Below are positions 1-64,000 of a DNA stretch of 64,000 nucleotides, piece by piece; position 1 is the first letter of the stretch; every line of letters begins with the position of its first letter. The translations under genes and the position numbers were made by a program. Source of the DNA: Croceicoccus sp. Ery15 (GTDB lineage Bacteria; Pseudomonadota; Alphaproteobacteria; Sphingomonadales; Sphingomonadaceae); contig NZ_CP087588.1 of the NCBI RefSeq assembly GCF_020985305.1, forward strand, positions 1,488,001 to 1,552,000, in the 5' to 3' direction. The notes under the pieces were generated by a model. That model was not told the DNA's origin. It ran no database searches and saw nothing but the letters and a program-made list of their open reading frames with translations.

Positions 1-711
1 GCCGGTTCTCAGATCGGAGGCAGCAACATCGTAAAACCAAGAGACGACAACGTCGCGCATATCACGGACCAACGAAACCGCACCGCCGAGATTTGGCTGA
101 TTCTGGTCGAAGACGAGATCGGCGCAATGCGAAATGCGAACCCGGTCAGAACCGGAAACGTCCAACACATGTTCGAGCATCCCGCACAGCCACACTGAGC
201 CCGATTTGGGCAGGCTGTTGACTAGAAAGACCAATCTCGAAGGTAACGGCAAATGGTGCGGTTCGATCAGCGTATGATGCGGCTCGGTCTGGCCGACTGG
301 GTCGAGCATCGCGGGAACCCTGCTGCCCGCAAAACCAGGCGCAAGCGCTACCAGCAGCCGCAGCTTGGCCGACATCTCGCGCGCGATTTCGTTGAGGTTG
401 TAAACGTGGGCATAGCCCGCCAGAGCCAGCTGATCGATCCGCTTCGAAACCAACGGACCGCCAACTAGGAACACGGAATCGGAAGGCAGAGTCCGACCTA
501 GGTCTTCCAAGGAAACACGCTTGGTGCTGGTGGGAAGTGCGTGCGCCCACGTATCATCCGAACCGTCCAGAATGGCATAGTCGAAAAGCTGCGCCAGAAT
601 ATCGCCGCCGCGCGCGGCGATTCCCGTCAACGCTTCCAGCGATTGTAGGTCGGCATATACGACGATGGTCGGCTCACGATTACCCGCCGGCGGCCAATTT
701 CGAGTTTCCAT
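1..711 (-). CDS. sulfotransferase-family protein with N-terminal Rossmann-like domain (partial, C-terminus off window)
   Basis: The reading frame is open from an ATG at 711 to the window edge (237 codons seen). Residues about 168-175 read LPKSGSVW, matching the 5'-phosphosulfate-binding loop of PAPS-dependent sulfotransferases. Residues about 216-225 (RDMRDVVVSW) match the 3'-phosphate motif. The first ~115 residues look like a separate Rossmann-like module (IVVYAD near 16-21, then VFLVGGPLVSKR near 80-91), in the style of small-molecule-modifying enzymes with a sugar- or nucleotide-binding front domain. An AGGAG sits about 11 nt before the ATG. It starts 32 bp after the antitoxin gene and may share its operon. 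The acceptor cannot be told. The family call is fairly sure; the front domain is inference. Confidence 0.75.
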   Translation of the reverse strand, partial: METRNWPPAGNREPTIVVYADLQSLEALTGIAARGGDILAQLFDYAILDGSDDTWAHALPTSTKRVSLEDLGRTLPSDSVFLVGGPLVSKRIDQLALAGYAHVYNLNEIAREMSAKLRLLVALAPGFAGSRVPAMLDPVGQTEPHHTLIEPHHLPLPSRLVFLVNSLPKSGSVWLCGMLEHVLDVSGSDRVRISHCADLVFDQNQPNLGGAVSLVRDMRDVVVSWFYDVAASDLRTG

Positions 712-743
712 GCGCTCCGCTTCTCCTGCGTTGCTGGCCCAGT

Positions 744-1073
744 TCAAGCCACCGCATCCAGCCCACTGCGCTGGATAATCGACAGCAGCCGCAGAGCCGG
801 ACCTCCCGGCTTTTTCGCTCCTCGTTCCCAGTCGGAGACAAGGTTCTTCGACACGTTGAGATAGCGCGCGAACACCGGCTGCGAGACATGCTCTGCCTCT
901 CGGATGGCCTTGATTTCGTCCGGTGACAGAACCGGCGCAGGCGCAACGCAGGCGTCATCGAACTCGCGCATGGTGCGCTTGTCGATGCTGCCAGCGTCGT
1001 GGAGGCCTTCCATCATTTCGTGGACGGCGGCCATCGCCTCGCTCTTGTAGGTCTTTGCCTTAGCTTTGCTCAT
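744..1073 (-). CDS. HigA-like antitoxin / HTH (XRE-type) regulator
   Basis: This is a 109-residue protein. Residues about 48-100 form a helix-turn-helix of the Xre/HigA kind (LSPDEIKAIRE, then SQPVFARYLNVSKNLVSDWE, then a KPGGPALRLL tail). The N-terminal ~45 residues are polar and helical and probably hold the toxin-neutralising part. It follows the toxin gene with a 14-bp overlap, giving the toxin-first order of higBA modules. By family knowledge the antitoxin would bind the toxin and repress the shared promoter. Here the nearest promoter may lie before the two integrase genes, so repression could also affect recombinase expression (inference). Confidence 0.8.
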   Translation of the reverse strand: MSKAKAKTYKSEAMAAVHEMMEGLHDAGSIDKRTMREFDDACVAPAPVLSPDEIKAIREAEHVSQPVFARYLNVSKNLVSDWERGAKKPGGPALRLLSIIQRSGLDAVA

Positions 1074-1458
1074 CGTCTTTCACCTCGACCAATCGGCCTG
1101 CTTCAACTTCCGTTTCGATCTGGTCATCGCCTAGCTCCAGCATGATGCCGGCAGCCTTGCGATAGGCCTTAAGTTCCGCCGCACTCAGGTTCGCCTTGTC
1201 GCTCTTGGCGAAGGCAAACACGAATATGGCCCGCTCGCCCGAGCGGAAGATCAGAATCGAGCGATACCCGCCCGATTTCCCTCCGCCCTGGCGCGCGATG
1301 CGCTGCTTGATGAGGCCGCTGCCAAGGTCAGCATCGATCAGGCCGGATTTAGCCCGATGCACGGCACCAGCAAGCATGGCATCGCTGATTTTTTCCTTTG
1401 CCGCGAACTTGGCGAACCAGCGGTTGGCGTAGATGCGGATGCGCGGGTTGTCAGTCAT
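1060..1458 (-). CDS. RelE/HigB-like toxin
   Basis: This is a 132-residue basic protein with the GGGKSGGYR core (residues about 58-66), the typical signature of the small RelE-like toxins (PF06296-type) paired with HTH antitoxins. It is followed by FVFAFAKSDKANLS (79-92), another conserved stretch. By family such toxins cleave mRNA, usually on the ribosome. I chose the ATG at 1458 rather than one 7 codons upstream because the protein then begins at MTDNPRIRIY and the start overlaps the integrase stop in the compact manner seen elsewhere in this operon. Its 3' end overlaps the antitoxin gene by 14 bp, so translation is probably coupled. Confidence 0.8.
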   Translation of the reverse strand: MTDNPRIRIYANRWFAKFAAKEKISDAMLAGAVHRAKSGLIDADLGSGLIKQRIARQGGGKSGGYRSILIFRSGERAIFVFAFAKSDKANLSAAELKAYRKAAGIMLELGDDQIETEVEAGRLVEVKDDEQS

Positions 1459-2692
1459 GCAGCAACGGCCGACTATCATACTTAGTGTTACGGTTCAATG
1501 AATATGAGCCGCTCATGTTTTGCTCGATCTGGTCGCCGATGCGCTGCGCTGCCTCGATGACGTGCCCATCGTCAAGATGGGCATAGCGGGTGGTCGTCCG
1601 CACGTCTGCATGGCCAAGCAGCTTGCCGATCATCGGCAGCGTTTCCGAATGGGCGGCGGCGTGGCTGGCAAAGCTGTGCCGCAGATCGTGGATACGAACG
1701 CCGGGAAGGCCTGCCTCGTCGCGCAGCTTGCTCCACAAGTTGCCGATGTCCGTGATCGGGCGCTGGGTGGCCGGGTTCCAGAACACATACCGCTGCTTCT
1801 CCCGGCGCGGCAGCGCGTGGAGGATGGTTGCAGCCGCTTCGGCCAGCCAGACCGTGCGCGGGCCGGTCTTGCTGTCGGTCAATAGCAAGCGCCTTCCCCG
1901 CACTTCGCTCCATTGGAGGCATGTAATCTCCGACTTGCGGCAGCCGGTCAGGATCAGCAGGCTGATCGCGGCGCAATGCAGCGGGAAAGCCTTGCGGTGC
2001 CGGTCGAGCACTTCGCCAATTCGCTTGAACTCCTGATCGGACAGGAAGCGCTCGCACTTCCGCCCCTTGTTCTTGCGGATGTAGAGGCAGGGGTTCGATC
2101 CTTCGGGCCGCACGCCCCATTGCTCGGCCTTGTTGAACATGGCGCGCAGGATTTCACCGCAACGGTTGGCAGCACCGGGTCCACCGGTGTTGGTGATCCG
2201 GTTGAACCATTCCTGGACATGGCGCTCCTCGATCTCGTCGAGGAACAGGCCTTCGAACGCGCGGTCTAGATATTTCCGCTTGTAGTAGCGGTGGGTGTAG
2301 AGCGTGGACGGTTTCCATTTGGGCGAAACCCGCTCCCAGTAGGTTTTCAAGAAATCCCGGTAGGAGGGAACCTTGCGCAGCCGCTTGCGCTCCTCTGCCG
2401 GATTGTCGCCAGTCTGGGCACGGATCAGCACGCGGCGCGCAACATCCATCGCCTGCGCACGGCTCAGCACCTTGGCATTGCCGATCGTCACCGTGCGGGT
2501 GCGTCCTTCCATTCGTGCCTGGACGATATATACCTTGCGACCGCTGGCGTAATGCCGCGTCCCGAAGCCGGGCAGTTCGCGCGTCCAGCAGGTCTTGCGC
2601 AACTTGCCCAGGCCACCGCACTTGCCAATGACATGGAGCCGGAGGCTGCCCAGCTCTTCGGCGACGATCCCTCGCAGGGTCAGCGCGTTCAT
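1451..2692 (-). CDS. tyrosine recombinase/integrase, downstream member of a pair
   Basis: This 413-residue phage-type site-specific recombinase has its full catalytic set: Arg252 (LTGCRKSE), Lys275 (DSKTG), His335 and Arg338 (IHDLRHSFAS), His361 (LLGHAD) and Tyr370 (TTRYAHL). An Arm-type DNA-binding domain (about 25-100) and a SAM-like core-binding domain (about 108-215) come first. Its start overlaps the stop of the upstream integrase by 4 bp (ATGA), and its stop overlaps the toxin start by 8 bp. The tail after residue 385 is polar and probably regulatory. Likely catalyses insertion or excision of the element it lies on. Confidence 0.9.
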   Translation of the reverse strand: MNALTLRGIVAEELGSLRLHVIGKCGGLGKLRKTCWTRELPGFGTRHYASGRKVYIVQARMEGRTRTVTIGNAKVLSRAQAMDVARRVLIRAQTGDNPAEERKRLRKVPSYRDFLKTYWERVSPKWKPSTLYTHRYYKRKYLDRAFEGLFLDEIEERHVQEWFNRITNTGGPGAANRCGEILRAMFNKAEQWGVRPEGSNPCLYIRKNKGRKCERFLSDQEFKRIGEVLDRHRKAFPLHCAAISLLILTGCRKSEITCLQWSEVRGRRLLLTDSKTGPRTVWLAEAAATILHALPRREKQRYVFWNPATQRPITDIGNLWSKLRDEAGLPGVRIHDLRHSFASHAAAHSETLPMIGKLLGHADVRTTTRYAHLDDGHVIEAAQRIGDQIEQNMSGSYSLNRNTKYDSRPLLHD

Positions 2693-3945
2693 GGCGCAAC
2701 TCCGATCAGGCGTGCGATAGAGCCGGATACGCGCTCCGCTGCATCTGCGACGATCTCGTCGGAGAGGTGCGCGTATCTGGTCGTCGTTTCTGCCAGCGCA
2801 TGGCCCAGCAGCTTGCCGATGACCATGAGCGAGATGTTGTCCCGGATCGCGACCGAGGCAAAGCTGTGGCGCAGGTCATGTAGGCGCACATCCGGCAATG
2901 CTGCGCAATTGCGGATTTTCGACCAATGGATGCCGAGCGTGATCGGCTTGTCGGGATTGCGGAACGAGGGAAACAGCAGGCCGGTTGCTTTCCGGTCTGG
3001 GAGCGATTCAATCACATCGATAGCCTGTCGATTGAGATAGACGATCTTCGCGCCGGTCTTGCTGTCAGGAAGCATCAGCCGCGGTTCCTGCACCCATTCC
3101 CAGCGCAGTTGCTCGATCTCTCCGCAACGTGCGCCGGTGAAGATCAGCAGGCGGATCGCCGTGACATAGAGCGGCTGCTCCGCCTCGTAGTCGCGCAATG
3201 CCGTGGCTAGCCGCGCGTATTCATGTGGCGACAGAAACCGCTCCATCGGTTTGCGCTTGTAGCGCGGCGTGCCCTTGCAGGGGTTGGAACCACGGGGCCG
3301 CAAGCCTAGGCGCTCCGCGTATCCCATCATCACCGAGAACACCGGCAAGGTGCGGTTGAACACGCCGGGGCGTTCGGCAAAGCTGTCGCGCCAAAAGAGA
3401 ATGTCGCCCTTCGCCAGATCGTCGATCCGCCGGTCGCCGAATGCGCCGAGAATTTCCTTGAAGATGGCGCTCTCATTGCGCTTTCGGGTCGATGGCTTCC
3501 AGTGCCGCGCATAGTCAGCCCAGAAGCGCTCGGCGTAGTCGCGCAGCAGGGGCGCATCCCTCTTCTGCGCAGCGCGGGCCTTCTTGCGCGTTGGCAGACC
3601 GTCCAGCGCTACCTCCACAAGCTTCGCCCGCGCGAGGCGGCGAGCGGTGGCGGGCGAGATATCGCGGGAAGTACCGAGCGACACACGCCGTAGCTTGCCG
3701 CGCTGGCGGAACAGCACGAACCATGTCCGCCTGCCGCCGGGATTTACTCGCAGGCCAAAGCCCGGCAGGTCGATATCCCAATACTCGCGAATGCGCTTGC
3801 CCGGTTTGCGCCGGGCAATGTTGCCGTTGAGCCGAACCCGGTTGGACGGCTTTGCCTTTTCACCAATCCCACGCCCGTCACCGGATCGGGGCAGCGAATG
3901 ATTCGGGGCTTCTTTCGCTGGTAGCAGATAGCCATTTGCTTGCAT
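2689..3945 (-). CDS. tyrosine recombinase/integrase, first member of a pair
   Basis: This 418-residue recombinase is clearly related to the next gene. Catalytic residues are Arg273 (FTGARCGE), Lys297 (DSKTG), His356 and Arg359 (LHDLRHSFAS), His382 (LLGHAL) and Tyr391 (TTRYAHL). An Arm-type domain lies at about 45-120. A strong GAGGAG precedes the ATG at 3945, so this is the first gene of the operon and its promoter should lie in 3946-4200. Two intact tandem integrases resemble, but do not equal, the three-recombinase RIT elements: no third recombinase is present. Adjacent integrases probably work as a pair or act on different att sites (inference). Confidence 0.9.
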   Translation of the reverse strand: MQANGYLLPAKEAPNHSLPRSGDGRGIGEKAKPSNRVRLNGNIARRKPGKRIREYWDIDLPGFGLRVNPGGRRTWFVLFRQRGKLRRVSLGTSRDISPATARRLARAKLVEVALDGLPTRKKARAAQKRDAPLLRDYAERFWADYARHWKPSTRKRNESAIFKEILGAFGDRRIDDLAKGDILFWRDSFAERPGVFNRTLPVFSVMMGYAERLGLRPRGSNPCKGTPRYKRKPMERFLSPHEYARLATALRDYEAEQPLYVTAIRLLIFTGARCGEIEQLRWEWVQEPRLMLPDSKTGAKIVYLNRQAIDVIESLPDRKATGLLFPSFRNPDKPITLGIHWSKIRNCAALPDVRLHDLRHSFASVAIRDNISLMVIGKLLGHALAETTTRYAHLSDEIVADAAERVSGSIARLIGVAP

Positions 3946-4203
3946 TGATTTGCTCCTCTCTGTAGAGGAACAACTTCGCGTAACCTATTACTTAACAATC
4001 TCTTTCTGCCGCATGGCGGCGTACGGTGTGCACCTCTGTCCCCAGCTTAGAGGGTAGGTCCCAGTGTCATAACCAGCACGGGATCGGCGGTTTTGAAGTC
4101 CCAAGTCCAAGGGATGAAGTTGATGCCGTTCGATTGCCGATCGTGTTAAAGATCGATCGAGTCCACCGCAGGAAGAATGGTGCGCGGGCATCTCTCCGGG
4201 AGT
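3946..4203. promoter_or_regulatory. intergenic region between the integrase operon and a small plus-strand gene
   Basis: About 260 bp lie between the divergent genes. No protein-coding signal is seen here. It must hold the promoter of the integrase/toxin-antitoxin operon (reading left). The att core of the element may also lie here, since integrase genes often sit next to it, but no matching repeat was found inside the window. Confidence 0.4.
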
Positions 4204-4404
4204 ATGGCTATGGCGGACGTAACACCGAGCGCGACACCCAAAGGCAATGGTTTCCAGGCAACCGTGACCTATTCGAGCGGCGTGTCGATCAGTTCGGCAG
4301 AAGCCTTTCCGACGAAGGCAGAAGCCATTTCAGCAGCGGCAATGAAGGTACTCGACATGCCCCATCAGCTCGAGATATTCGATGCGTCGGACGCCGAGGA
4401 CTGA
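4204..4404 (+). CDS. small hypothetical protein
   Basis: An open frame of about 66 codons starts at ATG 4204 behind a GGGAG stretch; an ATG at 4177 in the same frame would add 9 residues. The middle part (QATVTYSSGVSISSAEAF) looks like beta strands, followed by a helix (PTKAEAISAAAMKVLDM) and an acidic end. I do not recognise the family. It is followed by a hairpin at 4467-4496 that would serve as terminator. Confidence 0.5.
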   Translation: MAMADVTPSATPKGNGFQATVTYSSGVSISSAEAFPTKAEAISAAAMKVLDMPHQLEIFDASDAED

Positions 4405-4466
4405 TGCTGCAGGGAATGCTCGCGCGATACCTACGGAAGCGACAATACGGGACCCGAGCAAAAGGA

Positions 4467-4496
4467 AAGGAGGAAGCCCTGACGGACTTCCTCCTT
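4467..4496. terminator. bidirectional hairpin terminator
   Basis: A perfect 10-bp inverted repeat (AAGGAGGAAG and CTTCCTCCTT, arms 4467-4476 and 4487-4496) with a 10-nt loop lies between two convergent small genes. It is followed by GTTT on the plus strand and by a T-rich stretch on the minus strand. Confidence 0.65.
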
Positions 4497-4506
4497 GTTT
4501 GTGGCA

Positions 4507-4743
4507 TCAGAATTCATCGCTCAGCTTTCCGGGCACTGTGTCGATGACCCGGTCCAGCATGGCCTTGGGCAGTGCGCCGTAATCGCCCTCATCGACCGCG
4601 ATGTAACCTGCCTCACCATCGGTCAGGACATATTGGGTGAAGTAGCTGTGAAGGGACCGGGCATGAGCCTTGTCGAGTGCGGCAACGAAAGCTGCCTGAT
4701 CTGCCTGGAATGAACCCTGCGCGATATTCAGTGAAGCGTACAT
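4507..4743 (-). CDS. small hypothetical protein, accessory-region type
   Basis: This is a 78-residue acidic protein with no membrane segment or signal. The ATG is preceded by an excellent ribosome-binding site (AGGAGGAAAG), which argues that it is translated. Predicted mostly helical (QADQAAFVAALDKAHARSLHSYF), then acidic strands (DGEAGYIAVDEGDYGALP). I do not recognise a domain. It faces the gene at 4204-4404 and shares the terminator between them. Confidence 0.6.
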   Translation of the reverse strand: MYASLNIAQGSFQADQAAFVAALDKAHARSLHSYFTQYVLTDGEAGYIAVDEGDYGALPKAMLDRVIDTVPGKLSDEF

Positions 4744-4855
4744 GATCTTTCCTCCTGATGTTCGATGCGTCGCATCAGGAGCTGCGAGGATGTGGGTGAC
4801 GGGCCGGGTCAGGGACCGCGCATAGCGCGGCCGCGAAGCGGCGATGGGGGAAACG

Positions 4856-4883
4856 ATTTTTGCCGGGCTTGCCCGGCAAAAAT
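4856..4883. repeat. near-perfect palindrome (GCCGGGC core)
   Basis: Two 13-base arms (ATTTTTGCCGGGC and its complement) are separated only by TT. The GC-rich core is flanked by A- and T-runs on either side, so it can work as a terminator in both directions. A second GCCGGGC/GCCCGGC hairpin occurs at 5921-5937 in the same island. Just to the right, TGGGGCC and GGCCCCA (about 4886-4915) can form another stem. Confidence 0.7.
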
Positions 4884-5069
4884 GGTGGGGCCCCGTCGTC
4901 CTTGACGCGGCCCCAAAGCCCGCATCACACTTGGACTTTCTGCGAGAGAGACCTCTCCAACGTCAGCGTGAAAAGCACTGGCATCGCGGCAAAAACCGTT
5001 TTCCTACATCGCCCCATGCTGGCACTGTCGCGCGTGGAGGGGACCAACGGCCAGCGAAAGGACTAACTC

Positions 5070-5300
5070 ATGGCCAGGTCCAAACCGAGCGCGCGGAATG
5101 CGCTCAAGAAGCTGCGCGAGCAGCGCGAAGAACTCGATGCACAGGAGGCCAGGCTCCGCGAGGAAGCGGCAGGCGAACTGGGCAAGGTTCTTCTCGAATG
5201 CGGAGCCGAGACTATCGAACCTGCGCAACTGAAGCAGCTCATCCGCGCATCGCTCACCATCGGGATCGACGATGCTCTCAAGCGGCTCTCCCCCGCCTGA
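5070..5300 (+). CDS. small helical protein, DUF6437-like
   Basis: This is a 76-residue protein. Residues 8-45 form a charged coiled-coil-like helix (NALKKLREQREELDAQEARL). The second half (TIEPAQLKQLIRASLTIGIDDALKRL) is a compact helical unit. From memory this matches a family of about 80 residues found on sphingomonad plasmids and integrative elements (DUF6437); the assignment was not searched. An AAAGGAC lies close before the ATG. The long upstream region 4744-5069 has no gene and holds two GC-rich inverted repeats. Function unknown; the shape suggests a DNA- or protein-binding accessory factor. Confidence 0.65.
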   Translation: MARSKPSARNALKKLREQREELDAQEARLREEAAGELGKVLLECGAETIEPAQLKQLIRASLTIGIDDALKRLSPA

Positions 5301-5365
5301 CACTTCAACCGCGGCGGGGCGCGGGCTCGATGCCCCGCCCCGCCGTCCAAGCAGCGAGCACAAAA

Positions 5366-5397
5366 AAGGCCCCGATGGCGCGAACCATCGGAGCCTT
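5366..5397. terminator. bidirectional terminator between convergent genes
   Basis: A 13-bp stem with one mismatch (AAGGCCCCGATGG and CCATCGGAGCCTT) and a loop of about 6 nt. T-runs follow on both strands. It separates the plus-strand small gene ending at 5300 from ssb ending at 5416. Confidence 0.75.
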
Positions 5398-5415
5398 GTT
5401 GTTTGCGGGAGGCAC

Positions 5416-5805
5416 TCAGTCCTCATCGATGTCGGGCGCACCTTCATTGTTCGACGTCCGGCCCTTGGTGAGGAAGTCCACCTTGTCAGCGATGATCTCG
5501 CAGCCGTAGCGCTTGGTGCCGTCCTGGTCTTCCCATTGTGTATAGTGGATGCGCCCCTCAACCGTCACGAGCTGGCCCTTGGTGCAGTACTTGGCGACGT
5601 TCTGGCCGAGACCGTTGAAGCAGGTCACGCGGTGGAATTCGCTGTCCTTGGCGGTGTAGCCGTTTTCGTCCTTGTAGGTCTTGCCGTCCTTGCGAGCGGG
5701 ACGGTCGGTGACGACCGAGATCGAGGTGATGCTGGTCCCGCCCTGGGTCGTGCGGGTTTCGGGGTCGCGAGCGATGCGGCCAACGAGGATTACGAGATTG
5801 GTCAT
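5416..5805 (-). CDS. ssb: single-stranded DNA-binding protein, mobile-element type
   Basis: This is a 129-residue SSB. The start is MTNLVILVGRIARDPETRTTQGG, the usual OB-fold beginning of bacterial SSBs. The OB-fold spans about residues 1-110, with aromatic residues at FHRVTCF and YTQWED. An in-frame start 11 codons upstream is less likely because AGGAGAAAG lies right before the ATG at 5805. The C-terminus ends in an acidic tail (EGAPDIDED) but lacks the final DDDIPF-type tip of chromosomal SSB. That and its place among accessory genes suggest an element-borne SSB that protects single-stranded DNA during transfer or replication of the island. Confidence 0.9.
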   Translation of the reverse strand: MTNLVILVGRIARDPETRTTQGGTSITSISVVTDRPARKDGKTYKDENGYTAKDSEFHRVTCFNGLGQNVAKYCTKGQLVTVEGRIHYTQWEDQDGTKRYGCEIIADKVDFLTKGRTSNNEGAPDIDED

Positions 5806-5920
5806 GGTCTTTCTCCTGATCGAGCATTCCGGGTCCATCCCGGCTGCAAACCCGACTAGGAAGCGGCCACGGCGAAGCGCACCGAAGGGAAACCTCGATC
5901 TGGTTCGGGTGGTGCGGGCA

Positions 5921-5937
5921 GCCGGGCGCAGCCCGGC
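5921..5937. repeat. GCCGGGC hairpin
   Basis: Perfect 7-bp arms with a 3-nt loop lie in the 297-bp gap between ssb and the next gene. The arms are the same GCCGGGC/GCCCGGC as in the palindrome at 4856-4883. No other feature is seen in 5806-6102 apart from the ssb ribosome-binding site. Confidence 0.5.
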
Positions 5938-6102
5938 AACTCGGCCGGACCTGATCGGGGTTGCGCGTCTCGACGGGGATGCTTCAGGAAAGGTTTGCTT
6001 ACAGGCCGGGTTGGTCCCGAGTGCCTTGCACAGGCCAAGCCATGACTTTTCGTATTATCGGGATGCCACGTACCCCTGACCTCGCCTGCCTCGAAGGCGA
6101 CA

Positions 6103-6531
6103 TCATATCTCGACTACGGACGCTCCTCCCGAAGCGGACGAAAGACCCCCTGAAAACGCACCGCCAGCAGCAGTCTCCACAGTGCCAAGCGGCATAGGCT
6201 CTTCCAGACGATGACCCCGCAACATCCAGTCTTGGGGCGTGATTAGGCGCCCCCAATCCGCAAAGGAAGGAATCGTACCCAAGTCCTCGCGGACGTGCTG
6301 TTCGCCTACAAGGCGAACGGGCACAACACGGCTATCGGCGTTGACGATAGTAGGCCCGAACAGCGTTTCGAGCATGAAGATGCCTTCGGCATGGTGCCGA
6401 AGGGCCCGGTGCCGCGGATCAGCAAAGATCGCCTTTGACTGGTCAAACCATTGGTGGAGCGGGAGGTAATCGTCCACCCCCCCTCCCCATTTCCGAACCG
6501 ACGATAGGGCGTGATAATAGCAATGAGCCAT
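6103..6531 (-). CDS. DUF6915-like accessory protein
   Basis: This is a 142-residue protein beginning MAHCYYHALSSVRKWGGG behind AGGAG. It is rich in His and Trp in the first 100 residues (WFDQSKAIFADPRHRALRHH, then GEQHVREDLG), then has a low-complexity tail (residues 110-142). From memory this is the DUF6915 family common on sphingomonad plasmids and integrative elements; not searched. The His/Asp/Glu pattern (HHAEGIFMLE, GEQHVRED) could bind metal (inference). It lies 10 bp after the DUF6878-like gene, so the two are likely co-transcribed. Confidence 0.75.
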   Translation of the reverse strand: MAHCYYHALSSVRKWGGGVDDYLPLHQWFDQSKAIFADPRHRALRHHAEGIFMLETLFGPTIVNADSRVVPVRLVGEQHVREDLGTIPSFADWGRLITPQDWMLRGHRLEEPMPLGTVETAAGGAFSGGLSSASGGASVVEI

Positions 6532-6541
6532 CGCACTTCTC

Positions 6542-6979
6542 CTAGAGATCAGTCGAATGGTCGTCGGTCGCCGTGTAACGCAGCTGGCAGTCCAGAACGA
6601 AACTCGGCGTAGCCACGTCGACGACCAGTTCGCCGCAGGCACCATCATTGATTTCCCATCCGGGATGATGGCGTTCGAGAGCAAGGTAAGTCAGTTGCTC
6701 GAGGGCGGAATTGAGGCTCTTGTCGTCGCCTTCTCCAGCACAGTCGATCGTCACTTCGGGACACGGAACACTCGCCCCGACGGCGTCAGAGAATACGCAT
6801 TCTTCGACCGCACCGCTGTCGCCGCACCCATCGAAACGGATTTCTACGCGGGCAATTTCGGCATTGCGCAGCGGGGCAATGATAGCTGCCTTGAGCCGTT
6901 GGATTTCACTTTGTGCCTGCGCCGCGCGCTCGGCCTGGCGGACAGCAAAATCCGCCATGATCGCCTGAAAATCAGTCAT
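6542..6979 (-). CDS. DUF6878-like accessory protein
   Basis: This is a 145-residue acidic protein. The N-terminal ~40 residues form a helix (FAVRQAERAAQAQSEIQRL). The core has VEIRFDGCGDSGAVEE, then HHPGWEINDGACGELVVDV. From memory these resemble the DUF6878 family that accompanies DUF6915 genes in sphingomonad accessory DNA; not searched. A clear AGGAGA lies before the ATG. It is upstream partner of the gene at 6103-6531. Function unknown. Confidence 0.75.
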   Translation of the reverse strand: MTDFQAIMADFAVRQAERAAQAQSEIQRLKAAIIAPLRNAEIARVEIRFDGCGDSGAVEECVFSDAVGASVPCPEVTIDCAGEGDDKSLNSALEQLTYLALERHHPGWEINDGACGELVVDVATPSFVLDCQLRYTATDDHSTDL

Positions 6980-7096
6980 CAGATTTCTCCTGCAATGTGG
7001 GGGGAAGGACCGATCGTCTTGCCCACGATAACAGGCGATCTCTTTCCTCTGACGGCCTGCGCCAGCGCCGATGGCGCTGGCGCGATGCCGGACGCA

Positions 7097-7372
7097 TCAG
7101 TCGGTATCCAGAGCCGCGCGCTTGGGAGAAGTTCCAAGCGGACCGCGGCGATCTACGACGGTAATCCGACGGGATTTCGCTTCGATGACGAGGCGCTCCA
7201 GGACCCCGTTTCCGGGAAAGGCGACGACATAACGGGGGTCAAGCGAGAGCATACGCTCATTGCGCTTGAAGCCTGCGCGTGCCCCCAGGCGCATGTCGAG
7301 GGAGAAGCTGATTTGCGGGATGTTGTGAGAACGGCGGTGCAAAATTAGACCACGGTAGCGGCGGCGAAGTGC
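7097..7372 (-). pseudogene. 3' fragment of a DUF2493/SLOG-like gene, cut off by the IS21 element
   Basis: The frame is open from the IS edge to a stop at 7097. The readable part contains ARAGFKRNERMLSLDPRYVV, then AFPGNGVLERL and a short strand-helix end. This resembles the nucleotide-binding C-terminal part of DUF2493 (SLOG superfamily) proteins, in which FKRN, FPG and G[IV] are conserved. No proper start exists; a TTG at 7342 is the first start-like codon. The N-terminal half of a normal family member is missing, so the gene was probably truncated by the IS insertion or a later deletion. Confidence 0.6.
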
Positions 7373-7448
7373 TGCTGCGGGCGGCGTAAAAGTCGTCCAC
7401 TTTTTCCCTTTTCGCGATGCTGGCGAGGAGGGATGAGGGATTTACACC

Positions 7449-8939
7449 GTGGAACTTTACCTGAAGGTTCGTCTTGCCTGCGCGGGCGGCATGAGCGCCC
7501 GGGCGGCAGCGAAGCATTTCAACATATCGCGCGACACGGTCCGCAAGATGCTGTCGTATTCCGAGCCGCCCGGTTACCGTCGCAGCGCCCCGGTGCGGCG
7601 ACCGAAGCTGGAAGCGTTCATACCGATCATCGACGGCTGGCTGGATGGGGACCGGTCGGTCCCGCGCAAGCAGCGCCATACGGCGAAGCGTGTGTTCGAT
7701 CGCCTTCGCGAAGAGCATGGCTTCACCGGAGGCTACACGATCATCAAGGATTACATCCGGGATCGGGATCAGCGCAGCCGGGAGATGTTCGTGCCGCTGG
7801 CACACGCACCCGGCCATGGGCAGGCAGATTTTGGAGAAGCTCTGGTCGAGATCGGCGGGGTGGAGCAGAAGGCGCACTTCTTCGTGCTCGATCTGCCGCA
7901 CAGCGACGCCTGCTACGTACGCGCCTATCCGGCTGCCGTTGCCGAGGCCTGGATGGACGGCCATGTCCACGCCTTTGCGTTCTTCGGCGCGGTGCCGCTG
8001 TCGATCGTCTACGACAACGACCGCTGCCTGGTCTCGAAGATCCTGCCTGACGGGACGCGGCTGCGCGCGAGGCTGTTCAGCGCCTTCCTGTCGCACTACC
8101 TGATCCGTGATCGTTACGGCCGCCCCGGCAAGGGTAACGATAAGGGCGGCGTTGAAGGCCTTGTCGGCTATTGCCGGCGCAACTTCATGGTGCCGATCCC
8201 CCGGTTCCCGACATGGGAGGCGTTCAACCTGTGGCTCGAGGAGCAATGCCGCAAACGGCAGAACGACCGGCTGCGGGGCGAGAGTGAGACGATTGGCGAG
8301 AGGCTGCGGCGCGATCTGGCGGCGATGCAGGAACTGCCGGCTTCCCCCTTCGAGGCCTGTGACCAGACCAGCGGCCAGGTCTCATCGCAGGCGCTGGTGC
8401 GTTACCGGACCAACGATTACTCGGTGCCGGTGCGCTTCGGCCACCAGGAGGTGTGGATCAGGGGCTATGTCGACGAGGTGGTGATCGGTTGCCGGGGCGA
8501 GATCATTGCCCGCCATGTGCGCAGCTACGAGCGCGAGGATGTGATCTTCGATCCGATCCATTACCTTCCCCTGATCGAACAGAAGATCAATGCCCTCGAT
8601 CAGGCCGCACCATTGCAGGGCTGGGACCTGCCCGAGGTATTTACAACGCTGCGCCGGCTGATGGAGACGCGCATGGGCAAGCATGGCCGGCGCGAATATG
8701 TGCAGGTACTGCGCCTGCTGGAGAGCTTCGCTCTGGCCGATCTGCATGGCGCGGTGAAGCAGGCCCTTGATATGGGCGCGATCGGCTTCGATGCGGTGAA
8801 GCATCTCCTGTTATGCCGGGTGGAGCGCCGCCCGCCCCGACTGGACATGGCGATCTATCCCTACCTGCCCAGGGCCAGAGTGGAGACAACATCGGCGCGC
8901 TCGTACATGCGGCTGTTGACCGGCGGAGCAGCGGCATGA
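7449..8939 (+). CDS. istA: IS21 transposase IstA
   Basis: This 496-residue DDE transposase has an N-terminal helix-turn-helix (MSARAAAKHFNISRDTVRKM, residues about 15-34). The RNase H-like core carries Asp127 (GQADFGE), Asp189 (VYDND) and Glu236 (KGGVEGLVG). A beta-barrel-like domain follows near 330-380. All three catalytic residues are present and the frame is intact. It starts with a GTG at 7449 preceded by weak purine-rich sequence. Together with IstB it would form the strand-transfer complex at the IS ends. Confidence 0.93.
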   Translation: MELYLKVRLACAGGMSARAAAKHFNISRDTVRKMLSYSEPPGYRRSAPVRRPKLEAFIPIIDGWLDGDRSVPRKQRHTAKRVFDRLREEHGFTGGYTIIKDYIRDRDQRSREMFVPLAHAPGHGQADFGEALVEIGGVEQKAHFFVLDLPHSDACYVRAYPAAVAEAWMDGHVHAFAFFGAVPLSIVYDNDRCLVSKILPDGTRLRARLFSAFLSHYLIRDRYGRPGKGNDKGGVEGLVGYCRRNFMVPIPRFPTWEAFNLWLEEQCRKRQNDRLRGESETIGERLRRDLAAMQELPASPFEACDQTSGQVSSQALVRYRTNDYSVPVRFGHQEVWIRGYVDEVVIGCRGEIIARHVRSYEREDVIFDPIHYLPLIEQKINALDQAAPLQGWDLPEVFTTLRRLMETRMGKHGRREYVQVLRLLESFALADLHGAVKQALDMGAIGFDAVKHLLLCRVERRPPRLDMAIYPYLPRARVETTSARSYMRLLTGGAAA

Positions 8940-9703
8940 GCAGCCAAGCTCCCGAACTGCTGCTCGCCAGCCACCTCAAGACGCTCAAGCTGCCAACCTT
9001 CCTGCGCGAGCATGACAAGCTGGCCCGGCAATGCGCAGCAGAGGGCGTAGATCATGTCCGCTACCTTGCTCGGCTTGTCGAACTGGAACTGATCGACCGG
9101 GAACGCCGGATGGTCGAGCGCCGGATCAAGGCCGCGCGGTTCCCGGCCGCCAAGAGCCTCGACAGCTTCGACTTTGCCGCCATTCCGAAGCTCAACAAGA
9201 TGCAGGTGCTCGAACTGGCGCGTTGTGACTGGATTACCCGTCGCGAGAACGTCATCGCCCTTGGCCCGTCGGGGACCGGCAAGACCCATGTCGCGATCGG
9301 TCTTGGCCTGGCGGCCTGCCAGAAGGGCCTGACGGTCGGGTTCATCACTGCTTCCGCGCTGGTCAGCGAGATGATGGAGGCACGCGACGAACGCCGCCTA
9401 CTGCGCTTACACAAGCAGATGACCGGCTATAAGCTTCTCATCATCGATGAGCTGGGGTTCGTGCCCCTCTCCAAAACCGGCGCGGAACTGCTGTTCGAGC
9501 TGATCTCACAGCGCTACGAACGCGGCTCGACGCTGATCACCAGCAACCTGCCGTTCGACGAATGGACCGAGACGTTCGGTTCCGAGCGCCTGACAGGCGC
9601 GCTCCTCGACCGGCTCACCCACCACGTCAGCATCCTCGAGATGAACGGCGAGAGCTATCGCCTGGCCCAGAGCCAGGCACGCAAAGCACGTCCCAACCCC
9701 TGA
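8936..9703 (+). CDS. istB: IS21 helper ATPase IstB
   Basis: This is a 255-residue AAA+ ATPase of the DnaC/IstB kind. Walker A is GPSGTGKTH (residues 110-118) and Walker B is LLIIDELG (about 167-174). It has the N-terminal helical IstB domain and the conserved SNLPFDEWTETFG stretch. The ATG overlaps the istA stop by 4 bp (ATGA), so I took this start rather than earlier in-frame codons inside istA. IstB controls target choice and oligomerises on DNA in the known IS21 mechanism. Confidence 0.93.
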   Translation: MSSQAPELLLASHLKTLKLPTFLREHDKLARQCAAEGVDHVRYLARLVELELIDRERRMVERRIKAARFPAAKSLDSFDFAAIPKLNKMQVLELARCDWITRRENVIALGPSGTGKTHVAIGLGLAACQKGLTVGFITASALVSEMMEARDERRLLRLHKQMTGYKLLIIDELGFVPLSKTGAELLFELISQRYERGSTLITSNLPFDEWTETFGSERLTGALLDRLTHHVSILEMNGESYRLAQSQARKARPNP

Positions 9704-9714
9704 CAGAAACGGCA

Positions 9715-9775
9715 ATCCGGGTGTTGGCGACCCCCGCTCGGGCTACGCCCTCCCGGCGCTCGCCAACACCCGGAT
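9715..9775. repeat. 16-bp perfect inverted repeat at the end of istB
   Basis: The arms 9715-9730 and 9760-9775 are exact complements (ATCCGGGTGTTGGCGA and its partner), separated by a 29-nt loop that is itself GC-rich. It lies just after the istB stop, inside the IS, and probably acts as a terminator or insulating hairpin. Confidence 0.7.
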
Positions 9776-9812
9776 CAAGTGGCCTGGTTTTGCTCCGCCC
9801 AATGGACGACTT

Positions 9813-10742
9813 TTACGCCGCCGTTGACACCGGGAAGAGAAACTCGCCAGGCGCTGCTGCTATCATGGATTTTGCGATGTGCGTTGCCTGCTGCGAGAGG
9901 GGTACCAAATGCTCTCGTCCCATCTTCATTCGCTCGGCTGGTATCCTCCAGACAGGTGTTTTTCCGCCAAGGTCTTCAAACTCGGATTTGACGGCGAAAC
10001 GCAGTTCCTTGGTTCGAACCCAAGTCAGGAGCGCAAAGAGAACTGCGTCACGGGTGATCGCGGACCGTCGTTCGCCCTCTTCCTGGTAGGCATGCAGCTT
10101 CTCGATGAATGCGGGCAACTCGCTGAGCGGCAGCCGGCTCATATGCTTCACTCTTGGTCGCGGCTTTAGAGCCCCGCGCAAATGCGTCGTCGGATCGTTC
10201 GAGGTCAGACCACACGCGATTGCGAACTGGAAGACTTGCCCCACCCCTTGTTTCGCACGCCGACTGATATCGAGCGCGCCTCTTGCTTCGATCTTGCGGA
10301 TCATTGCCAGGACGTCGGGTGCCGTGATTTCATTCACGAGTTTCTCGCCGATGACTGGAAAGACGTCCCTTTCCATGCGCGACCAGACGCGTTCGGCGTG
10401 CGCGGCATTCAACGCGCTCTTTCGATTTTCATGCCAGCGCTTTGCGACCTCGAAGACGGTGGCTCCTTCCTGCGAGATCACTTCTCCCTTGGATTTCATT
10501 GGATCCTTGCCCTCGGCTAGCAACGCCTTTGCGGCTGTGCGCTTGTCGCGCGCGGCAGCTATCCCGAGATCTGGGTAAGCGCCGAACGAGAGCAACTTCT
10601 CCTTGCCCGCGAAGCGGTACTTCATCCGCCATAACTTTGACCCGTTCGGCTGTACGAACAGGAATAAGCCCTCCCCGTCGGCCATCTTGTAGGCGCGCTC
10701 GCGTGGCTTGGAATTTCGGGCCTGAATCTCCGTGAGAGGCAT
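9813..10742 (-). pseudogene. P4-type integrase, C-terminus lost at the IS21 junction
   Basis: The protein begins MPLTEIQARNSKPRERAYKM, the classic Arm-binding (DUF4102) start of P4-like island integrases, and continues with a core-binding domain (about 95-190). The first catalytic residue, Arg243 (LLTWVRTKEL), is present. The frame then runs into the IS end and stops after PGEFLFPVSTAA. The HxxR box, the second His and the nucleophilic Tyr are absent, so it cannot recombine. The remaining third is not found on the other side of the IS. A start 58 codons upstream is possible but lacks similarity. Confidence 0.85.
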
Positions 10743-10920
10743 TGGGGGTATCGCTCCTTTCCGATACTCCGCGAAAATACCCCCAAAATACCCCCACACC
10801 AAATCTGGCTGCATGTGGAAGACCATGGGCGCATGCGGACGCGAATCACCCGCAACCCTCTGCTTTTCTTTCAATTTTTGGAAAAATGCGGAAGCTAGTG
10901 GAAGCTTCCGGATCAAGGAA

Positions 10921-10997
10921 TGGTAGCGGAGGAGGGACTTGAACCCCCGACACGCGGATTATGATTCCGCTGCTCTAACCGGCTGAGCTACTCCGCC
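10921..10997 (-). tRNA. tRNA-Met (CAU anticodon), likely island attachment site
   Basis: A full cloverleaf of 77 nt including an encoded CCA. The acceptor stem is GGCGGAG/CTCCGCT. The anticodon stem GCGGA/TCCGC holds the loop ATCATAA with anticodon CAT, and the T arm contains GGTTCAAGTCC. The sequence fits alphaproteobacterial elongator tRNA-Met; a tRNA-Ile with lysidine-modified CAU is the alternative. Its 3' end faces the broken P4-type integrase 180 bp away, the usual arrangement when the tRNA 3' end is the att site. Confidence 0.9.
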
Positions 10998-11118
10998 CCA
11001 TGGGCTTTGCGCCGGTGCCTGAAATGGCACGTTGCGCGTCCGGCAGGCGCGCCTCTTAGGGGCAGTGTGCGTGGCGGTCAATATGGGAGTTTGCGGGTTT
11101 TTCGCGATCGGCCGATTT

Positions 11119-11637
11119 TCATCCCCCCGCCCTTCCCCGCAACGGCCAGCGCCCTGCCGCTTCCCACGGCCCGCCACGATAAAAATGAGCCTGCAACGCA
11201 GGTATGACGAACGAGCGCGGGGTGAAGTCGGGCTGCAGACTAGCCTGCAAGGCTCGGGCTTCTTGCGGGCTGACCTTGTTCTGGATGGTGATGTGAAAAC
11301 GCGGGCGATGGTCGTCTTGCGCCGTCAGGCAACCGGCGAAACGGTCGGCAATAATATCGCGCAGGTCCATCAGTGGCTCGCTCTCGACCGCCAGCGCCGT
11401 TCCGCGTCCCAATGACACGATACGTGCCAAACGGGCCGGCAATGGCGTATATTCAGCCGCCAGATCGGCCAGAAGTGTGCGCAATTCGCGCTCCAATGAC
11501 GGCGGTATGGCGTGAAACATGGTCAAATGCGCCGACAGAATGTTTCGGGCTGGCGGAAAATGAGCGCGCCGCAGCGTATCGGCCATGCCGAATATGTCGG
11601 GCGGCAGGGCGGCGGTGACGATGATGGGATCGGCCAT
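11119..11637 (-). CDS. 2'-5' RNA ligase / cyclic phosphodiesterase family protein
   Basis: This is a 172-residue member of the 2H phosphoesterase superfamily. The two signature motifs are HLTM (His37) and HITI (His115), spaced as in LigT/ThpR-like proteins. Such enzymes hydrolyse 2',3'-cyclic phosphates in RNA or join 2'-5' ends in vitro; the natural substrate is unknown. It is the first core gene right of the tRNA-Met. The Pro/Arg-rich last ~20 residues are not conserved in the fold. Confidence 0.75.
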   Translation of the reverse strand: MADPIIVTAALPPDIFGMADTLRRAHFPPARNILSAHLTMFHAIPPSLERELRTLLADLAAEYTPLPARLARIVSLGRGTALAVESEPLMDLRDIIADRFAGCLTAQDDHRPRFHITIQNKVSPQEARALQASLQPDFTPRSFVIPALQAHFYRGGPWEAAGRWPLRGRAGG

Positions 11638-11942
11638 GCCCTGTCTGATGCCAGCCCGTGCGAAAAGGGGAAACAGATCTTGAACGGAGCAAGCGGCGAC
11701 TGGAGGGGGGAGTGTTGCCGCCTGCCCCGTTCAAACGGTCTCTTGCGGACCGCATTCGTGTTGATACGAGCAGGTGACGGCAGACTGCTTGGGGGCGTTC
11801 TGCATTTCTGCGGGGCAAATTTGCCGTCACCTGCTATGACCCAAGAACGCACGGGGGCTGCCGCCCGTTCCGCATCTGCGAAACGACCTGTCGCCTCTCG
11901 CGCACGGCTGGTGCCCGTTCGGGCGATATTGAGGTGGAAACG

Positions 11943-12353
11943 ATGCGCACATTCTGGATCGTCAGCGGGCTGCTGTTCGTATGGGCCCTGATCGGGGACA
12001 TGGCCTATCTGGCGCAGGTAACCGCCGATCTGGACGAGCTGGCGAAGACCGATCCGATATCGGCCAGCGCGTTCCGCACGATGCCCGAGTGGGTGTGGAC
12101 GGCCTATGCTGTGGCAGTCTGGGTCGGCACGTTGGGCGCCATCGCGCTTTTGCTGCGGCGCAAATGGGCGGTGCCACTCTATGCCGTTTCGCTGATCGCG
12201 GTGATCCTGCAATTCGGCTGGACCTTTCTGGCGACCCAGCTGATCGAGGCGAAGGGCGCCGATGTGCTGATCTTTCCCGCGGTGATCATCGCGGTGGGCG
12301 CATTCTCGCTCTGGTGGGCGATGAAGCATGCGAAATCGGGCGTGTTGAAGTAA
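11943..12353 (+). CDS. small integral membrane protein
   Basis: About 136 residues with four likely membrane helices: near 2-20 (FWIVSGLLFVWALIGDMAYL), 50-70 (WVWTAYAVAVWVGTLGAIAL), 74-98 and 105-125. GAGGTGGA lies before the ATG at 11943, which I prefer over a GTG three codons upstream. I do not recognise a named family; similar four-helix proteins of unknown role are common in this order. It converges with mltG, with only 3 bp between the stops. Confidence 0.65.
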   Translation: MRTFWIVSGLLFVWALIGDMAYLAQVTADLDELAKTDPISASAFRTMPEWVWTAYAVAVWVGTLGAIALLLRRKWAVPLYAVSLIAVILQFGWTFLATQLIEAKGADVLIFPAVIIAVGAFSLWWAMKHAKSGVLK

Positions 12354-12356
12354 CGC

Positions 12357-13331
12357 CTATTCGATCTCGCCCCGCTGGCGGCGCAGTTTGCGCCACGCGG
12401 CGACATTGTCGTTATGGCCATCCAGCGTATCGCTGAAGGCATGCCCGCCCGACCCGTCGGCGACCATATAGATCGCATCGGTCTTGGCGGGATGCAGCAC
12501 GGCAAGAATCGATTCCCTGCCGGGATTGGTAATCGGCCCCACCGGCAGTCCCGCCATGGAATAGGTGTTATAGCCGTTCACCGCGTCGATCTCGCTGCGG
12601 CGGATACGGCGGCCCAGCGGCTTGCCCTTAGTAATGGGATAGATGATCGTGGGGTCCGCCTGTAACCGCATGCCTTTGCGCAGGCGATTGGTGTAGAGTC
12701 CCGCGACCATGCGCCGCTCTTCGGGAACGCCGGTTTCCTTTTCGACGATCGCGGCCAACGACAGCGCCTGTTCGGGCGTTGTGACAGGCAAATCCTTGTC
12801 GCGCCTGGGCCATTCGGCGGCGATGAAATCGCTCATCGCCTTTTGCATGCGGGCCACCACATCGGCGCGCGCCTCGCCGCGTTCGAAATCATAACTGTCG
12901 GGCAGGACCGAACCCTCGGCAGGCACCGGCACTTGCCCTGTCAGCAAGGGTTCCGCCATCAGCCGTTCGTGCACCATGATAGAGGGTAGCCCCTCTGGCA
13001 CGGTGACAAAGCGGCGGATCACCTCGCCATGCTGCAAGATGTCGAGGATGGTCGCAGGGCTTGCACCCTTGGGGATAGCGAATTCGCCTGCCTTGACCGG
13101 ATCGCCGCTGGCCAGAACCTTGGCTCGCAACAGGAAACCGTCAGCGGAAGCGATCAACCCCTCCTCTCCCAGCTTGTCCGCCGTCGACGTAAGCGTAGCG
13201 CCCGATGGAACAACGAAGCTGGTCGCCTTTTCCGGCCCGGCTCCGCCATACCAACCGGCCATGAACCAGCCGCCCGCGCCCAGCATCGCAAGAATGGCGA
13301 TGGCAACAAGGACAGCGCAGCCCCGTTTCAT
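12357..13331 (-). CDS. mltG: endolytic murein transglycosylase
   Basis: This 324-residue YceG/MltG protein has one N-terminal membrane anchor (residues about 5-27), a LysM-like part (about 35-105) and the catalytic YceG domain. The active-site glutamate lies in AAIVEKETG (Glu197), followed by NRLRKGMRLQADPTIIY and the SMAGLPVGPI motif. It cuts nascent glycan strands in the periplasm and sets their length. It starts 3 bp after the fabF stop, so the two are co-transcribed, an arrangement common in alphaproteobacteria (acpP-fabF-mltG). Confidence 0.95.
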   Translation of the reverse strand: MKRGCAVLVAIAILAMLGAGGWFMAGWYGGAGPEKATSFVVPSGATLTSTADKLGEEGLIASADGFLLRAKVLASGDPVKAGEFAIPKGASPATILDILQHGEVIRRFVTVPEGLPSIMVHERLMAEPLLTGQVPVPAEGSVLPDSYDFERGEARADVVARMQKAMSDFIAAEWPRRDKDLPVTTPEQALSLAAIVEKETGVPEERRMVAGLYTNRLRKGMRLQADPTIIYPITKGKPLGRRIRRSEIDAVNGYNTYSMAGLPVGPITNPGRESILAVLHPAKTDAIYMVADGSGGHAFSDTLDGHNDNVAAWRKLRRQRGEIE

Positions 13332-13334
13332 GGA

Positions 13335-14597
13335 TCAGTCGTCCACGGCCTTCATGACCAGCGAGGCATTGGTGCCGCCAAAGCCGAACGAATTGTTCAG
13401 CACCGCCTTCACCTCGCGCTTTCTCGCCTTGTGCGGGACAAGATCGACACCCTCGGTCCCTTCATCGGGGTCGTCGAGGTTCAGCGTCGGCGGAACGATG
13501 CCGTCGCGCATCGCAAGGATGCAGAAAATCGCTTCCACCGCGCCCGCGCCGCCCAGCAAATGACCGATGGCCGATTTGGTCGAGCTCATCGACGCACCGC
13601 CCAGATCGTCGCCCAGCACGCGCTTTACCGCAGCCAGTTCGATCGTGTCGGCCATGGTGGAGGTGCCGTGCGCATTGACGTAATCGATGTCACCCGCTTC
13701 CATGCCAGCCTTGCGCAGGGCCATGCGCATCGCGTTTTCGGCGCCCTTCCCTTCGGGATGGGGCGCGGTCACGTGATAGGCATCGCCCGACAGGCCATAG
13801 CCGACCACCTCGGCATAGATCTTCGCGCCGCGCGCCTTGGCATGCTCGTATTCTTCCAGAACGACGACGCCTGCGCCTTCGCCCATGACGAAACCGTCGC
13901 GGTTCTTGTCATAGGGGCGGCTCGCCTGTTCGGGACGGTCGTTATAGGAACAGTTCAGCGCCTTGGCCTGCGCAAAGCCCGCCACGCCTAGAGGATTGAT
14001 GGTGCTTTCCGCACCGCCTGCCAGCATGACGTCGGCATCGCCGTCCTTGATCATGCGCGCGGCATCGCCGATCGAATGCGCGCCGGTCGAACAGGCGGTC
14101 ACGACCGCATGGTTGGGTCCCATCAGCCCGTATTTGATCGATACCTGGCCCGAAATCAGATTGATCAGGCGCCCGTGCACGAAATGCGGAGATACGCGGC
14201 CCGGCCCTTTTTCGGCCAGCACCAGCGATTCGCTTTCGATACCCGGCAGCCCGCCGATGCCCGACCCGATCGAGCAGCCTGCGCGCAGCTTCAGATCGTC
14301 GTCCATGTCGGTAAGCCCGGCGTCTTCCAACGCCTGCCCTGCAGCATCGATGCCATAGACGATGAAGGGATCGACCTGACGGCGGATCTTGAAATCGACG
14401 CGCTTGTCGGGGTCGAAACCATATTCGTGATCGGCAGGCTTTACCTCGCACGCGATAAGGCATTTCTGCCCTTCGGTGTCGAACCGCGTGATCGGACCCG
14501 CGCCCGACTTGCCCGCGATAAGATTAGCCCAACTCGTCTCTACATCACCGCCCAGCGGGGTGACGAGACCAAGTCCGGTAACAACGACACGGCGCAT
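13335..14597 (-). CDS. fabF: beta-ketoacyl-ACP synthase II
   Basis: 420 residues from the start MRRVVVTGLGLVTPLGG; an in-frame codon 13 residues upstream is rejected because the conserved first strand begins here. The catalytic triad is Cys169 (VTACSTGAHS), His309 (VNAHGTST) and His345 (AIGHLLGGAG). It elongates acyl-ACP by condensation with malonyl-ACP in fatty-acid synthesis. It lies between acpP (178 bp upstream) and mltG. Confidence 0.97.
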   Translation of the reverse strand: MRRVVVTGLGLVTPLGGDVETSWANLIAGKSGAGPITRFDTEGQKCLIACEVKPADHEYGFDPDKRVDFKIRRQVDPFIVYGIDAAGQALEDAGLTDMDDDLKLRAGCSIGSGIGGLPGIESESLVLAEKGPGRVSPHFVHGRLINLISGQVSIKYGLMGPNHAVVTACSTGAHSIGDAARMIKDGDADVMLAGGAESTINPLGVAGFAQAKALNCSYNDRPEQASRPYDKNRDGFVMGEGAGVVVLEEYEHAKARGAKIYAEVVGYGLSGDAYHVTAPHPEGKGAENAMRMALRKAGMEAGDIDYVNAHGTSTMADTIELAAVKRVLGDDLGGASMSSTKSAIGHLLGGAGAVEAIFCILAMRDGIVPPTLNLDDPDEGTEGVDLVPHKARKREVKAVLNNSFGFGGTNASLVMKAVDD

Positions 14598-14775
14598 CCA
14601 GGATTCTCCGTTATTCCATGGCGCGGGCCTGTGCACCCGCTGTATTGTCTGGCCCGTTCTATTATCTTGCCAGCATCAAACGCAACAGGCCCAGCCCAGC
14701 GGGCCGAGCCTGTCGGTCAAGGCCCGAACCGCTAGCGCGGCGGGCAGAGCAAAAATTGCTTCAGACCCTGCGGCC

Positions 14776-15012
14776 TCAGCCCTTGTGCTCTTCGATATAT
14801 TTCACCGCGTCGCCGACGGTGGTGATCTTTTCGGCCGCATCGTCGGGGATTTCCACGCCGAATTCTTCTTCGAACGCCATGACGAGCTCGACGATGTCGA
14901 GGCTGTCCGCGCCCAGGTCGTCGATGAAGCTTGCGTCCATCGTCACCTTGTCGGCTTCAACGCCCAGATGTTCGACGACGATCTTCTTTACGCGTTCCTC
15001 GGTGTCGCTCAT
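14776..15012 (-). CDS. acpP: acyl carrier protein
   Basis: A 78-residue acidic protein with the phosphopantetheine attachment site [10 protein letters not shown] (Ser37). The four-helix layout and length are standard. It carries the growing acyl chain for FabF and FabZ. A GC-rich 178-bp gap lies before fabF, which could hold a partial terminator or a second promoter. Confidence 0.97.
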
Positions 15013-15220
15013 GAATAAACCTCTTGGTACTGTGCGCCCCTGCCCCGAGCGTACGCGGCAGGAACGGTTTAAATCTCAGGCGTGGCCCTAGTCGGCCAAA
15101 ACGCCTCTGGCAAGAGCGCCTGTCAAGCACTGAACAATTAGTGCGGGAACGCAGGGCGGGTTCGATGCCACCCTGCGCGGACAATCCTGTCCCGTTTGGC
15201 CCCGCCGCCGCGGTCCCCGA

Positions 15221-17008
15221 TTACTCGCTGGCAGGCTTGGGCGGTTCGACGGTGCGGATCGACAGCTCGCGCAATTGCTTGGCGCTCACCACGCTGGGCG
15301 CGCCCATCATCAGGTCCTGCGCACGCTGGTTCATCGGGAAGGCAATGACTTCGCGAATGTTCGGTTCGTCCGCCAGCAGCATGACGATGCGGTCGATGCC
15401 CGGCGCAGAACCGCCATGCGGCGGCGCGCCATATTTGAACGCATTGATCATGCCCGAGAAATTGGCGTCCACGTCTTCACGCGAATAGCCCGCGATCTCG
15501 AACGCCTTGTACATGATGTCGGGACGGTGGTTCCGGATCGCGCCCGAAGACAGCTCGTAACCGTTGCAGACGATGTCGTACTGCCAGGCCAGAATGTCGA
15601 GCGGGTCCTTGGTCTCCAGCGCCTCCATTTCGCCCTGCGGCATGGAGAACGGGTTGTGGCTGAAATCGACCTTCTTCGCGTCCTCGTCATATTCGAACAT
15701 CGGGAAATCGACGATCCAGCAGAACTTGAAGCAGCCCTGTTCGATCAGACCCAGTTCCTCTGCCGTGCGCGTGCGCGCGACACCCGCCAGCTTGGCCGCG
15801 TCCTTTTCCTTACCCGCAGCGAAGAACAGACCGTCGTCCGGGCCAAGGCCCAGCTCGTTATACAGTTCTTCCATGCGCTCAGGCCCATGGTTCTTGGCGA
15901 TCGGGCCACCGAACTCGCCGCCCTTGCGGGTGACATAGCCAAGGCCTGCGAACCCTTCCTGACGGGCCCAGTTGTTCATGTCGTCAAAGAACTTGCGGCT
16001 CTTGTCCGCGGTGTTCGGCGCGGGGATAACGCGCACCTTGCCGCCCGAACCGACGATCTTTTCGAACAGGCCGAAACCCGACTGGGTGAAATGATGCGTC
16101 ACATCCGAAATGATCAGCGGGTTGCGCAGATCGGGCTTGTCGCTGCCGTATTTCAGCAGCGCCTCGGCATAGGGGATGCGCGGGAAGCTGCCCGCGGGCG
16201 TCACCGTCTTGCCGCCCGAAAATTCCTCGAACACGCCTGCCAGCACCGGTTCCAGCGTCTGGAACACGTCTTCCTGCGTGACATAGCTCATCTCGAAATC
16301 GAGCTGATAGAATTCGGGGCTGCGATCGGCGCGCAAATCCTCGTCGCGAAAGCAGGGCGCGATCTGGAAATAGCGGTCGAAACCCGCCACCATCAACAGC
16401 TGCTTGAACATCTGCGGCGCTTGCGGAAGCGCATAGAAACGGCCCGGATGCATGCGCGCCGGCACCAGATAGTCGCGCGCGCCTTCGGGGCTGGATGCGC
16501 CGAGGATCGGGGTCTGGAACTCGGTAAAACCGGCGTCGATCATGCGGCGGCGGATGCTGGAAATGACTTGCGAACGCAGGACGATGTTCGAATGCACCTT
16601 GTCGCGGCGCAGGTCGAGGAAACGGTTCTTCAACCGTATTTCCTCGGGGTATTCCTGCTCGCCCGCGACCGGCATCGGCAATTCCTCGGCCTTGCTCTGC
16701 ACGGTGATGCCGCGGGCATAGACCTCGATCTCGCCGGTCGACAGATTGGGATTCACCGTTCCTGCCGAGCGGGCCTTGACCTCGCCGTCGATGGTCACGA
16801 CCGATTCCACGCGCAATCCGTCAAGCACGGCCAGCGCGGGACTGTCTTCGTCCGCGACAATCTGGGTGATGCCGTAATGGTCGCGCAGATCCACGAACAG
16901 CACGCCTCCATGGTCGCGCTTGCGATGAATCCAGCCCGACAGGCGGATCGTCTCGCCGACATTGGCGGCCGTCAAAGCGCCGCAGGTGTGGGTCCGATAG
17001 GCATGCAT
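15221..17008 (-). CDS. aspS: aspartyl-tRNA synthetase
   Basis: 595 residues, the usual bacterial length. An N-terminal OB-fold binds the anticodon ([21 protein letters not shown], about 25-45). Class II motif 2 is at [15 protein letters not shown] near residue 220, and motif 3 is at [12 protein letters not shown] near 540. The bacterial GAD insertion lies between. It charges tRNA-Asp; in many bacteria without AsnRS it also makes Asp-tRNA-Asn for amidation, which cannot be decided here. Upstream, 17009-17460 has no gene. Confidence 0.97.
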
Positions 17009-17460
17009 GGAGATTGTTCGCTTCTCGTCTGTGATCTGATGAACGGGCCCCTTGCATGGGCCCGCAATGCTGTGATGCGCCGCGCACTAGGAGAAACCGG
17101 CCCGCTTTTCCAGTGGGCATTGCCGTGCATCTGCCGATGCCATTCGCAATACAGTGGATTTCACGTGCGTTCGCATCTTTCCACCCATGGTTACCCGATC
17201 TTAACCGCAGCCATGCCAAAACCAGTGCTCGGGCTGCCTGCCGCATGTCGGGCGGAACCGGCGCAAGGGGCGGTTCGAAGGCTTGGCGCGGATATTCAAG
17301 CGTTTCCTTCCGCCTCTTGATCGCGCGCCCCCTGCGGCACTGCGGATCAAAACTGTCGGAACCTTTGGCGCGTTAAGCATGCCGGCCAAGCCATTCTTAA
17401 CCAAAGGCAGTTTATGACAGGTCCGATGCACAGTCATAAGTGCGCCAGGAGATTATGTTC
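17009..17460. promoter_or_regulatory. divergent intergenic region of about 450 bp
   Basis: No coding signal is visible. It must hold the promoters of aspS (left) and of the hypothetical gene starting at 17461 (right). A short hairpin (CGGGCCC, 7-nt loop, GGGCCCG, about 17043-17063) lies close before aspS. The part from about 17330 is less GC-rich (TTAAGCATGC, CATTCTTAACC) and is the likely promoter for the rightward gene. Confidence 0.4.
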
Positions 17461-18456
17461 ATGTCCGTAACCGACATCTTCGCCAGCGAGATATTCGAGT
17501 CAGAAGACGAGCTCGATCAGTTTCTGGGCAATGTCGAATCGCTGATGCGTCAGGGACAGCCCGACGTGGCCGCCACGCTGATCACGGCGCAGCTGATGGA
17601 ACTGAACGACGGACGCCACGATATTGGCAAGCTGGCACAGGCAACACCGGTCGGCTCGGTACGACTGATCGGTTGGGAAACGCTGGACCAGACCTTTAAG
17701 AAAATCGACCGTCCCGATCAGCCGGTAACCGCCATGTCGATCGATATCAGCGCGCCGCTGGTTTTGCCTGCCCCGAATGAGGAAACGGGCAATTTCCGCG
17801 AGCCTGATCTGGAAACGCTATATTTCACCGACAGCGCCTTTGCCTTCAACCGCGCTGGGCGTGAGGAAATCAATCACGGCTATGGCCGCAAGGCGGGCGT
17901 GTGGCGCAGCGCTTTCGAGGAAGCGGGCACCGAAGTGCAGGTCCGCGGCCTTGGCGGCATTTATGGCGAAGTGCTGGCGTATGAACGCAGAAGAGAGCAA
18001 GGCGAACTGACCGAACCCGCCGATTGCGACGCGCTTGTGCTGGGCCATGCGTTTGTCGCCGTGCGCCTGCATCAGGCGATCCGCGCCGTGATCGAGGGCC
18101 GAGGACTGCCCCGTGCAATTACGGTTCTGGTCGGCAGCAACGAAAGCTATCCCTTTTTCGACGCCCCCGCCTTTACCCGCGACGAATATTACGACCTGAT
18201 CGAGGATGGCGAGGACGGTGAGGTCGAGGAATCGAAATTCGCCAGGCTGTCGCTTGCACCCCGACCTGCCGATTACGACCCGGGCAGCATATTCCAGGAC
18301 GATAGCCAGGTCAGCGGCACCAGCCTGCGCCGCCGCATACGCGATGCCACTCCGGTAGAAGAACCGGCGAATGACACCGCCCCTGCGGGCGGCAACAGCA
18401 TCGTGACCAGCCTGTTCGGCAGATTGCGCCGTCGCCATACCGAGCACCACGCCTGA
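17461..18456 (+). CDS. conserved hypothetical protein
   Basis: About 331 residues from ATG 17461; AGGAG is well spaced to this start, while an ATG two codons upstream would be too close. Soluble, acidic, no membrane segment. Notable stretches are ESEDELDQFLGNVESLMRQ (helical, 18-36), VRLIGWETLDQTFKK, TLYFTDSAFAF and HAFVAVRLHQAIRAVIEG. The C-terminal tail is basic (LFGRLRRRHTEHH). I do not recognise a domain; it seems to be a lineage-specific protein of Sphingomonadales. Monocistronic by spacing. Confidence 0.7.
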   Translation: MSVTDIFASEIFESEDELDQFLGNVESLMRQGQPDVAATLITAQLMELNDGRHDIGKLAQATPVGSVRLIGWETLDQTFKKIDRPDQPVTAMSIDISAPLVLPAPNEETGNFREPDLETLYFTDSAFAFNRAGREEINHGYGRKAGVWRSAFEEAGTEVQVRGLGGIYGEVLAYERRREQGELTEPADCDALVLGHAFVAVRLHQAIRAVIEGRGLPRAITVLVGSNESYPFFDAPAFTRDEYYDLIEDGEDGEVEESKFARLSLAPRPADYDPGSIFQDDSQVSGTSLRRRIRDATPVEEPANDTAPAGGNSIVTSLFGRLRRRHTEHHA

Positions 18457-18571
18457 TCCGCCCTTCCGAGTTCGCTTCGTCCGGCCGCCGGAAATATGGC
18501 CAGAAAAAGGGGGATGCCGCCCGCTGCCATGATTGCCAGCGGCCTTCAGGCGGCGTAACCCGCCCGAAGCC

Positions 18572-19786
18572 ATGAAAATTCACGATCTGATCACCACGAC
18601 CGAGGCGCTGGCCGACATCTGCGAGCGGATGGCCACAGCCGATTTTGTCGCCGTCGATACCGAATTTATGCGGGAATCGACCTATTGGCCGCTTCTCTGC
18701 CTTGTCCAGATATCCGACGGGAAAGAGGCTGCGGCCATCGATCCGCTGGCCGACGGCATCGACCTCAAACCCCTGCTCGACCTGCTGACCGAGAATGAGG
18801 AGGTTCTGAAGGTCTTTCACGCGGGCGGGCAGGATGTGGAAATCATCTACAACCTGACCGGCAAGACCCCGCACCCGATCTTCGACACGCAGATCGCGAT
18901 GATGGCGATCAGCCAGTCCGAACAGATCGGCTATTCCAACCTTGTCGACAGCTGGCTGAACATCCAGATCGACAAGGGCGCGCGTTTTACCGACTGGTCG
19001 CGCCGCCCGCTGACCGAACGGCAGATCGAATATGCCATCGGCGACGTCACCTATCTGTCGCGCATCTTCCCCAAGATGCTGAAAAAGCTGATCAAGACGG
19101 GCCGCGGCGAATGGCTGAACCGCGAGATGGACCGCCTCGCCGACCCTGACAATTACGCCACCGATCCCGAGACGCTGTGGCACCGCATCCGCTCGCCCGG
19201 ACGCAATCCGCAGGTTCTGGGCCGGCTCAAGGCGCTGGCCGCATGGCGCGAGACCGAGGCGCAGGACAAGAACATCCCGCGCGGCCGCATCATCCGTGAC
19301 GAGACGCTGGCCGACCTTGCCAGCCATCCGCCCAAGAAACAGGGCGACCTTGCCAAGGTGCGCGGCCTGTCGGGCGGGTGGAAGGACAATGACATCGGCA
19401 AGCGCCTGATGAAGGTGCTGGAAGAGGCCGAGCCGCTGCCCAAGGACGAAATGCCCGAACGCAAAAAGGGCGTGCCGCTGGGCAAGGAAGGCGCTCTGGT
19501 GGCCGACCTGCTGAAATTGCTGCTTAAAATCCGCAGCCGCGAGATCGACGTCGCCTCCCGCCTGATTGCGCGGGCCGACGATCTTGAGGCTTTGGCCGCG
19601 GGCGTTCGCAGGAATCTGGAACTGCTGGAAGGCTGGCGCTTTCAGGAGTTCGGCAAGGACGCGCTCAATCTGGTCGAGGGCAAGCTGGCCTTTGCGGTCG
19701 AAAACGGGCGATTGGTGATGACCCATATCGACGAGATGGAGCCCGACGCAGCCCCCGCCGATCCGGAAACGACAACGGGCGAATAA
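18572..19786 (+). CDS. rnd: ribonuclease D
   Basis: 404 residues. The DEDD exonuclease core is present: Asp29 and Glu31 (VAVDTEFMRE), Asp88 (HAGGQDVEI), Tyr154 and Asp158 (EYAIGDVTYL). An HRDC domain follows at about 205-285 (LGRLKALAAWRETEAQDKNIP). It trims 3' ends of tRNA and other stable RNAs. I chose MKIHDL over an upstream in-frame codon. oxyR follows 10 bp after the stop, so the two are likely transcribed together. Confidence 0.95.
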   Translation: MKIHDLITTTEALADICERMATADFVAVDTEFMRESTYWPLLCLVQISDGKEAAAIDPLADGIDLKPLLDLLTENEEVLKVFHAGGQDVEIIYNLTGKTPHPIFDTQIAMMAISQSEQIGYSNLVDSWLNIQIDKGARFTDWSRRPLTERQIEYAIGDVTYLSRIFPKMLKKLIKTGRGEWLNREMDRLADPDNYATDPETLWHRIRSPGRNPQVLGRLKALAAWRETEAQDKNIPRGRIIRDETLADLASHPPKKQGDLAKVRGLSGGWKDNDIGKRLMKVLEEAEPLPKDEMPERKKGVPLGKEGALVADLLKLLLKIRSREIDVASRLIARADDLEALAAGVRRNLELLEGWRFQEFGKDALNLVEGKLAFAVENGRLVMTHIDEMEPDAAPADPETTTGE

Positions 19787-19796
19787 AGGCACGCGC

Positions 19797-20696
19797 TTGA
19801 AGAACACCTATCTGCCGACCCTAAAGCAGCTGCAATATCTGCTGGCGCTGCATGAAAAGCGCCATTTCGGGCGCGCGGCGGAAAACTGTTACGTTTCGCA
19901 ATCCACCCTGTCGGCCGGTATCCGCGAGCTGGAATCGCTGCTGGGCGTAACCCTGGTCGAACGCACGCGCCGCGTGGTGCGCTTTACCCCGCTGGGCGAG
20001 CGGGTGGTGGAAAAGGCCCATGTCCTGCTGCGCGAGGCGGAGGAACTGGCTGAGCTGGTTCAGTCCGCGGGCAAGCCTTTGTCGGGCGAATTGCGCATGA
20101 GCGTGATCCCCACCATCGCGCCCTTCCTGCTCCCCAAGATACTGCCGCGCCTGCGCAAGGAGCGCCCCAACCTGAAGCTGTTCCTGCGCGAGGAGCCGAG
20201 CGCGGACGCCATCGAATCGCTGCACCACGGGCGCGCCGATTGCGTGCTGCTGGCCCTGCCCTTCGCGACGGGAGAGGTGGATAGCGAGGTGCTGTTCGAC
20301 GACCGCCTGTTCGTCGCCTTTCCCAAGGACGACCCGCGCGATCCGCCCGAAGTGGTCCCTCCGTCGATGATCGACGAGGCGCGGCTGCTCTTGCTGGAAG
20401 ACGGGCATTGCCTGAAAGAGCATGCTCTGGCGGCCTGCAACCGCCCCGAATTGCGGGCGTCCGCCACCATGATCGGCACATCGCTGCATACTCTGGTGCA
20501 GATGGTGGACAACGGGCTTGGCCTGACCATGCTGCCCGAAATGGCGCTGGAAGCGGGCATTCTGGACGGCACAAACGTCGTGGCGCGCCCCCTCAAATCG
20601 AAGAACGCCTCGCGCCAGATCGCCCTTGTCTGGCGGCGCGGTTCGCCGCGTGCGGACGAGTTCCGCCTGCTCGCCAGGGAATTGCGCGAAGGCTAA
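19797..20696 (+). CDS. oxyR: LysR-type hydrogen-peroxide sensor OxyR
   Basis: 299 residues: an N-terminal winged HTH (HFGRAAENCYVSQSTLSAGI, about 23-42) and a LysR effector domain. The redox pair is Cys205 and Cys214 in EDGHCLKEHALAAC, with the same 9-residue spacing as the peroxide-sensing cysteines of E. coli OxyR; TSLHTLVQMV also matches. The start is a TTG at 19797 (LKNTYLPTLKQLQYL), since no ATG or GTG fits. A catalase or peroxidase gene is not adjacent, so its targets lie elsewhere. Confidence 0.88.
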   Translation: MKNTYLPTLKQLQYLLALHEKRHFGRAAENCYVSQSTLSAGIRELESLLGVTLVERTRRVVRFTPLGERVVEKAHVLLREAEELAELVQSAGKPLSGELRMSVIPTIAPFLLPKILPRLRKERPNLKLFLREEPSADAIESLHHGRADCVLLALPFATGEVDSEVLFDDRLFVAFPKDDPRDPPEVVPPSMIDEARLLLLEDGHCLKEHALAACNRPELRASATMIGTSLHTLVQMVDNGLGLTMLPEMALEAGILDGTNVVARPLKSKNASRQIALVWRRGSPRADEFRLLARELREG

Positions 20697-21049
20697 ACGC
20701 CGCGCCCGCGCCATGGGTGACAAAAGTGACACATGTCACCCATCGTGTCCGCCCCTGCAACCCGCACAAATGCGCGGCTTAAGAGCCATAGGGTGCAGGT
20801 TACACCTGCCGGTAAATCTTACGTGTGAAAGAGCCGGTCGCCGCATTTGGCGTGGCGGCGGTGTAGGCTGGCAGGGCGGTGTAGGACAGTGAAATTGTCG
20901 GGTTCGGGCGGGGTTTGAAAGCGGACATGCAGCTTTGCGGGATTTTTGTCTGAAAGCGGATTGTTGGCAAACGACCGATTGCAGAGGATGAAGCGGAAAA
21001 GTAAAAGTGGCGCCATCGAAACGGGACATGGGAGGTGGGGAGTAGGATT
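20697..21049. promoter_or_regulatory. intergenic region with a 10-bp inverted repeat
   Basis: About 350 bp without a gene. Right after oxyR, ATGGGTGACA (20713-20722) and its exact complement (20734-20743) flank an 11-nt spacer that contains another GTGACA. It may be a terminator hairpin or an operator. The rest, up to the GGAGGTGGGG before the next gene, becomes less GC-rich and shows nothing else I can name. Confidence 0.45.
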
Positions 21050-21466
21050 ATGATCCCGCAAGCGCTCACCGAAGCCTGCGAGCGAAACAAATTCGTCTGG
21101 CATCGGGAATCCTCACAAGATGTCGATTTCGCGTTCGATGATCTAATGATCGAGCAGCAGGGAGAGTTCTGGCAGTTCAGTCGAGTGTATTGCCTTCAAT
21201 TCGTCTCTGAAACTTTGCCATTTGAAATGGCAGACTTCCTTGAAGACGATGGTCAGATTTCTGACCTTGTTGAATACGCGCATCGGGAGCTTCAAATACC
21301 GAACGATCTGATCCCGATTTCAACCTATGAAGCCGAGTCGCTTTATTGCGTCCGTCCTGGCACCAGCCAGCTTGTGCTATTGACACCAAGTAAAGGCGGC
21401 GAGGCATGGGACGAGCAAGAAATCAGCAGCAGCTTCTTCACGTTCATGCTTGAGCACCTTCGATGA
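21050..21466 (+). CDS. hypothetical protein, SMI1/KNR4- or immunity-like
   Basis: 138 residues, acidic, no membrane segment. The order of strands and helices, with FDDLMIEQQGEFWQF, IPNDLIPISTYEAESLYCV and QLVLLTPSKGGEAWDE, recalls SMI1/KNR4-type immunity proteins, but this is a weak resemblance and was not searched. Codon use is less GC-rich than the neighbours, suggesting transfer. The start at 21050 follows GGAGGTGGGG. Its 3' end is close to or overlaps the next gene, depending on which start that uses. Confidence 0.5.
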   Translation: MIPQALTEACERNKFVWHRESSQDVDFAFDDLMIEQQGEFWQFSRVYCLQFVSETLPFEMADFLEDDGQISDLVEYAHRELQIPNDLIPISTYEAESLYCVRPGTSQLVLLTPSKGGEAWDEQEISSSFFTFMLEHLR

Positions 21467-21479
21467 TCGGCCAGCCGAT

Positions 21480-21845
21480 ATGACGGACAAAACCGGCGAA
21501 ATTCGTGCGATTATCGAAGAGGTGCTGGACGACAGCCGTCGGTGCGAAGAAGTTGCGACGGTCGTCGGAAAGCGTATGCGCGAAGCCGGGATACCTGTCG
21601 ATCGGGTGTTCATTAGCACCCGTTTTCAAGATGGTATCTCCAGCGACATATTCCTTGGCGATTCAGCCGACATCGCAAGTTTTGAAGTGGATGCGCGGAC
21701 ACTCGGTTGCGCGATAATCTTTGAGGAAATGGTCAGGGAATTCGAGGAAAGGGGCCGGAAGCCCGTCACCATCGAGATAAAGAGCTTTAAAGAAATCGCG
21801 GAGAAATATGGCGGGAGCTATGATCGGTACCTCACGTCGAACTGA
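21480..21845 (+). CDS. hypothetical protein, partner of the preceding gene
   Basis: About 121 residues from ATG 21480 (MTDKTGEIRAIIEEV); an ATG 30 bp earlier would overlap the previous gene by 17 bp. It has helical and alternating charged segments (VREFEERGRKPVTIEIKSFKEIAEKYGG). No domain is recognised. It shares the lower G+C of its partner and is probably co-transcribed. No toxin gene is seen next to the pair, so an orphan immunity role is only a guess. Confidence 0.5.
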   Translation: MTDKTGEIRAIIEEVLDDSRRCEEVATVVGKRMREAGIPVDRVFISTRFQDGISSDIFLGDSADIASFEVDARTLGCAIIFEEMVREFEERGRKPVTIEIKSFKEIAEKYGGSYDRYLTSN

Positions 21846-22008
21846 TTGCAGTCAAACGCCTGCCAACCATCCCGTTCCGCTCATTCGTTCTCTGGAGAGG
21901 CATGCCTGAAAGCAGCCCAGGCCGCGGCAAATCGGCAGCCGTGGTCTCGAACAGCGCGCTGCGGACCCGCTCCGCTTGCCAGCCGCCGGCCGGTGCGCCG
22001 CCTCTGGC

Positions 22009-22049
22009 GCGTTAAGGCTCCGCCCGCTGCGCGATGCTCGCCTTAACGC
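22009..22049. terminator. hairpin after rimM
   Basis: Arms GCGTTAAGGC (22009-22018) and GCCTTAACGC (22040-22049) are exact complements, with a GC-rich 21-nt loop. The hairpin lies 10 bp beyond the rimM stop on the minus strand and would end the ffh-rpsP-rimM transcript. It has no long T-run. Confidence 0.5.
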
Positions 22050-22058
22050 TCGGGCGGC

Positions 22059-22583
22059 TTACTCGGCAAAATCCGCCGAAATCACAATCCGCGCCGCATC
22101 CCATTCGGGCACCGCTTCGGGCCGCATCGGCACCATGAAGCGTTTGGGCTTCTCGCCTTCCGCCGCGGGGCATTCGATTTCGATGACGTCGCCTGCGCCG
22201 TAATTGTCGACGGCGATCACCGTGCCCAGCGCTTCGCCATTGTCGGACACGGCAGGCAGGCCCAGCAGGTCGGCGTGGTAATATTCGCCCTCTTCCAAGG
22301 GCGGCAGTTCTTCGCGCGCAACGGTCAGCACCATGCCGCGCAGCGCCTCGGCCCCGTTGCGATTGTCGATGCCGGCCAGTTTCAGGATCGCCCCGCCCTT
22401 GCCGTCATCGCGCAGTTTCTTCGCGCTGACCTCGCGGCTCTCACCAGACGCCTCGCGCAAAAGCGTGAAGGCGCGGAACCGCGATAGCGATTCCACGCCT
22501 TCCCCGAACAGTTTCAGCCGGATCTCGCCATTCACCCCATGCGCGCCGGTAATAGCAGCGAGCACGATACGATCGGCAGTCAT
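22059..22583 (-). CDS. rimM: ribosome maturation factor RimM
   Basis: 174 residues. The N-terminal RimM domain starts ADRIVLAAITGAHGVNGEIRLK (GAHGVNGE is the family hallmark). The PRC-barrel half contains EGEYYHADLLGLPAV and YGAGDVIEIE. It helps 16S rRNA processing and 30S assembly by binding S19. It is 20 bp after rpsP. In most relatives trmD and rplS follow; here they do not. Confidence 0.95.
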   Translation of the reverse strand: MTADRIVLAAITGAHGVNGEIRLKLFGEGVESLSRFRAFTLLREASGESREVSAKKLRDDGKGGAILKLAGIDNRNGAEALRGMVLTVAREELPPLEEGEYYHADLLGLPAVSDNGEALGTVIAVDNYGAGDVIEIECPAAEGEKPKRFMVPMRPEAVPEWDAARIVISADFAE

Positions 22584-22603
22584 CGATCCGGCCTTTACCG
22601 CAA

Positions 22604-23068
22604 TTACTCTTCGGTCGCTGCTTCTTCAGCAGGCGCTTCTTCGGCCGGAGCTTCGGCAGCAGCCTCTTCAGCCGGTGCTTCTGCGGGCTTGCTGGCTTCT
22701 TCCTCGGCAGCCTTCTTGGCTTCCTCGGCTTCGCGGGCCTTCTCGGCCTTTTCCTCGGCGCGTTCCTTGGCCTTTTCGCCCGGTTCGGCCTTCTTCGGGT
22801 TGTTGCGGGCCGCACGCTCAAGAATGCCGGCAGCATCGAGGAAGCGGGCAACGCGGTCGGTCGGCTGCGCGCCGACGCCCAGCCAGTAACGCACGCGGTC
22901 TTCGATCAGCTTGACGCGGTCTTCCGAATCCTTGGGGAGGACGGGGTTATAGGTGCCGACCTGCTCCAGATACTTACCGTCGCGGGGTGCGCGGCTGTCG
23001 GCCACGACGACGCGGTAATAAGGACGCTTTTTCGCGCCACCGCGCGACAGACGGATTGCAATTGCCAT
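22604..23068 (-). CDS. rpsP: 30S ribosomal protein S16
   Basis: 154 residues, almost twice the usual length. The S16 fold occupies residues 1-80 ([20 protein letters not shown] at the start). The rest is a long charged Ala/Glu/Lys/Pro tail ([18 protein letters not shown] and AEAPAEEA repeats), a lineage feature known for some alphaproteobacteria. It is part of the ffh-rpsP-rimM operon. The tail probably lies on the ribosome surface; its role is unknown. Confidence 0.96.
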
Positions 23069-23114
23069 TTCAAATACCTTTCAAACAAATCACAAATTGG
23101 AAAAATTCACGAAA

Positions 23115-24596
23115 TCATTTCTTTTTCAGCAGGTTCTGCAGCTCGGGCGGGATATCGCCGCCGCCCGGAAGGCCCGGCATGCCGCCCCCCATTCCGCCGC
23201 CGCCACCAAGGCCCGGCATGGCGGCACCCAGACCGCCTTTTCCGAACAGCTGGCCAAGGCCCTTCAGCCCGCCCATCTTCTTGATCTGCTTCATGGCTTT
23301 CGCCATTTCCTGATGCATTTTCAGAAGCTTGTTCACGTCCTGCACCTGCGTGCCCGAACCGGCCGCGATGCGTTTCTTGCGCCTGGCGTTCAGCAGTTGC
23401 GGCTTCTCGCGCTCTTTGGGCGTCATCGACCCGATGATCGCGTCCATGTGCAGCAGCACCTTGTCGTCCATGCCCGACTGCGCCATCGCCGCCTTGGCCT
23501 TTTTCATGCCCGGCAGCATGCCCGCGATCGCGCCGATACCGCCCATGTTCGACATCTGCTGCAATTGCATGCGCAGATCGTTCATGTCGAATTCGCCCTT
23601 GGCCATGCGCTTGGCAAGGCGTTCGGCGTCTTCTTCCTTGACGGCGGTCGCGGCCTTTTCGACCATCGACACGATATCGCCCATGCCAAGGATGCGATTG
23701 GCCACGCGCGAGGGGTGGAACACCTCGATCGCGTCCAGCTTTTCGCCGGTGCCCGCGAACTTGATCGGCTTGCCGGTAACCGCGCGCATCGACAGCGCCG
23801 CGCCGCCGCGCGCATCGCCGTCCATGCGGGTCAGCACCACGCCGGTCAGCGGAACCTCTCCGGTAAAGGACTGGGCGACGTTCACCGCGTCCTGACCCGT
23901 CAGCGAGTCGACGACCAGCAGCACTTCGCGCGGGGTCGATACGGCGGCGACCGCCTTCATCTCGGCCATCAGCGCTTCGTCGACATGCAGGCGGCCCGCG
24001 GTGTCGAGCATCAGCACGTCGAAGCTTTGCAATCTCGCCGCCGAAATCGCGCGGGTTGCGATTTCCACCGGCTGTTGCCCCGCGATGATCGGCAGCGTCG
24101 CCACGCCCGCCTGCTCGCCCAGAACGGCCAGCTGGTCCTGCGCCGCCGGACGATTGACGTCGAGCGAGGCCATCATGACCTTCTTGCCCTCGGTCTCTTT
24201 CAGGCGGCGGGCGATCTTGGCGGTGCTGGTGGTCTTGCCCGAACCCTGCAGGCCGACCATCATGATCACGACCGGCGGTTTGGCATCCAGATCCAGTTTC
24301 GCCGCTTCGGGGCTGCCGCCCTGTTCGGGATCGCCGCCCAGCATTTCGACCAGCGCGTCATTGACGATCTTGACGACCTGCTGCCCCGGCGTGACCGAGC
24401 GGAGCACTTCCTGCCCGATCGCGCGGTCGGTAACCGTATCGATAAAGCGGCGCACCACGGGAAGCGCGACATCGGCCTCAAGCAGAGCGATCCGCACTTC
24501 GCGCATGGCGGTGCGGACGTCGTCTTCCTTCAGCGCGCCGCGACCGCGCAGCGAATCGAATACATTGCCGAGCCGGTCGGACAGTGCATCAAACAT
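23115..24596 (-). CDS. ffh: signal recognition particle protein Ffh (SRP54)
   Basis: 493 residues. The N domain (1-90) is followed by the G domain with GLQGSGKTTS (115-124) and DTAGRLHVDE, then a Met-rich M domain (RLAKRMAKGEFDMNDL onward). The C-terminus is Gly/Met/Pro-rich. With 4.5S RNA it binds signal sequences and docks with FtsY, whose gene is about 4 kb to the right in this window. Confidence 0.97.
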   Translation of the reverse strand: MFDALSDRLGNVFDSLRGRGALKEDDVRTAMREVRIALLEADVALPVVRRFIDTVTDRAIGQEVLRSVTPGQQVVKIVNDALVEMLGGDPEQGGSPEAAKLDLDAKPPVVIMMVGLQGSGKTTSTAKIARRLKETEGKKVMMASLDVNRPAAQDQLAVLGEQAGVATLPIIAGQQPVEIATRAISAARLQSFDVLMLDTAGRLHVDEALMAEMKAVAAVSTPREVLLVVDSLTGQDAVNVAQSFTGEVPLTGVVLTRMDGDARGGAALSMRAVTGKPIKFAGTGEKLDAIEVFHPSRVANRILGMGDIVSMVEKAATAVKEEDAERLAKRMAKGEFDMNDLRMQLQQMSNMGGIGAIAGMLPGMKKAKAAMAQSGMDDKVLLHMDAIIGSMTPKEREKPQLLNARRKKRIAAGSGTQVQDVNKLLKMHQEMAKAMKQIKKMGGLKGLGQLFGKGGLGAAMPGLGGGGGMGGGMPGLPGGGDIPPELQNLLKKK

Positions 24597-24983
24597 GGGT
24601 CACCTCCGGCGTGTCCGCCGCTTCTCCTGTTATGCCTGCCGCGAAAACCGCCGCAAACCGTTCAAAACCGGCGCAAAACGCCGAAAACGCCGGTGGGCGA
24701 AACCTCGCCGACCAGCGTGTATGTCAATGCGTGCGGCGCCATGGGAACCGCCCTTGTGCATGATCCCGTTCGCGGCAGGCCGATGGCCTTTCCCGTCCGG
24801 TTCGGTGCGCCCCATACATCGGCCCTTCCCTGCTGGCAAGCGCAAGCACTGTTTCGGCTTTGGTCCGGCGCAATGGCTGCGGACAACAATAACTGCCGTT
24901 TAACCTCTTTTTTAGGGTCTGGCGGCTATTGCCACCGTTCAGGCGCCGGAATCGCGCCAAGGGCCGTGGAGCAGATATTTGCG
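24597..24983. promoter_or_regulatory. divergent promoter region ffh / GGDEF-EAL gene
   Basis: About 390 bp with no gene. It contains a T-rich stretch (CTCTTTTTTAGGG near 24905) and a nearby AT-richer segment that may form the promoter of the rightward gene. Long open frames cross it on the plus strand but lack coding character. Confidence 0.4.
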
Positions 24984-26675
24984 ATGAGTGATCGCGCCAA
25001 ACACCCCGAGGGTCAGGGCAAGAGCCGCCCGACCGACCGGTATCGCCGGGCGGAGCGCGACCTTGTGCTTCTGGGCGTGATCATCGCGGCGACCATCATG
25101 CTGGTGGGCCATGCAGGCGCTGTCATGCCGCAGGTTCTGGGTTTCTTTAACGGTGACGGAGACGGCCCCGCGCAATGGGCGGCCAGCGCCCTGCTGCTGA
25201 ATATCGCGCTGATCATCTTTGGCTGGCGCCGGTACAAGGAGCTGATCGGCGAAGTCGAAAAGAGCCGCATCGCCGAGGAAGAGGCCCGCGAACTGGCGCT
25301 GACCGATCCGCTGACGGGTTCGCTCAACCGCCGGTCGATCCTGCCCCTGACCGAGGAAATGGTGCTGGAGGCGGAGAAGGCCGACAAGGCGGTCGCCTTC
25401 GTCATGATCGACCTCGACAATTTCAAACAGATCAACGATCTCAACGGCCATCGCGCAGGCGATTGCATGCTGATCGAAATTGCACAGCGCATCCGCGCGC
25501 AAATGCCGCCCGGTGCGCGGCTGGCGCGGCTGGGCGGTGACGAATTCGCCTGCGTGGTTCCCTATAACCGCTCCTCGCCCGATTTGATCGACCAGCTGGC
25601 GACCAGCATCATCGATATCGCGCAGCAGCCCATCGCCATCAATGGCGGCGAGCTGGCCGTTGGCCTGTCGCTGGGCCTAGCGACCAGCGTGGAGCTGGAC
25701 CAGCCCGGCCCCAATGCGGCGGGCGAGCTGCTGCATATGGCGGATATCGCCATGTATCACGCCAAGAAGATGGGCCGGAACCGGTACGACTGGTTCACCC
25801 CCGAAATGGAGCGCGAGCTGAAGCTGCGCAGCGAGCTGGAAAGCGGCATCCGTCGCGGCATCGCGCGCGGCGAATTCGTGCCCTTTTACGAACAGCAGGT
25901 CGATGTGGAGACCGGCGAGCTGACCGGTTTCGAAATGCTGGCCCGCTGGCAATCGCCCACGCTGGGCCTTGTCACCCCCGATTTCTTCATCCCCGTGGCC
26001 GAGGAAATCGGCTGTATCGCCGAATTGTCCGAAGCCGTGATCGCACAGGCGCTGAAGGATGCAGCCGACTGGGATCCGGCACTGACCCTGTCGGTCAATA
26101 TCTCGCCCGTGCAATTGCGCGATCCGTGGTTTGCGCAGAAACTTCTGAAACTGCTTTCCGAAGCGAAATTCCCGCCCGAACGGCTGGAAATCGAAGTGAC
26201 CGAAAGCTGCCTGCACGAAAATATCGGCCTCGTCCGGTCGCTGGTCACTAGCCTGAAGAACCAGGGCGTATCGGTCAGCCTGGACGATTTCGGCACCGGC
26301 TATGCGTCGATCGCCCAGCTTCGTGCCCTGCCCTTCGACCGGATCAAGATCGACCGCAGCTTTATCGCAGAGCTTGGCCGCAGCGGCGACAATGCCGCGC
26401 TGGTTAGCGCGATCACCTCGATCGGTGCGGGCATGCGCCTGCCCGTCACGGCAGAAGGGATTGAGAGCGAGCATGTGCGCGACCGTTTACGCGGCCTGGG
26501 CCAGTTCAAGGGTCAGGGCTATTTCTATGGCCGCCCCGAGCCTGCCGAAAAGGTCCATGCCCGCCTGAAAAGCGAAGCGCGGCTGGCCGAGGATGTACGA
26601 ACGCCGTCGCGTCTTGGCCCCCAGTCCGCCAAGACACCCGAAGACGGCGAACCGCCCCGCGCCGCCAAGGGCTGA
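24984..26675 (+). CDS. membrane-bound GGDEF-EAL cyclic-di-GMP enzyme
   Basis: 563 residues. Two membrane helices (about 27-45 and 65-81) are followed by a short coiled coil (83-103). The GGDEF domain has an intact RLGGDEF (184-188), so it can be a diguanylate cyclase. The RxxD inhibitory site is absent. The EAL domain begins FEMLARW (EML at 317-319 in place of EAL); the other metal and catalytic motifs (VNISPVQL, EVTES, DDFGTGYAS, TAEGIES) are kept. It may be bifunctional. The start ATG at 24984 fits the first helix; the much longer open frame upstream is antisense to ffh. Confidence 0.93.
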   Translation: MSDRAKHPEGQGKSRPTDRYRRAERDLVLLGVIIAATIMLVGHAGAVMPQVLGFFNGDGDGPAQWAASALLLNIALIIFGWRRYKELIGEVEKSRIAEEEARELALTDPLTGSLNRRSILPLTEEMVLEAEKADKAVAFVMIDLDNFKQINDLNGHRAGDCMLIEIAQRIRAQMPPGARLARLGGDEFACVVPYNRSSPDLIDQLATSIIDIAQQPIAINGGELAVGLSLGLATSVELDQPGPNAAGELLHMADIAMYHAKKMGRNRYDWFTPEMERELKLRSELESGIRRGIARGEFVPFYEQQVDVETGELTGFEMLARWQSPTLGLVTPDFFIPVAEEIGCIAELSEAVIAQALKDAADWDPALTLSVNISPVQLRDPWFAQKLLKLLSEAKFPPERLEIEVTESCLHENIGLVRSLVTSLKNQGVSVSLDDFGTGYASIAQLRALPFDRIKIDRSFIAELGRSGDNAALVSAITSIGAGMRLPVTAEGIESEHVRDRLRGLGQFKGQGYFYGRPEPAEKVHARLKSEARLAEDVRTPSRLGPQSAKTPEDGEPPRAAKG

Positions 26676-26756
26676 TCGCCGCATAGGGCGATTGGTCCGA
26701 AAGACGCAGCGCAGGACTGGACGTAACGCCCCCCGCTGCATAGATGCGAGCCTGTT

Positions 26757-27581
26757 ATGCGCATCCCCTTCACCAAGATGCACGGGCTTGGCAATGATTT
26801 CGTCGTGCTCGATGCCCGTGCCGAGCCGCTGCCGCCGATCAATGGCGAAATCGCGGCCGCGCTGGCCGACCGTCATACCGGCATCGGCTGCGACCAGCTT
26901 GTGCTGATCGAACCGTCGGACATGGCCGATATCCGCATGCGCATCTTTAATTCCGATGGCGGAGAGGTCGAGGCCTGCGGCAATGCGACCCGTGCGGTCG
27001 GCCTGCTGGTTGGCGGGGAACTGACCGTCGAGACATTGGGCGGGCTGCTGGCGGTACGCCCCGATGCAGCGGGCATTGCGGTCGACATGGGCGTGCCGCG
27101 TTTCGAATGGGATGCGATCCCGCTGGCCTATGCGATGGACACGCTGGCGATGCCGGTCGGCTGGGACATGCTGGACGCTCCTGTGGCGGTGAATGTCGGC
27201 AATCCGCATGCGGTGTTTTTCGTCGACGATCTGGCCGCGATCCCGCTGGGCGAGATCGGACCGGTGATCGAACATGATCCGGTGTTTCCGCAGGCCGTGA
27301 ACGTCAATGTCGCGCAGGTCCTGTCGCGCGGCGCGATCCGCCTGCGCGTATGGGAACGCGGCGCGGGGCTGACGCGGGCCTGCGGCACGGGCGCCTGCGC
27401 CACGGCGGTCGCGGCGATGCGGCGCGGTCTGGTCGATCGCGAGGTGACCGTGTCATTGCCCGGCGGCGATCTGGTGATCGGCTGGGGGCAGGACAGTGCA
27501 GAGGCGAAGGGCCGCATCACCATGACCGGCCCCGCGACCATATCCTATACCGGCGCTTTCGATTGGGGGGCTTACGCTTGA
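26757..27581 (+). CDS. dapF: diaminopimelate epimerase
   Basis: 274 residues. The two catalytic cysteines are Cys74 (EACGNATRA) and Cys209 (TRACGTGACA). It also has MHGLGNDFVVLD at the start. It converts LL- to meso-diaminopimelate for peptidoglycan and lysine. It is the first gene of a tight operon with mtaB, ftsY and yciB; the stop overlaps the mtaB start by 4 bp. Confidence 0.97.
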   Translation: MRIPFTKMHGLGNDFVVLDARAEPLPPINGEIAAALADRHTGIGCDQLVLIEPSDMADIRMRIFNSDGGEVEACGNATRAVGLLVGGELTVETLGGLLAVRPDAAGIAVDMGVPRFEWDAIPLAYAMDTLAMPVGWDMLDAPVAVNVGNPHAVFFVDDLAAIPLGEIGPVIEHDPVFPQAVNVNVAQVLSRGAIRLRVWERGAGLTRACGTGACATAVAAMRRGLVDREVTVSLPGGDLVIGWGQDSAEAKGRITMTGPATISYTGAFDWGAYA

Positions 27582-28780
27582 GCGCCTCTGAAATCGTGAC
27601 CCTGGGCTGCCGCCTGAACATGGCGGAGAGCGAGCGCATTGCCGCGATCCTGAATGGCAGCGCCGACAAGACCGTGGTGGTGAACAGCTGCGCCGTCACG
27701 CAAGAGGCGGTGCGCCAGACCCGCCGCGCGATCCGCCGCCTGCGCCGCAGCCATCCCGACGCGCGCCTGCTGGTCACCGGATGCGCCGCCGATATCGAGG
27801 GTGAGCAGATCGCCGCCATGCCCGAAGTCGACGGGCTGGTCGCCAATGCGGCCAAGCTGGAACCGCGCGCATGGTCGGCAGGCGATGCACCGCGGCACGC
27901 ACCGCAGCCGGCCGCCCGCGCCCGCACGCGCGCGTTCGTTCCCGTGCAGAACGGCTGCGACCACAGCTGCACCTTTTGCGTGATCCCGCAGGGTCGCGGA
28001 GCCAGCCGGTCGCTGCCGGTCGACGACATCGTGCGGATCGTGACCGACCATCTGGATCAGGGCGCGCCCGAGATCGTGCTGACCGGCGTCGATGTCACAA
28101 GCTGGGGACACGACCTGCCCGGCGCGCCCGCGCTGGGGGTTTTGGTACGCGCGCTGCTCGATGCCTGTCCCGGCCTTGCGCGTCTGCGCCTGTCCTCCAT
28201 CGACGGGGCGGAAATCGATCCTCTGCTGGAAGACATGGCCGCGCATGAGCCGCGTTTCATGCCGCATCTTCACCTGTCGCTGCAATCGGGCGACGATATG
28301 ATCCTGAAACGGATGAAGCGCCGCCACAGCCGCGCCGATGCGATCCGCCTTGTCGAACGGCTGAAAAACCGCCGCCCCGATCTGGCTGTGGGCGCCGATC
28401 TGATCGCGGGATTTCCGACCGAAACGGACGATATGCACGCCAATAATCTTTCCATCATCAGCGCCTGCGATATCGTGCATGGCCATGTCTTTCCCTTCAG
28501 CCCGCGCCCCGGCACGCCCGCCGCGCGCATGCCGCAAGTCGATCCGGTGCGCGTAAAGGCCCGCGCTGCCGAAATGCGCGGCGCGGTCGCCGTGCAGCGG
28601 CGCCAATGGCTGGACGGGCTGATCGGCAGCACACAGACCGTGCTGGCCGAACGCGATGGCACCGGCCATGCCGAGAATTTCGCCCCCGTCCGCCTGCCCG
28701 CCGGCATGGCACAGGGCGAAACCGCCCGCCTGCGCATCACCGCGCGCGACGAAGGCCTGCTGGTCGGAGAAGCGGCATGA
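27578..28780 (+). CDS. mtaB: tRNA t6A37 methylthiotransferase (MtaB type)
   Basis: 400 residues from a TTG at 27578 (LSASEIVTLGCRLN), which overlaps the dapF stop. The MTTase domain cysteines are Cys11, Cys38 and Cys69. The radical-SAM cluster is CDHSCTFC (Cys127, 131, 134). A TRAM-like end follows. It uses two Fe-S clusters to convert t6A37 to ms2t6A37. Coupled to ftsY by an ATGA overlap. Confidence 0.93.
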   Translation: MSASEIVTLGCRLNMAESERIAAILNGSADKTVVVNSCAVTQEAVRQTRRAIRRLRRSHPDARLLVTGCAADIEGEQIAAMPEVDGLVANAAKLEPRAWSAGDAPRHAPQPAARARTRAFVPVQNGCDHSCTFCVIPQGRGASRSLPVDDIVRIVTDHLDQGAPEIVLTGVDVTSWGHDLPGAPALGVLVRALLDACPGLARLRLSSIDGAEIDPLLEDMAAHEPRFMPHLHLSLQSGDDMILKRMKRRHSRADAIRLVERLKNRRPDLAVGADLIAGFPTETDDMHANNLSIISACDIVHGHVFPFSPRPGTPAARMPQVDPVRVKARAAEMRGAVAVQRRQWLDGLIGSTQTVLAERDGTGHAENFAPVRLPAGMAQGETARLRITARDEGLLVGEAA

Positions 28781-29697
28781 GCGAGAGCTGGCAGACCCGC
28801 GTCTTCGGCGGTTTCCGCAAGACATCCGAACGGCTGAGCGAGAACCTTGCCGGTATCGGCGGGCAGACGCGGCTGACCGATGCGCAGCTGGACGAGCTGG
28901 AAGATGCGCTGATCCTGTCGGACCTTGGCCCGCGCGCGGCGATGCGGATCCGCGAGAAACTGGCCGAACGCCGCTTTGACCGCGGTGCCGACCAGCGCGC
29001 CATTCAGGAAGCGGTGGCCGAAGAAATTGCCGAAATCCTGCGCCCCGTGGCGAAGCCGCTTGATGTTACCGCCTTTCCCCGCCCGCATGTCGTGCTGGTC
29101 ATCGGGGTCAACGGCAGCGGCAAGACGACCACCATCGCCAAGCTTGCCCATCTGTTTCAGGAAGAGGATTATTCGGTCATGCTGGCCGCGGGCGACACGT
29201 TCCGCGCCGCTGCCATCGGGCAGTTGAAAGTATGGGCCGACCGCATCGGCGTGCCCGTGGTGACCGGGCCCGAAGGCGGCGATCCGGCCAGCGTGGTGTT
29301 CGACGGGGTCAAGGCCGCGACCGACAAGGGCAGCGACGCGCTGATCGTGGACACGGCGGGCCGCCTGCAGAACAAGCGCGAGTTGATGGACGAGCTTGCC
29401 AAGATCCGGAAGGTTCTGGGCCGCCTCAACCCCGAAGCGCCGCATGATGTGGTGCTGGTGCTGGATGCAACCAACGGGCAGAATGCGCTGTCGCAGATCG
29501 ATGTGTTCAAGGAAGTGGCGGGCGTGACCGGCCTTGTGATGACCAAGCTGGACGGCACGGCGCGCGGCGGCGTGCTGGTTGCGGCGGCAGAGCAATATGG
29601 CCTGCCCATCCACGCCATCGGCGTGGGCGAAGGGATCGACGATCTGCGCCCCTTCGATCCCGATCTGGTCGCCCGCGTAATCGCCGGAGTGGCATGA
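28777..29697 (+). CDS. ftsY: signal recognition particle receptor FtsY
   Basis: 306 residues. The N domain is short, without the long acidic A domain of E. coli FtsY. The G domain has GVNGSGKTTT (110-119), DTAGRLQNK and TKLDGTARGG. It receives Ffh-ribosome complexes at the membrane. The ATG overlaps the mtaB stop (ATGA) and the gene ends inside the start of yciB. Confidence 0.96.
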   Translation: MSESWQTRVFGGFRKTSERLSENLAGIGGQTRLTDAQLDELEDALILSDLGPRAAMRIREKLAERRFDRGADQRAIQEAVAEEIAEILRPVAKPLDVTAFPRPHVVLVIGVNGSGKTTTIAKLAHLFQEEDYSVMLAAGDTFRAAAIGQLKVWADRIGVPVVTGPEGGDPASVVFDGVKAATDKGSDALIVDTAGRLQNKRELMDELAKIRKVLGRLNPEAPHDVVLVLDATNGQNALSQIDVFKEVAGVTGLVMTKLDGTARGGVLVAAAEQYGLPIHAIGVGEGIDDLRPFDPDLVARVIAGVA

Positions 29698-30353
29698 TGA
29701 CCCAGCAGACCGAAGCAGCGCCCGCCAAGAGGAAATCCGGCTGGCTGAACCTTGCCATCGATTACGGGCCGCTGCTGATCTTCTTCCTCGTCTATCGCTA
29801 TTTCAGCCCCGAGGAAAAGGGCAATGCCGTGGGCGAGGTGCTGGCCGTGGTGAAAGGCACCGGCGCGTTCATCGTGGCCGCGCTGGTCGCTCTGGGCGTG
29901 TCAAAATGGAAGCTGGGGCACATCACCCCGATGCTGATGCTGTCGACCGCGCTGATCGTGTTTTTCGGCGGGCTGACGATCTTTTTTCAGGACCCCGTGT
30001 TCGTGCAGGTCAAGCCGACGATCATCTATGCGATCTTCGCGGTCGCGCTGCTGGTCGGCTGGCGCATGGGCAAGCCGCTGCTGAAATATCTGCTGGGCGC
30101 CGCGTTCGAGGGCTTGTCGGATCGCGGCTGGCTGATGCTGTCGCGCAATTGGGGATTCTATTTCGTCGGGCTGGCGGTGCTGAACGAAGTAATGCGCGCG
30201 GCGCTGCCGTTCGAACAATGGCTGACCGCCAAATTCTGGCTGTTCATGCCGCTGTCGTTCCTGTTCACCTTTATGCAGCTGCCGATGATGATGCGCGAAG
30301 GTCTGGGCAAGGAAGACGAGGTCGAGGAAGAAACGACCCACCCGCCCGTCTGA
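29694..30353 (+). CDS. yciB: inner-membrane septation protein YciB/IspZ
   Basis: 219 residues with about five or six membrane helices. The family marks LAIDYGPLLIFFLVY, QDPVFVQVKPT and NWGFYFVGLAVLNE are present. YciB links the membrane to cell-division and envelope machinery. It starts at an ATGATG directly overlapping the ftsY stop. The C-terminus is acidic (EDEVEEETTH). Confidence 0.93.
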   Translation: MMTQQTEAAPAKRKSGWLNLAIDYGPLLIFFLVYRYFSPEEKGNAVGEVLAVVKGTGAFIVAALVALGVSKWKLGHITPMLMLSTALIVFFGGLTIFFQDPVFVQVKPTIIYAIFAVALLVGWRMGKPLLKYLLGAAFEGLSDRGWLMLSRNWGFYFVGLAVLNEVMRAALPFEQWLTAKFWLFMPLSFLFTFMQLPMMMREGLGKEDEVEEETTHPPV

Positions 30354-30458
30354 GAGCATCCCTTCTGACAGCTCCCCGTCAGACAACTACGGGCAGCGGG
30401 CAGGCCAGCCGCGGCCCGCCCTGCACTGCCCGTCATGCGTGTACAGTGTTCCGCCCGT

Positions 30459-30608
30459 TCAGGCGGCGGCGTGTTGCGATGCCAACTGCGTTTGCAGCAC
30501 GCCGATCCGCTTGCGCTCGTCCGTCCAGCTGCGGTTGGGCTGGGCGCTGACCTTGTCGATCAGCTGGCGCAGTTCGTTTTCACGGTCTTTGCGGGTTGTT
30601 TCCTGCAT
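30459..30608 (-). CDS. small conserved-looking protein (49 residues)
   Basis: An open frame of 50 codons starts at ATG 30608 behind GAGGAGAG, an excellent ribosome-binding site. The product (MQETTRKDRENELRQLIDKV... ending SQHAAA) is a charged helical hairpin with a middle SWTDERKRI. It is below usual gene-calling size. The strong ribosome-binding site and normal amino-acid composition support translation. Function unknown. It lies alone between yciB and kup. Confidence 0.6.
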   Translation of the reverse strand: MQETTRKDRENELRQLIDKVSAQPNRSWTDERKRIGVLQTQLASQHAAA

Positions 30609-30731
30609 ATCGACTCTCCTCTCGTCTCATGCGCTTCTTCAAAGCGGAAGCATCATAGCATGAAATGCGGCACGAAGGGGGCGGTTCCGACGCAAAAACG
30701 CGTTGGACCGGCCCCGAACGGGCGTACGCAA

Positions 30732-32657
30732 TCAGATTTCCAGCTGGCTGCCCAGTTCGACCACGCGATTGGTGGGCAGACGGAAGAATTCCATCGCATT
30801 GGCGGCATTGCGCAGCATCCAGGCGAATATCTTCTCGCGCCAGATCATCATGCCCGGATTCTCCGAGGGCAAAAGCGTCTGCCGCGACAGGAAAAAGCTG
30901 GTCTGCATCATGTCGAACATGCCGCCGCAATGGTCGATATCGGCCAATGCCTTGGGCACGTCGGTTTCCTCCATGAAACCGTAATGCAGGATCAGGCGAT
31001 AGAATCCGCGCCCCAGATCGTGAATCTCGTGCCGCTTGGCCGGATCCACATAGGGGTAATCCTCGATCTTCACCGTCAGCACGACCACGCGTTCGTGCAG
31101 CACCTTGTTGTGTTTGATATTATGCAACAACGCCGATGGCACGCCCGCCGTGCTGGACGCCATGAAGATCGCCGTGCCCGATACGCGCGTGGCCGAATTG
31201 GTCGCGGACTTGGCGAAAATCTCGATCGGCAGCGCAACCTCGGCCATGCGTTCGTGCATCAGCTTGCGCCCCTTGGCCCATGTGGTCAGCAGGGTGAACG
31301 CCACCGCGCCGATCAGCAGCGGGAACCAGCCCCCGTCGGGCACCTTGGTCGCATTGGCCGCGAAATAGGCGCCGTCGACGATGAAGAACAGCACCACCAC
31401 CGGCACCGCCATCCACCATTTCCACCGCCACACGGCCAGGAACAGCGCCGCCAGCAGGCAGGTATCGATCAGCATCGCGCCCGTCACCGCGATGCCGTAT
31501 GCGCTGGCAAGATTGGACGAGTTCTGGAAGGTCAGCACCAGCAGGATCACCGCCACCATCAGCGCCCAGTTGATCGCGGGGATATAGATCTGCCCTGCCT
31601 CGGTCTCGCTGGTGTGCAGGATCGACAGGCGCGGGATAAAGCCCAGTTGCATCGCCTGATGCGTGATCGAGAACGCGCCCGAAATCACCGCCTGGCTGGC
31701 GATGAAGGTCGCCATCATGGCAAGGATGACGAGCGGGAAGCGCATCACTTCGGGCGCCATCATGAAGAAGGGATTGCGGATCGCCTCTGCCGCGTCGGGG
31801 CCCGACAGGCTGGTCACCATCGCCGCCTGCCCGAAATAGTTGAGCAGCAGCGCGGGCATCACGAAGGCGAACCAGCTGATCCGCAGCGGACCGCGACCGA
31901 AATGGCCCATATCGGCATACAGCGCCTCTGCCCCCGTGACGGCCAGAACGACCGAGCCGAGCGCCAGAAACGCCAGCGTCTTGTCGACCATGAAGAACTG
32001 CACCGCATACCACGGGTTCAGCGCCACCAGCACGCCCGGGTTCTGCACGATATGGGTTACGCCCAGCACTGCCAGCACGCAGAAATAGGTGATCATGATC
32101 GGCGCGAACAGCGCCCCCACCTTGGCCGTGCCGCGTTTCTGAAGCAGGAACAGGCCGACCAGCATGACCAGCGCGATGGGGATCACCCATTGTTCGAAAC
32201 GCGCTTCCACCACGGTCAGGCCTTCCACGGCGGAAAGCACCGAAATCGCAGGGGTTATCATCGAATCGCCATAGAACAGCGATGTCGCCATCACCCCCAG
32301 CAACACCGTCAGCCACCCAAATCGCGACTTGCCCATATGGCGCGAGATCAGCGCGACCAGCGCAAGGCTGCCGCCCTGCCCCTTGTTGTCGGCGCGCATC
32401 AGGATCGTCACGTACTGGATCGAAACCACCAGCGTCATCGACCAGAAGATCAGGCTGACCACGCCAAGGATATGCAGCTTGTCCAAAGCCAGCGGATGCG
32501 GCCCGACAAATGTTTCGCGGAAAGCGTAAAGCGGGCTGGTGCCGATATCGCCGAACACGATGCCGACCGCGCCCGCCGCCAGCTTCAGCTTGGCGCTGGT
32601 GCGTTCCTTGCCGGTAAGCGCATGTCCGCCCCCGTGCGATGCCAACTCGCTGCTCAA
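30732..32657 (-). CDS. kup: low-affinity potassium transporter Kup
   Basis: 641 residues with about 12 membrane helices in the first ~440 residues and a cytoplasmic C-terminal region. It carries [17 protein letters not shown] near residue 32, and [22 protein letters not shown] motifs near 140. It imports K+ with H+. The start appears to be a TTG at 32657; there is a GGAG about 12 nt upstream, so the exact start is unsure. Confidence 0.95.
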
Positions 32658-32823
32658 GCCAGAAAAAACTCCGGTCTGTGGTCGTTGCCCGCCCCGATTC
32701 CGTCGGGCCCGGCAAACAGGGCTGCGCGATTAGCAGCGCCCATGATGCACCGCAAGCGAGCACTGGGGGCATACTTCCAATGCCCCTGCTGCGATTGCGA
32801 ACACCGCCATGGCGCTGCGTGGA

Positions 32824-33513
32824 TCATCGCGCGGGGGCTGCCATTGGACCTGCCGGCGCGGGCATCTGGCCCTGCTGCGCTTCGATCAGCGCGTCAAGTT
32901 GCCGCACCTGCGCCTCCAGCACGGCGCGCCACGGTTCGCTGTCCGCCGTATCGCCATCGGCCAGCGGACGGTCGAGCAGCGATTGCCAGCGGTCTCGCGC
33001 TTCGGCGTATCGGCCCGTCTGCGCCAGTGCCAGCCCGGCGAAAAACGGCGGGCCGGGATGGCGCGGCGCCAATGCCGCCGCCTTGTCATAGGAATAGAGC
33101 GCCGCCGGAGTAGCGATGCCCTGTGCATGGCCGACCAGCGCATTGCCCAGCGCCAGCCACGCATCGGGATCGTCGGGATGTTCGCGGATCGCCCCGCGCA
33201 AGATCGCTGCCGCGGCGGAAAACTGCCCGTTGCGCGTCATGGCATCGGCCGTCACCAGATAGCGGCGGCCCGGCGCGAATTCGGCCTGCATGCCCTGCCG
33301 CACCTCGACAAGGGCGGCCTCCATGCTCTCGCGGCTTTCGCGCGGCGGCTTGGGCGCGCCCTGCAGCGACGGGCTGCCTTGCGCGGCATAGCCCGCAAGG
33401 CCGAGCAGCAGGGCCGACCCCGTCAGCTCCCACGCCGGACGCGGCAGTTTCAGCACGAAGATCAGCGCGGCGAACACCGCGACCGCCAGCGGGACGACGA
33501 TAAACCAGCTCAT
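32824..33513 (-). CDS. ccmI: CcmI-like TPR protein of cytochrome c maturation
   Basis: 229 residues: two N-terminal membrane helices (about 3-21 and 28-45), then TPR-like repeats (residues about 95-175, e.g. AWLALGNALVGHAQG and AALAPRHPGPPFFAGLAL). CcmI/CycH brings apocytochrome c to the CcmFH haem ligation complex. It is the last gene of the ccm operon and overlaps ccmH by 4 bp. The C-terminus is Ala/Pro-rich. It is shorter than classical CcmI. Confidence 0.8.
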   Translation of the reverse strand: MSWFIVVPLAVAVFAALIFVLKLPRPAWELTGSALLLGLAGYAAQGSPSLQGAPKPPRESRESMEAALVEVRQGMQAEFAPGRRYLVTADAMTRNGQFSAAAAILRGAIREHPDDPDAWLALGNALVGHAQGIATPAALYSYDKAAALAPRHPGPPFFAGLALAQTGRYAEARDRWQSLLDRPLADGDTADSEPWRAVLEAQVRQLDALIEAQQGQMPAPAGPMAAPAR

Positions 33514-33980
33514 TCGCCGCCTCCCGATTCCGGACTATGCCTGTTGCGGCGGAACCGTCCGCGCAGCAGGAACAGGGCCAGCAACAACAGCACTACGGGC
33601 GCTGCGAACAGCGGCCATGTCAGCCCCGTGACCACCGGCTTGTAGCTGATGTAATCGCCATAGCGATCGATCAGCCATTGGCGGATCGCCTCGGGATCCT
33701 CGCCCGCCGCGATGCGCTGGCGCACTTCGCTGCGCATGTCGCCCGCCATGGGCGCGTCACTGTCGGCGATCGACTGGCTCTGACAGGTCAGGCAGCGGAT
33801 CGTTTCCATCAATTCCTGCGCCCGCGCTTCCTGCGCCGGATCGTCGAGCTGGCGATAGGCATAGGGCGCGGGCGGCAGCGAATCCTGCGCCAGACCCGGC
33901 GGCGTGAACAACACCAGCAGCAGGATTGCGGCGATCGCGCCTGCGGCCAGCCACGCCCTCGGAGCGAAGAGATTCCTCAC
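33510..33980 (-). CDS. ccmH: cytochrome c maturation protein CcmH (CcmL type)
   Basis: 156 residues with a signal-like first helix (10-30), the redox motif RCLTCQSQS (Cys63 and Cys66), and a C-terminal membrane helix (about 118-137). It reduces the apocytochrome CXXCH disulfide for haem attachment. Overlaps ccmG and ccmI by 4 bp each. Confidence 0.93.
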   Translation of the reverse strand: MRNLFAPRAWLAAGAIAAILLLVLFTPPGLAQDSLPPAPYAYRQLDDPAQEARAQELMETIRCLTCQSQSIADSDAPMAGDMRSEVRQRIAAGEDPEAIRQWLIDRYGDYISYKPVVTGLTWPLFAAPVVLLLLALFLLRGRFRRNRHSPESGGGE

Positions 33981-34552
33981 AGCGGCGCCTCTGCCGCGCG
34001 CAATTGCGCCATGATCTGCAGCACGTCACGCTCCATTATCGGGCCGATGTGCTGGTAACGGATGATACCCTGCGCATCGATCACAAAGGTTTCGGGCACG
34101 CCCGACGAACCGATAGCGAGTTGCAGCGCGCTGACATCGTCGCGCGCGACGGCGCGATAAGGATTGCCGTGACGGGCCAGAAAGGCGGCGATATCCTCCT
34201 GCTTGTCGCGAATCGCCACGCCGTCGATGGCCACACCCTGCTGCGCCAGCGCGTCCAGCACGGGCGCCTCGACGATACAGGGCACGCACCAGCTGGCCCA
34301 TACGTTCAAAAGACGCGGACCTTCGCTGCTCGCGCCCGCCAGCACCACGGTCGGCAGATCGTCGGTTCCCGCGGGCAGCTCCAGCGCGGGCAAGGGGCGG
34401 CCGATCATGCGGCTTTCCACCTCGGTCGAAGCGGGATTGGCAAGCCCCCATGCCACCAGCGCCCCCAGCATCACGAAAATCGCCAGCGGCAGCCAGATCA
34501 GCCATGCGATGCCGGGCTTGTCCGCCGCGCCTTGCGTTGCCGTATTGCTCAT
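33977..34552 (-). CDS. ccmG: thiol:disulfide interchange protein CcmG/DsbE
   Basis: 191 residues from MSNTATQ; this start overlaps the ccmF stop by 4 bp, so a start 65 codons earlier is rejected. One membrane anchor (16-36) precedes a periplasmic thioredoxin fold with WASWCVPC (Cys89, Cys92) and GVPETFVID (cis-Pro). It keeps the haem-binding cysteines of apocytochrome c reduced. Confidence 0.95.
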   Translation of the reverse strand: MSNTATQGAADKPGIAWLIWLPLAIFVMLGALVAWGLANPASTEVESRMIGRPLPALELPAGTDDLPTVVLAGASSEGPRLLNVWASWCVPCIVEAPVLDALAQQGVAIDGVAIRDKQEDIAAFLARHGNPYRAVARDDVSALQLAIGSSGVPETFVIDAQGIIRYQHIGPIMERDVLQIMAQLRAAEAPL

Positions 34553-36555
34553 GCTCCGGTCCCTGCCGTGGTGCCTGACGAAGGGCCGGATCGTACCAGC
34601 GGATTGACTTCCCGCCGCTCGGCAATGCGGCGCATGCTCGCCTGACGACGCCAGCCGCTGGCGATCCTGCCGACCAGCGCCAGCGCCCCGCCGAACGCAA
34701 TCAGCAAGCCGCCCAGCCAGATCAGCGGGACGAAGGGCTTCCACCACAGGCGAAGCTGCCAGCGCCCGTCCTCACCCTGCTCGCCCACAACGGCGTAAAG
34801 CTGGCCGTTCCAGCGGGTCGCCAGCGCGCTTTCGCTGGTAGTCTGCACCGGCGAGGTGAAGGTGCGCGATTGCGGATGCAGCGCAATCGGCGCAGCCCCG
34901 CGATAGCGCGCCTGCATATCGGCCTGCAAAGCGGTCCAGTTCGGGCCCGCGACCGGATCGATGGCGGCCAGTTCGATGTCCCACGGGCCAACCCCGACAC
35001 TGTCGCCCACCTGCGCTGCGACCAGTTTCTCGATCGAAAAGGCGCTTTCGCTGGCCATGCCCGCCACCGCGACCGCAAGGCCAAGGTGCGAGACGACCAT
35101 GCCCCACACCGGCAGCGGCGTGCGGCGCAGATTGCGGCCCGCCAGCGGCAATACGCTGGCAATCGCCAGCCCCGCCGCCAGCGCAAGGCCCAGCAGCGGC
35201 AATATGCCGATGTCCGGAGACAGCACCAGCGCTGCGATCAGCGTGGCGAGTGTAGCCGCCGCAGGCAGCATCAGGGGTTTTGACACGCGCCCCGCCCGGT
35301 CGCCGCGCCAGCGCAGCAGCGGACCGACCGCCATCACCGCCATCATCGGCAACGCAAAGATCGCGCCCACCGGATTGAAATAGGGCGGACCGATGGACAC
35401 GCGCGTATCGAACGCCTCTGTCACCAGCGGATAGAGCGTGCCCAGCAGCACGATCGCAAGGATCGCCGTCAGCATCACATTATTGAACACCAGACCGGCC
35501 TCGCGGCTGATCAGGGTGAATTGCTTGCCTTCCTGAATCGATGTGGCGCGCAGGCCGAACAGGGTCAGCGCCCCGCCGATGTAAATGCCTAGCAGCACAA
35601 GGATGAACGTGCCGCGTTCGGGATCGACGGCAAAGGCATGCACGCTGGTCAGAATGCCCGAACGGACAAGGAAGGTGCCCACCATGCTCATCGAAAAGGC
35701 GACCACGCCCAGCATGATCGTCCATGTCCGCAGCGCATCGCGCGATGCCAGCACGCCCGCCGAATGCAGCAATGCGGTCGCCGCCAGCCATGGCATCAGC
35801 GAGGCATTCTCGACCGGGTCCCAGAACCACCAGCCGCCCCAGCCCAGTTCGTAATAGGCCCAGTAGGAACCGGCGGTGATGCCCACGGTCAGGAAGATCC
35901 ACGCGCCCAGCACCCATGGCCGCATCGCGCGGGCAAAGGCGGGGCCAACTTCGCGCGTGACCAGCGCACCCACGGCAAAGCTGAACGCGACCGACAGGCC
36001 GACGTATCCGAAATAAAGCGTCGGCGGATGGAAGGCGAGGCCGATATCCTGAAGCAGCGGGTTCAGCCCTGCCCCGTCCATCGGCGGCGTCGGCAAACGT
36101 TCGAACGGGTTGGAGCTGAACAGCAGGAAGGCATAAAAGCCCAGCGAAACAAAGGCCTGTGCCGCCAGTGTCGCCACGATGGTCTTTTCGGGCAGCCGCC
36201 GTTCGACCAGCGCGACCAGCGCGCCCGCCAGCCCCATCACCGTCGCCCACAGCAGCATGGACCCTTCGTGATTGCCCCACGTGCCCGCCAGCTTGAAGAT
36301 AAGGGGCTTGTCCGAATGCGAATTCGACGCGACCAGCAGCACCGACAGATCGGTGCGGATGAACAGGATCATCAGGGCGCAGAACGACAGCGCGGCCAGC
36401 ACGCCCTGCATCACCGCGGCGGGGCGGACGGCGGCCGCGGGCTGTTCGCGCATCTGGCCATCGCCACCCGCCAGGGCCCATACGCCCGACGCGAATTGCA
36501 GAAACGCCAGCGCACCCGCCAGCCACAGCAGCGCAAGACCGGTTTCCGCGATCAT
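34549..36555 (-). CDS. ccmF: cytochrome c haem lyase subunit CcmF
   Basis: 668 residues, about 15 membrane helices. The WWD-type haem-handling motif GGWWFWDPVE lies at 240-249, and NHEGSMLLW near 95-103 is also conserved. It transfers haem from CcmE to apocytochrome c. It sits between ccmE and ccmG with 4-bp overlaps on both sides. Confidence 0.96.
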   Translation of the reverse strand: MIAETGLALLWLAGALAFLQFASGVWALAGGDGQMREQPAAAVRPAAVMQGVLAALSFCALMILFIRTDLSVLLVASNSHSDKPLIFKLAGTWGNHEGSMLLWATVMGLAGALVALVERRLPEKTIVATLAAQAFVSLGFYAFLLFSSNPFERLPTPPMDGAGLNPLLQDIGLAFHPPTLYFGYVGLSVAFSFAVGALVTREVGPAFARAMRPWVLGAWIFLTVGITAGSYWAYYELGWGGWWFWDPVENASLMPWLAATALLHSAGVLASRDALRTWTIMLGVVAFSMSMVGTFLVRSGILTSVHAFAVDPERGTFILVLLGIYIGGALTLFGLRATSIQEGKQFTLISREAGLVFNNVMLTAILAIVLLGTLYPLVTEAFDTRVSIGPPYFNPVGAIFALPMMAVMAVGPLLRWRGDRAGRVSKPLMLPAAATLATLIAALVLSPDIGILPLLGLALAAGLAIASVLPLAGRNLRRTPLPVWGMVVSHLGLAVAVAGMASESAFSIEKLVAAQVGDSVGVGPWDIELAAIDPVAGPNWTALQADMQARYRGAAPIALHPQSRTFTSPVQTTSESALATRWNGQLYAVVGEQGEDGRWQLRLWWKPFVPLIWLGGLLIAFGGALALVGRIASGWRRQASMRRIAERREVNPLVRSGPSSGTTAGTGA

Positions 36556-37025
36556 TCGGTTTCGGCCACCACTTGCCTTGCCTGCGCCTCGCTCATGTCC
36601 TGTAATTCGCGGGGCATGTAATTCTCGTCATGTTTGGCCAGCAGGTTGGTGGCGATAAAGGTGCCGTCCGCATCCATGCTGCCTTCGGCGACCACGCCCG
36701 ATCCCTCGACAAACAGATCGGGGGCGATACCGGTAAAGCGCACCGGAACCGTCGCCGTGCCGTCGCCGACGATGAAATCGATCGTCACCCCGTCGGGCTG
36801 GCGGCGGATCGATCCGTTCTGCACCATGCCGCCCAGCCGGATGGCGCGGCCCGTTTCGGGCGGATCGCCGGCAATGTCGGAGGGAACATAGAAATAGCTG
36901 GCCTGATTGCGCAAAGCCCATGCCGCCAGCAGCCCCGCCCCGATCAGCACGACCAGTGCGATCACCAGCAGCACCAGACGCTGATGCTTGGGCTTGATAC
37001 CTTGCGGATTGACGCCAGCGCTCAT
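36552..37025 (-). CDS. ccmE: haem chaperone CcmE
   Basis: 157 residues. One N-terminal membrane anchor (17-36) precedes an OB-fold domain. The covalent haem-binding histidine is His132 in LLAKHDENYMP, with the conserved Tyr136. It takes haem from CcmC and passes it to CcmF. Start overlaps ccmD by 3 bp. Confidence 0.96.
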   Translation of the reverse strand: MSAGVNPQGIKPKHQRLVLLVIALVVLIGAGLLAAWALRNQASYFYVPSDIAGDPPETGRAIRLGGMVQNGSIRRQPDGVTIDFIVGDGTATVPVRFTGIAPDLFVEGSGVVAEGSMDADGTFIATNLLAKHDENYMPRELQDMSEAQARQVVAETE

Positions 37026-37165
37026 TTCCGGCCCCTGATGTCATCGCGGCGCTTTTCGGCGCGGCGCATCGACAGCCAGCTCCACCCCGCCATTGCCACA
37101 GTGCCCGCGATGCCGATGGCATAGCAGGCGATCACAAAGGGCCAATGGTCAAGGTTTTCAGTCAA
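37022..37165 (-). CDS. ccmD: haem exporter protein CcmD
   Basis: 47 residues, too short for most gene callers. The frame starts with TTG at 37165 (LTENLDHWPFVIACYAIGI) and has one membrane helix (10-30) and a basic tail (MRRAEKRRDDIRGRK), as in CcmD. It ends in the start of ccmE and lies 34 bp after ccmC, its fixed position in the operon. CcmD helps release haem-loaded CcmE from CcmABC. Confidence 0.85.
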   Translation of the reverse strand: MTENLDHWPFVIACYAIGIAGTVAMAGWSWLSMRRAEKRRDDIRGRK

Positions 37166-37199
37166 TTTGGGGGGTCACTTCGAATCCGTCGCGCGTGCC

Positions 37200-37985
37200 T
37201 TACAGACTATCGGGCGCGGCGGAAAGAACCTCTGCCTGCGCCTCTGCCTTTTGGGCCTTGCGCCGCAACCGCGCCTCGGCCTGAATGTCGGCCAGCAATG
37301 CCCGCATGCGCGCCAGCACCACGCCGCCAAACAGCAGCGAAAAACCCACGGTCGCGATCAGCAGCGGCCACAGAAAGGCCGGATCGATCGCGCTTTTTCC
37401 CATGGTGATGCTGGGCGGCTGGTGCAGCGAATTCCACCATACGACCGAACGGTTGATGATCGGCACATTGACCGCGCCCACCAGCCCGAAGATCGCGGTG
37501 ACGCGGCTGCCTGCCCCCGAAAGCCCGCCACCGGCCGACATGTCGCGCTGTGCCGCGCCTGCCAGCGCGATATAGGCGAAATAGAGCAAAAGCAGCACCA
37601 GCATGGATGTCAGCCGCCCGTCCCACACCCACCATGTGCCCCATGTCGGCCGGCCCCAGATCGAACCGGAGACAAGGCAGATCGCGGTGAACACCGCGCC
37701 CGGCACCGCCGCCGCGCGCGCCGCGATCGCGGCCAGCGGGTGCCGCCAGACCAATTCGACCAGCGAGGCAATGGCGATGGTCGTCCAGCCGCCCATCCCC
37801 AGCCACGCGGCAGGCACATGAATGTAAAGGATGCGCACCGTATCGCCCATCAGCCGGTCGGCAGGCGCAAGGAACAGGCCATAGGCCAGTGCCGCGCCGG
37901 TAACGACCAGCCCCGACAGCAGCAACAGCGGCGTCAGCCAGCGGGCGATGCGCAGAAAACGGGCGGGATTGGCGAAACCGTGCAT
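37200..37985 (-). CDS. ccmC: haem exporter CcmC
   Basis: 261 residues with six membrane helices. The tryptophan-rich motif WGRPTWGTWWVWDGRLTS lies near residue 115, flanked by conserved His (HVPAAWLG, SLHQPPSI). It delivers haem to CcmE. It is the first gene of this ccm cluster; ccmA and ccmB are not in the window. Confidence 0.95.
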   Translation of the reverse strand: MHGFANPARFLRIARWLTPLLLLSGLVVTGAALAYGLFLAPADRLMGDTVRILYIHVPAAWLGMGGWTTIAIASLVELVWRHPLAAIAARAAAVPGAVFTAICLVSGSIWGRPTWGTWWVWDGRLTSMLVLLLLYFAYIALAGAAQRDMSAGGGLSGAGSRVTAIFGLVGAVNVPIINRSVVWWNSLHQPPSITMGKSAIDPAFLWPLLIATVGFSLLFGGVVLARMRALLADIQAEARLRRKAQKAEAQAEVLSAAPDSL

Positions 37986-38069
37986 GGATGTCTTTAAGCA
38001 AACCTGTGACCGAAAGGCCGGTCAAGGCTCATGCCGGTTTGCAGGGCACTAGACAAGGCCGCAGCCGCG

Positions 38070-38105
38070 AAATCGGCGGGCCGCGGCGATCCCGCGGCCC
38101 GATTT
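38070..38105 (-). terminator. hairpin between dehydrogenase gene and ccmC
   Basis: A 10-bp GC stem (CGGGCCGCGG / CCGCGGCCCG, loop 5 nt) with outer A-T pairs (AAATC/GATTT) lies just beyond the dehydrogenase stop at 38125, fit to end its transcript before the ccm operon. Confidence 0.55.
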
Positions 38106-38124
38106 TTCCCGGTATTTTGCGCGA

Positions 38125-39174
38125 TCAGCGCCCGATGGCGCGGCGTGCCATGGCATCGGCGACCAGATTGACCGGCTGGCCAGTGCTGGCCGCTTCGTCC
38201 CAGATCGCCTGCAGACGGCCCGGAATACCGGCGATCTTGGCATCGATCGTGTCGGTGCTGACCGCCACCCCGTCGCGGCGCGCCAGATATTCATAGGTCA
38301 CCGCGATGATCCCGCCGCCGTTCAGCACGTAATCGGGCGTATAGAGAATATCGCGCGCGGCCAGCTCGCTGCCGTGATCTGCCGTGGCGAGCTGGTTATT
38401 GGCCCCGCCCGCAATGATCGCGCAATCGAGAGCGGCAATGCTGGCGCTGTCAAGGATACCGCCCAGCGCATTGGGGCTGAACACATCGCAGGGCACGGTC
38501 ATGATGCTGTCCGCAGATACCGCCTTGCCGCCCAGTTCGGCGGCCAGCGCCTCTGCCCGTGCGGCGTTCACATCGGCCAGCGTCAGCCTTGCGCCGTCCT
38601 TTGCCAGCAGGCGGGCCAGGCCGCCGCCGACGCTGCCCACGCCTTGCAGCGCGACATGCACGCCGTCCAGCGAACGGCCAAGCCTGTGCTGCACCGCAGC
38701 CTTCAGGCCCAGATAGATGCCATAGGAGGTATAGGGCCCCGGATCGCCGCCCGCGCCGCTATCGTCGGCGGGAAGCCCGGTGACATAGGATGTGCGTTGC
38801 GACACCGCGACCATATCGGCCTCAGAAATGCCGACGTCTTCCGCCGTTACGTAACGCCCGCCCAGCGCCTCGACCGCATCGCCGAACGCGGCGAGCATGT
38901 CGGGGGTCTTGGTCCCGTCCTTGGGTGCAAGGATCACGGCCTTGCCGCCGCCCATCGGCAGATCGGCCATGGCGTTCTTGTAGCTCATCCCTTGCGACAG
39001 GCGCAGCGCATCGGTCAATGCATCGTCGGGATTGGCATAATGCCAGAACCGCGTGCCGCCCGCCGACGGGCCGAGATGGGTGGAGTGAATGGCGATAATC
39101 GCGGCCAGCCCGCTCGCTCGATCATGGACGAGGGTGAGCTTTTCATGCTCGTCGAATGCGGGATTGCTCCACAT
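38125..39174 (-). CDS. Glu/Leu/Phe/Val (ELFV) dehydrogenase, leucine-dehydrogenase-like
   Basis: 349 residues from MWSNPAFDEHEKL; the longer frame would run through the tRNA-His gene and is rejected. The substrate-binding lysines are Lys66 (QGMSYKNA) and catalytic Lys78 (PMGGGKAV). The NAD-binding loop is LQGVGSVGGGL (about 176-186). Length and GGTRFW fit amino-acid dehydrogenases of the leucine/valine/phenylalanine group rather than glutamate dehydrogenase. It would deaminate a branched or aromatic amino acid to its keto acid with NAD+. Exact substrate unsure. Confidence 0.88.
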   Translation of the reverse strand: MWSNPAFDEHEKLTLVHDRASGLAAIIAIHSTHLGPSAGGTRFWHYANPDDALTDALRLSQGMSYKNAMADLPMGGGKAVILAPKDGTKTPDMLAAFGDAVEALGGRYVTAEDVGISEADMVAVSQRTSYVTGLPADDSGAGGDPGPYTSYGIYLGLKAAVQHRLGRSLDGVHVALQGVGSVGGGLARLLAKDGARLTLADVNAARAEALAAELGGKAVSADSIMTVPCDVFSPNALGGILDSASIAALDCAIIAGGANNQLATADHGSELAARDILYTPDYVLNGGGIIAVTYEYLARRDGVAVSTDTIDAKIAGIPGRLQAIWDEAASTGQPVNLVADAMARRAIGR

Positions 39175-39235
39175 CGCTGGGCCGCCTTTTTGCCGTGTCA
39201 TGGGGAGCAGGACAGGCTCACCCACAAAGTGAAAA

Positions 39236-39313
39236 TGGGGCGACCGATGGGGTTCGAACCCACGACCTCCGGTACCACAAACCGGCGCTCTAACCAACTG
39301 AGCTACGATCGCC
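39236..39313 (-). tRNA. tRNA-His (GUG anticodon)
   Basis: 78 nt including the extra 5' G-1 and an encoded CCA. The acceptor stem GCGATCG pairs with CGGTCGC, and G-1 faces C73, the tRNA-His identity pair. The anticodon loop TTGTGGT in the stem CCGGT/ACCGG gives anticodon GTG. D arm (AGCTCAGTTGG) and T loop (TTCGAAC) are normal. Confidence 0.95.
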
Positions 39314-39536
39314 ATAATGCGCGTGTTCCGCCGGATTTTCGGGCCGGCAGGGGCGCCCTGTTTTCACTGTCGGCATCATGCGTCAAGCACTAGCAAACGG
39401 CGGAGGCGGCCTGTTGCACAAAGCGTCGCCCATGAAAAGCAAAATCGGCGTTTTCGTGACAGAAGGCGCAATATTATAATTCGGCGCAATTTGCGAAACA
39501 CGCGCGGCGATGAAAAACCGCGCGACTCACATGCGC

Positions 39537-40547
39537 TTACCGGTCCGCACCCCATGATCGCGCCGCCACGCGGCCTGCCCCGTCCTCCACATCGATCAGC
39601 GCGGTTTCCTCGAGCACCACCGAGTCCACCCGCACCACGATGCGGGCGGCGAACAGCTCGCTGCGCACGGCCAGCTGCGACAGGGCGGACGGTCCGAATA
39701 CCGAATCGTCCCCGCGCGCCATCTGCCCGACTGCGCCCGCCACCGAACTCCACCCCGCAGGCGGGCGCGATGCGATAAAGGCGCGCGCGCGGTCGATGCT
39801 GAGCGTGCCTGCCGTCATCGCCGCGATCAGCCGCGCCTGATCGGGACGCAAGGTATTGATATTGAGCATCGCATCGTCGCCCGACGGCAGGGCGCAGACC
39901 CATGGCAGCAAGCGGCGATAGACCGGCTCTGTCATGCCGCGCACGGCCCGCAATTCGGAAATATCGGCCATGGCCCTGCCCGGCGTGCGATAGGGAACGG
40001 GCAGCGAGAGGTAATAATCGTCCTCCGCCCCGTTGGGCTGGGGCGATGCATCGGCGTCCACCCAGTCGCCCACGGCGTCGGCAATGACCGCCGCATCGTT
40101 GGCGGGGATCGCCAGCCCCTCCATCAGCCGCAGGAATTGCCCCTGCGCGCGGCGGTTGAATCGCTTGCCCTCGCCCGTCTCGCCCGCGCCGATGGAATTC
40201 ACATTGAAGCAGTTCTGCGCATCGGTAACGGTCACCGCCACGCTGCCGCGCGCCAGCGGCATCGCCTGTTCGCGGCCCAGCAGGCCGATGCGGTCCACTG
40301 TCTTGTCGCTATCCGCACCGACAAGCCGGGTCAGGCGGGCGGCGGCGATCTGTTCGGCGCTGGCGGCATAAAGCTGCGCCTGCGCCATCGACTGGCTGTT
40401 CGACGCCAGCCGCGTCGCCAGATTCAGCCGGTCGAGCATCAATGTCGCGATGATCGTCATCAGCGCCACCAGCACCAGTACCGACAACAAGGCGGCGCCC
40501 CTGCCCCGCTCGGCAAACCAGCCCTTCGCGGTCATCCGGCGGCTCAT
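39537..40547 (-). CDS. gspK: type II secretion minor pseudopilin GspK
   Basis: 336 residues from MSRRMTAKGWF. It has the class III signal: basic head, then GAALLSVLVLVALMTIIATL (about 18-37). The long periplasmic domain, with the SAM-like helical insertion and the LNINTLRPDQARLIAAM stretch, is typical of GspK, the large tip pseudopilin lacking Glu at +5. The gene overlaps gspJ by 4 bp and is last in the operon. An in-frame extension upstream inside gspJ and gspI is rejected. Confidence 0.92.
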   Translation of the reverse strand: MSRRMTAKGWFAERGRGAALLSVLVLVALMTIIATLMLDRLNLATRLASNSQSMAQAQLYAASAEQIAAARLTRLVGADSDKTVDRIGLLGREQAMPLARGSVAVTVTDAQNCFNVNSIGAGETGEGKRFNRRAQGQFLRLMEGLAIPANDAAVIADAVGDWVDADASPQPNGAEDDYYLSLPVPYRTPGRAMADISELRAVRGMTEPVYRRLLPWVCALPSGDDAMLNINTLRPDQARLIAAMTAGTLSIDRARAFIASRPPAGWSSVAGAVGQMARGDDSVFGPSALSQLAVRSELFAARIVVRVDSVVLEETALIDVEDGAGRVAARSWGADR

Positions 40548-41155
40548 CGCGCATCCTCCGGCGCGGGGCCCGATCCGACAAGCGTGACGACGCGCAGATT
40601 GGTGCCATCGCTTTGCGGCAATGTCAGTTCGACCGCCACGGGCAATTCGGCGGGGTCCTGCGGACGCCATGTGCCCACCCAGTTGCCGCCCCGCAGCCGG
40701 AACCGCAGGACCGGCGATGCGCGCAGTTCGGCCATCACGCCGGGTTCGGGCCGCGCCGCGCCGTCGACGAAAGGCATGCCGATCCGCACCAGCCGGTTCC
40801 CGTCCATCCGCCAGATCACGCGCTGCAACGAAGCGCGGTTCCGGCCCGAAGGATTGTCCCAGCCGCCGCGCGTGATCGCCAGCAGATCGCCATTCTCGCC
40901 CGCCAGCAGCGCCGGTTCGGGCGCGCCGCCGCTGTCGCGCGCGGGTCGGGGCGCGGCCTGCTGCATATCGGCGCTCCATACCGCGATCAGGCGGCGCTGC
41001 GCCGCGATGTCGCCGGTCTTTTCGCGGCTGGCCATTTCGGCATCGACCGAAAAGCGCAACAGTCCCAGCGCGCCTGCCGCGATGATCGAAAAGATGATCA
41101 GCGCAACCAGCATCTCGACCAGTGTGAAACCGTTCCGGACGGGACGCGAAATCAT
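40544..41155 (-). CDS. gspJ: type II secretion minor pseudopilin GspJ
   Basis: 203 residues. A prepilin peptidase site lies at NG-FTLVEMLVALIIFSII (Gly-1, Phe+1, Glu+5). The family pattern RRLIAVWSADMQQA follows. It forms the pseudopilus tip with GspI, GspK and GspH. Coupled by 4-bp overlaps on both sides. Confidence 0.92.
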   Translation of the reverse strand: MISRPVRNGFTLVEMLVALIIFSIIAAGALGLLRFSVDAEMASREKTGDIAAQRRLIAVWSADMQQAAPRPARDSGGAPEPALLAGENGDLLAITRGGWDNPSGRNRASLQRVIWRMDGNRLVRIGMPFVDGAARPEPGVMAELRASPVLRFRLRGGNWVGTWRPQDPAELPVAVELTLPQSDGTNLRVVTLVGSGPAPEDAR

Positions 41156-41517
41156 TGCGGCGCGGCCCTGACCAGTTCGAAACTGATGCCGCCCGACGGC
41201 TGGCCCGCTTCGCGCACCGACATGACGATGCGGATCGTGCCGGGAAACGCTTCGGGCGCGTCAACGCGGCGGGTCCACGCAAAGCGGCGCCCCGCATTCT
41301 CCACCATGCCGCTTTCGTCGCCCAGCGCGGGCGGGACCGGATCGCTCATCCATTCGGCGGCCAGATTGCGCGCCGTCACTTCCATCGCCAGCCGCCGGTC
41401 CAGATCCGCCGTGCGCGCAATCGATGCGCCTTCCATCCGCAGCAGCGCCAGCGCAGCCAGCGCAAAAATCGCCAGTGCCACCAGCATTTCGATCAGGGTA
41501 AAGCCGTTGCGCCTCAT
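41152..41517 (-). CDS. gspI: type II secretion minor pseudopilin GspI
   Basis: 121 residues. Cleavage site MRRNG-FTLIEMLVALAIFALA (Glu at +5), then helix, then VTARNLAAEWM, the usual GspI signature. It nucleates the tip complex. Overlaps gspH and gspJ by 4 bp. Confidence 0.92.
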   Translation of the reverse strand: MRRNGFTLIEMLVALAIFALAALALLRMEGASIARTADLDRRLAMEVTARNLAAEWMSDPVPPALGDESGMVENAGRRFAWTRRVDAPEAFPGTIRIVMSVREAGQPSGGISFELVRAAPQ

Positions 41518-42032
41518 CGCCCCGTTTCCGTGCGAATATCACCATTGCGCGCGATCGAGACGGTGGCGTCATGCCCCTCGCGGCTGAGGTGGATGCGCGC
41601 TTCCTCGCTCGCAAGGCCGAGGCTGTCGAACACGATGCGGCGATTGCCGCCCGCGACCATGCCGTCGGCGGTTGCTTCCGCGCCCGACTGGCTGACCACC
41701 GTGCCCGATGGCCAGTCGCCCCCTTGCAGGCTTTGCGCATCGGGCGGCTGCCAGCCGCCGTCGCCGCGTGTTTCGAAGTAATAGCCTGCGGGCCCAACCA
41801 CGACCGACACGGGCCGCGAGGTCACGATCGCCTCGTCCCGGGCAGCGCCGGTGCGGGCGGCGAAACGTTCGGCACCGCGGCGCAAATCGCCGCCACTGTC
41901 GGGCAGGGCCAGCACCGCTGCCGAAGCAAGCAGGGCCAGCACGAACAGGGCGACCAGCAATTCGATCAGGCTGAATCCGTTGGCCCGCGCCGGTTGCGCA
42001 GCGGGGAGGCGAAGATTCGGATGCCTGTCCAT
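41514..42032 (-). CDS. gspH: type II secretion minor pseudopilin GspH
   Basis: 172 residues from MDRHPNL; an ATG-like start 13 codons earlier is possible. Cleavage site NG-FSLIELLVALFVLALL, with a longer leader than usual (about 20 residues). The globular part (FAARTGAARDEAIVTSRPV, then AGYYFETRGDGGW) fits GspH. The major pseudopilin GspG and the rest of the secretion genes are not next to it; the first gene upstream is divergent. Confidence 0.88.
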   Translation of the reverse strand: MDRHPNLRLPAAQPARANGFSLIELLVALFVLALLASAAVLALPDSGGDLRRGAERFAARTGAARDEAIVTSRPVSVVVGPAGYYFETRGDGGWQPPDAQSLQGGDWPSGTVVSQSGAEATADGMVAGGNRRIVFDSLGLASEEARIHLSREGHDATVSIARNGDIRTETGR

Positions 42033-42127
42033 CGCGGCAGAGCCTATGCGCCCAGCCGGTGGCGGTAGCAAGGCCGTTGCCGTGTTTCCCCTTTGCAGCG
42101 GATCGCCGCGCCATTATGGGCAGGCAC

Positions 42128-42775
42128 ATGGCCAGCGAAGCAATCGAACAGGCAGCTATCGTCAGTGCGCGTCTGCGTGAAACGCCGCATATCCAGCGGC
42201 TCCCCTCGCCCAAGCTGGAATTGTTCACCCTACGCGATTTCCTGCCCGACGACGAACGCGCGCGGCTGATCGAGCTGATCGACCGGAACCGCCAGCCTTC
42301 GACCATTACCGACAGCAATGGCGACCATTATTTCCGCACCAGCGAAACCTGTCATTTCGACGAAAGCGATCCGGTCGTGACAAGGCTGGAGGAACGCCTG
42401 CTGGAATTATCGGGCATCGATGCCGTCTATGGCGAGCCGCTGCAGGGCCAGCGGTACGAGGTGGGGCAGGAATTCAAGGCGCATACCGATTATTTCGAGC
42501 CCAACGGGCGCGATTACGACGCGAATTGTTCGCGCGGCGGCAATCGCACATGGACCTTCATGATCTATCTCAACACGCCCGAGGCAGGGGGCGCGACGCG
42601 GTTCAAGGTGGCCAACAAGATGTTCCAGCCCGAAGCGGGCCGGCTGGTCTGCTGGAACAACCGCCGTGCCGACGGATCGCCCAATGCGGCCACGCTTCAC
42701 CACGCGATGAAGGTACGCAAGGGGCTGAAATATGTGATCACCAAATGGTACCGCGAACTGCCCTATCGCCAGTAA
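42128..42775 (+). CDS. 2-oxoglutarate/Fe(II) prolyl-4-hydroxylase-like oxygenase
   Basis: About 215 residues from ATG 42128 (a start at 42116 is also possible). The double-stranded beta-helix has its iron ligands His119 and Asp121 (FKAHTDYFE) and His192 (ATLHHAMKV), and the 2-oxoglutarate Lys201 (KGLKYVITKWYRE). This matches the bacterial P4H family, also seen in animal collagen hydroxylases. Substrate unknown; proline residues in EF-Tu or other proteins are known targets of relatives. Divergent from the gsp operon. Confidence 0.88.
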   Translation: MASEAIEQAAIVSARLRETPHIQRLPSPKLELFTLRDFLPDDERARLIELIDRNRQPSTITDSNGDHYFRTSETCHFDESDPVVTRLEERLLELSGIDAVYGEPLQGQRYEVGQEFKAHTDYFEPNGRDYDANCSRGGNRTWTFMIYLNTPEAGGATRFKVANKMFQPEAGRLVCWNNRRADGSPNAATLHHAMKVRKGLKYVITKWYRELPYRQ

Positions 42776-42847
42776 ACGAAACATCTGTTGTTACCGCCAG
42801 ATGAACATGCGCCTTTTCGGTACGGCGCCAAGATCGCGGATGCACGA

Positions 42848-42865
42848 TTAGGTAATATCCCCTAA
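42848..42865. promoter_or_regulatory. possible operator (TTAGG-N8-CCTAA)
   Basis: A short inverted repeat (TTAGG at 42848-42852, CCTAA at 42861-42865) lies in an unusually AT-rich stretch about 120 bp before the small gene at 42986. It could be a regulator site. Weak evidence. Confidence 0.3.
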
Positions 42866-42985
42866 GTATTCTCCCAAGGTTTTCTTCGTACCCCTGCGTC
42901 TAGATAAGACGGTGAAGGGCCAGTCGAAGGGATGTGGCCGGTTTGTCGGCCAGTGTGACCGGCGCAAAGGTCAACGGGGGAAGCA

Positions 42986-43198
42986 ATGGAAGGCTTCGTT
43001 CACGAACAGGATTTTGGCAAAGAGGTTGAGGCGGCTGCATCCGATCCCCTGGTGCCGTCAGCCATATCGCATGTGCAGTCCTGCCCCACGGCGCATGACG
43101 ACACGATCCGCACCTATCGCGGGCTGCTCTTTGGCCTGCCCGTCGCGGTCGGCCTGTGGGCGGCGATTATCGGCGTTTCAGCCTATCTGATTGCCTGA
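42986..43198 (+). CDS. small single-span membrane protein
   Basis: 70 residues from an ATG behind GGGGGAAG. Residues 1-44 are polar and acidic, residues about 47-69 form one membrane helix (LLFGLPVAVGLWAAIIGVSAYLI). I recognise no family. Monocistronic: a terminator follows at 43253. Confidence 0.65.
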   Translation: MEGFVHEQDFGKEVEAAASDPLVPSAISHVQSCPTAHDDTIRTYRGLLFGLPVAVGLWAAIIGVSAYLIA

Positions 43199-43252
43199 AC
43201 CCGATTGCCGCACCGGCGCGACCGGCAATCAATCCCCGCATTCCGAAACGCA

Positions 43253-43278
43253 AAAGGCGGCCCGCAGGGGCCGCCTTT
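43253..43278. terminator. bidirectional rho-independent terminator
   Basis: An 11-bp perfect stem (AAAGGCGGCCC / GGGCCGCCTTT) with tetraloop GCAG lies between the convergent genes ending at 43198 and 43318; U-rich ends are available on both strands. Confidence 0.85.
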
Positions 43279-43317
43279 CGTTTGTCAGCGCTGCGCCAAA
43301 GGGCGCGCTGGCAGGGC

Positions 43318-43542
43318 TTACTTCTTGAGAGTAAGACCGCCGAACTTCTTGTTGAAGCGCGCCACGCGGCCACCTTCCTGAAGCTGCTTGGTGCCGCCGG
43401 TCCATGCCGGGTGCGAGGTCGGATCGATTTCGAGAGCAAGGGTATCGCCCTCTGCACCCCAGGTCGAACGGGTCTCGAACACGGTGCCGTCGGTCATCTG
43501 CACCTTGATCATGTGGTAATCGGGATGGGTATCGGCCTTCAT
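43318..43542 (-). CDS. rpmE: 50S ribosomal protein L31 (zinc-free type)
   Basis: 74 residues from [14 protein letters not shown]. The HPAWTGG motif near residue 44 is conserved. It has no Cys, so it is a zinc-independent form. Own transcript by spacing, with the terminator at 43253 behind it. Confidence 0.95.
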
Positions 43543-43668
43543 GGCAATTATTCTCCGCGTGTTGCATCCGGTTCCGACCGGACACTCGGGTTTATATAAA
43601 CCGGGTTTCAGCAAAGGCGGGCGCATAGCGCCGCGCGTCGATTCTGGCAAGAGCCTAGGGGAAACGCC

Positions 43669-44145
43669 CTATTTCTCGATCATCGCGGTGAACTCGACGT
43701 CGCAGGTCACCTCGCCATCGATAGAGGCTTCGCCCTTGAACTTGCAGATCCGCGCGCGGCGCTGCACGAATTCGACCTTGAGATCGAGGAGATGGCCCGG
43801 TTCCACCATCTTGCGGAACTTGGCATTTTCGATCGCCAGGAAATAGACCAGCTTGCCCGTTCCGGCGAGGCCCAGCGCCTCGACCGCGAGCAGCCCCGCG
43901 GCCTGCGCCAAAGCCTCTATCTGCAGGACGCCCGGCATGATCGGACGGCCCGGAAAATGGCCCTGAAAGAAATCCTCGTTGAACGAGACTGCCTTGACCG
44001 CGTGAATGCCGGTTTCCGGATCGAGCGACACCACACGGTCCACCAGCAGCATCGGATAGCGATGCGGCAGCAGTTCGAGGATGCGCGGGATCGCCATTCC
44101 GGCGACATTGTCCGTTCCGGCGGGCGGGGAGGACGTCTCGCTCAT
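43669..44145 (-). CDS. fabZ: 3-hydroxyacyl-ACP dehydratase FabZ
   Basis: 158 residues, hot-dog fold. [11 protein letters not shown] (28-38) and the catalytic His63 ([14 protein letters not shown]) with Glu77 (LQIEALAQ) are present. It dehydrates 3-hydroxyacyl-ACP in fatty-acid elongation. It follows skp by 20 bp in the bamA cluster; lpxD and lpxA, its usual neighbours elsewhere, are missing. Confidence 0.96.
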
Positions 44146-44165
44146 CGATGATCTCTCCGGCTCGC

Positions 44166-44834
44166 TTAGCGGCTGGCCGGTGCGGCAGCGGCGGGCTGCT
44201 GCGCCTGCTGCTGGGCGGCAGCGGCTTCGCGCTGCGCGCGCGGCATCCAGCCGGCGGGCGGCACCAGCTGCGCATTCGGGATCAGGCGGTTCAGCTCGTT
44301 CACCACGTCCTGATTGAGGTTATAGGCCTGTTCCGCCGAAATCACCGCGCTGGGCGAGATGACGAGCGTGATCTTGCGCTTGGCCTTGGCCGCATCCATC
44401 GCCGCGTTCAGCTGGTCGGAAATCTGTTCGACGACATAGGCGCGCGACAGGGCCACGGGCTGCAGCATGCGGTTGATTTCGGCCTGGCCCGACTGTTCGA
44501 TCTGCTGAATCTGCGCGGCCTGCTGCTGCAGCGCCTGACGGTTGGGGCTGGCGGCCTGCGAATCCGCTTCCAGCTTGGTGTACAGCGGTTCAAGCTGTGC
44601 GGCGATCTGCGCGCGGCGTGCCTCTGCCTGATCGATCTGCGCCTTATAGGTCGTCTGGCGCTGCGTTTCGGCGTTCTGGAACGCGCTGGATGCGGCGACG
44701 ATCGCATCAGGGTTGGCGATGCCGATGCCGGGAACGATCTGCGCCGCGGCAGGGGCCGACAGGGCGATCATCGACACCGGAGCGGCGCCAAGGGCGAGAG
44801 CGGCCAGAACCGCTTTGGGGGCATTGAGTTTCAT
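44166..44834 (-). CDS. skp: periplasmic chaperone OmpH/Skp
   Basis: 222 residues. A cleavable signal peptide (about 1-31, ending APAAAQ) is followed by the long helical-hairpin 'tentacles' ([20 protein letters not shown] and [20 protein letters not shown]). The tail is Ala/Gln/Pro-rich. It carries unfolded outer-membrane proteins to BamA, encoded immediately upstream with a one-base overlap. Confidence 0.9.
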
Positions 44835-47443
44835 CAGAATTGCGTTCCTACATTGAAGCTGAAGGTCTTGGGATCATCGCCTTCGACTTTGACGAGAGCC
44901 TTCGAGAAGTCGATCCGCAGCGGACCGAACGGTGAATTCCAGTTGACGCCGATACCCACGGCCACACGCGGCTTGGGGCTGTCGCCGACATATTCCTCGA
45001 CGAATACCAGCTCGTTATCGCTGCCATCGGGCGCGACCGGATTGGTGACATAGGAAAATCCGGTCGGATTACCCTCATCGTCAACCGAATCGATCTGGTA
45101 ATAGATGTCGTTCACTTCCGGATCGGTCAGGCCCCACACGGCGCCCACGTCGACGAACACCGAAGGGCGCAGTCCCATTTCGCGCGCGCCCGATCCCAGC
45201 GGGATCTCCATCTCGGCGCGGGCCATGTAATAGGCGCGGCCACCCAGCGCGTCGTCGGTCCAGTTGTCGCGGTCCTCGCTCACCTCGCCGTCGATCACCG
45301 CCTTGCGCAGCACGCGCGGACCGATGCCGCGAATGTCGAAACCGCGCATCTGCGGCTCGCCCAGGAAGAAACGGTCGGTCAGGCGGACATCGTCGGTAAA
45401 GGGCTCGTTATTGTCCTCCAGCGCGTGGATATAGCCGCCCTCGCCCTGAACCGAGAAGATGAAGCCCGAACCCAGACCCCAGTATTTCGCGGCGTTCACG
45501 CGGCCGCGCAGATATTTCACATTGCCGCCAAGGCCCGCGAAATCGACATTGCCGACGATGCGGTGCCCGCGGCTGGGCCGGATGCGGTTGTTGAGGTTAT
45601 CCCACACCAGAGACGCGCCAAGGATCGAGCTGGTCCGCTTGCCCAAAGCGTCGCACAGATAGCGGCCCGCGATCAGCGGATCGCAGGTTTCGATACCGTC
45701 GCCATCGGGATCGGAGAAATACTGGTCGCCCAGCGACACATCCTCGAAATTCAGCGTATAGCGCCCGATCACCGTCAGATATTCGCTGAGCGGCGTGCCC
45801 GCACGCAGCGAGAAGCCGGTGGTCTGGTTTTCGTACGTGTTGTTCCGCTCGTTCGAATAATAGTTGAAGCTGTTGTAATCGCGCCGATAGATATCCGCCC
45901 CGAACGAGATATTGCGGTCGAACACATAGGGTTCGGTAAAGCTGACCTGCGCCGCCTTGGAATAGCGCGAATAGTTGAGCGACAGGCCCACCGTCTGCCC
46001 CCGCCCGCGGAAGTTCCGCTCGCGGATGGAGCCTTGCAGGATAAAGCTTTCAAGGCTGGAGAAACCGGCCGACAATTGCAGTTCGCCGGTGGGGTTTTCC
46101 TCGACATTGGCGATCAGGTTGATGCGGTCGTCGGCACTGCCGGGTTCCTGCGCAATCTCGAAGTTTTCCTGAAAGAAGCCCAGCGAGTTGATGCGGTTGG
46201 TCGAACGGCGCACCTGCAGCGAGTTGAACGCATCGCCCTCGGCCAGACGGAATTCGCGGCGGATCACCTTGTCCTGCGTCAGCGTATTGCCGTTGATCTC
46301 GATCTTTTCGACATAGGTGCGCGGTGCCTGATTGATCACGAATTCCACGCTCATCGTGCGGTTTTCGGGATCGCGGTCGTAACGCGGATCGACCGTGGCA
46401 AAGGCATAGCCGAACGCGCCGATTGTTTCCGACAGGCCCTCGATCGTATCCTCGACCTGCTGGGCGTTATAGAATTCGCCGGTCTTCATGGTCAGCTGAC
46501 GCGTCAGCACTTCGGAATTGAAGTCGCGCAGCTGGCTGTCGACCGAAACGTCGCCGTATTTATACCGCTCGCCCTCTTCCACCACATAGGTGATGATGAA
46601 GTCTTCCTTGTCGGGCGTAAGCTCTGCCACGGCGGAAACGACGCGGAAGTCGACATAACCATTAGTCAGATAGAACTGGCGCAGCTTCTGCTGGTCGAAT
46701 GCCAGCTTGTCGGGGTCATAGCTGGTGTTGCCGGAAATGAAGGAGAGGAAGCCGGTCTGCTTCGTCAGCATCTCGCCGCGCAGCTCGCCGTCGGAAAACT
46801 CCTCGTTCCCGATGATATTGATCTGGCGGACCTTGGACTTGGGCCCTTCGCTGATTTCGAACACGATATCGACGCGGTTCTGGTCAAGCTGCACCGCCTT
46901 TGGCTCGACCGAAGCGGCGAAACGGCCCTGCCGCTTGTACAGCTCGATAATGCGGTTGACGTCGGCGCGCACCTTGGACCGCGTATAGATCTGGCGCGGG
47001 GCCAGCTTGATCTCGGGCAGGATCTTGTCGTTCTTGAGGCGCTTGTTGCCTTCAAGAATGATGCGGTTGATGATCGGGTTTTCCTCGACCTGGATCAGCA
47101 CCTGGCCATCGGTTTCGGAAATCTTGACGTCGCCGAACAATTCGGTCGCGTACAGATCCTTCAGCGCCTGGTCGGCGCTGGCCTGCGTATAGGTCTGGCC
47201 CGGACGCAGCTGGATATAGGACATGATCGTCTGCGGCTCCAGCCGCTGGGCGCCCGATACCGAAATGGTGCGGATCACATTGCCTTCGGGCACGGTCCGC
47301 AGCGCCTGCGAGCCGGGAGCGATCGACGGCGCCTCTTGCGCGAGGGCCGGAACGCTGAGTGCCGAGGTCGCCAGCAGGGCGCCCAGCATGCCTGCACCGG
47401 CCAGTCCCGACGCGGTTTTATTCATGCCTGCCGCTTTCGCCAT
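44834..47443 (-). CDS. bamA: outer membrane assembly factor BamA
   Basis: About 869 residues (a further start lies 10 codons upstream). A signal peptide ends near SVPALAQ. Five POTRA domains (for example SYIQLRPGQTYTQASADQAL and QVLIQVEENPIINRIILEGN) are followed by an Omp85 beta-barrel. The barrel lid motif is present (RGRG near the middle, VRLTDRFFLGEPQMRGF) and the C-terminus ends FNVGTQF with terminal Phe. It folds beta-barrel proteins into the outer membrane. Confidence 0.96.
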   Translation of the reverse strand: MAKAAGMNKTASGLAGAGMLGALLATSALSVPALAQEAPSIAPGSQALRTVPEGNVIRTISVSGAQRLEPQTIMSYIQLRPGQTYTQASADQALKDLYATELFGDVKISETDGQVLIQVEENPIINRIILEGNKRLKNDKILPEIKLAPRQIYTRSKVRADVNRIIELYKRQGRFAASVEPKAVQLDQNRVDIVFEISEGPKSKVRQINIIGNEEFSDGELRGEMLTKQTGFLSFISGNTSYDPDKLAFDQQKLRQFYLTNGYVDFRVVSAVAELTPDKEDFIITYVVEEGERYKYGDVSVDSQLRDFNSEVLTRQLTMKTGEFYNAQQVEDTIEGLSETIGAFGYAFATVDPRYDRDPENRTMSVEFVINQAPRTYVEKIEINGNTLTQDKVIRREFRLAEGDAFNSLQVRRSTNRINSLGFFQENFEIAQEPGSADDRINLIANVEENPTGELQLSAGFSSLESFILQGSIRERNFRGRGQTVGLSLNYSRYSKAAQVSFTEPYVFDRNISFGADIYRRDYNSFNYYSNERNNTYENQTTGFSLRAGTPLSEYLTVIGRYTLNFEDVSLGDQYFSDPDGDGIETCDPLIAGRYLCDALGKRTSSILGASLVWDNLNNRIRPSRGHRIVGNVDFAGLGGNVKYLRGRVNAAKYWGLGSGFIFSVQGEGGYIHALEDNNEPFTDDVRLTDRFFLGEPQMRGFDIRGIGPRVLRKAVIDGEVSEDRDNWTDDALGGRAYYMARAEMEIPLGSGAREMGLRPSVFVDVGAVWGLTDPEVNDIYYQIDSVDDEGNPTGFSYVTNPVAPDGSDNELVFVEEYVGDSPKPRVAVGIGVNWNSPFGPLRIDFSKALVKVEGDDPKTFSFNVGTQF

Positions 47444-47729
47444 CGGCGATCCATCCCGTCTTATCATGCGCAATACTCGATCCTGACACTTCGCGGTGCA
47501 AGCGCACCGGCGGGTTTTGTCCCCATCCCGCGTAAAAACACCGGCCCAAGGGGCATCTCCGCATCCTGAAAACCGCGCGGTTCACCGATAGGCCTGACCC
47601 CGGCGGGATTCCGGATGCGGGCCATCTGCCCGATGCGGCGACGGCGATCAAGACAAAGCCCCCGCTTATCCGCGATGCCCGTTCGTCCGGTCGCATCGCT
47701 GCGGCACCCTGTCGCCCCGACGGGCGCGG

Positions 47730-48842
47730 TCAGCTGAAAATATTGAGCGAGCTGATGTCGAGGATCGTGACAAAGACCATCAAGGTCAGCACGAGCGCCA
47801 TTCCGGTGCGGAAAGCCCATTCCTGGCCCTTTGCGGATATCGGTTTCCGACGGACAGCCTCCGCCGCGTAAAAGGCGAGATGCCCGCCGTCGAGCGCCGG
47901 AATTGGCAGGAGGTTAATGAATGCCAAGTTAATTGAGATCATCGCGATGAAAGAGATGAACGCATACCAACCCGAGATCAGCTGTTCGCCCGAATATTTC
48001 GCGATCTTGATCGGCCCGCCCAGCTCGCTGACGGGGCGGCGGCCGGTGACGATCTGCCACAGACCCACCGTGGTCAGGTGCAGTAATTGCCCCGTGGTCC
48101 GCGTCCCTTCCCATAAGGCGCCCAGCGGCCCCACGGGCACGGCATGGCCTTCCTCGGCCAGAACGCCGATACGGCCAAGGCGGAATTCGTTTCCGAAACG
48201 GTCGCGTTCGATATGGGTGTCGATGTTAAAGCTGATCTCGCGCTCTTCCCCGTCGCGCAGCACGGTCAGGGTCAGCGGGTCGCCCGGATAGGGCAGCACG
48301 CGGTCGCGCACATCGTCGAATGTTTCGACGGGCGCGCCGTCCACCCGCAGCACACGGTCGCCCAGTTCCATGCCTGCGGCCAGCGCAGGCGAATCCTCGA
48401 CAAAACCGCCGACGACGGGGTCCGCGACCAGCTTGCCAAAGGCCATGGTGAACCCCGCGATGATCAGGATCGCAACCAGCAGGTTCGTTACCGGCCCTGC
48501 GGCCACGATCGCCGCGCGCGCACCCAGCGATTTCGACTGGAAGGTCCGGTTCCGCTCTTCCTCGGGCAATTCGAGCCATTCGTCAGAGGGTTGGCTGGCG
48601 GGGTTCATGTCGCCTGCGAACTGGACATAGCCGCCCAGCGGCAAGGCCGAGAGCTTCCAGCGTGTGCCGCGACTGTCGGTAAAGCCGGCGATTTCCTTGC
48701 CGAAACCGACCGAAAACGCCTCTGCCTTTACGCCGAACCAGCGGCCGACGAGATAATGGCCCAGCTCATGCACCACGACCAGCGGGGCAAGGACGAGAAG
48801 AAAGCCGATAATGGCGGTGAAAATGGACGGATTTTCGAACAT
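47730..48842 (-). CDS. rseP: site-2 protease RseP
   Basis: 370 residues. The zinc motif HELGH is at 25-29 in the first helix. One PDZ domain (about 125-200) follows, then LPIPALDGGHL (about 315-325), the second metal motif. It cuts anti-sigma factors or leftover signal peptides inside the membrane. It lies 55 bp after dxr. The 250-bp gap before bamA (47474-47729) has no gene and may hold a bamA promoter. Confidence 0.96.
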   Translation of the reverse strand: MFENPSIFTAIIGFLLVLAPLVVVHELGHYLVGRWFGVKAEAFSVGFGKEIAGFTDSRGTRWKLSALPLGGYVQFAGDMNPASQPSDEWLELPEEERNRTFQSKSLGARAAIVAAGPVTNLLVAILIIAGFTMAFGKLVADPVVGGFVEDSPALAAGMELGDRVLRVDGAPVETFDDVRDRVLPYPGDPLTLTVLRDGEEREISFNIDTHIERDRFGNEFRLGRIGVLAEEGHAVPVGPLGALWEGTRTTGQLLHLTTVGLWQIVTGRRPVSELGGPIKIAKYSGEQLISGWYAFISFIAMISINLAFINLLPIPALDGGHLAFYAAEAVRRKPISAKGQEWAFRTGMALVLTLMVFVTILDISSLNIFS

Positions 48843-48896
48843 CGGTCGCCTTTACTAGCCCGCCCCATTGCGCGGTCCAAGCAGGAAATGCAGCGA

Positions 48897-50051
48897 TCAG
48901 GCCGCTTGCAGCAATGCCCGCGCCCTGATGCGCGTCTCGCCATCGACTAGCAGAACATCGTCGAGCGATGCGGGCGGCGGCGGAAGCGTCCCTTGCTGGA
49001 GCATATCCTCGGCCATGGCGGCGATGCGGGTGAAAGCGATCTGCCCGTCCAGAAAGGCGGCCACCGCAATCTCGTTCGCGGCATTCAGAACGGCGGGCGC
49101 GGCCCCGCCATGGGCGGCCGCCTCGCGCGCAAGGCGCGTCGCGGGGAAGCGAACCTCGTCCGGAGCGCGGAATTCCAGCGTGCCGATGGCAGCCAGATCC
49201 AGCGGGTCGCACGGCGTATCCATCCGCGCGGGCCAAGCCAGCGCGCTGGCGATGGGCACGCGCATGTCCGACGGCCCAAGCTGCGCCAGTGTCGACCCGT
49301 CGCGATATTCGACCATGGAATGGACGATGCTTTGCGGGTGAACGATGATCCGCAGCCGGTCCAGCCCCACGGGGAACAGGTGGAACGCCTCGATAAATTC
49401 CAGACCCTTGTTCATCATCGTGGCCGAATCGACGCTGATCTTGGCGCCCATCGACCAGTTCGGATGCTTTACCGCCTGCGCGGGGGTAGCTGCGTGCAAT
49501 TGTTCCATGCTGGCATCGCGGAACGGCCCGCCGCTGGCAGTCAGCGTGATCCAGCGGACATCGCTGATCCGCCCGCCCTGCAGGCACTGGAAGATCGCAT
49601 TATGTTCGGAATCGACCGGCAGCAGGGTCGCGCCGTGGCGCTGCACGGCGGCGGTCATTACCTCGCCCGCGGACACCAGCGCTTCCTTGTTGGCCAGCGC
49701 GATGGTGCCGCCCTGTTCGATCGCGGCCATGGTGGGGGCCAGCCCCGCACAGCCGACGATGGCGGCAACGAACATGTCGACCGGACGCGACGCTGCCTCG
49801 ACCAAAGCGTCCGCGCCGCCCGCAGCCTCGATCCCGCTTCCGGCCAGCGCCTCGCGCAGGTCGGGCAGGCAGGCTTCGTCGGCGACGACCGCGACCGCCG
49901 CGTTGAATTCGCGCGCCAGCGCCGCCAGTTCGCGCACATTGCATTTGGCCGACAGCGCGACCACGCGCCAGTCCGCCGGATTGCGGCGCACAAGGTCCAG
50001 CGTCGACGCGCCGATGGAGCCGGTGGCCCCCAATATGGAAATCGTCCGCAT
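48897..50051 (-). CDS. dxr: 1-deoxy-D-xylulose-5-phosphate reductoisomerase
   Basis: 384 residues. NADPH loop SILGATGSIGASTLDL (5-20), then VDSEHNAIFQCLQG and the flexible loop area with ASGGPFRD; metal and substrate residues SVDSATMMNKGLE follow. It makes methylerythritol phosphate in the MEP isoprenoid pathway. It overlaps the cdsA stop by 1 bp. Confidence 0.97.
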   Translation of the reverse strand: MRTISILGATGSIGASTLDLVRRNPADWRVVALSAKCNVRELAALAREFNAAVAVVADEACLPDLREALAGSGIEAAGGADALVEAASRPVDMFVAAIVGCAGLAPTMAAIEQGGTIALANKEALVSAGEVMTAAVQRHGATLLPVDSEHNAIFQCLQGGRISDVRWITLTASGGPFRDASMEQLHAATPAQAVKHPNWSMGAKISVDSATMMNKGLEFIEAFHLFPVGLDRLRIIVHPQSIVHSMVEYRDGSTLAQLGPSDMRVPIASALAWPARMDTPCDPLDLAAIGTLEFRAPDEVRFPATRLAREAAAHGGAAPAVLNAANEIAVAAFLDGQIAFTRIAAMAEDMLQQGTLPPPPASLDDVLLVDGETRIRARALLQAA

Positions 50052-50818
50052 TACAACACGTACATGAAGAGCAGACCGACCAGAATGGCAACAGGCAACA
50101 GCCCGTCGATCCGGTCGAACACACCGCCATGGCCGGGGATCAGCCCCGACGAATCCTTCATCGCCGCCTTGCGCTTCATCCAGCTTTCAAAGAAATCGCC
50201 CGCCTGCGCGGCCACCGCCAGCACCGCGCCCAGCACCACATACAGCCCGCCCAACGGGGCGAACAGCAATTCGGGCACGCTCTGCCCGCTTTCGCCGTCG
50301 GCCCAGACCAGCACGGCCATGATGATCCACAGGAACAGCGCCGCCCCCGTCATCCCGCCGACCAGACCCGACCATGTCTTCGACGGGCTGATGCGCGGCG
50401 CGATCTTGGGCCCGCCGAACGTGCGCCCCGCGAAATAGGCGCAGGTGTCGGTAAAGATCACCACGCCCATGATCACCGGCAGCGCGTCCAGCGGCAATTC
50501 CATCAAGAGCCAAGCGGCAAGGCCGATATACAGCACTCCGCCCGCCATCCAGATCGCCTTGGCGAACACCGATATGCCGCGCGCGCGCACCATGCGCTGC
50601 CATTCCCAGAAACAGGCCAGCGCCACCGCGCCGATCAGCACGCGCACGGCCATGCCGCCGATCCAGAACGCCAGCGCGACCACCGCCAGCATCACCACGG
50701 CCGAGGCCGCGCGCTTGGGCAGATCCGATGTACGCACAGCAATGGGCACGCGCATCGCGCGCATCAGCCGGTCGCGCCTGCGTTCCGGCAATCCGGGAGA
50801 GGTTTCAGCGTCCGCCAT
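50051..50818 (-). CDS. cdsA: phosphatidate cytidylyltransferase
   Basis: 255 residues from MADAETSP; a start overlapping uppS by 14 bp. About six membrane helices. The family signature begins [12 protein letters not shown] and runs to [10 protein letters not shown] and [13 protein letters not shown]. It makes CDP-diacylglycerol, which feeds PssA and other phospholipid steps encoded further right. Confidence 0.95.
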
Positions 50819-51521
50819 AGCGCCGCTCGCGGCCTTCGAAGCTGGCCACGGCTTCCTGAAAATGCGCGGGCGTGAAATCGGGCCAGAGCACATCGGTGAA
50901 ATACAATTCAGCATAGGCCGATTGCCACAGCAGGAAATTCGACAGGCGGATTTCGCCGCTGGTGCGGATCAACAGGTCCAGCGGCGGCAGGTCCGCCGTG
51001 TCGAGATGCGCCGAAATGCTGTCGACCGTCACCTCGCCCGATGCGGCCGCAGCCGCGGCGGCGCGGGCGATTTCCTGCTGCGCGCCGTAATTCAGCGCCA
51101 CCGTCAGCACCGTGCCGGTATTATGCGCGGTGCGCGCCAGCGCATCGTCGATCAGCGCCACGGCCTCCGGCTCGAACGCCGAATGGTCGCCGATGATGCG
51201 AAGGCGCACGCCATTTTCGATCATCTCGCCAAGGTCGGACCGGATGAAATGCTTCATCAATGCGGTCAGATCGGCGATTTCTTCCGCCGTGCGCTTCCAG
51301 TTTTCCGAACTGAACGCATAGAGCGTCAGCGCCTCTACCCCCGTGCCGCGCAGCGAACGGACCAGCCTGCGTACCGCTTCCACGCCCTTTTTGTGCCCCA
51401 TGGCGCGGGGCAGCAGGCGTTTCTTGGCCCAGCGCCCGTTGCCATCCATGATGATGGCAACATGGCGCGGACCACCGCCATCGCAGCCGGCCACGGAAAC
51501 CGAAGGCGCAGCCTTGCTCAC
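50805..51521 (-). CDS. uppS: undecaprenyl diphosphate synthase
   Basis: 238 residues with [16 protein letters not shown] (the Asp in MDGNGRWA is catalytic), FSSENW and [18 protein letters not shown] near the end. It makes the C55 lipid carrier from isoprenoids. Overlaps frr by 4 bp. Confidence 0.97.
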
Positions 51522-52075
51522 TGGCTCAGGATTTCCTTTTCCTTCGCCTCGGCCGCCTTGTCGGTTTCGGCCACATATTTGTCGGTCAGCTTCTGGACCT
51601 CGTCCTCGTGACGCTTGCGCTCGTCTTCCGAGATTTCCTTCTTCTTCTCGTCTTCCTTCAGCGCTTCCATGCCGTCGCGGCGGACGTTGCGGATCGCGAT
51701 CTTCGCGGCCTCGGCATATTTGCCCGCCAGCTTGGCCAGATCGCGGCGGCGTTCCTCGGTCAGATCGGGGATCGGCAGGCGCAGCGTCTGCCCGTCTATC
51801 GAGGGGTTAAGGCCGAGGCCCGCATGGGCGATGCCCTTTTCCACCGCGATCACGTTCGACTTGTCCCACACCTGCACCGACAGCATGCGCGGTTCGGGGG
51901 CGGAGACGGTCGCCACCTGGTTCAGCGGCATCATTGCGCCATAAACCTCGACCACCACGGGATCGAGCAGCGAGACGTTTGCACGGCCGGTGCGCAGACC
52001 CGCCAGATCTCCCTTGAGCGATTCCACGGCCCCTGCCATGCGGCGTTCCAGATCGGCCTTATCGAATTTGGCCAT
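51518..52075 (-). CDS. frr: ribosome recycling factor
   Basis: 185 residues, full length. Starts [32 protein letters not shown], followed by [23 protein letters not shown]. It splits post-termination ribosomes with EF-G. It lies between pyrH (50 bp) and uppS. Confidence 0.97.
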
Positions 52076-52125
52076 GGTTCAAGTTCCTCTCGGTTCGAAA
52101 CAAAGGGGTATGACACCCCGTCAAA

Positions 52126-52845
52126 TCAGCTGTTGCCCACCACGGTCTGCACGCCCTCTCCCGCCAGCACGCGGGCCAGATTGCCCCGCTCGCGGATGGA
52201 GAACACGACGATGGGAATATCATTGTCACGACACAGGGCGACGGCGCTGGCATCCATCACCTTCAGATTATCGGCCAGCACCTTGTCGTAACCCACGGTA
52301 TCGTATCGGGTTGCCGATGCGTCCTTCTTGGGATCGGCATTGTACACGCCGTCGACGCTGGTGCCCTTGAACAGCGCGTCACAACGCATTTCCGCGGCGC
52401 GCAGGGCTGCGCCGCTGTCGGTGGTGAAATAGGGCGCGCCGACACCGGCGGCGAAAATCACGATCCGGCCCTTTTCCATATGCCGTTCCGCGCGGCGGCG
52501 GATCACCGGTTCGCAAACCTGATCCATCTGCACGGCGGATTGCACCCGCGTTTCCACGCCGATCTGTTCCAGCGCGCTTTGCATGGCCAGCGCATTCATC
52601 ACCGTTGCCAGCATGCCCATGTAATCGGCCTGCGCGCGGTCCATGCCCTTGGCCGCGCCCGCCATGCCGCGAAAAATATTGCCGCCCCCGATCACAAGGC
52701 AGATTTCCAGCCCCGTTTCCTTGGCCGCCTTCACCTCTTGCGCCAGCTTGGCGACGTAATCGGTATCGATGCCAAAGGGCTGGTCGCCCATCAGCACTTC
52801 GCCCGAAAGTTTCAGGAGGATGCGTTTGAATTGCGGAAGGGGCAT
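52126..52845 (-). CDS. pyrH: uridylate kinase
   Basis: 239 residues of the amino-acid-kinase fold. [18 protein letters not shown] at the start, GGGNIFRG in the middle, and [15 protein letters not shown] for nucleotide binding. It makes UDP from UMP. Part of the pyrH-frr-uppS chain. Confidence 0.97.
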
Positions 52846-52964
52846 GAAGGACGATCTCTGCGCGATGTCGGTGGGTGTGTTCGGGCCTTAAAACCGCCGC
52901 GCGCGAAAGCCAAGGGCGCTGTTGGTGGCGTCCTCTGCAAATTCCGGACTAATCCGCCGCGCCA

Positions 52965-53882
52965 TCAGGCGAATATGCTGGCCCAGTCGTCCTTCATGCT
53001 GACTTTGGTGATGCCGTATTCCCCGGCCCTGTCCAGCGCCTCGGCCAGCGGGCTGAGCAGGAAATCGCGGTCATAGGCGAATTCGCGGGCGTCGTCGTCA
53101 TGGTGCAGCAGCAAGGCCATGCGCGCGCCCTCTCCCGACAAGGTATAGCGCATCATCGCCAGATCGCCGTCGGAATTGCCGAACGCCAGTATCGGCCGCC
53201 GCCCGATATGCAGCGCGATATTGACGGGCTTCACCTCGCGGTCGTCAAAGCTGTTGAGGCTGGCCTGCTTGACGATCACGCCCGTATCGCCGCGCATTTC
53301 GAAAGCAAGCTGCTGGCTGGAGCCGATCACGCATTCGCGCGGTATGCCATAGGCCTGTTCGGAAAAGCCGCGGATCACATCGATCCCGCCGCCCGAGACG
53401 ATAAAATTCCTGAAACCGTTGGCGCGCAGATAGGCCAGCAATTCGATCTGCGGCCGATATGTCAGATCGACGAAGCGCCGCCCCAGCACCGGATTGGTCG
53501 CGCGGCCCAGCCATTCCTGCACGATGGCGGCGAATTCCTCCTCGGTCGATCCGCCATGCACCGCGGTCAGCACTTCCAGCAGGGCGCGCTTGCCCAGCTC
53601 CTTCATGCGCGGCACATCCCGCTCGGCATAGGCCTTGAACGGATCGCGGGCGGCGATGGCGGGATCGCGCACGATCAACGCGTCCAGACGTTCCTGAGCG
53701 AAGAAGCACTGCGCCAGAACCGGCCGCTCGCACCACAAAGTGCCGTCATTGTCAAATGTCGCGATCCGGTCGGCGGGCGGCACAAAGGCAGGCCCGTCGG
53801 GATCGGTAACCCGCGTCACGAAATTCACGATCGCGCTGCGGGCGGCACCCTTGCGCCACGATGGAAGCGGTTCTTGTGTCAC
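52965..53882 (-). CDS. HAD-superfamily phosphatase
   Basis: 305 residues. Motif I is FDNDGTLW (Asp44, Asp46); motif II is in FIVSGGG; the last acidic motif is FGNSDGDLAMM near 245. The GVPKE-like cap region is large and helical. It fits phosphoserine-phosphatase-like HAD enzymes. Substrate unknown. It lies between tsf and pyrH on the same strand, but a strong terminator separates it from tsf, so it has its own control. Confidence 0.85.
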   Translation of the reverse strand: MTQEPLPSWRKGAARSAIVNFVTRVTDPDGPAFVPPADRIATFDNDGTLWCERPVLAQCFFAQERLDALIVRDPAIAARDPFKAYAERDVPRMKELGKRALLEVLTAVHGGSTEEEFAAIVQEWLGRATNPVLGRRFVDLTYRPQIELLAYLRANGFRNFIVSGGGIDVIRGFSEQAYGIPRECVIGSSQQLAFEMRGDTGVIVKQASLNSFDDREVKPVNIALHIGRRPILAFGNSDGDLAMMRYTLSGEGARMALLLHHDDDAREFAYDRDFLLSPLAEALDRAGEYGITKVSMKDDWASIFA

Positions 53883-53992
53883 GGGCGGCCCCCTTTATTT
53901 GGCAATTCGGCGGATTTGGAGCCATTGCGGGCCGCGCGGCAATCGGGGGTTACCCTGATGGCCGGACCGAACAGCGATACACGCCAAAACAA

Positions 53993-54026
53993 ACGGGCCG
54001 GAAAGCGCAAATGCTTTCCGGCCCGT
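53993..54026 (-). terminator. strong rho-independent terminator of rpsB-tsf
   Basis: A perfect 14-bp stem (53993-54006 with 54013-54026) and 6-nt loop lie 36 bp beyond the tsf stop. On the minus strand it is followed by TTGTTTTGG. Confidence 0.9.
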
Positions 54027-54062
54027 CCATAAGTCCCGTAAAGGAACCGCGTGGCTGAAAGT

Positions 54063-54986
54063 TCAGCCGCCCACGGCAGCGGCGACTTCGGCTGCGAAGT
54101 CGCTTTCTTCTTTTTCGATACCTTCGCCAAGCTGGAAGCGGACATAATCCTTCAGCACGATCTTGGCGCCCGCATCCTTGCCAGCCTGATCGACGACCTG
54201 CTGGATCGGGGTCTTGTTGTCCATCACGAAGATCTGCGACAGCAGAGCGTTTTCCTTGGCGTATTTCGCCACGGCGCCTTCGACCATCTTTTCCTGCACG
54301 TTTTCGGGCTTGCCGCTTTCGGCAGCCTTTTCACGGGCAACGGCACGCTCACGCTCGATCACGTCGGCGTCGAGGCCTTCGGCGGTCAGCGCCTGCGGGA
54401 AAGCTGCGGCGATATGCATGGCCAGCTGACGGCCCAGCTCTTCCAGCTTCTCGGTCGGAGCCGAACTTTCCAGCGCGACCAGAACGCCGATCTTGCCAAG
54501 GTTCGGGGCGGCGGCATTGTGCATATAGGGCACGACCACGCCTTCGCTGACCGCAACCGACTTGATGCGGCGGATCTGCTGGTTTTCGCCGATGGTGGCG
54601 ACATTGTCAGTCAGCTTTTCGGCAACCGTGCCCGCACCGGGGTACGAAGCCGCCTTCAGCGCCTCGACATCGTCACCGTCCACGCCAAGCGCCACTTCGG
54701 TCGCGGTGCGAACGAAGTTCTGGAACTGGTCGTTCTTGGCGACGAAGTCGGTTTCCGAGTTCACCTCGACCGCAACGCCCTTGGTCCCTGCAACGGCCAC
54801 GCCGACCAGACCTTCGGCCGCGGTGCGGCTGGACTTCTTGGCAGCAGCGGCAAGGCCCTTGGCGCGCAGGAAATCGACAGCGGCTTCCATGTCGCCGTCG
54901 GTTTCGGTCAGCGCCTTCTTGCAATCCATCATGCCCGCGCCGGTCTTCTCGCGCAGGGCCTTCACGTCAGCGGCGGTGTAAGCCAT
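54063..54986 (-). CDS. tsf: elongation factor Ts
   Basis: 307 residues. UBA-like start [19 protein letters not shown], then [16 protein letters not shown], the EF-Tu-contact motif. It reloads EF-Tu with GTP. It follows rpsB in the usual pair; the 143-bp gap between them has no clear hairpin. Confidence 0.97.
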
Positions 54987-55129
54987 CGCTCATGTCCTTT
55001 TCAAATGTGATGCCCGGCAGGCAGCATGATGCTGGACCGGCCGGGCAGAATTTCCGTGCGGCCGCTTCTCAAGCAGCCTTCGATGACGCGGGCATGACGT
55101 AACCGGCCATGCCCCGCATCACTCATGGA

Positions 55130-55882
55130 TCAACCGGCGACTTCTTCCGCGACCGGTTCTTCCATCGCGCCGATGTCGACGCCGGCATCCGCTGCGCCCT
55201 TCTGCCCGCCGCGACGTGCAGCCTCGGCAATGGCGTCGCAGTACAGGCGAACGGCACGGGCCGCATCGTCGTTGCCTGGGATCGGGAACGAGATGCCCGA
55301 CGGATCGACATTGGTGTCGAGGATGGCAACGACCGGAATGCCAAGCACATTGGCTTCCTTGATGGCCAGTTCCTCGACATTGGCGTCGATCACGAACATC
55401 ACGTCGGGAATGCCGCCCATGTCGCGGATGCCGCCCAGCGAAAGCTCGAGCTTGTCCCGCTTGCGGGTCATGTCGAGGATTTCCTTCTTGGTCAGACCCG
55501 AAGTGTCGCCCGACAGCTGTTCCTCGATGGTTTTCAGCTTCTTGATCGACTTCGAAACGGTCTGCCAGTTGGTCAGCATGCCGCCCAGCCAGCGGTGGTT
55601 CACGAAATACTGGCCCGAAGCGAGCGCGGCCTCGCGGATCGGGTCCTGTGCCTGCCGCTTGGTGCCGACGAACAGCACCTTGCCGCCTGCCTGCGCAGTG
55701 GCCGACACGAAGTCGAGCGCGCGCTGGAACAGCGGCACGGTCTGCGACAGGTCGATGATGTGAACACCGTTGCGGGCGCCGAAGATATACGGCTTCATCC
55801 GCGGGTTCCAGCGGTGGGTCTGGTGGCCGAAGTGTGCGCCGGCCTCGATCAATTGCTGCATGGTGACGCCAGTGGACGCCAT
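55130..55882 (-). CDS. rpsB: 30S ribosomal protein S2
   Basis: 250 residues from [21 protein letters not shown]; an earlier in-frame codon is rejected because this is the conserved beginning. [13 protein letters not shown] and [16 protein letters not shown] are conserved motifs. First gene of rpsB-tsf. The upstream 365 bp hold its promoter and that of the divergent small gene. Confidence 0.97.
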
Positions 55883-56116
55883 AATCGTTTCCTTTCCGGT
55901 TTGACCTCTGGAAGGCGGATGACCCGCAGGCTGTGGCCCGCGCGGCACCGGTTGATGTGTGCCTTCCATGTGGATTTGCCCGCCTGACCCGCCCAGGAAA
56001 TCCGGACGCAGAATCATGCGAACGGCGCGCCCTTAGCGGCAATTGCAGGCAATGGGAAGCCCCGATGCGTTACGGGGCGCCGGACGGTCCGCATACGACG
56101 GGCCCGATGAACAGGC

Positions 56117-56142
56117 TTGACAGATCGGAACAAAAAGTGAAC
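56117..56142 (+). promoter_or_regulatory. LexA box overlapping a promoter (GAAC-N7-GAAC)
   Basis: GAAC at 56128-56131 and 56139-56142, separated by exactly 7 bases, is the reverse complement of the alphaproteobacterial SOS box GTTC-N7-GTTC. It starts 5 bases after a consensus -35 hexamer TTGACA (56117-56122), so LexA binding would block transcription. No clear -10 was found. It lies about 105 bp before the small membrane-protein gene at 56248 and about 250 bp from rpsB. Confidence 0.65.
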
Positions 56143-56247
56143 AAAGCTGTCAGACAGTCAATTACGTATCAATGCCTAACGTCACATTTCCGGATCGCCT
56201 GCGTTCTATAGCAGCAAGGCGAATGGAACAAAAGGGGATCGTAAACC

Positions 56248-56508
56248 ATGACCGATTTTCTGACCGGCGATCTTGTCGCGATCGCACCCGTTCTTACCTT
56301 TGCCGCCATTGCGCTGGGCTGCGCATGGGGCGTGCGCAGGATGCTGATCGAAATGCTGGCGGATTACCGCGCGCTGGACGCGGCAAGCGAGGTGCCGGAG
56401 GCACCGCGCCGTCACTACGCCGGGACAAAGGCCGAAATCGTGGAACTTCCGGTCCGCAAGCGGGCTGTCAGCCCGCTGCCGAACGCTCCGCTGCGCGCTG
56501 CCGCTTGA
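56248..56508 (+). CDS. small single-span membrane protein, likely SOS-controlled
   Basis: 86 residues from ATG 56248 behind AAAGGGG. Residues about 8-29 form one membrane helix (DLVAIAPVLTFAAIALGCAW), followed by a basic-acidic amphipathic part (RRMLIEMLADYRALDA) and a Pro/Arg-rich tail. No known family is recognised. The LexA box upstream suggests induction by DNA damage. Its last 41 bases overlap the convergent pssA gene. Size and topology recall SOS-induced division inhibitors such as Caulobacter SidA, but there is no sequence proof. Confidence 0.65.
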   Translation: MTDFLTGDLVAIAPVLTFAAIALGCAWGVRRMLIEMLADYRALDAASEVPEAPRRHYAGTKAEIVELPVRKRAVSPLPNAPLRAAA

Positions 56509-57331
56509 CCTTGCGATAGCGCCAGAGGCCATAGGGGATCAGCGCAATATAGACGACGCAGACCGCCACCAGTGTCAGCCAGGGTTCCAGCAACAATGCC
56601 GCGCCCAGCAGTCCGACAAAGGCGATCAGCTCGATCCGCACCGACCGGCCCGGCTTGATCGACGTCCAGCTCAGTGTGGCAAGGTTCGAGATCATCAGGA
56701 ACGCGATCAGCACGACCCAGACCGCAACCAGCACCGGATCGCGGAACATCGCCTCGCCCGTCGCCATCCACAGATAGAGCGGCAGGAATGCCAGCCCCCC
56801 GCCCACCGGCGCAGGCACGCCGGTCAGGAAACCGGCGGACTTATGCGGCTGATCCTCGACGTCGATCTGCGCGTTGAAACGGGCCAGCCGCAGCATGCAG
56901 CACATGGCCAGCGCCAGAGAGGCAAACCAGCCTATACGCGGCAGATCCTGTAACGACCAGAGGTAAAGGATCAGCGCGGGCGCCACGCCGAACGAAAGCG
57001 AATCGGCAAGGCTGTCGAGTTCGGCGCCGAACCGGCTTTGCGCGCGAAGCAAGCGTGCGATCCGCCCGTCGATCCCGTCAAGCGCGCCCGCCATCAACAC
57101 GGCCAGAACCGACATCGACCATTGGCCCGCAATGGCGAACTTAATGCCCGTCAGCCCCAGACATAGCGCCGCCGCCGTGATCGCATTGGGCGTGACCGCC
57201 CGCATCGACAGGCCCCGCGTCCGGCGGCGCGGAACCGCCCGTTCGCCATGGGTAATGCGCGGACCGATATCGCCATCCGCACCATTCGGGTCGTCGAAAA
57301 GATCGTCGCTGTCGGACGGGCCGTTCATCAA
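56468..57331 (-). CDS. pssA: CDP-diacylglycerol-serine O-phosphatidyltransferase
   Basis: 287 residues with about eight membrane helices. The CDP-alcohol phosphotransferase motif is [11 protein letters not shown]...GAELDSLAD (Asp88, Gly89, Ala92, Arg93, Gly102, Asp106, Asp110). The N-terminal ~40 residues are a polar extension. It makes phosphatidylserine from CDP-DAG, then Psd decarboxylates it. Its 5' end overlaps the psd stop by 4 bp. Confidence 0.93.
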
Positions 57332-58089
57332 AGGGCGATGCCTTCGATCAGCTTCGTCTGTCCGATACGCGCGATCACGGTTTCGCCCGCGATCGTCTTT
57401 TGACCCAGCACGACCGACGGTTCGGTGTTGGCGGGCAGATAGACATCGACGCGGCTGCCGAACCGGATCAGGCCCACGCGCTGCCCCGCCGCCAGCATGT
57501 CGCCGGGCTTGACGAAAGGCACGATGCGCCGCGCGACCAGCCCCGCGATCTGCGTAAAGCCGACCAGCACGCCATCCTCGCGCTCCATCAGGAAATGCTG
57601 ACGCTCGTTATCCTCGCTCGCCTTGTCCAGATCGGCATTCATGAACTTGCCGGGAATATAGACCAGACGGCGCAGCGTACCCGAAATCGGGGCGCGATTG
57701 ATGTGGACGTCGAACACGGACATGAAGATGGAAACGCGAATGACCTCTTCGGTTCCAAGCCCTGCCGAACCCGAACCGTCGTCCAGCTGCAATTCGGGCG
57801 GCGGCGGCACCTTGCGGATCAGCGTGACGAGCCCGTCTGCGGGCGCGATGATCGCATCGGGGTCCTGCGGCACCACGCGCTTGGGATCGCGGAAGAATGC
57901 GAATACGCCAAATGTCAGCAGCAAGAGCGGCCAGCCGACGATCTCCCAGTCGAGCCCCAGCAAGAAGCCCAGCGCGATCACGCCGGAGATCAGACCGTAT
58001 TTGCGGCCTTCGGGATGGATCGGCGGCCAGCTCCAGCCAGCTTCGCCGCGTCCTTCATTATCGAGTATTTCACCTGCCATCATCGCCAT
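57328..58089 (-). CDS. psd: phosphatidylserine decarboxylase, short form
   Basis: 253 residues with two membrane helices (about 33-62). Catalytic residues include His129 (FDVHINRAP) and the self-cleavage site in RFGSRVDVY (Ser212, which becomes the pyruvoyl group). It makes phosphatidylethanolamine. It is translationally coupled with pssA. Confidence 0.94.
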
Positions 58090-58176
58090 CTAGGGCCTGC
58101 CAGCCGTAGCGGCAAGCGCGATGGCCATGCGAACCCACGATCTTGTTGCGCAAAAGCGATGCCGGCAAAAAGCGCG

Positions 58177-58398
58177 CTAGCCGCGTTCGGCCAGCGGGTT
58201 GATCCGCCAGAAACCGCCACCCTGCCGGTCGCGTTCCAGCGTGCAGACCAGATGCTCGCCGCTCCATAATTCGGCGCGGCGCCCGTCCATCTCGTTACGC
58301 AGGACCGACAGGGCGGAGCTGGCGTCGATCCCTTCGAAGTCGATAAATTTCTCGATCCCGATGCCATCGTCGGTCAGCTTCAGGCGATAGCTTTGCAT
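58177..58398 (-). CDS. small hypothetical protein
   Basis: 73 residues from MQSYRLKLTDDG; a start 8 codons earlier is possible. Strand-rich (MQSYRLKLTDDGIGIEKFID, then RAELWSGEHLVCTLERD and a GGGFWRI end). No domain is recognised. No obvious operon partner: psd lies 87 bp further left. Confidence 0.55.
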   Translation of the reverse strand: MQSYRLKLTDDGIGIEKFIDFEGIDASSALSVLRNEMDGRRAELWSGEHLVCTLERDRQGGGFWRINPLAERG

Positions 58399-58585
58399 GA
58401 TGGCGATCCCTTTCCCGGCCATGGCGAACCGGCCCGACCTGATCCGATAGGGCGAAGTCCCGGCTCCAGTCCGTCCCCCGCGACTCGAGCCGGAACCGCT
58501 GCCTGACTAGACGCTTGGCAACGGGGGCGCTGTATCAATTGGTACAGCCCCCCGTTCGTCAGGGGTCGCCGTGCGCGCGATCCGG

Positions 58586-59254
58586 TCAGAACCGGTAGCT
58601 GAGACCGGCGCTGAGCACCCACGGATCGAGCTTGTGCGTAGTCTGGATCACCTTGGTCCCGTCCACGTACCATTTGGCATCGGTGTCGATGAAATAGCGC
58701 TTGGCGTCGAGGGTCACGCCCATCGGTCCATCGCCCAGCGGAATATCGACGCCCGCCTGCAGCGCAAAACCCAGCTCGTTCGACATCTTGAACCTGTCGA
58801 CCCCCAGATCGACCGCGGTCGAACCCGGCTTTTCGTCGATCCACAGGAACAGCGATGGGCCTGCCCCGATATAGGGCTTCACCGCGCCCAGATCGGCATG
58901 CAGCTTGGCCGTGACGGTCGCCGGGATCAGTCTGGCGTTGGACACCAGTTCCGCGCCGGGAATGCCGCTGGTCGCGTCAACATCGTGCTGGGTCAGGCAA
59001 CAGATCGTTTCGACCGACAGATAATCGGTAAAGAAATATTCGATCGCCAGCGTGGGCACGAAATTGTCGTTCGCCCTGGTCTGCGTATCGGCGGGCAGCC
59101 CGACCAGATCGGTGTCGACATCGGTGATCTTGCCGTCGGGCATCACGGCGGTGCCCAGCAGCTTGACCTGAACCGTACCGGCTTCCTGGGCCTGCGCGTG
59201 GCCCGCGGCCATGGCAAAGACGGCCGCAGCCGCCGCGAACAGGGTCTTTTTCAT
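58586..59254 (-). CDS. ompW: OmpW-family outer membrane protein
   Basis: 222 residues with a signal peptide (1-23, cut near AQAQ). Eight-stranded barrel pattern ending in WVLSAGLSYRF with C-terminal Phe. Family stretches LAIEYFFTDYLSVE and AKLHADLGAVKPYIGAGPS are present. OmpW is a small channel for hydrophobic compounds. An FNR-like box lies 112 bp upstream. The gene is divergent from ccoN. Confidence 0.88.
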   Translation of the reverse strand: MKKTLFAAAAAVFAMAAGHAQAQEAGTVQVKLLGTAVMPDGKITDVDTDLVGLPADTQTRANDNFVPTLAIEYFFTDYLSVETICCLTQHDVDATSGIPGAELVSNARLIPATVTAKLHADLGAVKPYIGAGPSLFLWIDEKPGSTAVDLGVDRFKMSNELGFALQAGVDIPLGDGPMGVTLDAKRYFIDTDAKWYVDGTKVIQTTHKLDPWVLSAGLSYRF

Positions 59255-59365
59255 TATCGCGTCCTGAACCTTGTGATGAAAGCGACACGGCAAGGCACGC
59301 ACCATGCGGCCTGTTCGAACCGCGACGCCTGCCCGGCCAGATGCGCCCGCCCCGCCCCGCATTCA

Positions 59366-59379
59366 TTGACGCATATCAA
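59366..59379. promoter_or_regulatory. FNR/FixK-type box near ompW
   Basis: TTGACGCATATCAA matches the consensus TTGAT-N4-ATCAA in all but one position of the half-sites. It is 112 bp from the ompW start and could control it under low oxygen. Confidence 0.65.
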
Positions 59380-59636
59380 TGATCGCGGCGCGTAATCGGG
59401 CCAGGGGTTTCCGCATGATGACGACCATTCCCATGCGCCCGGCCCGGCCCGCGATGCCGATTCGCGGCTCTTGCAGCCTGTTGCGGTGCATCCGGCCATC
59501 CGGCAGCCGGTTTGCGGCATTGGCGCGGCGTGTCCTGTCCTCCCGATCAGGGTTAGCCCTGAGATCGGGCAGGCAATGCCCGCCCCCGCCCCGACAATTT
59601 CGCGTCGCAGGCTGAATGGGGCTAGACCTTTCAAAT

Positions 59637-59650
59637 TTGCTTTGGATCAA
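59637..59650 (+). promoter_or_regulatory. FNR/FixK-type box before ccoN
   Basis: TTGCTTTGGATCAA has one perfect half (ATCAA) and one partial half (TTGCT). It lies 67 bp (centre) from the ccoN ATG, right for activation at about -41.5. cbb3 operons are classic FNR/FixK targets. Confidence 0.6.
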
Positions 59651-59710
59651 TGCGGCCACGGGTCGCGCCGCCTAGTCCGACAGGACAAGGCGGAACGGAG
59701 GACTCTTTTC

Positions 59711-61375
59711 ATGCAAGCGGAATCGGCAGTCGGACGCGTCATCCTATGGTTTGGCGTGATGCTTCTGGCCGGGTTTGTCGCCCTGGTCACACCGGACAAG
59801 GGCTTTGCCGCCCATGCCACCATCATTGCCCTTGTCGGTTTCGTACTGATGTGGGTGTCGGCCGCGCGGTTCGATCCCGCGTCAAAGGCGCGCAGCTTTT
59901 TCAAAATGCCCGCCAATACCGGCATGTACGATGACGATCCGGTCCGCTGGGGCGTGATCGCGACGATGTTCTGGGGCCTTGCCGGATTGCTGGCGGGCGT
60001 GTTCATCGCGCTTCAGCTGTCGTTCCCATGGCTGAACCTTGAACCCTACCTCAATTTCGGGCGCCTGCGTCCGCTGCACACCAGCGCGGTGATTTTCGCG
60101 TTCGGCGGCAATGCGCTGATCGCGACCAGCTTTTACGTGGTGCAGCGCACCTGCCGCGCGCAACTGGCCTTCCCTTCGCTCGCCCGTTTCGTGTTCTGGG
60201 GGTATCAGCTGTTCATCGTGCTGGCCGCGACCGGCTATCTCCTCGGCATCACGCAGTCCAAGGAATATGCCGAGCCGGAATGGTATGTCGATCTGTGGCT
60301 GACCATCGTCTGGGTCGCCTATTTCGCGGTGTTCGTCGGCACGATCCTGAAGCGCAGCGAACCGCATATCTATGTGGCGAACTGGTTCTATCTGGCGTTC
60401 ATCGTCACCATCGCCATGCTGCATATCGTCAATAATCTGGCGGTCCCCGTCAGCCTGATGGGCACGCGCAGCTATTCGCTGTTCAGCGGGGTTCAGGACG
60501 CGCTGACCCAGTGGTGGTACGGCCATAACGCGGTGGGCTTTTTCCTGACCGCGGGCTTTCTGGCCATGATGTACTACTTCGTGCCCAAACAGGCCGAACG
60601 TCCGGTCTATTCCTATCGCCTGTCCATCATCCACTTCTGGTCGCTGATCTTCCTGTATATCTGGGCGGGTCCGCACCACCTTCACTATACTGCCCTGCCC
60701 GACTGGGCGCAGACGCTGGGCATGGTGTTTTCCGTGATGCTGTGGATGCCCAGCTGGGGCGGCATGATCAACGGGTTGATGACGCTGAACGGCGCGTGGG
60801 ACAAGGTGCGCACCGATCCGATCATCCGCATGATGGTGATGGCGCTGGCCTTTTACGGCATGTCCACTTTCGAAGGGCCGATGCTGTCGATCAAAAGCGT
60901 CAACAGCCTGTCGCATTATACCGACTGGACCATCGGCCACGTCCATTCCGGCGCGCTGGGGTGGAACGGCATGATCACCTTTGCCTGCATGTATTACCTG
61001 ATGCCGCGCCTGTGGAAGCGCGAGCGGATGTATTCGCTGCGCATGATCAACTGGCACTTCTGGCTCGCGACCACCGGCATCGTTTTCTATGCCGCCAGCA
61101 TGTGGGTCGCAGGCGTGATGCAGGGCCTGATGTGGCGCGAATACGGCCCCGACGGCTATCTCGTCTGGTCGTTCGCCGACACGGTTGCCGCCATGTTCCC
61201 AATGTATGTGCTGCGCGCGTTCGGCGGGCTGCTCTATCTCTCGGGCGCGCTGGTCATGTCCTATAATTTCTGGATGACGCTGGCGGGCAGGCTGCGCGAC
61301 GAAGCGCCGATGCGCGACGCGGCCTACAACCCGCAGGCCGACCGCCCCCTTCCCGCTGCCGTTCCGGCCGAATGA
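59711..61375 (+). CDS. ccoN: cbb3-type cytochrome c oxidase subunit I
   Basis: 554 residues, 12-14 membrane helices. The first start is ATG 59711 after GGAGGAC; a long in-frame upstream extension is rejected. The haem ligands lie in [15 protein letters not shown] and the C-terminal [11 protein letters not shown]; the copper centre histidines are in [13 protein letters not shown] and GPHHLHYT. It reduces O2 to water at high affinity and pumps protons. First gene of ccoNOQP. Confidence 0.97.
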
Positions 61376-61386
61376 GGAGCCATCTG

Positions 61387-62229
61387 ATGAGCACGACAGC
61401 GCAGCCCGAAGCCAAGGGCATCATGAACAAGCACAAGAAGCTGGAACGCAACATCACCCTGCTGAGCATCGGGACTTTCGTCGCCGTTGCCATCGGCGGG
61501 ATCGTGGAAATCGCGCCCCTGTTCTGGATCGACAACACGATCGAGGAAGTGGAAGGCGTTCGCCCCTACTCCCCGCTGGAGCTGGCAGGACGCGACATCT
61601 ATATCCGCGAGGGGTGCTATACTTGCCACAGCCAGATGATCCGCCCCTTCCGTGACGAGGTGGAGCGTTACGGCCATTACAGCCTGGCCGCGGAATCGAT
61701 GTACGACCATCCGTTCCAGTGGGGGTCGAAACGCACGGGGCCCGATCTTGCCCGCGTGGGCGGACGATACTCTGACGAATGGCATGTCCAGCATCTCAAA
61801 GACCCGCAAAGCGTGGTGCCGCAAAGCGTGATGCCGCAATACGGGTTCCTGGCCGAAAACGACCTCGACGTGCCCGATATTTCCAGAAACCTGTCGGCGC
61901 TGGCGTCGATCGGCGTGCCCTATACGCAAACCGATATCGACAATGCGAAGGCGGACCTGCGCGCGCAGGCGGGCGATGCCATCGACGCGGGCGATCTGGC
62001 CGACCGCTATCCCAAGGCGCAGATCCGCGATTTCGACGGCAATCCGCAGCGCCTGACCGAGATGGATGCGGTCATCGCCTATCTGCAGATGCTGGGCACT
62101 CTGGTCGATTTCGAAAGCGCCGCCGCGATGGAGGAAATCGCCGTGGATGACCCCGCCCTGCGCACCCCCGCGAACGAAGCGGAGCAAGCCGGTATCGAAG
62201 GCCAAGTGGAAGGGGAGCAACCGCGATGA
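61387..62229 (+). CDS. ccoO: cbb3 oxidase monohaem subunit CcoO
   Basis: 280 residues from [11 protein letters not shown]. One membrane anchor (27-47) is followed by a c-type cytochrome with CYTCH (77-81), then MIRPF and a distal Met ligand in [11 protein letters not shown]. The C-terminal region (about 185-280) is longer than usual and acidic. It carries electrons to CcoN. Confidence 0.95.
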
Positions 62230-62390
62230 GCACCTATGACACGCTGCGCCATTTCGCGGACGGCATCGGGCTGGTCGTGATGTTCGCGATCTTTGTCACC
62301 CTGTGCGCATGGCCGTTCCGCCCCGGCGCAAAGAAGCACAACCGGACGGCTGCAAACTCGATCTTCGAGGAGAATGACGGTGGAGAATAA
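62226..62390 (+). CDS. ccoQ: cbb3 oxidase small subunit CcoQ
   Basis: 54 residues, below usual ORF-size limits. ATG 62226 overlaps the ccoO stop (ATGA). [20 protein letters not shown] is followed by one membrane helix (about 14-30) and [10 protein letters not shown], the CcoQ hallmark. It stabilises the oxidase. It overlaps the start of ccoP by 17 bp. Confidence 0.9.
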
Positions 62391-63303
62391 ACGGTTCGAC
62401 GAGCCCACCGGCACCCACACCGTCGGGCATGAATGGGACGGTATCGAGGAGCTGGACACCCCCCTGCCCCGCTGGTGGCTGTGGGTGTTCTATGCGACCA
62501 TCGTGTTTTCGATCGGCTATGTCATTGCCTATCCGGCATGGCCGATGATCGACAGCGCGACCAAGGGCTATCTGGGATGGAGCAGCCGCGGCGAGCTGCA
62601 AAAGGAACTGGCCGCGGTGGAAGACGGGCGCAGCGCCTTTCGCGCGCAACTGGCCCGCATTCCGATCGAGCGGCTGCCCGAGGATTCGACCATGATGGCG
62701 CAGGCCGTGGCCGGTGGCCGCGCCGCGTTTCAGGTGAATTGCGTGCAGTGTCACGGCTCGGGCGCAGCGGGCAGCGCGGCTGGCGGGGCCAAGGGCTATC
62801 CCAATCTGAACGACGACGACTGGCTGTGGGGCGGCGATCTGAAAGCGATCGAACGCACGATCCGGCACGGCATCCGCCATCCGGGCGACGATGAAACCCA
62901 TCTGTCGGTCATGCCCGCCTTTGCCGGCATGTTCGAAGCGCCGCAGCTGGCCGCGCTGACCGATCAGGTGTTGTCGTTCAGCGGGCGGGGTAAGGCGAAT
63001 GCGACAGGCGCGCAGCTCTATGCCGATAATTGCGCGGCCTGCCATGGCCCGACCGGACAGGGCATGCGCGAATTCGGCGCGCCCGATCTGGGCGATGCGA
63101 TCTGGATCTATGGCGACAGCCGGGAGGATATTGCCGCGCAGATCCTGAATCCGCGCATGGGCGTCATGCCCGCGTGGCAGGGCAGGCTCGATCCGGTGAC
63201 GATCAAGATGCTGGCTGCCTATGTCCACTCGCTGGGCGGGGGCGAGGATGTCGTGCCCGAAACTGCGCCAGCTACCCCGGACGAGGCCGATGCAGCACGG
63301 TGA
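62374..63303 (+). CDS. ccoP: cbb3 oxidase dihaem subunit CcoP
   Basis: 309 residues from ATG 62374. HEWDGIEELDTPLPRWW (19-35) is the family front, then one membrane helix (36-57). Two haem sites are CVQCH (123-127) and CAACH (220-224), with Met ligands in HLSVMPAF and RMGVMPAW. It brings electrons from cytochrome c to CcoO/N. It overlaps ccoG by 14 bp. Confidence 0.96.
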   Translation: MTVENKRFDEPTGTHTVGHEWDGIEELDTPLPRWWLWVFYATIVFSIGYVIAYPAWPMIDSATKGYLGWSSRGELQKELAAVEDGRSAFRAQLARIPIERLPEDSTMMAQAVAGGRAAFQVNCVQCHGSGAAGSAAGGAKGYPNLNDDDWLWGGDLKAIERTIRHGIRHPGDDETHLSVMPAFAGMFEAPQLAALTDQVLSFSGRGKANATGAQLYADNCAACHGPTGQGMREFGAPDLGDAIWIYGDSREDIAAQILNPRMGVMPAWQGRLDPVTIKMLAAYVHSLGGGEDVVPETAPATPDEADAAR

Positions 63304-64000
63304 CGGCGATCTGAAGCGGCCCGACAAGGGCACACAAAGCGGGGCATCTTCGGCAGATGCCCCGCCGCTCCAGCTCTATGAAAAGCACAATGTCGTCCAT
63401 AACAAGCGCATCGACGGCCCGTTCCGGCGCTTCAAATGGTTCGTCATGGTCGTCACGCTGGCGATTTACTACATCACGCCCTGGCTGCGCTGGGACCGCG
63501 GTCCCTATGCACCCGATCAGGCAGTGCTGGTCGATCTGGCCAATCGCCGCTTCTATATGTTCGGCATAGAGATCTGGCCGCACGAATTCTATTACGTCGC
63601 GGGGCTGCTGATCATGGCGGGGATCGGCCTGTTCCTCGTCACCAGCGCGGTGGGGCGCGCGTGGTGCGGCTATGCCTGTCCGCAAACCGTGTGGACCGAC
63701 CTGTTCCAGCATATCGACCGGCTGGTCGATGGCGACCGCAATGCACGCATCCGGCTGGACAAGGCGCCGTGGGGCCCTGCCAAGATCGCGCGGCGCGCGT
63801 TCAAATGGACGATCTATCTGGCCATTGCCTTTGCCACCGGCGGCGCGTGGATCCTGTATTTTGCCGATGCGCCCACATTGCTGCGCGAATTCTTTACGGG
63901 AACCGCCGATCCGGTCGCCTATGCCACGGTGGCGGTGCTGACCTTTACCACATTCGCGCTGGGCGGTTTCATGCGCGAACAGGTGTGCATCTATATGTGC
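63290..64000 (+). CDS. ccoG: cytochrome oxidase accessory protein CcoG (partial)
   Basis: 237 codons visible, running off the right edge. Start ATG 63290 overlaps ccoP. Membrane helices are at about 50-64, 102-120 and later. The first polyferredoxin cysteine group is WCGYACPQTVWTDLF (Cys126, Cys130) and the second begins with CIYMC at the edge. It is a copper-handling ferredoxin needed for cbb3 assembly. Confidence 0.92.
   Translation, partial: MQHGDGDLKRPDKGTQSGASSADAPPLQLYEKHNVVHNKRIDGPFRRFKWFVMVVTLAIYYITPWLRWDRGPYAPDQAVLVDLANRRFYMFGIEIWPHEFYYVAGLLIMAGIGLFLVTSAVGRAWCGYACPQTVWTDLFQHIDRLVDGDRNARIRLDKAPWGPAKIARRAFKWTIYLAIAFATGGAWILYFADAPTLLREFFTGTADPVAYATVAVLTFTTFALGGFMREQVCIYMC

Follow-up and report, generated by a model that had tools for sequence, protein, structure and literature searches.

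A small gene at the 3' end of pssA in Croceicoccus sp. Ery15, preceded by a LexA-type operator and coding for a predicted single-span membrane protein of 86 residues, is, on balance, probably a core member of the LexA regulon whose product is induced in the SOS response, is short lived, and acts in the inner membrane as an inhibitor, most likely of septation, in the manner of SidA, YneA, and SosA. Control by LexA is well supported by comparison of related genomes, which brings out the operator, the gene, its predicted membrane helix, the purifying selection on it, and its conserved end; arrest of division is proposed by analogy with those inhibitors. The features of the locus within the window (the whole stretch of 64,000 nucleotides that was analyzed) are collected in Table 1.

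Table 1. Features of the locus, in window coordinates.
Feature	Position	Strand	Basis or remark
TTGACA, putative -35 element	56117..56122	+	Sequence; same spacing in 69/96 regions of relatives
LexA operator GAACAAAAAGTGAAC, predicted, over spacer and -10 zone	56128..56142	+	Motif counts and conservation
Leader, operator to start codon	56143..56247	+	Other leaders hold TTATNCACA in 21/96; the window's is without it
GGAACAAAAGGGG, contains likely ribosome-binding site and repeats operator half-site	56225..56237	+	10/14 same-genus leaders
86-residue single-span membrane protein (predicted), no known family	56248..56508	+	
Hydrophobic core of predicted membrane helix, about residues 9-29 within predicted helix 3-47	56272..56334	+	
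C-terminal Ala-Ala-Ala and stop, ssrA-like end, overlapping pssA	56497..56508	+	
pssA (CDP-alcohol phosphatidyltransferase), convergent; last 41 bases overlap the small gene	56468..57331	-	
rpsB, divergent neighbor; adjacency lost in some relatives	55133..55882	-	

The initial annotation had described a GAAC-N7-GAAC box downstream of a TTGACA and ahead of an 86-residue, single-span ORF belonging to no known family, and all three elements are present, the ORF matching nothing in Pfam. Its description of the gene as hidden between rpsB and pssA holds for the box, which does lie between the two genes, but not for the ORF, which runs into pssA by 41 bases. The window's rpsB is 93% identical to that of two named Croceicoccus, and the small gene's link is to the 3' end of pssA rather than to rpsB. 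AAGGGG stands ten bases ahead of the ATG; no consensus promoter was found at the locus.

Taken alone, the box in the window is not significantly above chance, since GAAC-N7-GAAC has 3 matches in the 64 kb against a mean of 1.41 in shuffled sequences, 14 of 100 of which reach 3. Across the whole genome, the loose motif occurs 118 times versus 87 for its reversed control, and the tighter form GAACA-N6-GAACA, which the window box fits, occurs 16 times versus 2. Genes adjoining these 16 sites include recA, uvrA, rmuC, and a radical-SAM gene, all named through Pfam (six ORFs next to the motif were scanned, and those at L092 and L095 had no family above the cutoff), and several of the sites adjoin no recognized gene. 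The label imuA for the ORF at L092 was dropped, as Pfam gave it no support. The lexA gene itself (PF01726 match from 1225264) carries its own box, GAACGAATGCGGAAC, about 55 bases ahead of the match. With its GAAC-N7-GAAC operator lying over the putative promoter, as in a LexA regulon, the candidate box fits the genome's LexA-type motif set. Two near-identical loci elsewhere in this genome (L089 at 215847 and L102 at 2528320) also carry LexA-type boxes, each with another box some 240 bases away, ahead of a hydrophobic ORF of about 110 to 118 codons; they may represent a duplicated element controlled by the SOS response.

A protein search from a single sequence is of little use here because the sequence drifts too fast (the window protein found matches in 8 of 60 genomes at an E value of 0.01, its own genome included), and position, beside rpsB and then beside pssA, was used instead; three of the eight matches (L006, L007, and L008) lie far from rpsB and are not this gene. 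Among 115 rpsB-upstream regions of Sphingomonadaceae obtained from rpsB searches, 96 contain a box no more than 450 bases from rpsB and, after it, a small ORF whose N terminus is hydrophobic. These ORFs, which encode 91 distinct proteins, are 69 to 112 codons long and lie 43 to 226 bases beyond the box; in L185 there are two boxes, with the small gene slightly further on. Dinucleotide-shuffled segments yielded such an ORF in 3 of 480 cases; a control in which the ORF finder was run on the reverse complement (91/96 positive) was not used, since the complement carries pssA, whose product is a membrane protein too.

Eleven genomes without a box at rpsB, or with the contig cut there, were searched through pssA, and the box appears near the pssA 3' end in all 11 and the ORF in 10 (nine detected by script, and that of L218 by eye and then by script). 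One of these eleven (L073) is not among the 115, which brings the total to 116 regions; box and small ORF occur together in 107 of them, including regions in which the gene sits away from rpsB. Several species are repeated among the 116 (e.g., L106/L015, L107/L016, and L156/L024), so these counts represent regions and not independent species. Within this total, L038, which has a contig end and a wrong rpsB anchor, enters the count by way of its pssA locus (L226), and L225 is counted as positive though its ORF is short (54 to 56 residues, ending RA). The initial annotation had made its reading depend on the box being conserved wherever relatives keep the gene: these 107 regions speak for that dependence and seven against it, six with no box and one with a degenerate box.

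The majority operator over the 96 regions is CGCTTGACAG-N4-GAACAAAAAGGGAACATT, and a TTGAC begins 11 bases ahead of it in 69 of them and 9 to 12 bases ahead in 81. Given this fixed distance, the box covers the spacer and the -10 zone, a usual place for a repressor.

The ORF persists without a box in five genomes named Novosphingobium (L126, L133, L139, L152, and L153) and in a metagenome bin labeled Porphyrobacter (L179). The motif occurs 14 to 22 times elsewhere in these six genomes versus 0 to 6 times for the control, so the loss of the box is local, and the six could show, as a natural experiment, what took the place of LexA control. In L030, the ORF is present and the box is degenerate; the box is present with a broken ORF in L227 and with no ORF in L178, a metagenome bin. 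L179 and L176 differ although both derive from a single metagenome bin, so that bin is mixed. Beyond the family, none of 28 pssA loci examined in other families of the class (out of 92 non-Sphingomonadaceae genomes that gave a pssA match) has the box, which is present in the one other Sphingomonadaceae genome of the same pssA sample (L229). Nor does any of 14 rpsB regions from outside the family (L075 to L088, two of them shortened by contig ends), a comparison that left out eight order-level genomes with rpsB matches. As far as sampled, the small gene appears only in Sphingomonadaceae.

None of 26 members of this protein group scanned matches Pfam, and a single hit by one of the 26 to an ABC-permease model of NCBIfam (E value of 0.0054) was taken as chance. 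A wider profile recovered 168 homologues, and the 120 listed are all unnamed or called "hypothetical protein." AlphaFold2 predicts one helix (residues 3 to 47), the single membrane helix expected of a small protein of the SidA/DidA type, and a low-confidence tail without structure. A net positive charge is seen in the tail of 95 of the 96 proteins (0.9896), and an N-out, C-in orientation is therefore expected from the positive-inside rule. Sequences are very variable outside the helix and the C-terminal end, with 9 to 34% identity to the window protein.

For the 13 most closely related pairs (dS no higher than 0.36; last 36 codons excluded), dN/dS is 0.05 to 0.53. Over all 1,159 pairs, the median is 0.67, with values below 1 in 1,026 and of 1 or more in 133, the latter being distant pairs, for which the ratio is unreliable because of saturation and alignment. 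By these comparisons, the ORF encodes a real protein under purifying selection. That a chance box merely happens to precede a spurious ORF would agree with the unremarkable motif count in the window, but the 107 of 116 regions, the dN/dS values, and the 3 of 480 shuffles make this vanishingly improbable, conservation already refuting it.

The C-terminal end is conserved. An ssrA-like C-degron has a nonpolar -AA-COOH end, and such an end is found in 89 of the 96 proteins (7 end otherwise) and in 115 of the 120 homologues listed from the 168. The host tmRNA tag, ANDNEALALAA, itself ends in ALAA, so the end of the small protein resembles the mark that the cell itself uses for degradation. The gene overlaps pssA in 93 of 95 loci, and the phase of the overlap never varies; the -AA end could therefore be a by-product of the basic tail of PssA. 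We examined the synonymous sites of pssA in 88 distinct loci: opposite the penultimate Ala, 73 of 78 Arg codons are CGG, and opposite the last Ala, 50 of 50 are AGG (with the first base dictated by the stop codon), versus 24% and 31% G-ending Arg codons opposite positions -3 and -4 and 34% in the rest of pssA. Because the bias falls on the last two Ala codons and not on their neighbors, these two codons look kept, and the synonymous codons of pssA suggest selection for the Ala-Ala end of the opposite gene. The Arg codon at +1, past the stop of the small gene, is 75% G-ending for no reason that we found, and those at +2 and +4 are 0 and 9% G-ending, so shared ancestry of the loci moves these codon figures. 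Three loci are without the overlap, of which the two from Sphingobium (L136 and L150) end in -AA and L218 ends in ALA. The locus appears to be a case of two reading frames shaping each other, with synonymous codons of pssA following the needs of the gene opposite.

Phospholipid synthesis is another conceivable target: SOS transcription entering pssA at its 3' end, together with the overlapping antisense, or contact between the small protein and PssA, would lower the supply of phosphatidylethanolamine and with it envelope growth. Linkage to pssA persists even where rpsB has moved away, the overlap is present in 93 of 95 loci, and a scan of 55900 to 56800 gave one terminator-like site on the minus strand and none on the plus strand. 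Tail-to-tail coding overlap, however, locks genes together without any functional tie, and L136, L150, and L218 lack it, which leaves this alternative very unlikely.

The leader between operator and start codon contains further conserved elements in some relatives. TTATNCACA, which we take to be a form of the DnaA box, occurs 24 times in 21 of 96 leaders (L017, L019, L020, L028, L029, and 16 others) versus an expectation of 0.1 and a single site in stretches of equal length on the upstream side of the box, which suggests control by DnaA in addition to LexA in those genomes. GGAACAAAAGGGG, which repeats the LexA half-site with its A-run, is exact in 10 of 14 same-genus leaders, with one variant and three leaders without it (the alignment covered 10 of the 14). 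A palindrome, CTGTCAACAG, is found in 18 of 96 leaders, many from Qipengyuania/Erythrobacter, and in none of the equal lengths upstream; beside it is a hairpin with a GGAAC loop that shows a few two-sided changes in 15 chosen leaders (11 predicted pairs, five of them changed on both sides in at least one sequence; covariation term of -0.1, which is weak). The fold predicted for the window's own leader RNA is not convincing (z score of -1.77; 10 of 200 shuffles equally good), and a scan of 55880 to 56560 against Rfam gave one match, far below the cutoff.

A different reading is that of a toxin. TisB, an SOS-induced single-span peptide, is a short membrane toxin controlled by an antisense RNA. 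DinQ is described as a toxic, SOS-induced, single-span peptide (PMC3567139). A small membrane toxin of the TisB/DinQ sort would use its helix to perturb the inner membrane and lower the cell's energy, leading to dormancy or tolerance with no specific block of division. The size, the single helix, SOS control, and the possibly structured leader of one clade would suit a translationally restrained toxin, and fast sequence drift fits a general effect on the membrane. To our knowledge, however, SOS toxin peptides of this sort are much shorter and are without a long basic tail, the covariation term is weak, and the conserved -AA end suggests regulated turnover. Nor was an antisense RNA like theirs recognized at the window locus, where Rfam gave nothing above threshold, though an undescribed one would escape such a scan. 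We consider a toxin unlikely.

For the septation inhibitor that we favor, the following sequence of events is proposed. LexA at its operator would block a promoter with TTGACA as its -35 element; DNA damage would remove LexA, and the 86-residue protein would be made and inserted into the inner membrane as a single helix, its basic, disordered tail in the cytoplasm. Septation would then be held, most likely via the late divisome (FtsW/FtsI/FtsN), as by SidA in Caulobacter and YneA in Bacillus. Once repair is complete, LexA would return, and the protein would be cleared rapidly by ClpXP or a like protease acting on the ssrA-like Ala-Ala end. We infer LexA binding, induction, turnover, and the division target from the features described above, and one of these features, the variability of the sequence, would be surprising for a protein with a conserved partner unless the helix makes the contact. 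An SOS membrane protein with some other target, such as the nucleoid or the secretion machinery, would agree with the missing family match and with a sequence that names none of FtsW, FtsI, and FtsN; nothing specific speaks against it, but parsimony with SidA, YneA, and SosA makes it quite unlikely.

A broader version of the septation reading is more speculative and, to our minds, doubtful: an undescribed SOS checkpoint spanning the Sphingomonadaceae, with a self-destruct end written antisense to pssA that locks the two genes together and, through DnaA boxes in the leader in many genera, a brake answering to both damage and the initiation of replication. No published SOS division inhibitor of Sphingomonadaceae, and no paper on the small gene, was found in the open-licence literature; for Sphingopyxis granuli TFA, the portions of Table 1 examined list lexA, recA, and imuAB-dnaE2 and no such small gene (PMC6472365).

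Among known SOS division inhibitors, SulA is soluble, acts on FtsZ, and is rapidly proteolysed, and its family (PF03846) has no match in the window protein or anywhere in this genome. YneA and SosA are proteins of Gram-positive bacteria with their larger part outside the membrane, whereas the basic tail of the window protein is predicted to be inside. YneA of Bacillus is an SOS-induced division inhibitor acting on FtsW (PMC13396833), and SosA of Staphylococcus is likewise an SOS-induced inhibitor of division (PMC6851548). The initial annotation had proposed a Sphingomonadales counterpart of SidA and DidA, which is possible as a functional analogy only. Both proteins are from Caulobacter crescentus: SidA has 29 residues and acts on FtsW, and DidA, which is damage induced, has 71 residues and one predicted helix and acts on FtsN (PMC4211646). 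With these two as examples, small single-span proteins can inhibit division in an alphaproteobacterium (PMC4211646). DidA resembles the window protein in being small with one predicted helix but is SOS independent, being driven by DriD (PMC4211646). SidA, likened here by description and not by sequence, has in its 29 residues little room beyond the helix; like the window protein as proposed here, however, it is a small inner-membrane protein of an alphaproteobacterium under LexA control, the operator type GTTC-N7-GTTC is common to both, and a lexA deletion in Caulobacter causes filamentation through sidA (PMC12700426). The window protein may work as these SOS membrane inhibitors do. Its gene, which stands behind a DNA-damage switch in most Sphingomonadaceae genomes examined and may be a brake on division while DNA is broken, is a compact candidate, open to experiment, that recurs across the family and comes equipped with an operator, a probable -35 element, and a probable signal for turnover.
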